Made by a program: the position numbers and the translations under genes. Source: Halichondria panicea (taxonomy: Eukaryota; Porifera; Demospongiae; Suberitida; Halichondriidae). Taken from it: a stretch of 64,000 bases of DNA. This document shows, piece after piece, positions 1 to 64,000 of this stretch; within the stretch, counting starts at the first letter, position 1; each line of letters begins with the position of its first letter. The notes under the pieces are model-generated. The model was not told the origin of the DNA. It ran no database searches and saw nothing but the letters and a program-made list of their open reading frames with translations. The stretch is taken from positions 2,990,001 to 3,054,000 of the forward strand of contig NC_087390.1 of NCBI RefSeq assembly GCF_963675165.1, in the 5' to 3' direction.

Positions 1-590
1 GCGAAAATGTAGTGCCTCGAATATAATCCGCCGCTATACGGTAGTTAAAATCCAATTGACAGACATAGCCCTGGGGTAGCAACCCATGCATTGCATTGCC
101 CCCCACAACCGTCGCTAACAAACCTCACCCTGCCCTGCAGCCCACCAATTAAAACCCAATATCAACAAATCAATTAAGATACAGATTGTGAAAACCTGCA
201 AAGCTTTTGAGGTGGACTGCCCATGCCAGACTTTAAGGCTCTCAATGGGCCAGAAAATTTCCTCTAAGGTGGCCATAATTGATGCTTAATGAACCCAACC
301 CTGAAACACACCAAGAACACACACTTCCAACACACTGCCGCTTCTTTCACTATAAACAAGTATATAAACATTATCATACTTTTTCGAAATAAGGCTCCCC
401 CCTTCTAATTACGCGCCACCTAGACCCGTAATAATTATAGTATCACATAATTTTTTTTCTTGTTTGCATACACTCAATCTAGTCTCGCAAATTTAAAAAA
501 AGCGGCGCATTATTTGGAAGAATAACGGTACTTTATACACATACAGTTAGTGTGTATCATCTAGCCCCTCCCGCCCCCTCCTCCGCTTAC
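1..590. other. No recognisable gene
   Basis: AT-rich sequence with no exon I can support. The next downstream exon of the myosin-I gene should lie here on the minus strand (the segment after HYAGNVT), but I do not see it. Either the intron extends beyond the window or the exon is lost. Confidence 0.5.
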
Positions 591-1275
591 GTTACGTTCC
601 CAGCGTAGTGTTTGATCTGGAAATGCTCGTCCCTCTCCAAGTCCTTGTTGGTCGGGTCCAGCTGACGACTCGTGTAGTGGGCGTGGACTTTGTACCTCTC
701 GTCCATTGCATGCAGGAAATGCTACACAGGGTGGTGGGTACAAGCATTCGTACAAATCAGTTACACCGCTATAGTGCTGAGGTATTTAAACGAAAACCAT
801 GTAATAACAAAATATCCAGGAATCCTTAACGTTAGTTTAATTTCCTACTACTCTTCACCTACAAAACAGAGCTCTCGTGAATTCATGCTCATAGTTGGAC
901 TTCACCATGGTTACAAGTTCCACCTACCTTGTCAGTGACGGTGCCCACAAGGAAGCAGGCTTCGTCCAGTAGAGCAATCACTCCCGTCTGCTTCACTTCC
1001 ATCAGGTCACAGATAATCTTGTTGTTGAAGTAGTCGATCTTTGAAAAGTAAGAAACAATTAATAGAGAAAACAATAAGGACGCTTAGATCACGCTTAGAT
1101 CAAATAATACTGAATCCATTTTCATGAACATGAATATAATTATACTGATGTTGGTCTTACCTGTACCCACTCTATACCCTCCCGTTGGTACTCCTCCTGC
1201 TCCAGTTTGAGCACCAGCTCAATGAACAGCTGCTGCAGCTTCTCGTTGCAATAGTTGATGCACAGCTGCTCAAAA
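591..1275 (-). CDS. Class I myosin heavy chain, partial motor domain (three exons)
   Basis: Three minus-strand exons encode consecutive motor-domain pieces of an unconventional class I myosin, an actin-based membrane-linked motor. Exons in gene order are 1161..1275 ([17 protein letters not shown], ending GIEWVQ), 928..1038 ([17 protein letters not shown], ending VTDK) and 591..721 ([13 protein letters not shown] to HYAGNV). Acceptor and donor dinucleotides fit, and the phases join cleanly. The NYCNEKLQ and DYFNN motifs of the relay and switch-II side of the motor are clear. The P-loop, switch I, IQ and tail regions are not present: upstream lie a 200-N gap and non-coding sequence, and downstream the window ends. 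The gene may be complete outside the window or fragmentary. A MYO1D/G-like affinity is a guess. Confidence 0.85.
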
Positions 1276-1474
1276 CTGAACGGAAGGGAATACAATGTAA
1301 TAATACAGTGGACTTAGTACTGGATTTGTGACAAATAGATATGTTAACCCTTTACCAGAACTATTTCTACAGACTGTTTGTGAAATATCGGTGTGTTGAT
1401 CTTTTACCAGACACTCTGAAATTGCTCACCCACACATACATGAAATGTTACTAGACAGTGTGATGATCTTTACC

Positions 1475-1674
1475 NNNNNNNNNNNNNNNNNNNNNNNNNN
1501 NNNNNNNNNNNNNNNNNNNNNNNNNNNNNNNNNNNNNNNNNNNNNNNNNNNNNNNNNNNNNNNNNNNNNNNNNNNNNNNNNNNNNNNNNNNNNNNNNNNN
1601 NNNNNNNNNNNNNNNNNNNNNNNNNNNNNNNNNNNNNNNNNNNNNNNNNNNNNNNNNNNNNNNNNNNNNNNNNN
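1475..1674. other. Assembly gap (200 N)
   Basis: A run of exactly 200 N, probably an arbitrary scaffold gap. It lies upstream of the visible myosin-I exons, where the N-terminal motor exons would be expected, so some may be hidden here. Confidence 1.
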
Positions 1675-2472
1675 CATGCATGCAGAGTGAGACATACATT
1701 ACTGTCATAGGAACAAAGACGAGCAGGGCCTCTTCACAACACAAGTAAACCATAGAGCCTTGCTCTACGTACATAGGGCTGAGATAGAGGTAATAAAACA
1801 CACATGGAAAAAAGAACAAGTGTGTCCACAGGTGGCTGACTACCATGCATCCTCCACAATTTCTTGCTCTTCGATTTGCAGTTTATTCTCAACTTCGCCA
1901 GGAAAAGTTCTTGATAACAAAGTGCATGGGCTGCGGCTGCTGCTTGTATTCTCAGTAGTATATGCTCAGCCTATATGAATGCATGCATGCATGTGCTGTG
2001 TATACAATGGCTATGTGCTGCCACACTGTAACGCAGGCCTTATTTTGCACATAATTATGGCTGCCTTATACTGTTATTGTCAGTGACCAAGCAGCACAGA
2101 TTATAGGCTAGTAATATATTCTGTATTGGAGTTTAGATCTACATAAACATTATAGCCATTGATTCTCAACTCATCCTCCTATTACTGTTGTGCTGGCTTG
2201 ACTCCACTGCTCTGAATAGACTTCTCTAGGGGGGCCCTATAATCACTAAGGGGGGCGTAAACCGCTAGTGCATTGGGGCCCCCCCTTACACCCCAAATCA
2301 CTAGCGTTTTAGGGCCGGGGGCCCATATCGCTTCTACACCGTAATTGATTGCGTTCCTCCCACCTTACTTCACTTGTACAGGAATACATATAATTATAGA
2401 TACATGTGCAACGAAGTAATAATCGAAACACATGAATGAAAATGTTCACATAATTTGTCAAGCCAGACTACA
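1675..2472. other. Intergenic, no gene seen
   Basis: I see no supported exon. Around 2225-2335 is a GC-rich patch of G and C runs with an imperfect inverted structure (CTAGTGCATTGG against CACTAGCG), possibly a decayed short element. Confidence 0.4.
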
Positions 2473-3395
2473 TCATGACCTATCAACACTCAATTCCATC
2501 CATAATCCCCAGTGGTCGCTAGGGAAACGACCACAATCTTCAAGTCTCTCTTTGCCCACCAAACCAAAACCCTTGGCTCTCACACCACCATCCTTTGAGT
2601 GCAGATAGACACGGTCAAATCGGCACTTTGGTTTGTTTGGATAGGTCCATTGGAGATTGTCGTTCTTGGATACATCCCAGGTGAACTTCTCATCCTCAAT
2701 TGAACCACAGGCCTCCCACACATCCACTGTGTCAGCTGGCAAACCGACCGATTTCACTTCATGGTCACGAATGTTCAAATCTCCTCCAAATATCCAAGTC
2801 GGGTTTTCAGAAATAATTTCAAACACTTTAGAAAGCTGAGCTTTTCTTGGCCCTCCGTAATCTTTCATACTCTCCAAATGAGATGTGAGTAAATTGATTT
2901 CAACTCCACCGAACACCACAGTACAAAAAAGAACATGCCGTCCCATGACTGTTTCCGGCAGGTCAATACACATCATGTTATCTCTAAAAAGCAGTCCTTT
3001 AGTTTTAAGTACCAAGATGGCGACATAGTAGCCGTATCTCTCACCAGCTCCTGGAGCAGAGTAATAGTCGTAATCGGCACCTAATGACTTGAGAATCTCC
3101 ATTTCCGTGGATGGGACAACTTCTTGCAGGAACACTGCATGCGGTCGTCGTGACGATATGAGCTTGCACACTGCTTGAGCTCGCCTAATGGTGTCTCTTT
3201 TATCCAAACCATCGATGTTCCAGGATAGCAGAGTGAATGCCTCTGAGCTGCAGGGGGTAAGAGTGATTATATGTGTCATAGAAGACTATGATCTCTTCTT
3301 ACTCACTGTCAGACTATGACATAATAGCTATACATGATCAAATAAGGTTGTAAAAACAGTTTGTTAGGTACATAATACCTTGTTTGTTCAGCCAT
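2473..3395 (-). CDS. TDP2: Tyrosyl-DNA phosphodiesterase 2
   Basis: Endonuclease/exonuclease/phosphatase-fold enzyme that removes 5'-tyrosyl adducts left by trapped topoisomerase II, acting in the nucleus with Mg2+. The model is complement(2473..3247, 3379..3395): a 17-nt first exon (MAEQT plus two bases) is spliced to a single long exon, giving 263 aa. Family signatures are in order: SWNIDGLD near residue 11, LQEV, TSHLES, GGDLNIRD and the C-terminal SDHWGL, with the catalytic Asn, Glu, Asp and His all kept. The vertebrate N-terminal UBA domain is absent, so the protein is essentially the catalytic domain alone. Its start lies 140 bp from the divergent L-rhamnonate dehydratase start. Confidence 0.94.
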
Positions 3396-3535
3396 TGCAC
3401 TAGCAAAGAATGAGCAGGAGTAGTATGTCAGCCAGTACAGTCAGCTAGCTAGCTATATAATTATGGAAATGGTGCAGAAAGTTTGTTCCAGTTTATATTA
3501 GAACATTTTCCTACACATGCGCATTTGCTTCAACA
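3396..3535. promoter_or_regulatory. Divergent promoter of TDP2 and rhamnonate dehydratase
   Basis: The 140-bp spacer between two opposed start codons must hold both core promoters. It contains a TATATAA-like stretch near 3455 and CATGCGCAT at 3516-3524, a word related to NRF1 sites that recurs in other spacers of this window. Regulatory role is inferred from position. Confidence 0.45.
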
Positions 3536-6500
3536 ATGGCTGAATGTATAGACCTACCAAGAATCAAAGAAGTTCGTGCCTATGTCAAACAGGCTGCTGC
3601 AGGAGACCAAGGTGCTCAGCTATATACTAAATGCAATCTCGCAAATAGATCTACTTGCTAGATCTAGCTATTTTGAATTGCTATTTTGGTAATTATTTAA
3701 GGGGGCGGATTCAGTGGAGCTTAGAGTAGTTGGGCTAGCTAGTCCAACTAGGGCTTTATAGGGTACCAGGTGCTTGAGCATTCCCCTGGGTGGCTCTAGA
3801 ACTACCTTAGTTAGTCCTATGAATGTTTGATCTGATGACAAGCATAGAGAATTATATCTAGATCTAGCTATGAACTTTAATACAGCATGCATGCGCTGGA
3901 CAATGGTAGAGGCAGTCTAGATACATGTAGCTAACTGTAGGATCTAGGAATCGATAGGACTCTATTATGTTGCAATTAATTGACCCACGTGCGCACTAAT
4001 TGGTAGGCGTGGCTTACAATTTCAGCCTGCGCTTTGCGCAGGGTTTATGTTTTCCCTTAATACTCAGCACCCCTCTGCCTTCTTTTCTAAATCTGCCTCT
4101 GATTATTTTTAATGTTTTTCTGCACATGTACATGTAGGTGCCGACTGTCATGATGTATCTGACCAACACTGGATCAATGGCTACCCCACTCCAATAGCCA
4201 ATCCGATGTCCATGTATCCTCGTTACCAAGGCTACCGGAAGTCGTGGGGCATTAATGCATTGGGCTCTGTGGTGGCAGAGGTGGAGGCGGAAGATGGGAC
4301 ATGTGGAGTGGGTATGTGAGGGTTGTGACTTGTGTAGAGTGATGTATACACATTTGTAAAATGGTGCGTTGTGACACAATCTCCTTCTAGGTGTGTCCAT
4401 TGGCGGTGAGCCAGCGTGTTACATTATTGAGCATCACCTGAGCCGTTTCGTCGAGGGGCAGGACCCTAGCAACATAGAGCTGATGTGGGACCAAATGTAT
4501 CGCAGCACCCTCAACTATGGCCGCAAAGGACTGCCAATGTGAGTTTCTGACTCATGATATGCGTAGACATTTTAATTACTATACCCTGAATTTTGAGTGT
4601 ACACAATTCTTAGTCTGCAGTTCTTAGATTGAATGCCTGTGATATTATTTGCCTCCCCCTGTCTACAGCCAGGCTATCAGTGCTGTGGACCTGGCCTTGT
4701 GGGATCTCCAGGGCAAGCTTCTCAAGAAACCTGTGTTTGCTTTGCTGGGGGGCAAGACAAAGGTACATACTGTCAGGTGGAGGGGGAGGGGCTGTTTGAT
4801 ATTATTTATTGCCCATGCAGGAGCGGTTACCTGTGTACAGCACCACAGCTGAGCCTAAGATTGCCAAGGTAACTCACGCAGACACACTTTCTGTGCATAA
4901 TTATACTCGGAATGTTTTTCACATGAATTTCTCTCGATCATTCTTGATTTTTGGGTAATCACACACACACACACACACACGAACAGGATCTTGGGTTTGT
5001 AGGTGCCAAGATTCCATGTGCATACGGCCCAGCTGATGGAGATGAGGGACTAGCAAAAAATGTTGAGATTTTCCGACGAGCACGAGAATCAGTTGGCCCT
5101 GACTACCCCCTCATGTGAGCTAGTGGGAGTGTGTTCATATGGGTGGGGGGGGGGGGGGGGGACACTGTCTGCTATGTACATGTCTACTCGCTGGAAACAT
5201 TAGATTGCACACAATATTTGGGGTCTACATTGGATTAGTTCAAGTAGTACCAATGTACCAACTACAGTACAAGCAGTCGTCTAATAACCGCTTATGTTGC
5301 ATGTACATGTACACAAGTTTCCAAGTTGGTTGACATGTACAATTAATGATTGGAATGTTGTGTGATCGGTCTAATAGTAATCTTTATTTGTTCCCCAGGC
5401 TGGACTGTTACATGGCCCTTAGCGTTCCATACGCAATAAAGGTATGTGCATGTACAATTATCACAATTAAAATATACAAAAACAGGTCTGTTTTATGACT
5501 CTTCATAAGATCGTCCACTACTTAAAACACTAAATTTATTGCTTTTGGGGCAAGTGCATAGGGTTAGTATAGCTATAGCTACGGTACAGAGGAGGTCCGA
5601 CAACTGTGCACCTAGCATTAATTTTGCTGAATCAGCATTTCATAAAACTTGCTTTACAGATGTTATTGAGAGAGTTAGAGCTCCTATCTAAAACTAGACC
5701 TAACAATACAATAGAGGACTAAGTCTAAAAGGAGTGCAACACGTACCTCTAAAGGCAAGTTATATGAAAAATGATGATTCGATCAGCAAAACTTAATGTT
5801 AGGCGCACGGTTGTCGGACCTCCTCTGGTTACAGTACTTCTGATCCCTTGTAATTTTTGTGCCCTTGTGTAATGTACTTCAATCTCTTATGTTTAGTTGG
5901 CAAGGGCTTTGGAGCCTCTGAATTTGAAGTGGATTGAAGAGTGCCTGCCGCCTGATGATTACCATGGTTACACTGACCTCAAGGCTGCCCTGACTGGAAC
6001 CACAATGGTCACCACTGGAGAGCACGAGTACACGCGGTAAGGAGGGGGTGTGCTATATGTAATTATTGTGCAATGGTTGGTAAGGAGGGGGTGTGCTATA
6101 TGTAATTATTGTGCAATAGTTGGTAAGGAGGGGGTGTGCTATATGTAATTATTGTGCAATAGTTCCTGCAGCACATAGCTACCAAACATGGTAAAAATAT
6201 GTATGTATGATTATTAGTGCATGAACATGTGACTGTGGAACATGCCACGCTAGTACAGACTTATGATGACGTAACTAAACAATCACACCATTGTGAATTG
6301 GATGTTTAACCATCAGGTGTCTGTTTATTTGTGCCATCATGCAGGTGTCTGTTTATTTGTGCTGCTTACTCAACCATTTAATCTCGACACAATCTACAAT
6401 CTAATGTTCATGTACATGTGCCCTATACAAACACCATTAGCAATTGAGGCTTCCTATAATGCACACGGCTATTAGGAATCTCATGTTTCCTTTGCAGTTA

Positions 6501-6797
6501 TCCCAGCCATGGCTTCTGTTTCCTAGCTAGCATCATTAGGCCATTAAATGCAGCCTTGCATGATTATTGTATTCTCTCAGGTATGGATTTCGCCAATTGA
6601 TTGAAGGCAAGTGTGCTGACATTATTCAGCCTGACATCACCTGGATGGGTGGGATCACTGAAGCACGACGAATGGTTGCTATGGCAGCATCACATGACCT
6701 GAATGTGATCCCCCATGGCTCCAGTGTCTACTCATATCACCTGCAGTATGCCTTTGTCAACTGCCCTCTAGCTGAGTACATCAACCTCAGCCCAAAG

Positions 6798-6847
<50 letters not shown>

Positions 6848-8223
6848 TCACAGAATATAATAATTGTGCATGCAGCTACAGTGACAGATCTAGACTGGTT
6901 CCATGGGTTCCATGGAACCACCCCTTTGACACAAGAACATATTAAAGGAGATAAACTTGCTAGCTCAGCTCAGCTCAGCAATCTCACTAGAATGATGTCA
7001 TGCAATTGAGATGTGGGCAGGGCCATCTACCGCGCATGCTGATTGCTGAGGAAAAGTGATGACCTTCTTTTAGTGAAATTTAATGTCCCAATGCGCATGC
7101 TGACTGTTTGGAAGCAGTGACGACCTTTTTTTAATTCAGAGTGTTGAGCTGGAACCCTCCTTTCAAGAATCCTAGATCCGCCACTGACTGCTATATATTA
7201 AATGAGCTGTAAGGATGCTTCAGTTCAGTAGTTTAATAGTGTACAACTGGCCACTATAAGATAAAGGAAATCCCTCACTCACCAACTCCCCATACTAGTA
7301 AAGCGAACCTGACCTTTGCCAGTGAGAGTGTGTTTGTGTATTACATACATATTGTATATGTATATATTTCAATGTTTACATTGTGTATTACCTAACCCCA
7401 TCACTTTCACTGTGCAGGCTGACAAAATTGTCCCCTACTTTGGGGACCTGTTCACAGATGAACCACTGCCTGGGAATGGATTCATTGACCTTCCCAACAG
7501 GTTAGTGCCCCAGGGTGGGCTACCAAGGCTACCACTGTGTGGGTAATGTTATGGCCTCAGGGACACCTCAATTGATAATAGTTGACCTCACTTGACCAGT
7601 GTGTGTAGAAACTAACCCCAGCAAAGTGTTTCAGAATGATGTGGATCAGTACTTTCAATGAGCTAATAACGCCTGCCTATACTGACACAGACTAGCAGTG
7701 GCTGTAAAAAAGGGGTGGCCTGCTAACACAGGTTGAAACTCAATTGAAACACATGCTATGGAGACTTTGAAGCCTCATCATAACCTAGCTGTATTAATAG
7801 AGGGTTGCCTGCTTATAGGATGACACTGTATTGACTGGCTATCTGTGCTGTGTTTTATACAGGGCTGGCTTTGGAGTGACCTTAAACAGAGATGGCCTAC
7901 ACCGACCTTACCCACGGACGGAGGAACAAGTAAACTCACTCAGTGTAGACACAACTTCCCCCCCCCCCCAATTTGTAGACACAATAATTATATACATTTG
8001 CTTTAATTTCCCCCCCTCCCAAATTTCATGATCAGCCAGATGTGTTGTACTAGCTAATAGATGTATATACATGTACTTAAAATGTAACATGCTTGTACGT
8101 ACGTGTATATATAATACCATGCACCCCGTTAACACATTCATCACACCCACTCCACAGGTGAAGGCTCAGTGTGACTGCAATAAAGTGAACTATCAATCTG
8201 AACATTCAAAGATGCCTTTTTAA
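3536..8223 (+). CDS. L-rhamnonate dehydratase (enolase superfamily)
   Basis: Mandelate-racemase-group enolase-superfamily enzyme predicted to dehydrate L-rhamnonate to 2-keto-3-deoxy-L-rhamnonate. Twelve exons: 3536..3611, 4138..4311, 4391..4538, 4669..4762, 4821..4868, 4987..5114, 5399..5441, 5897..6036, 6581..6797, 7418..7500, 7863..7929 and 8158..8223. All phases fit. Landmarks are [37 protein letters not shown], the metal-ligand stretch [37 protein letters not shown], the catalytic-His motif [10 protein letters not shown], and [17 protein letters not shown]. This resembles bacterial and fungal RhmD more than animal ENOSF1. The short Cys-containing tail ending KMPF is not conserved. It is an unusual gene for an animal; exclusive function on rhamnonate rather than a related acid sugar is inferred. 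Confidence 0.92.
5587..5827. mobile_element. MITE with CAGAGGAGGTCCGACAAC termini
   Basis: A 241-bp element inside the intron between rhamnonate dehydratase exons 7 and 8. The two ends are inverted repeats of about 35 bp: CAGAGGAGGTCCGACAACTG on the left, and the right end read on the other strand begins CAGAGGAGGTCCGACAACCG. There is no coding capacity. A relative with the start CAGAGGAGGT lies at 47863-48000. Confidence 0.75.
6036..6163 (+). repeat. 43-bp tandem repeat (x3) starting at a splice donor
   Basis: Three direct copies of a 43-bp unit beginning GGTAAGGAGGGGGTGTGC at 6036, 6079 and 6122. The first copy begins at the GTAAGG donor of rhamnonate dehydratase exon 8, so the donor and the start of the intron are triplicated. 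Confidence 0.9.
6798..6846 (+). repeat. (CA)n microsatellite at a splice donor
   Basis: About 24 CA units beginning directly at the GTACAC donor of rhamnonate dehydratase exon 9. Confidence 0.95.
6879..7186. mobile_element. Degenerate DNA-transposon relic (CAGTGGCGGATCTAGG end)
   Basis: About 308 bp in the intron between exons 9 and 10 of rhamnonate dehydratase. The right end is the rc of CAGTGGCGGATCTAGG and the left end is a diverged CAGTGACAGATCTAGAC. Inside is a perfect local palindrome, GGTTCCATGGAACC. It is non-autonomous and old, judged by mismatch between the ends. Confidence 0.55.
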
Positions 8224-8445
8224 GAGTGCTAAATAATTTATAACAGACACATGATGCTATTATTTTTTATAAATGACCTTTGGAAATTTTAATAATAATT
8301 TATATGAATTGAACGAAATATTAATTAATGTAAACATTATACGTCATGTAGGATAAATGTTTGGGAGATAACAATGCTATTCATTACGAATGTATTAACC
8401 TAATTGGACAGTTTCAGAACAGTCATTTGAAAGTCTTGATGCAAT

Positions 8446-11400
8446 TCAGAGAAAATCACGATCAAACTCGATGTATTTCATCTTCTGAGCCAATATCTTC
8501 TCAACGAAAGCGACTGTCTCTCCTTTCTTGCTACACGTTCCAGCGGTAACGTCACATGTATGGTCCTCAGGACAACAATGGACATTATCAGAACAACACA
8601 CAGCACTAGGCAAAGGACAACAAGCGTACTCGCCTGGAAAGCCCTTGCAACATGTATTTCCATCGGAGCATTGGGTCTGGCCATCGGGACACATTACGCT
8701 CTTGGGTGATTTCACAGCAGCAATTTTCTCAAAGCTAGCAATTGTCTCTCCTTTCTTGCTACAAGTTCCAGCGGAAGGGTCACAGGTATAGCCGCTGGGA
8801 CAACAATGGACACCATCAGAACAACACACAGCACTAGGTATTGGGCAGCAACCCCATTGACCGGAAGAGAGCTTGCAACAAGTGTTTCCATTGGGGCATT
8901 GGCTCTGGCCATCGGGACACATTACGCTCTCGGGATATTTCACGGCAGCAATTTTCTCAAAGAAAGCGATTGTCTCTCCTTTCTTGCTACAAGTTCCAAC
9001 GGAAGGGTTACAGGTATAGCCGCTGGGACAACAATGGACACCATCTGAACAACACACAGCACTAGGTATTGGGCAGCAACCCCATTGACCGGAAGAGAGC
9101 TTGCAACAAGTGTTTCCATTGGGGCATTCGCTCTGGCCATCGGGACACACGACACTCTTGGGTGATTTCACAGCTGCAATTTTCTCAAAGAAAGCAATTG
9201 TCTCTCCTTTCTTGGTACAAGTTCCAGCGGTAACGTCACAGGTATAGCCGTTGGGACAACAATGGACACCATCAGAACAACACACAGCACTAGGTATTGG
9301 GCAGCAACCATATTTACCGGAAGAGAGCTTGCAACAAGTGTTTCCATTGGGGCATTGGCTCTGGCCGTCGGGACACATTACGCTCTTGGGAGATTTCACA
9401 GCAGCAATTTTCTCAAAGAAAGCGATAGTCTCTCCTTTTTTGCTACAAGCTCCACTGGAAACGTCACAGGTATAGCCGCTGGGACAACAATGGACACCAT
9501 CTGAACAACACACAGCACTAGGTATTGGGCAGCAACCCCATTGACCAGAAGAGAGCTTGCAACAAGTATTTCCATTGGGGCATTCGCTCTTGTTATCTGG
9601 ACACATTACGCTCTTGGGTGATTTCACAGCTGCAATTTTCTCAAAGAAAGCAATTGTCTCTCCTTTCTTGGTACAAGTTCCAGCGTTAACGTCACAGGTA
9701 TAGCCGTTGGGACAACAATGGACACCATCAGAACAACACACAGCACTAGGTATTGGGCAGCAACCCCATTGACCGGAAGAGAGCTTGCAACAAGTGTTTC
9801 CATTGGGGCATTGGCTCTGGCCATCGGGACACATTACGCTCTCGGGATATTTCACGGCAGCAATTTTCTCAAAGAAAGCGATTGTCTCTCCTTTCTTGCT
9901 ACAAGTTCCAACGGAAGGGTTACAGGTATAGCCGCTGGGACAACAATGGACACCATCAGAACAACACACAGCACTAGGTATTGGGCAGCAACCCCATTGA
10001 CCGGAAGAGAGCTTGCAACAAGTGTTTCCATTGGGGCATTCGCTCTGGCCATCGGGACACACGACACTCTTGGGTGATTTCACAGCTGCAATTTTCTCAA
10101 AGAAAGCGATTGTCTCTCCTTTCTTGCTACAAGTTCCAACGGAAGGGTTACATGTATAGCCGTTGGGACAACAATGGATACCATCAGAACAACACACAGC
10201 ACTAGGTATTGGGCAGCAACCCCATTGACCGGAAGAGAGCTTGCAACAAGTGTTTCCATTGGGGCATTGGGTCTGGCCATCGGGACACACTACGCTCTCG
10301 GGATATTTCACGGCAGCAATTTTCTCAAAGAAAGCAATTGTCTCTCCTTTCTTGCTACAAGTTCCAACGGAAGGGTTACAGGTATAGCCGCTGGGACAAC
10401 AATGGACACCATCAGAACAACACACAGCACTAGGTATTGGGCAGCAACCCCATTGACCGGAAGAGTCCTTGCAACAAGTGTTTCCATTGGGGCATTCGCT
10501 CTGGCCATCGGGACACACGACACTCTTGGGTGATTTCACAGCTGCAATTTTCTCAAAGAAAGCAATTGTCTCTCCTTTTTTGGTACAAGTTCCAGCGGTA
10601 ACGTCACAGGTATAGCCGTTGGGACAACAATGGACACCATCAGAACAACACACAGCACTAGGTATTGGGCAGCAACCATATTTACCGGAAGAGAGCTTGC
10701 AACAAGTGTTTCCATTGGGGCATTGGCTTTGGCCGTCGGGACACATTACGCTCTTGGGAGATTTCACAGCAGCAATTTTCTCAAAGAAAGCGATAGTCTC
10801 TCCTTTTTTGCTACAAGCTCCACTGGAAACGTCACAGGTATAGCCGCTGGGACAACAATGGACACCATCTGAACAACACACAGCACTAGGTATTGGGCAG
10901 CAACCCCATTGACCAGAAGAGAGCTTGCAACAAGTATTTCCATTGGGGCATTCGCTCTTGTTATCTGGACACATTACGCTCTTGGGTGATTTCACAGCTG
11001 CAATTTTCTCAAAGAAAGCAATTGTCTCTCCTTTCTTGGTACAAGTTCCAGCGTTAATGTCACAGGTATAGCCGTTGGGACAACAATGGACACCATCAGA
11101 ACAACACACAGCACTAGGTATTGGGCAGCAACCCCATTGACCGGAAGAGAGCTTGCAACAAGTGTTTCCATTGGGGCATTGGCTCTGGCCATCGGGACAC
11201 ATCACGCTCTTGGGAGATTTCACAGCAACAATTTTCTCAAAGAAAGCAATTGTCTCTCCTTTCTTGCTACAAGTTCCAGCGGAGGGGTCACAGGTATAGC
11301 CGCTGGGACAACAATGGACACCATCTGAACAACACACAGCACTAGGTATTGGGCAGCAACCCCATTGACCAGAAGAGAGCTTGCAACAAGTATTTCCATT

Positions 11401-13099
11401 GGGGCATTCGCTCTGGCCATCGGGACACACGACACTCTTGAGTGATTTCACAGCTGCAATTTTCTCAAAAAAAGCTATTGTCTCTCCTTTCTTGGTACAA
11501 GCTCCACTGGAAACGTCACAGGTATAGCCGCTGGGACAACAATGGATATGATCAGAACAACACACAGCATTAGCATTTGGACAACAACCATATTGACCGG
11601 AAGCGAGCATGCAACAAGTGTTTCCATTGGGGCATTCGCTCTTGTTATCTGGGCACACTACGTTCATGGGTGATTTAACAGTTGTAAAGAAAGCGATAGT
11701 CTCTCCTTTCTTGCTACAAGCTCCACTGGAAACGTCACAGGTATAGCCGCTGGGACAACAATGGACACCATCAGAACAACACACAGCACTAGGTATTGGG
11801 CAGCAACCATATTTACCGGAAGAGAGCTTGCAACAAGTGTTTCCATTGGGGCATTCGCTCTGGCCATCGGGACACACGACACTCTTGGGAGATTTCACAG
11901 CAGCAATTTTCTCAAAGAAAGCGATTGTCTCTCCTTTCTTGCTACAAGTTCCAACGGAAGGGTTACAGGTATAGCCGCTGGGACAACAATGGACACCATC
12001 AGAACAACACACAGCACTAGGTATTGGGCAGCAACCCCATTGACCGGAAGAGAGCTTGCAACAAGTGTTTCCATCGGGGCATTGGCTCTGGCCATCAGGA
12101 CACACGACACTTTTGGGTGATTTCACAGCTGCAATTTTCTCAAAGAAAGCAATTGTCTCTCCTTTCTTGCTACAAGCTCCACTGGAAACGTCACAAGTAT
12201 AGCCGTTGGGACAACAATGGACACCATCAGAACAACACACGGCTATAGGTATTGGACAGCAACCCCACTGACCGGCAGTAAGCTTGCAACAAGTGTTTTC
12301 AGCAGGGCATTCGCTCCGTTTATCTGGACACACGACACTCTTCGGTGATTTAACTTCAGTAAGCATTTTCATCACTATTTGACCAAAATAGTCAGTACAA
12401 GTTCCATCGCTATTGCATGCATAGTCGGTAGGACAACAGTGCAGACCATCTTTACAACAAACAGCTCCAGATATAGGACAACATCCGTAACCGTCGTTAC
12501 TCTCCAGTTTGCAGCATGTGTTATTGTTGGGACAATTAGAACCATCAACACAAGTGACGATCTCAGGAGATGTTGAAATTGCTACCATATCTATTAGCTC
12601 ATTGCTCGGTGATTTTGCACATGATTTGGTCGTAACGTCACAGGTGTATCCACTAGGGCAGCAGTGAACCTTGTCTGCACAACAGGAAGCTCCGGGATGA
12701 GGACAACAGCCCCAGCCTGCAGTGAGTTGACAGCAGGTGGCAGTGCTGGAGCAGTTGGTCTTCTTATCCGCACATTGGTGTTCAGCGAACTGCAGTAAAT
12801 AGGAAGTTAATTAATATCATTCATGTACTTCCAGATATTTTCCTGCTGTGCTATAATAATAATTTTACAGTAACTATTGAGAAAAGGAAACTGAATGCAA
12901 CTACAGACAGTAGGAATAAAAGCTCCAGCTTGTATTAATAAACAAGCAAACTTGTAAAAGATATAATTTTATTTTACCACAATTTTTATCCCTGATACTA
13001 AACCACACTTACATCAATTTGCTCAAATATTGGATGAGCAAGAGATATTCCAATAAATGAAAGAGTCACGAACAAGATCACAGAGCTAGAGAGCTGCAT
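8446..13099 (-). CDS. Secreted multi-granulin (progranulin-like) protein, 19 granulin domains
   Basis: Two exons, complement(8446..12789, 13013..13099), encode 1476 aa. Exon 1 is a signal peptide (MQLSSSVILFVTLSFIG to SLAHP, about 21 residues) plus eight residues. Exon 2 carries 19 tandem granulin domains. Each full domain has the 12-Cys pattern with four CC pairs (TCC, GCC, VCC, HCC). Most repeat at 76 aa (228 bp) with an almost invariant linker, KKGETIAFFEKIAAVKSPKS, which holds a KK pair that could be a processing site. The first three domains are the most diverged and the inner ones nearly identical. Human progranulin has seven and a half domains, so this is greatly expanded. The product is presumably an extracellular or lysosomal growth-factor-like precursor. 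The signal peptide decides the start. Confidence 0.96.
8700..12150 (-). repeat. 228-bp granulin repeat array with higher-order copies
   Basis: Coding tandem repeats of period 228 bp. Near-identical stretches recur at an offset of 1368 bp (six units), for example 9251-9475 against 10619-10843 and 9624-9824 against 10992-11192. A second offset of 912 bp (four units) links 8841-9065 with 9753-9977. Confidence 0.93.
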
Positions 13100-13282
13100 C
13101 TTTGCTGCGTTGCAGTGCTATTTGCGGTTGCAATAAAAAAGGTCAATCTCTATAAATACCATCACATGATTCTGAAGTCTTAGTACGCATGCGCAAAGGG
13201 AAAGTCCAAGCATGCGCATGTCTAGTGTGATCTGAAAGAAGTCCCAGTCGATGTTCAGAAGTAGTAGTTGAACATTCATATA
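13100..13282. promoter_or_regulatory. Divergent promoter of the granulin and kinesin genes
   Basis: A 183-bp spacer between opposed start codons. It holds TATAAATA near 13151 and two NRF1-like words, GCATGCGCA (13187-13195) and CATGCGCATG (13211-13220). Function is inferred from position and motif. Confidence 0.5.
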
Positions 13283-16200
13283 ATGGCTGAGAATGTGAAA
13301 GTTGCAGTCCGTGTTAGACCATTCATATCCTAACAGCTAACTCCTATAAGTCACTTGATGCATCTATTACTGCAAGTGGTTTAGCTACACATTTAATTGA
13401 GTGCATTATTTTAACGTCAGCTAATTCCCTTAACCCCATCTCACAATCAACGGGAGCTGACACGCAAGGCGAAAGTGATCATCCAGATGCATGGTCACTC
13501 CACTTCCATTTTTGACCCAACCCAACCGAACGCTGAGCCCAAGAAATTCTCCTTTGATTACAGCTACTGGTCACATGACGGGTTCAGTGAGAATACGGAC
13601 GGCTATCTGGCCCCTGAAAGTGCAGATTATGCAGATCAGGTGACTAATTCATGGGCAATCATGGCTCAATAATTATATTATAGCTAACATATGGCTGTTT
13701 CACAATAATTTTATGATAATTATGACAATGTTTGAGGGAAAATTGTTCTTCCTCTAGATCTACTTGTGTAACACACTACATCTTATACCTGCAGAAAAAG
13801 GTGTTTAGTGATCTTGGTAAAGGAGTGCTTGACAATGCCTGGAAGGGGTACAACTGCTCCTTGTTTGCCTACGGGCAGACCGGCTCTGGAAAGTCCTTTT
13901 CCATGGTTGGGTATGGAGCTAATAAAGGTTATATTACAATGATCTTAACGAGCTGTTACAAGTGTTGGTTTGTATGAATTGGCCTCTAAGTCTCGAATTC
14001 ATGCAGTCGGGTGGTATATAGTAATGTTGACTTGAATTCTACCACTTAAAACGTACCCAAGCTAGCTAGTATAATTGTCCTAATGCAGTTCTTTTTTCCC
14101 TGTATACTGCAGGAATTGTTCCAGTGACCTGTGAAGAGCTATTCAAAGGAATAGAAAGCAAGGCTGACTCTGGTGTGCAGTTCCAAGTGGTACTGAGCAT
14201 GTTGGAGATATACAATGAGCAAGTGAGAGACCTTCTCAACCCTGCCTCCAACGTCAAAGGGGGGCTCAAAGTCAGGGAACACCCCAGCAGGGGGTTTTAT
14301 GGTATGTGTGGAAGGAAATAGCTATTCGTTGCCCATAAAATTCTACATGAATAACGACCGATGCTTGCCAATAAAACTTCCACAATGACAATTTTTTCTA
14401 CTATCGCAGTTGACCAGTTGCGTTCAGTGGCTGTAAAGAACTATGAGGACATTGAGAAGAGGATTGCCGAGGGCACTAAGAACCGCACCATCGCCTCCAC
14501 TAACATGAATGCCACATCCTCTAGAGCACACACTATTGTGGCTGTTACCTTTGTACAGAAGACCAACAATGAAGCGGGGAAAGGCATGACAAAGACGTCT
14601 GTTATCAACCTTGTGGATCTGGCAGGAAGGTACATATAAATACACTAACTTGTAGCTCTCTTTACAGATGATGTACATGCATGTACGTACGCACAACGAT
14701 AACATTTAATTAGTAGTAGAGTATGTTAGGTGTGACTAGGGACGTTTAACACTGGCTGATGTTAATTTTCAATTACTTATCTTTCCCATGCTACACAGTG
14801 AAAGAGCTGACTCCACTGGTGCCGTGGGTGCAAGACTGCAAGAGGGGGCGGCCATCAATAAGTCACTGTCTACTCTCGGGAATGTTATCAAAGGTGTGTC
14901 AAATTGAAATACTGCATTATTGATAACATGCCTCATTCAGCACTCGCTGATGCCTCTACTGGGAAGAAAACACTTGGTAAGTATTGCACTAGGATGCTAG
15001 CTTTTTACAGCTCCTTTGATTAATTCTCAACATACAGTTCCATTTCGAGATTCAGTTCTGACCAAACTGCTCAAGAATGCACTGGGTGGCAACTCAAAAA
15101 CTATTATGGTTAGAACAACAGAAATGATAATTATGGTCAACTTTCTATATACCTCTCATATTCATGCAGATTGCAGCTCTGAGTCCGGCAGACATTAATT
15201 ATGATGAGACTCTTTCAACACTAAGATTTGGTATAATATATGACCCACCCCCCATACACAAAGTCAATGACATGTGCGATATACTAGCTATAGTTTTAGC
15301 ATGTGTTTTCATTATCTACAGCTGATCGTGCCAAGAGTATCAAAACCACAGCAACAGTAAATGAGAGTGCAACAGACAAACTCATCCGAGAGCTTCGGGA
15401 GGAGAATGCTCGATTGCTGGAAATGATAAAGAATGGGCAACTCAGTCCAAGTGCCTTAGCAATTGGGGAAGAGTCAACGTCCGTAGATGCAGGTTTGTGA
15501 ATATCGATACTGCATTTACATACTGCACCTTGTAATGAGATGAGTGTTAATGGGTAATGTAATGTGCAGATGAGATTCGAAGGAACATGGAAATGGAGCT
15601 AGCTGAGACGGTAAGTGCACTGTACTTGTTGTTTCTGAAGTGTATTCTTGTCCGTGTATTTGTATTGTAGCTAGAGGCTAACAAAAGAGAGATGGAGGAG
15701 ATGCAGAAGTCATGGGAACAGAAGCTGGCAGAATCTCAGAAAACGCATCAGGTCAGTTCAATTTTTAAAGTAGTAGTATAGTAGACTAGTAAGGGGGTTG
15801 CAATAAAATGAACTGGCTGTAACAGTGTGCATGCATGTACGTATACTGACAGTGTACGTTTAGAGTGTACTACATGCAGTCTGTGCTTGGTTGTTTGTGT
15901 CCCATGCTTTCTTCCAATCTTTAGGAGAAAGACAAACAAGAGGCAAAAAGGAGCAAGGATTTGCAGAAACTGCCTCACTTATGGAATCTTAATGAGGACC
16001 CTCAGCTGACAAATATGGTCTCTCACATAGTGAAAACGGGGAAGAGTAAAATAGGCAACAAAAAGGCAAAGACACCACCGGAAATTCTTCTGCAAGGACT
16101 CAGTATTCAAACACAGCATGCTGTGGTTAGCAATACGGACAACAAAGAGATCAAATTGTGTCCTGTGGAGGGAGCTAAGATTCTACTCAATGGAGAACCG

Positions 16201-19035
16201 CTCACTGGCTCTGTCATACTACATCACAATGACAGGTTAGAATGAGTAGCGAAATATTTTGCCGTGTCTAGTTGATCACCTTTATATAGTTTCTATCTTT
16301 CGGAGCTATACCTGTCACACACTGAATGTCCAAATTGTAAGCTTATAATAATATAATTATGACTCTATTTTGTTCGTGCAGGGTTTTGTTCGGTTCCAAC
16401 CATCTGTACGTATTTCATCACCCGAAGGAACTGCATTCCCTGATCAAGTCAAGCAAGAAACCAAAGGCCATCACGTATGACTTTGCACAGGGAGAAATAG
16501 CTACGAGTTCGGGATTTGATATGAGTACTGAGGGTAAAAGCAAAGACGACATCTTGCTGCAACAAGACCTCATCTCTCTCATGCCCATGGTGTACGAAGC
16601 CAATGCCATCAGTGAGGAGCTGAACAAGAAGGTTAGTGAATATCGTTTAATTGGTAACTCAAGTTGTGTCTATTCATCATGTAAAACGTTGCATGGGTCT
16701 CCTGCATTTTAAAAGTACCAAAGCTCTGTAAATTGTAATGAGTTCTAGTCATCCATTTCAATGGAGCCGCCTATTCAGATGGTATGCTTAAATCTCAAAT
16801 TTGGAGCAGCATAATTTTTCAATCTCGGCAAAAGACCATGGGCATAAATTAATAAGCCCATAGAAATTGGTTTCAACACGTCAATCTTTGCACTACATGC
16901 ATGGATACCGTATCATTGATGTGAAGCAATTGTACACGCATATGTACAATGTATGGTACAGTGAAATAAAAATCTAAGTCAATTAAAAAATATATAGTAC
17001 ATCACCAAACATATACAATTTTGACATTTTATGGTTATACCTTCTCAATTGCTGCTTTACCTACATGACTGGATGATGTTGATCACAGCACACTGCACAC
17101 TTATACTCTTTCAGATGTATTTTGAGATTATCCTGGTGTCCCCACAAGCGCGAGGACTTAAGGAGGGACGGACCGAGGTTAAAGTCAAGATGAGGAGTTT
17201 GGTCAACGATGACTCATGTTTGTTCGGCCGAAACAACTTCCTCGATAGAAAATATCGTATGCAGGAAATGTACCAGAACTACATCGAAGGCGGGGACTGG
17301 GACCTGCAGGAGGTGGGCTATCATGAGTACTCGTAGCTTAATATTTTGTTGCTCTATGCATGGTGAAACGTGACTGACATTAATTGATATTGTGTTAATT
17401 TTAGTTAAGCTAAGCTAACAACACTAGCTTATTTAATACACTGTTCTAAGTAGTTCCCCACCCGCCCCCCCTCTCAGGAGAAGAGTCCGTTCTGGCAGCC
17501 AGCTGATATTGATGTGCATATCGGATCTGTACACGTCTACCTGCAAAGCTTGACTTACATGGTACATAATAACTATTATGGGCACAACCACTACAGAATC
17601 TGTTGTACTGACATGTACGTGACTTCTATACGTTTAGATTGAGCTTGAGGAGCAGTTGACAATCACGGATTACAAGGGTAACGAGCAAGGGCTCCTTAGT
17701 GTGGAGGTGTGGCCTTGCAACAAAGACGGGACCACCCTTTCTGACAACGAGGACCTGTTTGTAGAAGACCCAGAGGAATTGGTAAGAGTTGTTTAACATC
17801 CTTTTGCCGATAGCCCCTCTTATTTCTCCCTCTTCCCCTAGCTTGGCAAGACAGTGAACTTCCTGCTTCGAGTGGCCCATGCTCGTGGCATACCCCCCAA
17901 ACTGAGCAAAGGTGTCTACTGTAAGTACAAGTTCTATCTGGACAGTGAAGATACCGACACACAGAGGATCTCCGGGACAACCAACCCTGAGTTCGAGTTC
18001 TCCAAACATTACTGTATCAATCCGGTCACTAAACAGTTTCTGGATTACCTCAACTTGCAACCACTTATTATTGAGGTCTGGGGACAGCAGGTGAGCGATT
18101 ATAAGGTGGTGGTTTCATACACAACATTCTGATATGCATGAATCCGTGTCACCTGTACACTTCTTTATTACGCTATATAAATACAGTACTACGTAAGTGG
18201 GATATAAATACACTGCAATGAACTACCGGAGATGTACATTATATTACTGTTATGGAAACATTCATTGTTGCTATTGCATTTCGATTACATGTCCTGACAC
18301 TTCACCATGCAGTCGAGTCAATCTACAAAAGGAACCGCAGCACAGCTGAACACAAGGGAGCTGGTCTCCAAGGAAACCACTCGGATTGGCAGTGCAGCCA
18401 TGCTCAATCCCACAAAACAGAAGGTGTAAAACACAATCTTTAGCGGCACGTACCATTGTGTATAGACATACACATGTAGTCATTATAATTTATAGTGTGT
18501 GTGTCATATACAGTACTAGCTAGTGTACTCAAACCTCCTTCCCACGCAGGACGAGGAGCGTTATCGGCTAATGTGTGAGCTGTCAGGGGCCAAGAGGAGG
18601 GCGGAGCGAATGGAGAGCAAAGTTCGCAAGATCAGGGCTCTTGTGGAAAAGGCAGACAATGAGAAAGTAGAAGAGCTAAAGGTGAGAGCAGTCTTAAATT
18701 ACATTTTGCTTTGTCTAATAAATGTTATGATTATACACACCTGGATTGTTGTATACATGTAAAGTGCTATACTGTATAGATTATACACATTATAGAATGT
18801 GTAACCGTTACTTTATCACACCTGTACCTCCCACCCATTCTACACACAGGTCTCCGAAGTGAAGGACATTCTAAACAGTGAGGCACACACCTTCAAGGCT
18901 GTGGCCACAATGGTAGCTCTTACTAACAGGGCCAATGTATTTAAGAAAAACAAAGCCAGTGTATTAACAAAGAACAGCAAAGCCACAGCAGCGGAAACAA
19001 CCAACAGCGAGTCTCAGATCTGCTCTGTCATGTAA
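13283..19035 (+). CDS. Kinesin-3 family motor (KIF28/KLP-6-like) with FHA domain and C-terminal CaaX box
   Basis: Plus-end microtubule motor of 999 aa in 21 exons: 13283..13324, 13445..13639, 13795..13927, 14113..14301, 14410..14629, 14799..14893, 14941..14976, 15038..15108, 15170..15230, 15322..15492, 15570..15610, 15671..15751, 15925..16235, 16382..16631, 17115..17312, 17478..17561, 17638..17781, 17842..18090, 18313..18423, 18550..18681 and 18850..19035; they sum to 3000 nt. The motor shows VRVRPF, P-loop GQTGSGKS (about 106-113), switch [11 protein letters not shown] and switch II LVDLAG. A short coiled coil leads to an FHA domain ([12 protein letters not shown] to [15 protein letters not shown]). 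A KIF1B-like and C2-like region follows, then a helical tail. There is no PH domain; the protein ends CSVM, a CaaX box. Intron 1 appears to be of AT-AC type. AATAAA at 19034 overlaps the stop. Confidence 0.93.
13325..13444 (+). other. Candidate U12-type AT-AC intron (kinesin intron 1)
   Basis: A 120-bp intron that starts ATATCCTAA (U12 consensus ATATCCTTT), carries TTCCCTTAAC at 13425-13434 (branch-site consensus TTCCTTAAC) about 11 nt before its end, and ends CTCAC. Removing it joins VRVRPF to [10 protein letters not shown] in frame, as the kinesin-3 family expects. No GT-AG pair here gives that join. Confidence 0.85.
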
Positions 19036-19580
19036 TAAACATCTCATCATAATTTTAAATCATTATCTCATGTTTATCCAATGTAATTGTAGCTATAACA
19101 ATATTAAACATGCAGTCCTATGCCATGTGATAGTGCAAGTTCATCGCACAATTAAAAATTGTACAGTAGGCAAAAAAATTAATTTCTGCCTGAGATATAT
19201 ATGCAATATAATAAATAAAGCCACTCGTATGCGTAACAGTGCACCAGTAAATATACCAATTTTGCTTGTTTCACTCGGTCGAATTTCTCCAACTATAAAA
19301 CTTGCGCTCTATCATGTACAATCTCCTATCAATTGCTGATTGTCTGCATGCATGCACTCAAAGGGGGGGGGGGGTGCATAGTTATAGGCCTAGCTCAAAC
19401 ACATACAGGTATAATTATACACAAAATCACATCCATATAAATTGAATACATCAGTTATACTTATGAACTACTAAGACGAATGCATACTAGAAGTCAATCA
19501 CAATAATTATTGATAGAGACCTCTGTATATAACTGTCTGTGGGAGGCATTTTACTTTGTTGTGGTAGTTGAGGTAACACT
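19036..19580. other. Intergenic, no gene seen
   Basis: Kinesin 3' flank: AT-rich, with a G11 run near 19362 and the TAATTAT words common in the window. I see nothing coding. Confidence 0.5.
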
Positions 19581-19589
19581 GTTTGCGCT

Positions 19590-21415
19590 TTGTAGTCTCC
19601 TGACTGTACTGGAATTAGGTCATCCAAAGCTGGCTCTCTCAGCTGGTCAGGTCTGATGTAGTCACCAAGTTTGTCATTTCAGTGGTTCTTCTTGATCCAC
19701 TTCTCTGATAGGGACTGGCTGGTAGTGCAGGCTTCTTCTAACAGTGGTTAACACCTTCTTCTGAAATTTATTCAGCTGAACTCTGCACACGTCGAGCATA
19801 GCTATATATAATTAATTTATGGTAGAAGATTATACACACAAATGCTGTAAATGCGGCAGACATGGATACAATGGCTAGATTTTGTTGATTTCCACCTATC
19901 TTCTTCACATAGGAGGTAGAAACACTAGAATAGTTAGATTACCGAGATAAAATGTTTCCGAAAATTCGACTGGCCACGTGCTGTAAATTGGCTTGTATAC
20001 CAGTTTGTGAATGAAAGACATCGTTGAAACGAACAGTATAACAAATGATTCAGTAGCAAACGCAGTGGCGAAAGAGTGAAGTAGCCTAGCAAGCAGTAGT
20101 AGCCCCACCCAATAGCGATGCTTATCAGAAAAGGGAGCATGATGTGCCTCGGATGTGCCTTCATGAAGTGAATGTAGTACCTGTGGGAGGTCCACTTCAT
20201 TAACCAGCGATTTAGAGCATCGATTCAATAGCTGACCAAATAAAAGCACTGCAGAGGTAAACGGCTCCAAAAATAGCGATGATGATAGATATCAGAAATC
20301 GTGGGATATGACTAGCAGTATAGTACAACACGTTAGCATCATATAGCCATACTATCAACTGTTTGTCATTATATAGTTAATTATAGTGACTTGAAGACCT
20401 GTAATGACGATGCGAAGTAGTTTCGAGTAACATAAAAGAGCAAGCGTGTAGAGAGTAGCTTCGGGATTTCTTTTACCATTAAAATCTCCGAGAATGGTTA
20501 CACAACACCATAATGGTTCCTATCAGGAGAAATACATAGGTTGGAAACACAAGTTGTAGTAAGAACTTTTCATAATAGTTCATTGTTTCACAGAAGCAAC
20601 TTTCGATTCCCAAGTCAAGGTTAAGCCATGATATGAAGACAGTAAGAAAGTTTGGCGTGGCAAATGGAAGAAAGATCGAGCCATTTGCCGCTAGAATGTT
20701 GGTATAGAAGATGAGCCCATATGAATGGTCCCTGTTGCAACTGTCATGTTTAGAGCTAAAATGAATGCTACGAATCCAATACCAGCCAGAGCAAATGGTA
20801 CAATCAAGAAGAGGTAGTAGTTAGAACATTGTAGACACCTTGAGCTGCCAAACACTAAACTGAGCCCATGTCCACACTCACCACACAGTCGTCCAGTTCT
20901 GTTGAAGGCGCATTGTTTATTCTCTTCTGTCTGATTGATGTTGACTGGTTTCTTAACACAATAGTCAAATGGACAGCCATGTGTGACAATAAATGGGCTA
21001 GAGTACGCCTGGATTCGAGGCTAGGCTTGAACATGATTCTTACTTGTTGAACTGAGATACCTTGATTCCCACAAGGACCGTCTGCATAAAATACTAACAT
21101 AGCGCTGGAGTCATTAGAATAGGCATTTTACTCTAACTCAGTGCACTGATCCTTTAGGTGTCTAAATTATTGTCCTTCTTTGAGTCATCCAATTCCTCCC
21201 TTCTCCGATTGAAGTGAGCTGATGATTGTTGCAGGAACTGGTTTACCTACCTGGTCTACAGCAACAATGTTCAGTATAAATGGCTCTCCTTTCTTCTTGA
21301 AGACAGTGGGGTGTGTGTAATTGCACTTTAGGACATCATTCTCACAAAAGCACAATTGAAGTGGGTGGGAAGAAATGTGGTCATGGAATTCCATTGAATT
21401 TGGTAATCCCATAAG
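19590..21415 (-). pseudogene. Decayed multipass membrane protein gene (sponge-type large family)
   Basis: Minus-strand pieces read as a large membrane protein. In order they are an extracellular Cys-rich part (LQLCFCENDVLKCNYTHP, VVAVDQVGKPVPATI), a CPFDYCVKKPVNIN to RLCGECGHGLSLVFGSSRC segment, transmembrane stretches (NYYLFLIVPFALAGIGF; NFLTVFISWLNLDLGIES), the signature HHAPFSDKHRYWVGLLLL at about 20130-20090, and a hydrophilic tail with WIKKNH. The pieces lie in different frames: near 20720 two extra bases break the frame after TVATGTIH, and stops separate other parts. At about 21010 an AGCCTCGAATCCAGG stretch matches the hairpin element at 22261. I recall this family as expanded in sponge genomes; its function is unknown to me. 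It could also be a badly assembled live gene. Confidence 0.6.
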
Positions 21416-21627
21416 TTAAACACCTGTGACAATGATCTCTTTCCTTATTGCCCAGTTAAACCCTGCTGTAGCTTGGAGGTATGAAATGCCATTGCGATAC
21501 TTATACTCAGGGTGTACTGTAAGTACTTGAGCCAATTGGCTGATTGTAAATCTGTCCAGTAGTCCACTAAATATACGGTTTAATTGGTGTACTTATTTCT
21601 GTCTGATACATGCAGACTCCATGCATG

Positions 21628-22142
21628 CAGGGGTCAGCCTCAGACTCAGATTCAAGCACTTCAAGGTGTGTTTATAATTATGCGGAAAGTCTCTCCTAAG
21701 GACATTCAATTAAAGTGTTATACTTATAAGTAATCTGCACATTATACTCCCATTATTTCAATTGCATAATTATATAAGTCCTAGGAAACGCCTCACTTTT
21801 GATGCTCCTCGCAGGGATCTCAAATAGGTAACTTTATAGTATGACATGATTGCGAACAGCATGATTACAATTCATTCATTTATAGTCCCCACTGAAGTCA
21901 TGCTCGCCATCACACTCTGATTTGGCCAATGAAAAGCCATCGTGGGTATGTTTTCATTACATAGTTCACCCATGCACATTGTAATTATGTATGCATGCAT
22001 TGCAACATGCAGTACAAGGACGAGAGCGAGTACGAATCAGAGTGGGCCCTGGATTCTGACTACGATGAACCTATGTCAGCAAGAATGGCATACATGGTAC
22101 AGCTCAAGGTTGGAAGAGGATATTAGTCAAAAAAGAGAAGTG
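21628..22142 (+). CDS. Unrecognised acidic/Ser-rich exons, tentative
   Basis: Several short splice-bounded open segments. The last two join in frame without a stop: SPLKSCSPSHSDLANEKPSW (about 21886-21945), then YKDESEYESEWALDSDYDEP (from about 22014) running to a TAG at 22142. Upstream candidate pieces, one Ser/Asp-rich (GSASDSDSSTS near 21635) and one with RKRLTFDAPRRDLK (21785-21830), do not phase cleanly. The tail may belong to a small gene or be a leftover fragment. No family is recognised. Confidence 0.25.
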
Positions 22143-22260
22143 TAACTGAGACTATATTATAATAGCCACGCATGCAGCATGCATGCAGTGTCAATTAATG
22201 AGCTGTCATAATTATCTTAATTAGTTTTTTCCGTTTTCCATTTTCTATTCTATATACATA

Positions 22261-22327
22261 TAGCCTCGATTCCATGCAGGCCGCGAAGAGAAAGGCGCTA
22301 TTTTCTTCGCGGCTGGAATCGAGGCTA
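22261..22327. repeat. Hairpin element (TAGCCTCGATTCCA ends)
   Basis: A 67-bp self-complementary element. The outer arms are TAGCCTCGATTCCA and TGGAATCGAGGCTA and the inner arms CCGCGAAGA and TCTTCGCGG. Related ends occur near 21010, at 29382 and at 63107-63240. Confidence 0.8.
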
Positions 22328-22739
22328 GGGTACGATAAGATATTCGATTTTAGTCACTATTTATTTTCACCTGTTGTACATATAGCGATGGAATTTAGTG
22401 ACTACTATTACGTGAGTATGTCTTTTTTTGGGATGGATTCATCAAGTAAATTTTTATTTACAGATCCAGTCACTGGATTGTGATTGGCCATTGTGTAGGT
22501 TGTGTGTATATAGGTGAATGAATAAGCACAACATATCCAAAAATGTTTTCATGACAACATCTTCTTATACGTTATAATATAGTATTCTCCCTATTCTTAC
22601 AAGGTATACTCTCTGTCTACTACCCCTGGTTGGGAAGACACCCTACAAAACGTACCCTGAGTGGGCTACACCCCCCTTTTTCTCTAATTGGAATCAGGAC
22701 TGCACCCCTCTTTGGTGAGTTGAGCAGTGCTTTTTTGTG

Positions 22740-23230
22740 TCAGTTGCCTAGAAGGTTATATAATTATGGTAGGACAGGGGAGCATAAGTTAGGATGGATA
22801 AACAATCAAGTGTAGAGGATGTAGTGGGGTAGGACGGGGGAGCATAAGGTAGGAGGATGAACAATAAAGTGTAGGACGTAGTAGGATGTATGACAGGGTG
22901 CGATAAGGTAGGTCGTACCCCATCATACACTGGATTGTTCAACTATCCTTACACTTCATTGTTCATCCATCCTACCTTCTGCTCCCCCGTCCTACCCCTT
23001 CTTCGTTTAACACCATACTGAATTGTTCATCCATCCTACCTTCTGCTCCCCCGTCTTCGTTTAACACCATACTCGATTGTTTAGCCATCCCACCTTATCG
23101 TACCCTATCATATATACCACGTCCCACTACAACCTTTGTCCTACACTGGATTGTTCAGCCATCCTACCTTATCGTACCCTATCATACATCCTACCAGGTC
23201 CTACACAGGATTGTTCATCCACTACAACCT
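22740..23230. repeat. GGTAGGAC / GTCCTACC foldback repeat
   Basis: Low-complexity minisatellite arranged as an inverted repeat. Units of GGTAGGAC, GGGGGAGCATAAGGTAGG and GATGAACAAT lie on the left (22770-22915), and the reverse-complement units ATTGTTCATCCATCCTACC and CTCCCCCGTCCTACC lie on the right (22920-23230). A direct-orientation relative lies at 24570-24730. Confidence 0.75.
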
Positions 23231-23295
23231 TTGCCAACCATGTCCAACAATGCCATCACGATAATTTATATAGGTGTTCATAAGTATATACAAAG

Positions 23296-24440
23296 GTCCA
23301 CCCCGGCACACACCAATCCCAGACTCACCCATGGATCACCCAAAGGTGCACCCCAGCAGGTACTAGTATGCCCGGAGTAACTATAGTACCATAGTATCCA
23401 GTGTGTCCAGAGTAACTATTATCTACGGATGACCCGTGGGTCACCCAAAAGTACACCCCATTACCTTGTATATTACTCTGTATAAGCGTTACTCTTAATG
23501 TACTATGATAATTATACTTTGACAAGACGAGCACGAATCAACAACAATAAGCAGAAAATAATATGAAAGCTGTATACATGAAAGCTTCTAAATCACTTAA
23601 TTCAAAACAGTTGATAAAATAAAGCTTCATATAATATAGAAGCGAGAAACACGGTATATAACGAGTTACTTGCTGTCATTCGGTCATCACTGCTCACTAA
23701 ACAGCTGTCGTTTAGCCTCTGGTGGCTGGGTTGAGGGGTCGCCATGCTCAAAGACTTACCGCTTTTCTAAAAGGCGTGGAGATGACCTGGTCGATATGGA
23801 TGGTTTCTGCCTTTTGGACAAAACACAGCTCCTGCATGCAACAGCATAATTATGTCAATCTCAAATAGATATTTGTAAGTGTGTATATGACATAAATATC
23901 GATGTCTAGCTATACTATGATTTAAAGAAAGATTCTCACATTGTGACGTCATCCATTTTTTGTATGCATTTATGTACTGCTGAATGGACACGTTGAATTC
24001 CAGAAGCTTCTCAACGAAGGCCTTCTTCTCTTCTTGAATATCTGGTACAGGCTGTTTGTGCAGCCCGTAGATCTGTAGTGCTAATAAACAAACTTTACAC
24101 ACATACACTATCCTGCATGTATACACTTGCTAATGACGTGACTACAACCTACAACACATTCCCTTTCTAGATATGCGTACATACATATAACTGTAAAATC
24201 ATCTTATCTGTTCCTCTTTGAGCCTTAAACTCTTCCAGGAAGAAGCAGAAAACGCAGCGTTTTTCAAAGCAAGTTTGCTATCGGCATCAGATGTTACTAC
24301 AGTTACTCCGGGCACACTGGTGCGTGCTGGGGTGTACCTTTGGGTGACCCACGGGTCATCCCTAGATACTATGGTACCATAGTTACTCCGGGCATACTGG
24401 TGCGTGCTGGGGTGTACCTTTGGGTGACCCACAGTAAGTG
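23296..24440. repeat. Inverted pair of 80-bp-unit tandem blocks enclosing about 0.85 kb
   Basis: The right block (24300-24440) has about 1.75 copies of an 80-bp unit beginning AGTTACTCCGGGCA (at 24301 and 24381) and including GGTGACCCACGGGTCATCC. The left block (23300-23460) is the same unit in reverse complement (GGATGACCCGTGGGTCACCC). Together they form a foldback-like structure around 23460-24300, which contains the unrecognised minus-strand exons. Confidence 0.7.
23750..24295 (-). CDS. Unrecognised exons with helical sequence, tentative
   Basis: Minus-strand open segments with plausible splice ends: an N-terminal part with SDADSKLALKNAAFSASSWK (about 24230-24290); a charged helical exon with LQIYGLHKQPVPDIQEEKKA to AYKKWMTSQ (about 23945-24085); and ELCFVQKAETIHIDQVISTP (about 23765-23835). 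Codon texture looks genuine and the exons are short. I cannot assign a family, and no certain start or stop is visible. The whole lies inside an inverted-repeat pair, so it may be a captured gene fragment. Confidence 0.35.
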
Positions 24441-24569
24441 CTGGGGTACCTACCTGTCATTTATACATTGGGTCATTTGGTATATGTGCTGATCATGCTG
24501 GTCCCATAGTATATTAGTTGGACCCTTATGATGCACTTACTAAGCCTGATAACACCACCGGACAACCCT

Positions 24570-24730
24570 GACTGGCTTTGCCCTACACTGGATTCATCTA
24601 CCCGGTACCCTATCATACATCCTACCACGTCCTACAAGTCCTCCTGCATTCCTAACACATCACTATGTACCTTGTCCTACCCCATCCTACTACAAACATC
24701 TACCCTATCATACATCCTACCACGTTGTTA
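24570..24730 (+). repeat. CCTACC-rich minisatellite
   Basis: Imperfect repeats of CTATCATACATCCTACCACG and TACCCTATCATACATCC, matching the right half of the 22740-23230 foldback. Confidence 0.65.
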
Positions 24731-24789
24731 ATCATGTTGTCAACAGATTCAGCGACAGAAACCGTGCAGAAATATTGTCTCATGAATCA

Positions 24790-25040
24790 TCCGCCCTCTA
24801 TAACGTAGACTCGTGATTAGGCCGCCCAATTTTAGAGGGCGGCTAAAATAAAGACTAGCAGAAGTACAGTCCCTGTAGTCTCATGAATCAGCCTGCCTTG
24901 GGAGACTCTCCAAGGCTGGCTGATTCATGAGACTACAGTCCCTATACCTACTGTTGCACTAATAGTTGCCTACTCCCTGTACCTACGTACTTTTGCACTA
25001 ATAGTTGCCTAGTCCCTGTACCTAACTGTCACACTAATAG
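24790..25040. repeat. Two hairpins followed by a tandem repeat
   Basis: The first hairpin pairs CCGCCCTCTA with TAGAGGGCGG (24790-24842). The second (24875-24936) pairs GTAGTCTCATGAATCAGCC plus GCCTTGG with their complements: 26 of 27 bases over an 8-nt loop. It is followed by three imperfect units of GCACTAATAGTTGCCTA with CTCCCTGTACCTA (24950-25040). Confidence 0.8.
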
Positions 25041-25149
25041 TTACCGAGCTAAAGGTCAACTATGCGGCCTTCACAATTGTGTTCACCTCCACAAACTCAC
25101 TGAACCAAATGTGCATATCCACATGGTAAAGATTTTAATAACAAAATAG

Positions 25150-26835
25150 CTAAAAGGGAAACTGTGAACTAAGCATATACATATCTTGCCCACTAGTTAT
25201 ACGTTGTCCTCTTTCAATATCGTTTCGCCATCCGCATTCTGAACTCAGGTTTAAGTCTATAGGGTATGTTGCAATTCCCTCAGTGCCAGCCCAATCGAAG
25301 TCCAAGACTCGAACAGTATCGTCCGGTAAGACCAGAATGTTTGGGCGACGCAAATCACCGTGTACATAATTTTTAGACTTTAGGCAATCTAAAACACTCT
25401 TCAAGGACGCAACCACAGTATCATTCTTTTCATACGATTTGATCTCATCAATTTTTTCCATGATAGTAACATACCATTTTCCTGAAAGCTTCGCGTGAGA
25501 AATGACTTTAGGGGCAAGCTTGTTTGAAGCTAAATGATTGTGAACATCAATTCCATACCGTGTTGAAAACTTTAAAACAACTTGATCTCCGTTCATAGTG
25601 GCTTCATACACATGCTTGTTTTGGCCCATTCTCGTCACGTTCACAAGTTGGCTGTCATGAGTGTAGTATGGGGCACCTATTTCTCCATTAATATTAATAG
25701 AAGGCGTCTTCAATTTCTTGATTAAAAAAGCAAGGGAATGAAATAATCTGGCAAGTTTAAGTGTACTTTCGTTAGGATCCTGCGGCACAAAAAGAAGAGA
25801 AACTGGAGAACACAGTGGATCCACGCACACTAAGTCACCAAACCAAGTTGCACCAAACACCTGCAAGTAGTGCGGGCCTACTATACTAACTAATACCATT
25901 GGGGCACGTGGGTTTTGGTTTGATCGTTGGAAGTGGATGAAGTATCCAATGTTTTTCAGATTGGGTTCAGCACCATCACTAGCGAGCTCCCTTTTCATTT
26001 CGAAGTTCACTAGGATACGATTTTCAAAAGATACACTAATATCAGATTTAGCGCTGGAGGAACTTCCCCAACTCCGAGAGCCAACCGTAACCTCACAATC
26101 AGAAAACATACCAATTAGAATTTGTGTAAGCTCTTGTGTTTTTGTATTCTCGTCAGTAAATTTAGATAATGACAACATCACTTCAAGTGTTTTGTCTATG
26201 ATTATAGAAGAAGGAGTAACACCTTCGTCAAGCTTGTCCATAAACATTCCAAATTCTTGTACTTGAAGAGCTACATGCAATTCATGTAGTGGACGATGAC
26301 ACCTTATTCCGAGTTTACTAATATTCGAACTAGCACCCTTCACTCCACCAAGTGTTGAGGGGGGAGGACAATTGGTTTCGGTAAAAACTCGTTTATAGCC
26401 CAATTTGAATACAGTGTTGAGAGCATTCAAAATCTTGGTTTTGATTGTTCTGTCACCCAAGAATGACAAGAGAGTGAGAATTCCCTCGTCACTACTTTCA
26501 TAGAAAGCGGAAAGATTTACGCCGAATAAGCTGAAACCAACAAAAACATGTGAAGAGGATGGCAAAAGCGGTTTAAGTATACACAGCACCCACACACCGG
26601 CGGCACTGGATGTATACGAAACAAATTGAACTTACCCTTTTATATCTGTCTCATTTTTATCGATGTCAGTTTCTGCCAAAATAGTATCCCAAGTTATATG
26701 TTTTAGTAATGATGATGATGCATCATCTAATAAAATGAACGCAGAGTAAAATGAACATGAGGATGTTAATTGTGTATGTACGTGTATAGCCTTACCAAAT
26801 TTTCTCATTTTTCTGGGGGGGCCGGGGGGCTCCAT
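25150..26835 (-). CDS. PD-(D/E)XK nuclease-like plus protein-kinase-like fusion (Crinkler-type architecture)
   Basis: Model complement(25150..26530, 26636..26726, 26796..26835), 503 aa, phases consistent. The N-terminus is basic and proline-rich (MEPPGPPRKMRKF), NLS-like. The middle carries SDISVSF and then NFEMK, giving Asp ~207, Glu ~221 and Lys ~223, a pattern fitting a restriction-endonuclease-like fold. The C-terminal part is a kinase-like lobe: VVLKFS (ATP lysine), HGDLRRPN at about 434 (catalytic loop) and DFDWAG at about 454 (metal-binding Asp), ending in a W-x-x-D-I-x-x-G-Q-x-I motif. This nuclease-plus-kinase order is known in Crinkler/RHS-type eukaryotic effectors and their animal and fungal relatives. 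Activity, target and location are inferred. The reading frame looks whole. Confidence 0.65.
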
Positions 26836-28079
26836 AGCTGGATTTGGGGTGAGAGGATGAGAAGAGTCTGTCCTTACAAAACGGCTCAGAAAACACACAC
26901 AAAGAGAAACTAGCTTGGCAGCAACAGGTAGAGCACTTTCTTATTCTTTCACGTGACAACCTATCCAAGGCAGAGGAGGTACAGACCCAGAGGAGGGTGG
27001 ACAGGGTCAAAAGGTCACTAATGAATCATCACGTGAGCTTATGTTTTGTGCAGTAAATTTGCAAGTTTGACTGCACATCGCGCCCTGATTCTTGTGATAA
27101 AGTAGCCCCTTCATGTTACTGCTGCTGCAAATTAGTGAAGTTTTAGCTACTGCGCCCCTCCAGAGAAATCGTGCAGTGCCTAAAAGGGCCAGGGTGACCT
27201 CTCACAAAGGTCGTAGTTCTGTCATGTCAAACTGACCTCTGACCTTTATAAAGTAGGAGCTACCGTGCTGTAGAGTGAATGTATAGCTCAGCTATATCAT
27301 CATCTAAGTATACTCTTGTTTCCAGAAGGAAAAGGTGGCCTGCTGGCTAGAAAAGAGCTTGTTAAAGTAGGTTCAAGTATTTTAATAAAGACTATGTCCG
27401 ACGTTTGCAGAGTTCTTGCACTAGAAGAGCGGAAGTGCCTGTCACGTGAACCATTACGTACAAGATTGATTCAATTCTATGGCGCAATATTAGTGCCAAA
27501 ATTAGAGTATTATTATACGTATTTGTATTTGTATTTGTATTTGTTTCACGGCTGATTACATGCTGAAATCACAGGCTGCTAAGCAGTATCAACCCATGAT
27601 CAACCCATCATGACCAGAAGGTACGTATTTTACAATAATAATTATTGTCGTTTAATACATTGGTTAGTCTAATTACAGCATCGTGGACACACCTATACTT
27701 TAGAATTTGGCAGGTAAGCAGTCATTTATAATAATTATAAAAACTTTGTTTGTGTTTTACTTTAGTTAAGTTACTGGCTGTGGACATGGCTGGTCTGTGG
27801 ACAGTACGAACAGTCGAACAACACATTATTATTGGTAAGAAACATTTTCTTTGCAACGATATTCACATGTCTTCTTTATACACACGTGGTTTCAAGCCTG
27901 TAACGGGCCCGTAACAGGCATGAAACGGCCCGTGGATTATTGGCTGTGTACCGTATTCCAGTTGTACCTTCTCAATACCAGCTCTATCGTCTCAACCCGG
28001 TACCCAGCTCTACCGTCATCTCTCTCAACTCAACAAAGCAGGTTCTATAAAAATTGCTTTACCACATAATAACTCGAAA
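26836..28079. other. Intergenic, no confident gene
   Basis: Contains a TTTGTA microsatellite (27518-27547) and a small palindromic patch, CAAGCCTGTAACGGGCCCGT, near 27892. An open stretch near 27316-27555 ends in the microsatellite and is not convincing. Confidence 0.4.
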
Positions 28080-29065
28080 ATGGCATCGCGGTGTCCTCCG
28101 TCTTCTCCACCGGCCAAGAAAAAGAAAATTCATGAAAGTAATGCTGTAGTAAACATATATTGTGTATGCACTTATACTTTTACCCATGCAGTGTCTTATT
28201 CATACTCGTGGACTTCAATCCTGCAGGCACCCCTTGACACGAGTGCGGTTCCTGAGGATATCCAGTAAGTACACTTAGTTACATGGTCCATCTAGGATAT
28301 GGTCCTTATCCTTGTTCTTTACTCAACAGTCTTGAGCAAACACTTTCTTTTTGCGACATGGCCGAATTTATCACTCTTCCTCGTTGCATGAAAGAAACTG
28401 TGCTTCGGTGTATTCTCAAAGGAGCGTGTGAGCAGTTAATACCCAACATCCTTGAATCTGTAAGCAACCCACCAAGAGATTCACTCAATGAAAAAATTAA
28501 GAGGTATGAGCTAGCACCTAGCGGAGTGGCCGCTCACGAGGTATTGACTGTTTCAAAGATAATTTTGGCTCATACATTTCATCCAAAATGGGAAAGTCCA
28601 AACGATCTAATTGATTCGTTGGTGGAAACGTTGGGGGAAATTCCCATTGACGCACAACTGTCAACCAACCAAGATGAATCTATATCTAGATTGAAAGCGG
28701 ATTTAGAGTGCCATGCAAGTAGTACTCTTCTTCTAAGACAACAAGAAGCAGCCAGCTATCCCAGTCTGGCTATTTTGTGTATTTATTTTATTCGAGTGTT
28801 ATCGCTTGAATTTCTAGGACATGAATATATGTACGGGACTCAATTTTCTGTCGCACACAATGCTAAACGAGGACAATCTCCACATACGGATTTGTGTGTA
28901 GTACTAATTGGTTCAACTATACCCAGATTCTTGTATAAATGCAAACTGAAGATTTCACCTTATATACGGTTCCAACAGAGCAAGTGCATACTTTGTTTAC
29001 GATGGATGGATTTTTCAAGTGACTTTGAGAAAAAAACACGATATAAAAGCCAGTGGTATCAATAG
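28080..29065 (+). CDS. Short protein possibly related to the neighbouring nuclease-kinase gene
   Basis: Exons 28080..28137, 28192..28264 and 28330..29065 give 288 aa with consistent phases. The N-terminus (MASRCPPSSPPAKKKKIHE) has the same Pro-rich plus basic NLS-like layout as the gene at 25150-26835, and the two genes diverge from one region. The body is helical and then reaches PHTDLCVVLIG and LYKCKLK, which could be a D...x-x-K core like that of the nuclease domain. There is no kinase lobe in the frame, so it is short for such a family and may be a fossil copy. Similarity is by eye only and the assignment is uncertain. Confidence 0.45.
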
Positions 29066-29219
29066 ACTATCAATCCAATTTAATCGTACTTCCTGGAAAG
29101 TTTGCTTTTGTGTACCATTGTGCGTGTTCCCGAAATACAAAAATGTGCTGAAAATTACCAACGAAAAAGATCTCACTAAAGGAACCGCAATAGAACACTA
29201 CATTCTTGCAATTGACTAA

Positions 29220-29636
29220 ACTCTCTTATTTTATTTAGGTTCCATTATCCTTTAAGAACAGTTACTGTACCCGTATATATACAACGAATCAATTTCACTA
29301 ATACTTTATTCTGTTTCGTGGCTAGTTTGTACTTGTATTATGAGACAAGGGGTATCAGAAACGGGTACAAAATTAGATTAGCCTCGATTCCAGGCTGCTT
29401 TCAAAGGAGAAAGACGGCCCTGGTATACACTGTCTGCAAATGCGTCAATTGCCCCAAGAATCTTGGGGGGTCGAGACACTTCAATAGTAAATTAGTTGGA
29501 AAACAGTCGTCAACCCAATCCAATGCAAGGTTATAGCAAATTAGGTCCTCCATGTTATAATGCCACCTAATTGGTCCAACCATGCACTCCATTATTATTA
29601 CAAAAACTGGGGATTCTCCCATACCAATAATTATAA
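29220..29636. other. Intergenic with one dispersed-repeat end
   Basis: AT-rich and non-coding. Around 29382 is TAGCCTCGATTCCAGGC, the terminal word of the hairpin family seen at 22261; I do not see its partner arm here. Confidence 0.45.
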
Positions 29637-29930
29637 CAGGGTTTCATACAGGATTTTTTGCTAGGGGGGGGGGAAACCTGCCGACCAAAGGTCGGCAGGT
29701 TTCGGTCGGCACAACGTAGGGGGATCTGGGGGCATCCTCCCCTGGGAAAATTTGAAAAAACGGTGCTCTGTGGTGCATTCTGGTAGATTTTAGTGGGCAT
29801 TTGCTGGTGTTTACTACTCTCACCTGTAAAAACCACTTCACACCTAACTAATGATTTTATTACATCATAAGTTGGGGAATTGTCAGGGGGGGGAAATCCC
29901 GGGGTTCCCCTACCTCTGTATGAAACCCTG
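29637..29930. mobile_element. MITE, CAGGGTTTCATACAGGATTT family (copy 1)
   Basis: A 294-bp element with inverted ends: CAGGGTTTCATACAG on the left and CTGTATGAAACCCTG on the right. It contains G/C runs and CCTGCCGACC..GGTCGGCAGG, a strong internal hairpin. Two more copies lie at 57258 and 58165. Non-coding. Confidence 0.85.
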
Positions 29931-30248
29931 CATAATGTATATACTGGCATGCATGACTCATCTTGTACGTAGTTGCCGAGCCCATTCGAGTGCACCATGG
30001 CTATAACATTTAAATAGATTTTACTTAGTGTCCCAATTTGTTTGACGTATTGTTATGGCGAAAAGTGTGCGTTTATAACAACATAAAGCATATAAGTAAA
30101 GTATACATGTAGTGCAGATTAAGTATGGTCAGCTGATCTGCATGTGACAGACAATAGCACATCTACATTGTTAGCCTTTACAAAATCTGATGATTATGGC
30201 AGGGACGCTTACCGATATCCACTAGCAACACAATGCAATACAGTATTA

Positions 30249-30428
30249 CAGTGGAACCTCTGTTAATTACAACCACCTCTGAATAAAGCCCAGTTGCTAT
30301 ATAACGGCCAGGCACCCAGGTCCCAAATGAACAGTTTGTGTACAAAACAACCTCTCAACAAAGGCCACTTTTGTATAAAGGCCAAAACATTGTTCCCCAA
30401 AGGTGTCCGTTATAGAGGTGTTCCACTG
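30249..30428. mobile_element. MITE with CAGTGGAACCTC ends and TA target duplication
   Basis: A 180-bp element running from CAGTGGAACCTCTGTTA to GAGGTGTTCCACTG and flanked by TA on both sides, as in Tc1/mariner-type insertions. The internal words TTTGTGTACAAAACAACC and AGGCCAC recur, reversed, near 41760-41900 and 43310-43420. Confidence 0.8.
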
Positions 30429-30561
30429 TATTTCATCCATGGTTATAATACAATTTTTTTTAAATAGCACAGTACAATCCATAGGTGCAAACAAGCACTG
30501 TAAACAAAAAGAGACAATATTTCCCCCCGTCTATAAAAGGGTGGCTAAGTAGGCGTGGTAA

Positions 30562-33276
30562 TTAATTTGAGAATAGTCCTGGAAACCAGTACAGTCTCTC
30601 CTCGCCACTCTGATCATCCACCCACGCCATGCTCTCACGTACCAAGTGGTCCTACAGGGATGAAGGACACATCATATACAGTGCAATAGCTTTAGCATTG
30701 TTGGCCCATGATTCATGCAGTATTGACAGAACCCACAGCCTAACAAACAACAAACTTATTACAGTGATAGAGAGCTACAAATAACTTAGTCTCTCTCCTC
30801 ACATTTCAAACTCAAGTTATAAAATAATAATGGGCACACACGACGGTTTGCTTAATTTGTCCTCACCAGAATGCTGTGTGCCCTCATCTCAGTCCAACCC
30901 AGTTCCTTGACCAGTTCACCCACACTGGTGTACGATGTATCCTACAGGGAGGAGGGGTATGCCTCAAGATCACATCATACTAACCGAAAAACTGTACAAT
31001 TATTAATATTCATCTTAGCCTCGTCCCCACACCCACTTCCTCTCCTGCTTGTGGAGGAGGCTAGTATGCATCTATGCTATTACTACTAGTTATGTATACC
31101 TCAGCTTTTGCCAGCACTGCGGTGTGGTCCATGTTTAACTCTCCTGGCACTGACTGCACCAGCCGATGTTTACCCACCGGAATCACTGCAAACCCTCCAC
31201 CCAATATGCGTAATTTTTTTATAGCTCTCGCCAAGTCATCTTCTGTCACATCTTGTCGAGTCTTGCCACTGGTTGCTAGGACACGCCGTCTCAACTCGTC
31301 AAAACTTATTAACCCTGTTATTATAATATAAAACACAAGGTTTAATCTAGCGAAGGGGCTGGGGGAAGCTTCCCTTTTCTAAAATAGTCAGCTTCCCCTC
31401 AAGCATATATGAAGTGTTTTCATTAACTGTAAGCAATCAATTTCAGAAATGAGCACGGCCCAACATTTTCAGGCATGCTATCGCGAGCACCGTAATTATA
31501 ACTTTCTCCCCAATCCTAGAATAGATGAAACTCTGAGTCATCGTACGGTAATAACTATACATACCTCCATTTCTGTCTCTGGTTGCTAGGCAGATTTCTA
31601 CAACTTGTACTCCGAGCTGTAGGGGGAAAGATTGGAATGATATTGCCAGCAACACACATTAGGTAGTTGTACCAAAGAGAGAGTATATAAGCTCACACAC
31701 ACTAGGTAGTTGTACCAAAGAGAGAGTATATAAGCTCACACACACACTAGGTAGTTGTACCAAAGAGAGAGTATATAAGCTCACACACACACAGGTAGTT
31801 GTACCAAAGAGAGAGTATAAGCTCACACACACTAGGTAGTTGTACCAAAGAGAGAGTATAAGCTCACACACACACTAGGTAGTTGTACCAAAGAGAGAGA
31901 ATAAGCTCACACACACACTAGGTAGTTGTACCAAAGAGAGAGTATAAGCTCACACACACACACACACACACACCTCATAATAGAAGTCCCCCACTCCGAG
32001 TGCCTGAGCCCAGAATCCTTTACTAGCTGTAGCGGGGACGGGTGGGAACAGAGAGTTATAGACAAGTTAACTTGTACATTGTGAATGTATAGTACACTAT
32101 CATCCATATCTCGATACACATGAATACACGTAGATTAATAATTATTAACAAAGTTATACTGCACTCACAAGCCAGGGGGTCCACACCTATTCGAGCGCAC
32201 ATCTGCTGGAAGTGACCTCTGAACTCTCCATTCTTGCGGATGTCCTGCTTGTGCTTAGACGCAAACTGCTCGAGGTGTTTACGAAACGTGTCCAACTGAG
32301 AGGTGACCTACGGACAATACAGAACGAAATTAATATAGATAATGCCAAACAACCATGTTGATCTAGTGCAGACGTAGACTCGCCAGCCAGCCCTTCCTCG
32401 GGGTAAGGGACTGGTGGATTGCCTATCTGAGAGTTGTGCCGGTGGAATTTTAATGAGTTGCATGACATCATGTATGACATCATCATGTGGTTTGTAATGT
32501 CTGATATGCGTGGGTTGCAAACAGCTACACAATTACAAATAAGCTCCCCTTGCTTAGTTTGTGGCAGAGAAACCAAGAAACATTGAGACTGGTGGTAGAA
32601 GGCTATACTGTCAAGCCTTTCCATCCCCAGACTGGAAAGATTTTCTCCAATGTAAGACAAGTGGTGCAAATCATTTACATATTAAAGTCACTGGAGGATT
32701 TGTCTCAATTGCAGCTAGCTAGCTTGATTGATAAGTTCTGCTTGGTCGCTTAATCTTGCACTAGTAGCACAGTCTTGCCCATCCATTATTTTGTTATTAT
32801 CATGCATTCTACCACAAAGAAATTAACTAAACAATACTGTGGGCGTAAGAATGTCACATGACATTGATACTGCACTCTGATTGGTCATTACCAGATTCAG
32901 GTAACGGCACAATTCTCAGATAGGCAATCCACCAGTCCTTTACCCCGAGGAAGGGCTGGCTGGCGAGTCTAGTGCAGATGTAGGTACGGAGTATAGTAAC
33001 ATACATGGGTGAACTGTAGGTCCGCTATTTCAGAGCTCTTTGCAGCGTATTTATCCTGTGGAACAATTATGATAGGCATGGATCAAGATATATAAACTTG
33101 TACAGAAGCTCTTGGAAGTTTCTCTAAATACGTATCTCACAAGCCGAATAATCTGGCAATAATTGAGAGCCAGCAATCATCTATTGTGATCTAGGTAGCC
33201 ATCAAGGATGACTATAACCAACCTTAACAAACTTGTCTTTCTTTATAGCTCCTAAACCAGCTCTTCTTCTAGCCAT
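30562..33276 (-). CDS. SNF8: ESCRT-II subunit SNF8/VPS22 (EAP30)
   Basis: Winged-helix subunit of ESCRT-II, which sorts ubiquitinated membrane cargo into multivesicular endosomes. Eight exons, complement(30562..30651, 30867..30941, 31100..31314, 31565..31616, 31974..32026, 32169..32307, 33005..33055, 33223..33276), sum to 729 nt and 242 aa (human 258). Diagnostic stretches: [100 protein letters not shown] and YWFPGLF. Intron 2 holds a 593-bp foldback element and intron 4 a minisatellite beginning with a TG repeat at the donor. It shares a divergent promoter with ARPC2. Confidence 0.97.
31661..31972. repeat. Minisatellite, 42-46-bp unit, about seven copies, plus (CA)n
   Basis: Direct copies of AGGTAGTTGTACCAAAGAGA with GAGTATATAAGCTC and a CACACA spacer of varying length, all within SNF8 intron 4. 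The CA tract at 31950-31972 touches the splice donor (GTGTGTG on the sense strand). Confidence 0.93.
32377..32969. mobile_element. Foldback/MITE-like element with ~66-bp inverted ends
   Basis: A 593-bp insertion in SNF8 intron 2. The left end is GACTCGCCAGCCAGCCCTTC and the right end is its reverse complement; the arms match over about 66 bp with only a few differences. It is bracketed by TAGTGCAGACGTA (32364-32376) and TAGTGCAGATGTA (32970-32982), a 12/13 direct repeat that looks like a target duplication. Interior non-coding. Confidence 0.85.
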
Positions 33277-33465
33277 CTTTATTGTTTTTTAATCAAGAAC
33301 GGGAGGGGTTAACTCAAGTTAGCTTTTTGTATGCGCCGCGGATGGGGTCTAATTATGATGCATCTACTTGCACGTGATTCTGTACACCATTTTTGGTCAT
33401 CTTTTTGCTCCCAAAGAGAGTCTGTCTGTACTGCGTTGGCTTTGTATACCAGACAAGCGAGCAAC
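33277..33465. promoter_or_regulatory. Divergent promoter of SNF8 and ARPC2
   Basis: A 189-bp spacer between opposed start codons. A GC-rich patch, TATGCGCCGCGGATG at 33330-33344, is the only notable element. Role inferred from position. Confidence 0.45.
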
Positions 33466-35605
33466 ATGATTCTCCTGGAGATCAAGAACAGGATCATAGA
33501 GGAAACACTCCTGCACAGGTTCACCAGGTACAGTGAGAACCTCTGCCCATGCCATTATAGTTGAGGGGATAGATATTATAGATTAGTTATGTTATACAAT
33601 GTATACAATGTATATATTAGAGTGTAACATAACAGTCTAGCACACTGTAAAAAAGTGTTTTGTGTTACAGTTGGGTGATTGCACACATGCACGCACGCCA
33701 ACACACACACAGTGCCAAGCCGGAGAGCATCGACATTACAGTGGCCGATTTTGATGGTGTGCTGTTCCACATCTCCAACCCTGATGGTGACAAGGGCAAG
33801 ATTCGAATTAGTGCCTCCCTCAAGTTCTTTGGAGATCTACAGCAACATGGCGCCGAAGGAGTGAGTTTGACTGTGGATGTGTATGTGTGTGTGTGTGTGT
33901 GTACTTGTGTGTATAAGAGGGTGTACACAGATGTATGGAGTATATCATTTTGCGGATTCTCATAGTCAATTAGCAGCTGTTGGTTCTACTATAGACCATT
34001 CATATAATTATTTGTGTCTATAATAACGTACGAAGTTTTTAACTGGTAGTTGAGTGTGTGTGTATTCGTGTGTGTAGCTGCTCCAGCGAGAATACGGTGA
34101 ATATTTCGTCAGTCCTGAGTCGGGGTACGATTGTTCAGTTCAGTTCGATTACTCCAACCTCCCAGACAACAAAGGTACGTCACTGGGTGTGTTTGTGCGT
34201 GTGGGGGAAAGACTCTGCGATTAACTCTATTTCACATCTTCTTGTGAGCTATAATGATCGTCATTCTGCAAATATGAGAGTCTAATGATCCCCCATTGTA
34301 CGGTATAAGAATACACACACACTCTCTTTCTCTGTGTAGTGAGGTACAATTCTGTCTGTGTACTGTGAGTTGCCCTTATATGGAAGTTGCGTTAGTGCAT
34401 GTTTACTTTTCTTAATTGTGTGTGGTTCCAAGCAGTTTCTCCATATAATGTGAATGTTAGAGGATTACTATCTTTCCCCCTACCATACACACTACAGAGG
34501 AGTGGGCTTCAAAGGTGGCTTTGCTGAAGAGGAACTGTTTTGCCTCTGTGTTTGAGAAGTACTTCGAACTCCAAAAAGCTGGTGGAGAAAAAAGCACTGC
34601 CATTGTACACTATAGAGACCAGGAAACCATGTGAGCACTCTGGGAGTTAAAATTGAATTTGTCTGCTTTTTAACATGCAGCCAGTTGCTGTATAAGATAA
34701 CTTGTTTTCTTGTGAGAAATGTACTCTGTATCTGTGTTTGCGTGCTGTACATGTGACCTTTTAACCCTTTAACTTCCAGGTACGTGTCTGCCCAGAAGGA
34801 CCGTGTGACTGTCATTTTCTCTACAGTGTTCACAGATGATGATGATGTCATCATAGGAAAGGTATTTATGCAGGAGTTCAAAGAGGGACGAAGGGGGAGC
34901 CAGACCGCCCCTCAAGTGCTGTTCTCTCACGCCGAGCCACCCTCGGAGCTGGCAAGCACAGACGCACTCACGGGGGATAATGTTGGCTACATTACATTCG
35001 GTGAGGGATTATTATTTTGTGTTTATGTTGTGATACTCTGGTTACTCTTAGGAGTTCCCAATGTAATTATTGTTGGTTTACTTTTTTTCAGGTCAAATTA
35101 AGGGCATGTAAAAAATAATGTGCTCCTCTTGCTATTTTTTAAGAGAGTATAAAATAATGGTGTTAATTGAAAGTGTTTTTGTGTTTATTAGTGTACGCTA
35201 GCTGTGTTTAACATTGGTTTTCTCTTCGCTTCCTCCAGTGCTGTTCCCTCGTCACTATACCGACAAGACTCTGGATAACACGATCAATTTAATCCACACC
35301 TTCAGAGATTATCTTCACTACCACATTAAGTGCTCAAAGGTAAACTCTTTCATTGTGGTTAGCTATTCCTTTGATATGGCACCTTTGATCTCACAGGCCT
35401 ATTTGCACTCTCGAATGCGAAACAGGACCAACATGCTCCTAAAGCTTCTTAATCGTGCAAGACCAGAGGTTAAAAACGTCGAGAAAAAGACCATGTCGTA
35501 AGTTTAAGCAAATGCTGCACTGTGACGACGTGATGGTATGTGCTCTTCATTGTATTCACTATGTTTCTTCTTATTTTGCAGTGGCCGTACTTTCCGCAAA
35601 CAATA
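33466..35605 (+). CDS. ARPC2: Arp2/3 complex subunit 2 (p34-Arc)
   Basis: Core subunit of the Arp2/3 complex, which nucleates branched actin and contacts the mother filament. Eight exons 33466..33527, 33713..33860, 34078..34174, 34498..34630, 34780..35000, 35239..35339, 35397..35497 and 35581..35605 sum to 888 nt, 295 aa (human 300). Clear motifs: [15 protein letters not shown] at the start, FADFDGVL-type [91 protein letters not shown] and LNRARPE. The divergent terminal GRTFRKQ replaces the human GKTFSSR. Exon 2 is flanked by CA and TG repeats. Confidence 0.98.
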
Positions 35606-36023
35606 ACTGCAATGATTTATTTAGCTGTAGTGCTTTAGCAGTCTTTATAAGTGTTTGGTTTATAGCTATTGAAATTTAGCCCAATTCATGTTTTGAACTG
35701 TCAATAGTTGTAGCCTGTGTAGTACAGTGTGTTAGGCTGCAGTGTATAATTATTTTGAACTTTCTGTGTACGTCTTCTCATGCACGAGCTAGTTTGAAGG
35801 CGTTTCTGATACTAATGACGATTTTAAATAATTACATGTACGTTGTTATTTGATTGGTGATGTCTTCTGCATGCATGCATGAGCATGCAACCTCCGCCTC
35901 TTTAAGAAAGAGGGGTTAAATACAAGCTAGGTTGACAACTGCAGAACTTTTGTTAGATTTACAATGTACAAAAAGAGGTTTACAGAGCAAGAATATTAAG
36001 ATATAGCTATAAGACAATTATAA
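35606..36023. other. Tail-to-tail intergenic spacer
   Basis: The 3' flanks of ARPC2 (+) and the DEX1-like gene (-), including GCATGCATGCATGAGCATGC near 35872. No gene seen. Confidence 0.5.
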
Positions 36024-38188
36024 TTACAAAAGCTTCCTGCTATCTGAGGCTGCTACAGGTAAAGAAGAGTCTGCACTTACATCACGAAAAGCCCACAACA
36101 CAAACACACAAAGAAACAAAAATGGCAAGGCTAACAACCACTTTAAATCGTCCTCGAAATGAAGGTTAAAGTTCACTGTGTAGGACTGTGAATCGCACTG
36201 GGCATGTTTGTTGCAGACTTGCACAGTTACGAAACATTTCAAAGGGCTAGGGGGTGTGGGTATCGTGAGGCTGATGTCCGTGATCTTCTGTCGAGCTGTT
36301 ACAATGCTTTTATGTAAGGTCAACTTCCTTCCAATACCAACATGAATAGTGTAGTCCTGACTCCTGCTTCGATGCTGGTAGACCTGAAAATTCAAACTGA
36401 AGGACTTCCCTGAAATGTCTCTAACCGTATTATTCGCGTGTGGCAAAACAAGTGCAAAAGAGTCGCTCTTGTGAGTGAATCCATTCTGGCCAATCGCATC
36501 TCCTGCCCATGATTCCAACGCCATGTCTTGTTCATTCATTCCAGAGCTAGCAGTCGAGAAGCAGACTAAGTAGCCATCCAAACTAATAGCCAATAACTCC
36601 ATGCCAGGACTGTAGGGGTCGACATCGTCAGCTAGAATCTCCATAAACATATGTTCCGATTCAAACTTGTCCATACACATAGTGAGTGTGTCGATGATGT
36701 AGATAGCCTCTGAAGTGGCCAGTACAACTGCTAAACCGTTTGAGCGACGACCACCGCCGTTCTTTGAAGTGCTGCTAAGGTGTAGTAGAAGAGGAGCCGA
36801 TTGGGTAGGTATTTTGAGATGCATTGGGTAGTTTGGTGGGTAGGGAGTACCATCTTGTCCATTTAGTATCCACAAATCACCCGACTGGGTGGTCACAATT
36901 ACTTCCAGTTTTCCGTCTTTTTCCAAATCACCAAATCGAATGCTCGAAATTATTTCCACGTTAGTTTCTTGTTCCCATATTCTTTTTCCAGCTTCGTCAA
37001 TACAATACACATTGCCGCTGTGATCTCCGACAATGATATTCATAGCTCCTGTACCCGAGAGGTCGCCCACGGCAACTTGAGATGAAACAGAGTCTAGCAT
37101 CAGGGGAAATCCCTCGACAGATGAGAGGTCATTCGCTCTGAGCATGTGCAATTCCCCAGTAGCAGAGCCAACGATTATCACCATCTCCTGCGATAGTTTT
37201 ACAACAGTAGGAGTGGCTAAGAGATAGCCTGGTTGGTCGCTGTTAGTTCGAGTGATCTTGAGAATTTTCTGACTCACAACCTTTCGTTTCAAATCGAAAA
37301 CAACAATCCCTCCAGCAACATAGTTCATCAATTCATCTTTCTCTAGTCCGTTAAGAATTTTTCCGCCAATTTTTGATTGTCCATACTCTATAGGATCGTA
37401 GTAGAAGCTTACGGGAACCACAAGTTCATTCCTCTCTCCATCTCCGTCCACGTCTGCCAAAGCGGGTGTGGTCAAAACATGAGCATCGACAAATACATAA
37501 CCATTGTCAGCAGGATCTACCCCTGAGGGAGGGTGCTCTGGTTGGTTGGCTGAGTAGAGGGGGTCGGCAAACCGGCCATATTTTGATTCAAACTCAGAAT
37601 ATGGCTTAGAAAAGTTTCTCTGTGTGTCTGTTTTAGTCGATCTTTTCATTGGTGGTTTGATTGAGAAGCTGTCGCCCAACTGTTGAGACATCTGTTCGGC
37701 TAGTTTTTGTATGTATTCGGCCTTCTCCTGGTACCAGTTACGCTCCACTCGCAGTGGGGGCAGCTGCAGAGAGGGGGAGATAACAATTATATCACATGCT
37801 ATGTATAAGTATTGATTTTTTAGGATCGATTATTAAGTAACTACTTCTATCAGATTGGGGCTGTGCTTAACATGCAAGTACAACGTCAAGTACATGTACA
37901 ACAACGGCAAGGAATTGGTGACCTAATGCATTCTCCAACCCCCCTCTAGACACGATCTGATTGGACGCTTACCTTGATGGTCTCCCCGTGCAGTAGAGTG
38001 TTGTCTGACTGTAGGAACACGATTTCCCCATCAGTTGTGGTTAGGATGAATTCCAACACTCCGTCACCATTTAGATCATACTGTGTGTGTGGAGGGGGGG
38101 CACGATAATGTACACCATCTATGCTCAATAAATAACTAAAGATTGTATTATCTAAAAGGGTAAAAATTTCATTAGTTTAGTTTTCTAT

Positions 38189-38226
<38 letters not shown>

Positions 38227-38632
38227 ACCACCAATGGACTGGCGTGGAAGGCTCTGTCCTCGAGATAAAATGGCCAGTTGTCGATAATATGGCCGCTCTC
38301 CCCATGAACAGACCACACCTCTCCACTGAACGAGGGCACCACGATGTCATTGTAGCCGTCTCCATCAACATCAAACAAAAGGGGTGTAGCAGTCAGGGGG
38401 GAGTCTCTCAATTTTGCCGACCACAACACTTTCAGCCCGAAATCACATCTGGAGTAAAATATACATAATAACATTTTTATATGTACATGTACATTTATCT
38501 GCTTCAGAGTCTGTGTGGAAATTGGTTCACTGCTTACTCTTTTCCAGCAGAGATGATTTTTATCAAGCACACAAGTACTGCTAGTGTTTTAGATAGCCAT
38601 CTCAGACCGGAGACACCTTCCATGGATCTCAT
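36024..38632 (-). CDS. DEX1-like FG-GAP/VCBS membrane protein
   Basis: Predicted type I membrane protein with an integrin-alpha-like beta-propeller exterior. Exons complement(36024..37763, 37973..38080, 38229..38448, 38538..38632), 2163 nt, 720 aa. The N-terminus has a signal-peptide-like stretch (LSKTLAVLVCLIKIISA; the start could be the second Met at 38623). Calcium-binding FG-GAP loops follow: FDVDGDGYNDIVVPSFSGEV, YDLNGDGVLEFILTTTDGE, LADVDGDGERNELVVPVSFY, VGDLSGTGAMNIIVG and FGDLEKDGKLEVIV. One TM helix near the C-terminus (LLALPFLFLCVFVLWAF) leaves a short tail. Order and motifs resemble plant DEX1 (exine formation); the role in an animal is unknown, probably adhesion or secretory-pathway related. 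Confidence 0.82.
38170..38224. repeat. (CA)n microsatellite beside a DEX1-like splice donor
   Basis: About 17 CA units at 38190-38224, immediately downstream (sense strand TG) of the exon 2 donor GTACGTG. Confidence 0.9.
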
Positions 38633-39575
38633 AGTGCAAGTGATGGTAAAGTCTAGTAGAGTATAGTACTGTCGACCTTGGTCAAGTAGTGAGGAATCAG
38701 GTAAAGAGCGCCTCGTTAGTGATGACACGTGTGAAGGAGGGGGGGCGTGGTGGTTGACTGTCACCGTCGCTAGCAATAATTATTGCATGCATATGCAGCA
38801 GGCAGGACTGAGCAGAGGAGTATTCTAACTTTGCCAGCGTTCAGAGACTTTTCTCTCAGGATTGGTGTGAGCTATCTGTGACTCTGAAGCTGCTTGGAAC
38901 AGGTGAGTGTGTGCTTACTGTTGGAACTGTGGGGGTATGGAAAATGCAGTGAAAAAGTTTTGTGTTTGTCTGTCATTGATAAATACTTTATTTATTTATG
39001 CATAGATAATTAATTACTTGAAAATATTCGGTCTCCCCTAGCTAATGCAAGTGGTTGGGGTAGCTACTGGTGTATTCTAGAACCCTTTAAACATGCTGTG
39101 TGCCAGCTACCTACTTGCATTGTGCTGTGTGTGTGGAGTATATTACAGAATGTGAATTATATCATTGAATTATTGATGGGCAAGCAATAGAAACGCAATT
39201 TGTTTATCAGAATATCGTTAGTGTGATAATTGTATCTAAACGTCTTGTTAAATGTCTAGTCTAGTCTGGTAAATATTGAATGCAAGTGCTGTGTTTTGTG
39301 CTCCGTACCCCCCCCCCCCTGCATTGTACAGAACAATAAGTATAAACTATTATTCAGCAGGCCACCTCTCTCGAGTTGCTTTCGCTCTAACATGTCCAGT
39401 AGAGCATACGTATTAGCTTTCCCATTAATTAGCTTTGAGACTCTGCCCTCTAGTGTCGGAACTACAATCTACTCTAGCTGCATGGAATTTAATCGTGAGT
39501 TCATTATGGTCTGGAATGACAATGTGTGAAGTGAATGTGTGTGTTACTATTCACTTTCTTTGTTCATCAGGTACC
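38633..39575. promoter_or_regulatory. Divergent promoter and 5' UTR region of the GLCCI1/FAM117-like gene
   Basis: Head-to-head spacer with the DEX1-like gene. A likely non-coding first exon of the plus-strand gene ends at about 38900 with a GTGAGTG donor; its intron runs to the acceptor at 39570, five bases before the start codon. Exon assignment is inferred from splice signals. Confidence 0.4.
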
Positions 39576-40700
39576 ATGGCTGCCACCCACCCTCGCTCCC
39601 GCTACACTCGTCCCCTCAAGGCTACCCACACCTTCATCAGTGGTGCTCAGACATCTTGCAATAGAGGGCAAGCTACTAGTTCCCCTGGCGGACACGCTCT
39701 GTGCTCATCACTACCCACATCTCCGAGTGAGTCTTGTGAGGGTGTTCTAGTCCCATTAAGTGTAGTCCAATTTGGTCTACATTTAAATATACTAACTAAT
39801 CTCTGCATGTTCTTTGTGAAATTGTTTTAGTCATCTTGATAGAAAGTTCTGTTACCATCAGTTCACATGTGTACATTGTACGTGTACATGTAGCCTGTGT
39901 GTGTGTGTGTAGGCGTTGTGCATAGTGCTCTAGTCTAATTGGATATCATTGTGGTGGACCTGTAGCATCTTGTCAAACCAACTAATGTGTGTTGGGTATA
40001 CTAACCATATTTGGGTGCGTTTCGATTCCAGAGTTTAATTGCCTCAGGGTGTTTTTTAATGTTGTCCTCGTTATGCACCGCTTTAATTCTCACCTTGTAC
40101 AATCGGTTAAGTCTGGAGCACCTATGGAATTCTGTTGGACTTGTGTTCTCACACCCAAGCCACAGTCAACGTCCTAGCCAGGGGTATAGACTCCACACCA
40201 CTAGGGAAAGTTGGCAACATTGTAGCTGCTTACAAAATTACAAAGGTATCAGAATCTCGTATAGTACATGTGTAGTGGTACACAGCTAGTGTACATGATT
40301 GATTGCTTTTTCTTATGTTTCCCTTATAATATAGGCACAGCTGCATAATTGAAATGTCAATTGAGTATAATTATGTGACTGCATACTATCGAATGTGACA
40401 TTGTGCCTGGCCCTTTTATGAATCTTAGCTTAGTGTGTACTGATTGCATTTCTAACAATTTTGCCAGAAAGTCATCTAGACATTTGAGAACAGTCTCCTA
40501 CCTGTTAAATTAGCTTTGATACATGTACATGTAGGTCATCTCTACCAGTCCATTTGTAGATTCCTACTTGTTCAGTGAATCTACAGATCATCAAGTGTTT
40601 CAGTGTACGTGTACGTACATGTCTGTGAATGTTTGTTCTCACAGTCTGTACAGGTGCACGCACGCACACACACACCCACGCACGCACACACACACACGCG

Positions 40701-40790
<90 letters not shown>

Positions 40791-43700
40791 TGCACACACA
40801 CATGCACACACACTTACCAACCCTCCTCTTTAACTGTACACTCCCACTCTTAAACGCATTCATTCCTACTGGCACATATCTGCACATTCATAGGAGTTTT
40901 CAAATTTAATCAACAGTTAATCAAATCAGTGATGCAAGCATAATTATGATTGTACTCGTTACAGGTGGGTCCGCTGTTGGTGGAGGTCGAAGAGAAATCA
41001 ACTCTCCAGAGAGACGAAATCAACTCTCCAAAGGTATCATGTGATGCTCTTTTGATGTCGTGTAATAATTATGTCATCTTGTATTGTAGGAAGCATTAAT
41101 TTTGATGTTTGTCCTCATTTTTTGAGATGGATATTGAAACATCAATTATGTCGTAAACTACCTGCAGTGTTTGGTATAGAAATTGTTGTTGTTGCAGGAT
41201 GAGAGCATATTTATCAGCCAACAATACACAGTGAACCTTTGTATATGTTTGCATAGATCTGTATTGCTATAACTTTAGTTCCCTTTCAACAAGTTTCTTT
41301 GTGCCCTTACCATTGAAACCTGTTAACTAGTGCCCACGCAAGGGCCTATGGTGTGTACATGAGCTGGACAACCTGATAGCAGGCCACCTCTTTGTTTAAA
41401 GCTACTATTGGTTAGCCCAAGGGTGACCCCTTTTGGACAATTTTTCAATCTCCTTGATAAAGAGCAAGAATGAGAATTTCTTTAAGCAGTAATTGTTGAT
41501 CCTCTGATGTGGTGGTATGCCTACACTTTGAATTTAATTCTTCTATCCTGTTTTGTTGTCATGTGTGACTCTCTCAGTGATCTGTAGCATGAGGTATTCA
41601 CCTTCATTAGCAGTTCATGCCTCAGCCAGTATTAACGTAGTCCCAAATACAGAGCTAACAATGTTTTGTGTGTTTCCAGGAATTTCAATGATTTGTGTGT
41701 CAAATGTACAGTCATGTAGGTCGCTAGTATAGTAGGGTCAATGTTTTTCTTGTCTGGCCATTTATATACATCTACATGTAGGTGGCCTTTGTTGAGGGGT
41801 TTTTTTGTACACAAACTGTTCATGTGTGACTTGGGTGCCTGACCTTAATATGTGTCACAGTTGGTCTTTCACGGGTGATTGTATAAGCGGTATTACAGTG
41901 TGAGACTACTCATTAGTTCTAGCTTCAGACCCCAATGTCTGTTGACCCCTCCCCTCTCACAGAAGAAGGGACAGTCTCCAATCCCCGGCGTTCCAGTTCC
42001 ATGGGCTCTCTCTCGGACCCTGACCCCTACTGGGCCATGTCCACCACTGCACTCAAGGTGAGCAATTTAATTAGTGGTGTCCTCAATCTCTCTCAATCTC
42101 CTCTCTTATCGTCTAGCACTTGATGAATCTATGGTTACATGTACACATGTATGTACCATGTACTGTATCTGATTCATACTACATTGTGAAGCTGATTTTG
42201 CCAAAGGTTTATATTGAATTAAATACAGTGACCTTTGCCCCCATGCAGAGTGAGGGTGAAGGAGGTAACTCAGTGGTGACGGGATTGTCCCACAAACGCT
42301 CAAATTCTCTCTCCTCTGCCGATCACATCTCACAGGTAATTTTGTATATGGATAGCAACATGTAGCCTCCATACAATACTAACCCTAACCCTAGCTCACA
42401 CGACACTGTTGTCAATGTGGTTTAATTATGGAATAATAATATGTGCGCGGATGGCTTCATCACTTTCAGCTGTCAATGGCAACCAATACACATGTGGCTG
42501 GGTACAGTTTATCTATCAATACATAACCCCTCCCCCCCCCCCACACACACACACAGAGTGGTGGCGGTAGAACAGACCACTCTTCGAAGGTGCACACATG
42601 TATGAGTATAGAGGGACTCAACCAGGAGGTCTCGTGGGTGCTCGAGGGAGAGCCTAGTATGATGGTGAGGTCATAGTCTGTGTGCTTAGCTCCTTATGTT
42701 GTTGATGTTACAGTATAATTATTCATTAGCTAGATTTAGTGATCGTGAAACAATCAAACCGAAACGTGGTAGTCAGTCATTCCATGGCTCGAGTAGGTAC
42801 AGTCTAACAATAGGTAGGGCAGAATAAAGTTGTGTTTTTTTAAAGGCTACTGAAAGCTCACAAGCGGTTGTTTTCCTTGGTCTGAGTACCGTTTTAAGTA
42901 TTATACTCTTTACTTGGGAGAGTTTCTTGGCCTTGCTACAGTGTGGTACATTGTAAGAAGCATCTCATACAAAATATAAGAGCAAGAACACAGAGCTAGA
43001 ACTATCATTAGGTAATGCCTCCAGCTGTTACTTAATGATTGCTTAGAACTTCCACTGGAAGATATTTTGATGTATAATTATTATTTTGTCAAATAATTAT
43101 TATGGTTACATAGTTATCAGGTATGTACAGCTGTACTTTATATCCTTATTTATGGTTTCTCCAATCACAGGCAAACTGTCTAACGTAACCTTAGGGATGT
43201 TACAATGTTTGTGTTTTTGTTTTAATTAGTAGATTTCGGTGGAACACCTTTAGACATGTAGTAGAAATATTTGAGGAATAGAATTTTTGCCATTATCCAG
43301 AGGTGGCCTTTGTGGAAAGGTTGTTTTGTACACAAACCTGTTCATTGGGACCTGTGTGCCTGGAATTTATATCGCATTTGGGCTTTATTCACGGGTGGCT
43401 GTTAGGAGGCCACTGTATACAGTGTGTGCTATTAAGTGAAATCATTGACTGATTCTCCCCCACCCCTAGAGTCAACACCCTGACGGTCACATTGCTCCAG
43501 TTGGACACCTCATGACACACCTCTCAATGGGGGGCACGCCTCCACACCATCACACTCTCCCCTTGTCACAGTCACCCTACCCCACACCACACACAGCCTC
43601 ACACCATCACAACTCAGAGCATTCAGCAGACCCAATCACAGGTAATTCCAAGACTATCTGAGCCTGGCATTGAAGGTTTTTATGCAGTTGTGTGTGTGTG

Positions 43701-44146
43701 TGTTTGCATAAGTTACCCTTTGCTAGTAAAGTGTTGATTATCTCCTAGGTAACCAGACACTGTCACAGTCCAGAGGTAGCCCGGCAACACTTGACTATAT
43801 CCACCACCATCCCTCCTCACCCAAACCGTCATTTGCTAGGGAACCACCTGACGGAGCAGAGCGCTGTGTCATACGACAAGAAACTAGGTATGTTATTATG
43901 TGTTGATCTTTACCAGTTGTTTTTTGAATTGCAAGTTCCGAATGGTATCATAGTTTGAGATCACTAGTCACACCATTAACATCCCCCTCCCTCCCCCTCC
44001 CATACACACACATACACAGATTATATTCAACTGACTTTATTCAAAAAGGACCTGACAGATCAAAGGCTAACATCATCTTTAAGGGCACAGTATTTGCCCC
44101 TCTACTGACCACCCCTTCAATGCCCGTCAGTGGAATACAGTGCTAG
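39576..44146 (+). CDS. GLCCI1/FAM117-like Ser/His-rich protein
   Basis: Nine coding exons with consistent phases: 39576..39726, 40166..40245, 40965..41033, 41929..42057, 42249..42335, 42557..42664, 43470..43641, 43749..43887 and 44020..44146; 1062 nt, 353 aa. Low-complexity Ser, Pro and His segments (RRSSSMGSLSDPDPY; HNSEHSADPIT) look like phosphorylation-rich disorder. The C-terminal block SPKPSFAREPPDGAERCVI, followed by GPDRSKANIIFKGTVFAPL, resembles the end of vertebrate GLCCI1/FAM117 (SPKP..REPPEGCERVKV..CPDKNKVNFIPTGSAF). That resemblance is from memory, so the family name is moderate confidence and the molecular function unknown. The short first coding exon and its 5' UTR splice were chosen by frame. 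Confidence 0.6.
40655..40812. repeat. (CA)n/(CG)n microsatellite
   Basis: About 155 bp of alternating purine-pyrimidine CA with CGCGCG interruptions, in intron 2 of the GLCCI1/FAM117-like gene. It can adopt Z-DNA in principle. Confidence 0.95.
41750..41910. repeat. Relic related to the CAGTGGAACCTC MITE
   Basis: Shares GGTGGCCTTTGTTGAGG and TTTTTGTACACAAACTGTTC with the reversed element at 30249-30428. The ends are diverged. It lies in the intron before exon 4 of the GLCCI1/FAM117-like gene. Confidence 0.5.
43238..43422. repeat. Relic related to the CAGTGGAACCTC MITE
   Basis: Runs from GGTGGAACACC to GGAGGCCACTGTA and contains GTTGTTTTGTACACAAACCT. Diverged copy, reverse of 30249-30428, in an intron. 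Confidence 0.5.
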
Positions 44147-44380
44147 CCAGGACATTTGGACTCTGTATATAGATATCGATACTTTATCCCATAATTTATG
44201 ATTTTATCTTAGCAATGTCTTGTACTTATTCCTCTGTTTATCTACATTTTCAACATTCCCGTTTGTGCGCATGCTCAATACTGACTTAGGTTACTTTGGG
44301 CGCCAAAAACAATGGGGCACGTGATGATATTGTAATATAAAACCCTGGGTTATTCTAATTATCCGAAAAAAGCAAGAAAA

Positions 44381-47300
44381 ATGGCGTTAGCTGAGACCCC
44401 TGGTGAATTACTCCATCAGGCTGGACGTTTCATTGACAACAAGTCTATAAACGAAGGAATTGATCTACTGAATGTACTAGGTAAGTAGAAACATGATTAG
44501 AGCATGTTTTATCTTTTGAGTCTCAAATTGAAGCACATCTATATTTCTAATTGATGCCCCCCCAGTGTCCATGCCAGTTGTTGAGGGAGAGCTAAGAGAA
44601 GAATATGTGAAAATAAAGGAACTGGCAATTCTAAAGTTAGGAGCTACACTTGCCAAACATGGTTTCGTCGAAGGTCAGCACCTGTGCATGCATACATGAA
44701 GGATGTGACGTAATTATACCTTGTGCTACGCACTGCGCAGACACACCATACTTATATTATAAGCATCCATCCAATCACCCTCCCCCCTATTTAGATCTTG
44801 GTGAACTCATTCAGCAAACAAGAGCCATGATCAACCTTTTCTCCAAGGCCAAAGCGGCCAAGCTCATCCGAGAGCTGGTGGACCTCTATCTGGATGCGGA
44901 CAAAGCCACAGGACATGAGGTGCCTCCGACACACATTTTTTTGCAAAAAAGTGTTTCAGTTAACAACTTTGAGTGCCATAACTTTAATCAGAGTCAGGAC
45001 TATCCAATTTCCCAAAACATTCCGTAGTGAGTGCTGTAGCAGTACACGAGGAGCTGCATTGTGATATGAGTGTGCATTCATCTCCCGTTTGTAACTCCCT
45101 CCAGGTGGAGTTATGTGAAGCTTGCATCAAGTGGGCGCAGGATGAGAACAGAGTGTTCCTGAGGCAAGCCCTCCAGTCACGACTTGTGGCCGTGTACGTC
45201 GACTCTGTGCAATACACAGCAGCACTCACTATTGCTGCACCACTTCTCAAGGAGCTCAAGAAGATTGACGATAAGGCTCTACTCGTTGAGGTTGTTATTG
45301 TACTGTACTGTACTGTATTGTAACGTATTATACAATGTCCATTATACTTATACCTACATGCCCCTCAAATTTGCTATAAATAGCGTGGGGACTCTTTTTT
45401 AAAGTGCCATAACTTATATTTGAGTCGTCCAAATTCAATGGATGGTTGCTATTCATATGATACTTATGCTTAATTCTCAAATTTGGCATGTGTTCACTGT
45501 GGTTACTTTGCTACATCTATCTGTCTAAATGTAATACGTATGCCGTGACTGCTTCTCTATGTCACATGATCACAGGTGCAACTGTTGGAGAGCAGGGCAT
45601 ACCAGAAGCTGGGTAACATCACTCGATCCAGAGCTTCCCTCACTTCTGCTAAGACCACCGCTAATGGTATTTACTGTCCCCCAAAGCTACAGGCCTCTCT
45701 GGACCTACAGTCAGGTCAGGTACATTGTAGGGTGTGTTGTTATGAACAGGGACATGTACCTGCATGCTCTACAAAATGTATGTATTCTTGTTTATGTAAA
45801 GATCCAAGATTCTGTGATTTTGACCTAGTCAACTTGTGGCATTCTATTTTCGATCCCTTACAATAAATTATTGTTACATCTACATCTACATGTACATGGA
45901 TTGTATTTCTCTAATATGCTTGGAAGTTAGTGTTCAGAGCCGTAAGTATGGTGTGGTGTTGAGTATTTCATGCCACCAGTAGTGCCTTCTCATGAGAAAG
46001 TATTTGCTTTGAGTGGATATTATCAAGTGAGCAATGGTAAACTTGTGTAACATGAGAATAGTTCTCTGCTTGGGTGGTGTCAATACGATGTTGGTTTGAT
46101 AACGAATGGCCTTTTGATGTGAGATCCGATTCCTGCATGTGTGTAGCAATGCATTTTTGTTGCTAGTACAGTACATGTATACATGCACTGGCCATAGCTG
46201 TATTTTGTGGGTTCCATACAAAAATGTACGTTTTGCAATGGCTCTAAAGTATATTGTGCACTGATCAGCCAATCTAGCATTCAACCTCCCCCTCTCACAC
46301 ACACAGGAGTGCTTCACGGAGAGGAAAAGGACTTTAAGACAGGGTATTCGTACTTCTACGAGGCATTCGAGAGCTTGGAGTCCATTGACAGTCCTCAAGC
46401 AGTCCTGGCGCTCAAGTACATGCTACTCTGCAAGATCATGCTCAACACGTGAGTTATTAGGCAGTGGGACACTTGTGGTTAACTATTACATTCAACTGTT
46501 TGTGCTGTGCATCTACTCTAGTTCTAAGTTACATGTACATGTCTGTGTGTAGAGGCTCTCTCTATTTAATGTGGCATTGCCCAATAGTCGATAATCGACA
46601 AGTATTAATTGAATTGCCACGAACCTTGTAAGGTTACAGTGTGCTTTTCATAAATTATTTTACACATGAAATGCAATGTAGACACTGCTACATGTTATTG
46701 AAGTGTAAATGGCTTGTCTGGAATCTCCTCGCTCGGCTTTAGAGACATCTCTTCGAGGCTAATACTAGGGCAGTGCTAGTATCCATGTAATTTAGTCAAA
46801 TCTGTTAATTTCAGTATCTCCCAGAACTTAATGTAACACACTACATGTATGTGACAAGTAATTGGTCACTTTTTAGTAAAGTTATAGCCTGTCGAAGGTA
46901 CTGTACATGTATGAAGATTAATTCCCTCCCCCTCACAGCCCTGAGGACGTCCACTCCATTATAACGGGAAAGCTGGCCCTCAAGTATGCCGGGCCACAGA
47001 TTGAAGCCATGCAGAGCATAGCCAGAGCCAGCGAGCACAGGTCTGTCGCAGAGTTCAAGAAGGTCAGTACAATGTGTAATTGTGTTAGTAATGAACATGT
47101 ATCTTTGTGGTTTTTATTGTGTACATTGTATGTTAATTATGATTAGAGGGTTTCATACAAGCACCTATTAAACTCCGTTTGTGGTGGGCATTAAATTACA
47201 CTACTTGTGTGTACAGTATCGTGCTGTGTGCATGTACAGTTCATGCCTGAATGATTGTGTAGCCAACAGAAATGAGAAACTGTGTTTTGACATTTTAAGC

Positions 47301-47639
47301 TGGTGCCACACAAATGCTACCTTGTCACGGTTTGTCCACACTGCTTGCTAAGGGAGGAAGTATTAATAAATAAACACCTATCTGATATCAGAATAGTAAT
47401 TGAATTTTAATATGTTTGGATATTTCTGTGCATTGTGAACTCACTGTATGTTTTATGGCACCTGCAGACAATCAAAGAACTCAGAGAATTCATCACGGGG
47501 GATCCGATTGTCAAAGTAAGTGTTGGTTTAGATTTTCTTACAGGAGTTACATGTAATGGCAGCAACTGCGGCCATAAATGCACTAGCAAGTGTACACTAT
47601 AGCCTGAAGTCTGACATCAGCACATTGTAACGCACTCAT

Positions 47640-47734
<95 letters not shown>

Positions 47735-48171
47735 CGCATCTGGATTCCCTCTATGACACACTGCTGGAGCAGAACTTACTGCGAATCATTGAGCCTTACT
47801 CGTGTGTGGAAATTGATCATGTGGCTAAAATCATTGAGCTGCCCTTAGTAAGTACTTAGTCCCAGAGGAGGTTCAACATGCGTGCATAAATCACTACAAG
47901 TTCAGTGCATTGATGTCATTGTGGTCACACTTTAACCTCCAGGCCAATGCACTAACACTCGTAGTGATTCGTGCACGCATGTCATACCTCTTTCTTCTGG
48001 CTTAGCCCCTTGACAGTCACATGACTTGATGACATGATAATTGCTAGCCAGCCCTATAGTTCTGTATTGTCATGTATCATGCACAATGTGTTCATCATAG
48101 CACAGAGCCACACACAACCTCATCACATCCTGTCATTAACCTCATCACATCCTGTCATTGTTCTAATAGGA

Positions 48172-48212
<41 letters not shown>

Positions 48213-49022
48213 GTCTTAATGGTGAGAGCTCCTGTGTGTGTGGGGAGAAGGGAGGGAGGGGGATCAAACACTTCATCAATCTCCAATTGTACTACTGTAT
48301 AGCGCCAAATTTTCGAGGCATTTATATTTCGTGGAATAACTGCTTATCGGAAGCCACACCTTTAACTCTTTGCACGTTATAGCAGATATTTTTAATTAAA
48401 GAACAGTTTTTATGTAGGATTGCTAACCCATGAAATCAGCGAACATTTCGCGCTATACAGTATTCGTGTTCAGACAAGCTGGTTGTCTCAGCAGGTTCTA
48501 ATCATAGCAGCTATTTTAGCCACCTTGCATTCTTTGCACCACTCAGCCGTGCAGTATCAATGGAGCACCTTTCACAGGTGCTTAGTTGGGGTTTGTCCAG
48601 TGGACACTCGATATATTAGCCAAGAATAGTGTCTATTCACACATGCCCATATTTCCACCTCCCTAATGATTATTTATGTTCAGCCTTGGGGTAGAAGTGT
48701 ATGTGAGCCAAGTTAAGTTGACTGCACATACATTAATTGCGTACGTTAATTGTCACAACTATATATGATTCTATTTTTTCGTACGGGTCAAAAATCAACT
48801 GCCTACCAACCCGCAGTCGCTAAAAACAGTGTGTAAATAATGTCCAGTAAAAGCTAATCATTCCCTCCTCCCCTTACAGGTATTCTTGACCAAGGCAGGG
48901 GGGTGCTGATTGTGTTCGAGGATACGGCTGTTGACCAGACATACACGACCTCCCTGGATACTATCTCAAGCATGGGCAAAGTGGTAGACGGACTGTACAG
49001 TAGGGCGTTGCAGCTGCAATAG
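44381..49022 (+). CDS. PSMD11: 26S proteasome non-ATPase subunit 11 (Rpn6)
   Basis: PCI-domain lid subunit that clamps the 19S regulatory particle to the 20S core. Eleven exons 44381..44480, 44566..44673, 44795..44919, 45105..45290, 45576..45714, 46307..46448, 46939..47062, 47468..47515, 47734..47847, 48170..48221 and 48880..49022 give 1281 nt, 426 aa (human 422). Recognisable: [131 protein letters not shown] and the PCI end [20 protein letters not shown]. The start is 234 bp past the upstream gene's stop; TGCGCATGC at 44266-44274 lies in that spacer. Confidence 0.98.
47641..47732 (+). repeat. (CA)n microsatellite forming a splice-acceptor tract
   Basis: About 92 bp of CA with two CG interruptions, running straight into the CAG acceptor of PSMD11 exon 9 in place of a normal polypyrimidine tract. 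Confidence 0.95.
47863..48000. mobile_element. MITE with CAGAGGAGGTTCAACATGCG end
   Basis: A 138-bp hairpin-like element in a PSMD11 intron. CAGAGGAGGTTCAACATGCG followed by AAATCACTAC on the left pairs with GTAGTGATTCGTGCACGCAT..CCTC on the right. It shares its first ten bases with the MITE at 5587. Confidence 0.65.
48290..48400. repeat. Possible dispersed repeat (GTATAGCG..AATTTTCG word)
   Basis: CTGTATAGCGCCAAATTTTCGAGG at 48295 resembles CCGTATAGCGGGTAATTTTCGC at 62540, suggesting ends of a short dispersed element. Boundaries not resolved. Confidence 0.35.
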
Positions 49023-49334
49023 CCTCTGGCTAGGGACAATCATTATAGTGTCACTGTTCAAATAGATGGTATTTATCTCTCAATGTTTTTGTGCTTGATG
49101 ATCTCGTAACAAGTTGTGCACCCACGCTCGTGTTCACTAATGGATAATAAGTTGTAATAATTAAGTTGATAAACTGTTTTAATTAATGAATATACTTGAA
49201 GTGATTGTATGTGCACACTCGTAAAGGTATAAAAAAAAATAATTCAGATGGAGTGTCTTAAAACTATACTTTGTACGTCCTGACTTAATTATAATTGATG
49301 AAGAAATTGACACAACACACACACACAAACTGCA
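49023..49334. other. Tail-to-tail intergenic spacer
   Basis: The 312-bp gap between the PSMD11 stop and the receptor stop on the other strand. AT-rich 3' flank; no room for a kinase domain of the receptor gene. Confidence 0.6.
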
Positions 49335-52300
49335 CTACACACAGGTCATCAAATGTTCTTTGCTGGGAGTGGTCTGATTGCTGGTCGTTGACATATCTGA
49401 AGACTGTACACTGGCTGCTCGGCTTGTATCATCATACACATTACCATGGCAACCAGTTGAGAAGTTATTCACGGATGCAATAACGTGCTTCTTAGACAGT
49501 TGCAATGTCTTTCTTCTCCGACGATGTCGTACATAGCAAGTGACGAGTGCTGCAACAACAAATGTCAGGAGTAACATGGCTAATATTGAGAGTACAACAG
49601 TCAACACTAGAAACAGGAGATCGTCAGCAGCAGCAGCAGGATGTGTCATAGGTGTAGTCAGAGGGGGCGTGGTCAATTCATCGGTGATTGTAGGAGGATG
49701 GGATCGAGCAAAAAGCTCAGATGGTATTTCTTCGTATCTCGGATTCATATTGCAGAATCGAGAGGTACAACAACTTGTATACTTGTTAGGTTCTGTTATT
49801 CCGCATTTGCTCTGATTGTCCACACACAATCTCTTCTCGTACAAAATGATCCCGTCGTCCACAGTGAACTCAGTGGCACAGGCGTGGCTGGACTTACAGA
49901 GGATATCATCGACACAGTCGGAGCCATCGCAATGGCAGTAGATCAGGTTGTCTGATTCGGACGTTACCATGTCAACAGCCTCGGTAGTGCTAGAGATGGG
50001 TGTGAGGATGGGAGGTGAGATGTGGGGGCGGTCGGATACAGCCTCAGTGGTGGTGGTGGAGTCTGTATTTGTGTGTGTGAGGGGGCGGTGAATGTGTGAA
50101 AGTGTGACTGTCTATGGAGTTCTAGTAAACAAAAATTATACTCATCAAAGACACGTCCAGTAAAACACAATGCGTCATATCAACTGTATATATCTCACCT
50201 GGTGTGAGTGTTGTGTTGACTTGATCAGCGGTGACCTGATCAGGGAAGAACTCATCAATGGACAGCTCAATGTTGCACATGTGACTGTCACAGCACCTCT
50301 TCACCTGCGGTAAATTTACAGTCAATGTAATATTATGAGGTTACAATATTAAATCACACGAAACCTACATGCTGTGTGCACTTGTAGCACTAGATTACAC
50401 ACAAGTGAATTATCTCAATAGCCAATGCATGCAATGGCTTTGGCTAATTCACCCCACGAACATGTGTTCACATTTTTACTAGCCACACAAACCACTCCAT
50501 AAGCATGTGTACAATGTCCGCTACATTGTCATTATACAGTCTATATACCTTCCTGTTCCTGGTCTCCTCTACACAAAGTCCCACAGAGCACCCCCTCCTA
50601 GACACTATGTCTCCGTTCATCATTCGGCGTAGAGAGGAGTAACAGGTGGATGTCAGCGAGCAAACTTCAATGACATCACTCAGGGCAGAGTTGGACCTGA
50701 AGCAGCTCGGATTGGGCGTAATTGAAGGGAAGGATGTGATCAGGTTGGGGGCGGAACCTATATGTGTAGGAGGGGGCGGTGAATTTAATATAATTTACGC
50801 CTATAGCTAAAAATGCTGCAACAGTGCAGATAGAAGTTCAGTATACATACATACACGTAGAGCAAGTTTTTTTTATGCCACCTAGCTAGCTGCTGCTATT
50901 CAATCTAGCACAAATGTTACATTGAATGTAATGGACGTGACTTCAGTGTCAGGAATACATTTGCCACGTAACGAATAAATTGAGGCAATCAAATATCAAA
51001 AAGCAGTATGAAGTGTTTCTCATAACAATCTGCTGGTGTCCGGTTGTAATAGGACACGGCTGATTAACCACCAATCAAAAGACAACGTGAATCATTACCA
51101 AACTCTCAAACACAAACACCAACTATTAATCACTCACATAGCTATGTACACACTTTTAATCTTTCCCACGAGAATTGCATACATGGTCATATTCATGCTG
51201 AGACACTATTCAAGTAACTATAGTACTGACATTCACAATGTTTTTCTGCTGTAGTTCACCAGAAACTACGTTTGATTTTCAACCATTCATCCGCTCACAA
51301 TCACATATGAATGCTATGAATGTGCTGCTACTACGGCAACACGGGTATCAAATTGAGGTCGTAATTAGCGCTATAATTACTCAGCTATTGCTATATAATG
51401 CATTTTTAAGTGATTCGGCACAATCCACACGCATAACTGCACGCTTGAATGCTTCCAATGTTATTCATTATCTAAACCTACACGTAACTTTGAAACTCAT
51501 CAAAGAATAAAAAAATTCATGCATGATGCACTAATTACAGCGAGAGTATACATTACACAGCTGATATGAATACCGAGAACTATCGCCACATGTGACAACT
51601 AGGGCAAGGCTCAAGTGAAGTCATAATCTGTCAGAAAAACTGTCAAAGTGATAAACAATTGAATCTCATTGGAGACTCCTTTAGCAGAACTATAAGTTCC
51701 CTAAGGCTCTCTTTGATCACTAAACAAGAGAAATCAATGACAAAGTAATAATTATAACCACCGTCATTCTTAAGAAGCGTACACCTACAACCACTAACTA
51801 TACACACCCCCCAACATATTTTACCCTTTGTAATCTAGTACGATAGAACACACACATTTACATGCACACACTTACTGGGGGAACTGGAATCCGACGCGGT
51901 AGTAGTGTCAGGAATTCCTGGAATCAGAATGGGAGCTATGGTGAACTCGGAATCGGGCTGGCTAGTGGGGAGTGATGGAGTGCCTTGTGTCTGTCCAAGT
52001 TCTGCTGTGAGGTTTTCGTTGCAGTAGTCACTATGGTTACAGCAGAGCATGGTGTTGAGAGTTGATGAAGTATTGCACTGACTATTGGATCCGGATGATA
52101 CACAGCCTCTCACATGTTCAATTTCTGCGTCCGGTTCAGTACTTGCCTGTGAAAGTTGTGAGAGTTGTGAGGGTGGTGGGGGTGTGCATGCTACATGCAT
52201 GACTAATCTATAAGCGCTATAAGCGCTATCAACAGATGTTGCCTATCGCCCACTCTAACTTATCTTATCAGTCTCTTAAACAAACATTAAACCACTCGAA

Positions 52301-52825
52301 AGTCAAGCACCAAGACAACCACACAAATTCACAATCCCACAATACCATCACTCACCTTGGAAACACGAAAGTAGCAATTATCTCCACTACACTCGTCTCC
52401 CACCCCACAATCAGAACAGGTGCATATCAGAGCATCTGTGGAAACAAGTGGTTTTTGTACATATTATCCAACACGCATTCGACAAGTCACAAAGTGTTGT
52501 TTTCACATAATATTTGTAGTGTGTACACGTATGTATTGTTTGTCTCAGTGCATTGTTTCTGTCTGCAGAATAAAAAGTCCATGCAGTCTAAGACAAAATT
52601 ATGTTGCATGGAGGACCATGAAATAAATAAGATTGAGAGACACCTACACAGAAGACCACATACTGAAACCACAAGTAATGAGCAAAGGACATTCGTGGCA
52701 CACAGTATTTGGAAGGGAGTTATATGCAGCTGACCAACAATTTTGCAGTATAGCTACAGGCATGCATGCATACCTGAGAGTGATGCGAGTAGCAACAGTG
52801 ATGTTAGAACAAATAGTGACTTCAT
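49335..52825 (-). CDS. Single-pass receptor with three Ly6/activin-receptor-type three-finger domains, no kinase
   Basis: Six exons, complement(49335..50062, 50199..50304, 50549..50757, 51876..52146, 52356..52435, 52774..52825), 1446 nt, 481 aa. A signal peptide (MKSLFVLTSLLLLASLS) is encoded by exon 1. Three Cys-rich modules follow, each ending in the three-finger CC-x(4-5)-CN motif: LCCNHSDYCNENL, RCCDSHMCNIELS and SCCTSRFCNMN. They are separated by Ser/Thr/Pro linkers. One TM helix (LLFLVLTVVLSILAMLLLTF) is followed by a basic stop-transfer RHRRRR and a cytoplasmic tail of about 60 residues ending MTCV, a class I PDZ-ligand pattern. The layout recalls TGF-beta/BMP receptor ectodomains or BAMBI-like decoys, but Ly6/uPAR-type receptors are an equal alternative. 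The ligand is unknown. Confidence 0.83.
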
Positions 52826-53456
52826 CTCGTGTCTTGTTCAGATAATGCTAAGTGTGGATAAAATGTGAACGTAGTACGTACTTACACAATTATATAGTAC
52901 TCAGGGAGTGTGCTAATTAATTAATGAGCAATTGACCCAGATTAACGAAGCAAGCAAAAAGAATTCAGTCCGCCAGTGCCCTCGCAAAATTTAACAGAAC
53001 AACATGCAGCAATGTTGCGGGATGTACTAGCTAGCTAGCTAGCTGGTTTGCACTTTAACTATATTATTTGCACTCTAACTATAATTATAGCTAAGCAACA
53101 AGCTGCAGCTAGCTAACACGTATACAATAATGTGCACCAGCTTTCACACAAGGCTCCATATTATAACAGCTAGTATAGTGCTAGTATACACACTAATTTT
53201 GAAACTCACTTGGATGCAAATAATTATAATGTGATGGTCAAATTCTCTAGTAAACGTTATCACTTCTTCAGCCTAGACTGATGATGGAATAGAGAGAATA
53301 GAGAGCCACTATAAAGGAGTAGAGGAATAGAGGCGGAACACTACGACTTGCATTTCTCGAAGGCACTGAAGCTTGACCCATTAAACCACAACATTGCACT
53401 GCACAGCAAAGGGGAGGGGCTCGACTATACTGCGCATGCGTAAACATTCTAACACT
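52826..53456. other. Spacer between delta-tubulin and the three-finger receptor gene
   Basis: The upstream region of the receptor gene. It contains TAGCTAGCTAGCTAGCT near 53029 and TGCGCATGCG at 53431-53440, a good NRF1-type word. No gene seen. Confidence 0.45.
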
Positions 53457-54857
53457 TCACAACTGCAAACCTGCATAGTCTTTAATAAGCTGTTCCATAG
53501 TAACAAAACAACTTAAAAAGTCCTCACTATCAAGTCCATACTTCTCATACTGATGCACATAAGCCTTGGCAGTGTACATGTTCCATGCTTTCCTGCACAC
53601 AGAGTTCAATGGTCGAATGCAACTTTGACTGTTTGATACCAAAGTGCAGGTCTTCTCATAACCATTAAAACCGAGGCTACTGCACCATACTGAGCATGTG
53701 CAGGACTGGGGGACACTGTTTGAGTACAGCCGTGGATCGGTAAAGCCTGAAGTATCGACAGCGTTCAATTCATTCCCGCGTAGCACAATCAAATTCGCTA
53801 AACTTGTGTTGAAGTGATCAGGGGAGCACAAACTTGCATACTGTTCCGGATTAGTTGGTCTTGACGGCCTTTGTACTCCAATATCACGAGCCCAGTCCAT
53901 CCCCTCTTCTATTGGGGAGTTGGTAATGAGCATTTGACGAAGATGTTTCAACAAACCGGACCAAAGGTAGTGAGTGTACTCATGAGATCGTTCGGGAATT
54001 TGAGGGATGGTTTTCAGCGATAACATCTTGTAACTGGGAGTGGGGCAAAGAGATTCTTGCAATGCAGTCAGAGAGCACATGTTGTAGAGCAGTGAATCAG
54101 GTGCCGATGATGATATTTGATTGTGGTGATCAAACCGTATAGAAGGTTGTAAAACGCTTGCCAGAGAATGGCAGACAACAGAGTTGATATCTTTGAACGT
54201 GATCTCTTTCAGTCGCAACAGTTTCGAGCACACTTTGTGCAGCTGGTCATTCTGTAACAACAGTATTGCATCGGACACTCTCTGTAAATGAGCAGTCGTC
54301 AATAATGTGTTGTAATCTTGCACAATCACCTCCCCCGAGTCGTATGGCCAGACTATCTGATTGGCTAAAACAGATTTTGGATACGAGTCCTTTATCTCCT
54401 CAGAGACCCTCGCCCCCACGCCTGATCCCGTACCCCCGGCAACACTCATCAGGACAAGAAAACCAGCCAATGAATCGCATCGCTCAGTTTGCCTCTGCAC
54501 CATTTCCAAAATATCGTCACAAGCCGATGGGCCGTGACAAAGGTATCCATTGGCCCAGTTATTCCCGGAGCCTCGTTTCTGTGTGTAGACACATCGTTCA
54601 TCATATAGCCACGTCTTCGATCTCCGTGCAGACGATATCGTTTGTTGTATTACTTTAGACTCCATATCCACCAATACTGCCCTAGGCATTGGAGCACATG
54701 CGGTGTTCGGTGATGCGTAGAAGAATCGCTCGATGGATGAGCTATCATAGTCTCTGTGCAGCCTCTGGTGGACTTGTGCATCATTATAGATGGTGGAGAA
54801 GAGTTGGTTGCCTATTTGGTTCCCACATTGGCCCAACTGCACCGTCACAATAGACAT
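53457..54857 (-). CDS. TUBD1: Delta-tubulin, intronless
   Basis: Centriolar tubulin needed for triplet microtubules. A single uninterrupted frame of 466 aa. It starts MSIVTVQLGQCGNQIGNQLF, with the tubulin N-terminal nucleotide loop, and has VLVDMESKVI, the delta-type GSGNNWANGYLCHGP, the GTP-binding SVAGGTGSGVGA, NQIVWPYDSGEVIVQDYN, YLWSGLLKHLRQMLI, FNTSLANLIVLRG, LVSNSQSCIRPL and KAWNMYTAKAYVHQY. Length and ends match TUBD1 orthologs. The absence of introns contrasts with every other confident complete gene here and may reflect an old retrocopy replacing the parent, or intron loss. The frame is intact, so it is probably functional. Confidence 0.97.
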   Translation of the reverse strand: MSIVTVQLGQCGNQIGNQLFSTIYNDAQVHQRLHRDYDSSSIERFFYASPNTACAPMPRAVLVDMESKVIQQTISSARRSKTWLYDERCVYTQKRGSGNNWANGYLCHGPSACDDILEMVQRQTERCDSLAGFLVLMSVAGGTGSGVGARVSEEIKDSYPKSVLANQIVWPYDSGEVIVQDYNTLLTTAHLQRVSDAILLLQNDQLHKVCSKLLRLKEITFKDINSVVCHSLASVLQPSIRFDHHNQISSSAPDSLLYNMCSLTALQESLCPTPSYKMLSLKTIPQIPERSHEYTHYLWSGLLKHLRQMLITNSPIEEGMDWARDIGVQRPSRPTNPEQYASLCSPDHFNTSLANLIVLRGNELNAVDTSGFTDPRLYSNSVPQSCTCSVWCSSLGFNGYEKTCTLVSNSQSCIRPLNSVCRKAWNMYTAKAYVHQYEKYGLDSEDFLSCFVTMEQLIKDYAGLQL

Positions 54858-55212
54858 AAGTCTTAAAGCTGCTTGAGATCAAGCTCGAATTAAATATAGG
54901 AGAGGCAAGACACGCCCCCATCCCATGCTGACTCAGCGTCTATGATTTCAAGAAACAAGACAAGTACACTGCATATAATACTGCTGCACAGAAGAAAGTA
55001 TTAAAGAGCAGCGAGATTCTGAGAGCATCAAAGAAAACAGGTCTACAATACTGCTATACAGAAGGTGTACCAAACAGAGGAGAAGTTTGTGTACAGAAGA
55101 GCTGATACAATTTGTTTCACCAAGCGCTTAAACGAGCAGGGCGGCCCGTTTCTTTTTTATTATACGAGATATGAACAATCTATTGTAACCTAATTGAGCT
55201 CCATAAGTTGTT
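54858..55212. promoter_or_regulatory. Divergent promoter of TUBD1 and the HECW-like gene
   Basis: A 355-bp spacer between opposed starts. No strong TATA is seen; GCTGCTTGAG and AGACACGCCCCCATCCC (GC-box-like, near 54910) lie close to TUBD1. Role inferred. Confidence 0.4.

Positions 55213-64000
<8,788 letters not shown>

Follow-up and report, generated by a model that had tools for sequence, protein, structure and literature searches.

The window analysed here is a stretch of 64,000 nucleotides of the Halichondria panicea genome (C14:2990001-3054000, in an assembly of 131 Mb and 39 contigs). On its forward strand lies a gene that we modelled from 13283 to 16631 as 14 exons with hand-placed introns, the model stopping before the 3' part of the gene (Table 1). 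After removal of one AT-AC intron and the 12 other introns, all of which are GT-AG, the exons translate into 632 residues without a stop. In Pfam searches, the kinesin motor (PF00225) was complete, covering model positions 1-327 of 327 at 353.1 bits; an FHA domain scored 26.7 bits and a microtubule-binding match 72.7 bits. The combination of motor and FHA domain identifies the protein as a kinesin-3. The top PDB sequence match was 7wrg_A (679 bits, query residues 3-631), which we take to be a KLP-6/KIF28-type kinesin. As this match exceeds that to KIF1A (414 bits), we regard the gene as a kinesin-3 of the 7wrg type.

A second gene lies head-to-head with the kinesin gene on the reverse strand. 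By eye, it carries many similar granulin-like cysteine repeats in one open stretch of 1454 aa (8446-12810) and a likely signal-peptide exon at about 13010-13099. The two start codons are about 180 bp apart, and the arrangement suggests that the granulin-like and kinesin-3 genes have a common promoter.

Table 1. Features of the kinesin-3 locus, with coordinates in the window, and donors of the other U12-type introns, with coordinates in their own loci
Feature	Position	Strand	Remarks
Coding exon 1	13283..13324	+	ATG at 13283; 14 aa, 42 nt, ends in phase 0
U12-type AT-AC intron (predicted), 120 nt	13325..13444	+	Donor, branch site, coding join
U12-type 5' splice site ATATCCTAAC	13325..13334	+	RTATCCT core; A at +8 and A at +9, not T
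In-frame TAA if the intron is retained	13331..13333	+	Two codons past RPF
Branch site TTCCCTTAAC	13425..13434	+	Contains TCCCTTAAC (13426-13434), one mismatch to TTCCTTAAC
AC 3' splice site	13443..13444	+	11 nt past branch A 13433
Coding exon 2	13445..13639	+	First letters AATCAACGGGAG; protein ends SADYADQ
Remaining kinesin-3 gene, motor to FHA domain	13640..16631	+	12 GT-AG introns, modelled by hand
Donor, L014 (kinesin), ATATCCTCTC			Coding join
Donor, L028 (STX6), GTATCCACAG			Coding join
Donor, L031 (PHB2), ATATCCTCTA			Coding join
Donor, L038 (TMEM41B), GTATCCTCAC			Coding join
Donor, L045 (DHHC gene), ATATCCTCAT			Coding join
Donor, L050 (DHHC gene), ATATCCTCAA			Coding join
Donor, L052 (DHHC gene), ATATCCTTAT			Coding join
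Donor, L053 (DHHC gene), GTATCCTGAC			Coding join
Donor, L055 (DHHC gene), GTATCCTACC			Coding join
Donor, L010 (kinesin), GTATCCAAGA	2360-2672		Kept as probable only

A predicted U12-type AT-AC intron at the start of the motor

The original prediction had placed an AT-AC intron with U12-type features after the first codons of the motor, and both its coordinates and its letters proved correct. The predicted U12-type donor has the RTATCCT core (ATATCCT, 13325-13331), but the full consensus that had been invoked is lacking; the donor reads ATATCCTAA and not ATATCCTTT, with the TT of the consensus at +8/+9 unmatched. The branch motif is likewise present near the 3' end, with one mismatch, and its distance had been misstated, as 10 nt and not 11 nt follow TTCCCTTAAC. 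Counted back from the last intron base (13444), the candidate branch adenosines at 13432 and 13433 are 12 and 11 nt away; the intron ends in CATCTCAC.

Excision of the intron preserves phase 0 and joins VRVRPF to NQRE, the join that kinesin-3 motors had been said to need. Enumeration of splice pairs gave 56 stop-free joins (25 AT-AC, 25 GT-AG and 6 GC-AG), which were scored against two kinesin-3 sequences; among the best 25 of 56, which were listed, the pair 13325/13444 ranked first (score 599). After RPF, which ends at 13324, neither GT nor GC occurs before the TAA, so that, in agreement with the prediction, RPF cannot be kept by any GT-AG or GC-AG intron. The major spliceosome might instead remove the interval as a GT-AG intron, the best being 13313-13420 (GTTAGACCA ... 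ACGTCAG), which has a stop-free in-frame join and is the top-scoring GT-AG pair (537 versus 599). However, this pair destroys the RVRPF present in the aligned kinesin-3 chains and gives no account of the U12 donor and branch site, and we consider its use very improbable. All GT-AG and GC-AG alternatives to 13325-13444 were rejected as outscored in the list of 56 joins.

Another possibility is an AT-AC intron of the rare type handled by the major spliceosome. Such introns are known, as in SCN4A intron 21, and the sodium-channel examples in the available part of PMC2831892 have G at +5, whereas in the intron at 13325-13444 both +5 and +6 are C and a U12 branch site lies 10 nt from the 3' end. 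This reading, to which we give hardly any weight, was rejected on the grounds that +5 is not G.

It is equally implausible that the true start of the gene lies further downstream, or that this is a pseudogene, with the intron-like features a coincidence. The coding sequence ahead of the intron is a single 42-nt exon, as this would allow, but that exon encodes the conserved kinesin start, and the motor in the 632-aa model is complete and without a stop. Thirty randomised copies of the window, generated with an order-2 Markov model, were scanned on both strands, with lengths to about 200 nt and no reading frame required. Sets of AT-AC donor, branch site and acceptor occurred by chance at a mean of 0.17 per copy, and coincidence was rejected as the origin of the features. 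The same scan of the real window returned the intron 13325-13444 and one weak GT-AG candidate (30937-31433).

Our results thus strongly support a genuine U12-dependent AT-AC intron at 13325-13444, with splicing predicted from the letters of the locus; we infer that it is spliced in vivo and that the gene depends on this splicing. U11 and U12 would recognise ATATCCT and TTCCCTTAAC jointly, U4atac/U6atac.U5 would then displace U11, and the exon past the AC end would be joined to give VRVRPF-NQRE; without splicing, the frame would stop two codons past RPF.

Among the kinesin loci of this genome that were compared, four other genes have a VRVRPx start, and none has an intron at this place: three (L007, L008 and L010) have GT donors 8, 8 and 10 nt past the RPx codon (donors only), and L018 (= L024) reads through at the site. 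The U12 intron thus does not share the position used in these four genes. This counts against the reading, as do the departure of the donor from the published consensus at +8 and +9 and its very weak computed pairing with the U6atac of the genome, described below.

Minor-spliceosome RNA genes and a U6atac candidate with an altered donor-pairing box

The original prediction had proposed a genome search for U11, U12, U4atac and U6atac. Searches of the whole genome returned one gene for each above the Rfam gathering score: U12 with 108.1 bits (gathering score 53; best 42 candidates scored), U11 with 86.2 bits (39; best 39 scored), U4atac (L003, contig C6) with 59.6 bits (53; best 48 scored) and U6atac (L004, contig C17) with 102.6 bits (33; best 46 scored). 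The genome therefore encodes all four RNAs, and together with the ten further coding-supported U12-type introns described below, this supports the proposal that a minor spliceosome has been retained in the lineage. The family of PDCD7, presumably a U11/U12 protein, matched at two places about 1 kb apart (27.8 and 27.1 bits, cut-off 27), the second of which has an internal stop. By eye, each of the four RNA genes is preceded by an ACCACA(A/C)A motif at about -60 (ACCACAAATACATGACA upstream of U11 and U4atac, ACCACACATACTAGCA upstream of U12 and ACCACAAACTG upstream of U6atac) and a TATAAA-like box near -30. U11 retains AAAAGGG.

The U6atac gene matches the covariance model over positions 1-126 of 126 (RF00619), keeps the GAGAGAAGGUUAGCA core and the 3' stem-loop/domain, and terminates in TTTTTTCT, a run of six T. 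However, this sole detected U6atac has GAGCCGAGAGA in place of the family GAAAGGAGAGA. In the Rfam alignment, the family consensus GUGUUGUaUGAAAGGAGAGAAGG corresponds to GUGUUGUAUGAGCCGAGAGAAGG here, so that consensus positions 12-14 read GCC and not AAG (A12G, A13C, G14C), with G15 kept. The donor-pairing box AAAGGA is thus absent from the only U6atac found, which has AGCCGA there; for this reason we term the gene a U6atac candidate, whose function as U6atac we infer. When the assembly was searched for the consensus core with as many as 3 mismatches allowed, no second copy was found. A scan of prokaryote contigs for the U6atac core pattern gave 0 matches, and the single match in a viral contig (L027) was rejected, being on reading unlike a U6atac gene.

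A predicted U4atac/U6atac cofold has long helices, with U4atac GUCCUUAUC complementary to U6atac GAUAAGGAC. U4atac CCUUUCAUACAACA is complementary to the consensus U6atac UGUUGUAUGAAAGG over 14 nt, but only about 10 to 11 nt of this match remain with the observed UGUUGUAUGAGCCG. Such a mismatch would be expected if the change in U6atac were recent, or if the assembly lacked a second gene. Suppressor mutants in cultured cells show that, in human U6atac, G14 and G15 pair with C6 and C5 of the donor (PMC4980772, in the part available). By extrapolation of this register, U6atac A13, A12 and A11 would face donor +7, +8 and +9. With less certainty, A12G, A13C and G14C would then oppose donor +8, +7 and +6 and make the usual pairs there unavailable.

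Other U12-type introns in the genome

Further introns were sampled from gene-family loci by three scans, each of which also required a branch site and an acceptor: scan 1 allowed at most 2 mismatches to TATCCTTT, scan 2 looked for RT followed by ATCC with at most 1 mismatch, and scan 3 looked for RTATC in 38 loci on both strands. The resulting sample comprises 11 coding-supported U12-type introns including that of the window (Table 1). The L014 intron came from scan 1, that of STX6 from exon reading, those of PHB2 and TMEM41B from scan 2, and the others from scan 3. Judging from their peptides, L028, L031 and L038 are probably STX6, PHB2 and TMEM41B, and in our judgement their intron positions presumably coincide with the human ones. 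Table 2 of PMC2831892, in the portion available, lists a U12-type intron for PHB2, STX6 and TMEM41B in both fly and human.

A cluster of DHHC genes lies at C9 5157006-5170947, and three of them (L045, L050 and L052) share the site of an AT-AC U12-type intron. Of these, L045 and L052 arose by recent copying (149/150 upstream exon bases identical); their introns agree in the last 56 bases, which include the branch site and 3' end, and differ at +8 (C versus T). The minor introns of this cluster have multiplied through gene duplication. In L055, a U12-type GT-AG intron (1217-1501, reverse strand) splits the DHHC motif region (DHHC|PW).

Several candidates were rejected and left out of the donor count. 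L045 1894-2057 (ATATCCTAAG) has a short, non-homologous join. The GT-AG candidate of the window at 30937-31433 (forward strand; GTATCCTACA/TTCATTAAC) has an open join with at least 27 aa on each side and is weak, with only 6 nt past the branch-site motif. L062 469-857 (GTATCCTCGC) has a left frame of just 9 aa. A second VTT-domain locus (L039) has, by eye, a U2-type GT-AG intron at the comparable place. The remaining rows of scans 1-3, on either strand, had no recognisable coding join, mostly as judged by eye. At up to 2 mismatches, a coding-supported U12-type intron was found in 0/12 further kinesin gene pieces.

Donor positions +8 and +9

According to the available part of PMC2831892, donor positions +1 to +8 (ATATCCTT) are nearly invariant in U12-type introns. 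Among our 11 introns, +7 is T in 9 and A in 2, +8 is C in 6, A in 3, and G and T in 1 each, and +9 is A in 7, T in 2, and C and G in 1 each. The scans largely imposed T, A, T and C at +2 to +5, and partly C at +6, so that the constancy of these bases is no evidence. The pattern of scan 1, TATCCTTT, favours T, so that its bias opposes the conclusion of drift.

If T had a frequency of 0.9, 0.7 or 0.5 at +8, the probability of finding it there in at most one of 11 introns would be 1e-9, 5e-5 or 0.006, respectively; for 0/9 it would be 2e-5 at 70%. Measured against the base make-up of nine introns, C at +8 in 6/11 has a p of 0.011 and A at +9 in 7/11 a p of 0.003, both values ignoring kinship. We consider it unlikely that the drift at +8/+9 is unrelated to U6atac or that it reflects bad luck in the sampling of the 11 introns. 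The sample is small (n=11), a single DHHC cluster supplied three paralogous members, two of these nearly identical, and the L010 intron is only probable; moreover, U11 retains its bases facing +8/+9 and would be expected to go on favouring T there, and U6atac A11, facing +9, is unchanged as well. On the other hand, sampling would have to account for a probability of 5e-5 for T in at most 1/11 at a frequency of 70%, and +6 and +7, which are still paired by U11, are kept.

In computed duplexes, 10/11 donors bind the family-consensus U6atac segment more strongly than the observed one; for the donor of the window, the values are -0.3 kcal/mol with its own U6atac and -4.5 with the family-consensus box. 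The exception is L045, which is marginally better with the observed segment, and for L014, L031 and L045 the observed fit is about equal to the consensus fit. These duplexes, and the better fit of U4atac CCUUUCAUACAACA to the consensus box (14 nt) than to the observed one (about 10 nt), raise the possibility that a family-consensus U6atac gene is missing from the assembly, which may be incomplete, and that the copy on C17 is a diverged paralogue. This is conceivable but doubtful: the C17 gene has promoter-like motifs, the T-run, GAGAGAAGGUUAGCA, the 3' domain and 102.6 bits, it alone was found in the assembly by the core search at up to 3 mismatches, and the donors mostly lack T at +8/+9, which argues against a hidden consensus U6atac.

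Alternatively, the donor code itself may have been rewritten, the sole U6atac having changed from AAAGG to AGCCG and the minor introns from RTATCCTTT to approximately RTATCCTCA. We see the case for this as evenly poised, because the duplexes are mostly weak, U4atac is complementary to the consensus, and the U11 bases are unchanged at +8/+9. If the code was rewritten, +5 to +7, paired by an unchanged U11, would have been kept although +6 and +7 had lost their U6atac partners, and +8 would have drifted opposite a changed U6atac base; +9 would have drifted too, its partner A11 being unchanged but beside lost pairs. With these pairs lost and the U11-paired TCCT retained, the choice of donor would fall mainly to U11 and to U6atac contacts at +4/+5. 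A new pairing may have arisen between C at +8 and G12 in register, or U6atac UGAG might pair with donor C6-U7-C8-A9, followed by a CC bulge and then by G15-C5 and A16-U4. Otherwise, donor fidelity would come from U11 and two U6atac pairs.

DISCUSSION

The intron at 13325-13444 is very probably a genuine and, as such, ordinary example of the known U12-type AT-AC introns. With the U12 introns of PHB2, STX6 and KCMF1 in fly and human, as given in the available part of PMC2831892, it shares the AT-AC ends, the ATATCCT donor, a TTCCTTAAC-like branch site near the 3' end and its place as the lone minor intron among GT-AG introns. Unlike the known U12 AT-AC introns, it has A A and not T T at +8/+9, and its host is a kinesin-3. 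The word "kinesin" is absent from the accessible portions of the minor-intron texts PMC10639083, PMC2831892, PMC6717393 and PMC6865273, a scope that excludes the full gene tables. Among the matches listed, the titles and abstract openings report neither a minor intron in a kinesin of the 7wrg-type group nor a comparable U6atac change.

Unlike the U6atac family RF00619, in which consensus positions 12-14 are AAG, the candidate described here has GCC within the donor-pairing box. Pairing of U6atac with the donor is reportedly needed for the splicing of minor introns in vivo, as the title of a 1998 study by Incorvaia and Padgett has it. The laboratory suppressor U6atac GG14/15CC (PMC4980772, in the part available) is altered in the same box and shares the change of G14 to C. 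The present case differs in that the changes affect A12, A13 and G14 and spare G15, in that it is natural, and in that no matching CC5/6GG donor change was seen.

The minor spliceosomal system of Physarum polycephalum is said to be expanded and transformed, going by the title of Larue et al. 2021. That organism has over 20,000 minor introns (PMC8329584, in the part available), whereas 11 were examined here, a sample that is not genome-wide.

The part worth following lies outside the window: the altered U6atac candidate together with the donor drift, whose reading as a drifted donor code has about an even chance of holding. Searches based on ATATCCTTT could miss introns with drifted donors, and surveys of snRNAs by covariance model only, as in the available part of PMC10639083, would overlook the change in the U6atac box. 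If true, this would be a natural genome in which to weigh the share of U11 against that of U6atac in the recognition of minor introns.
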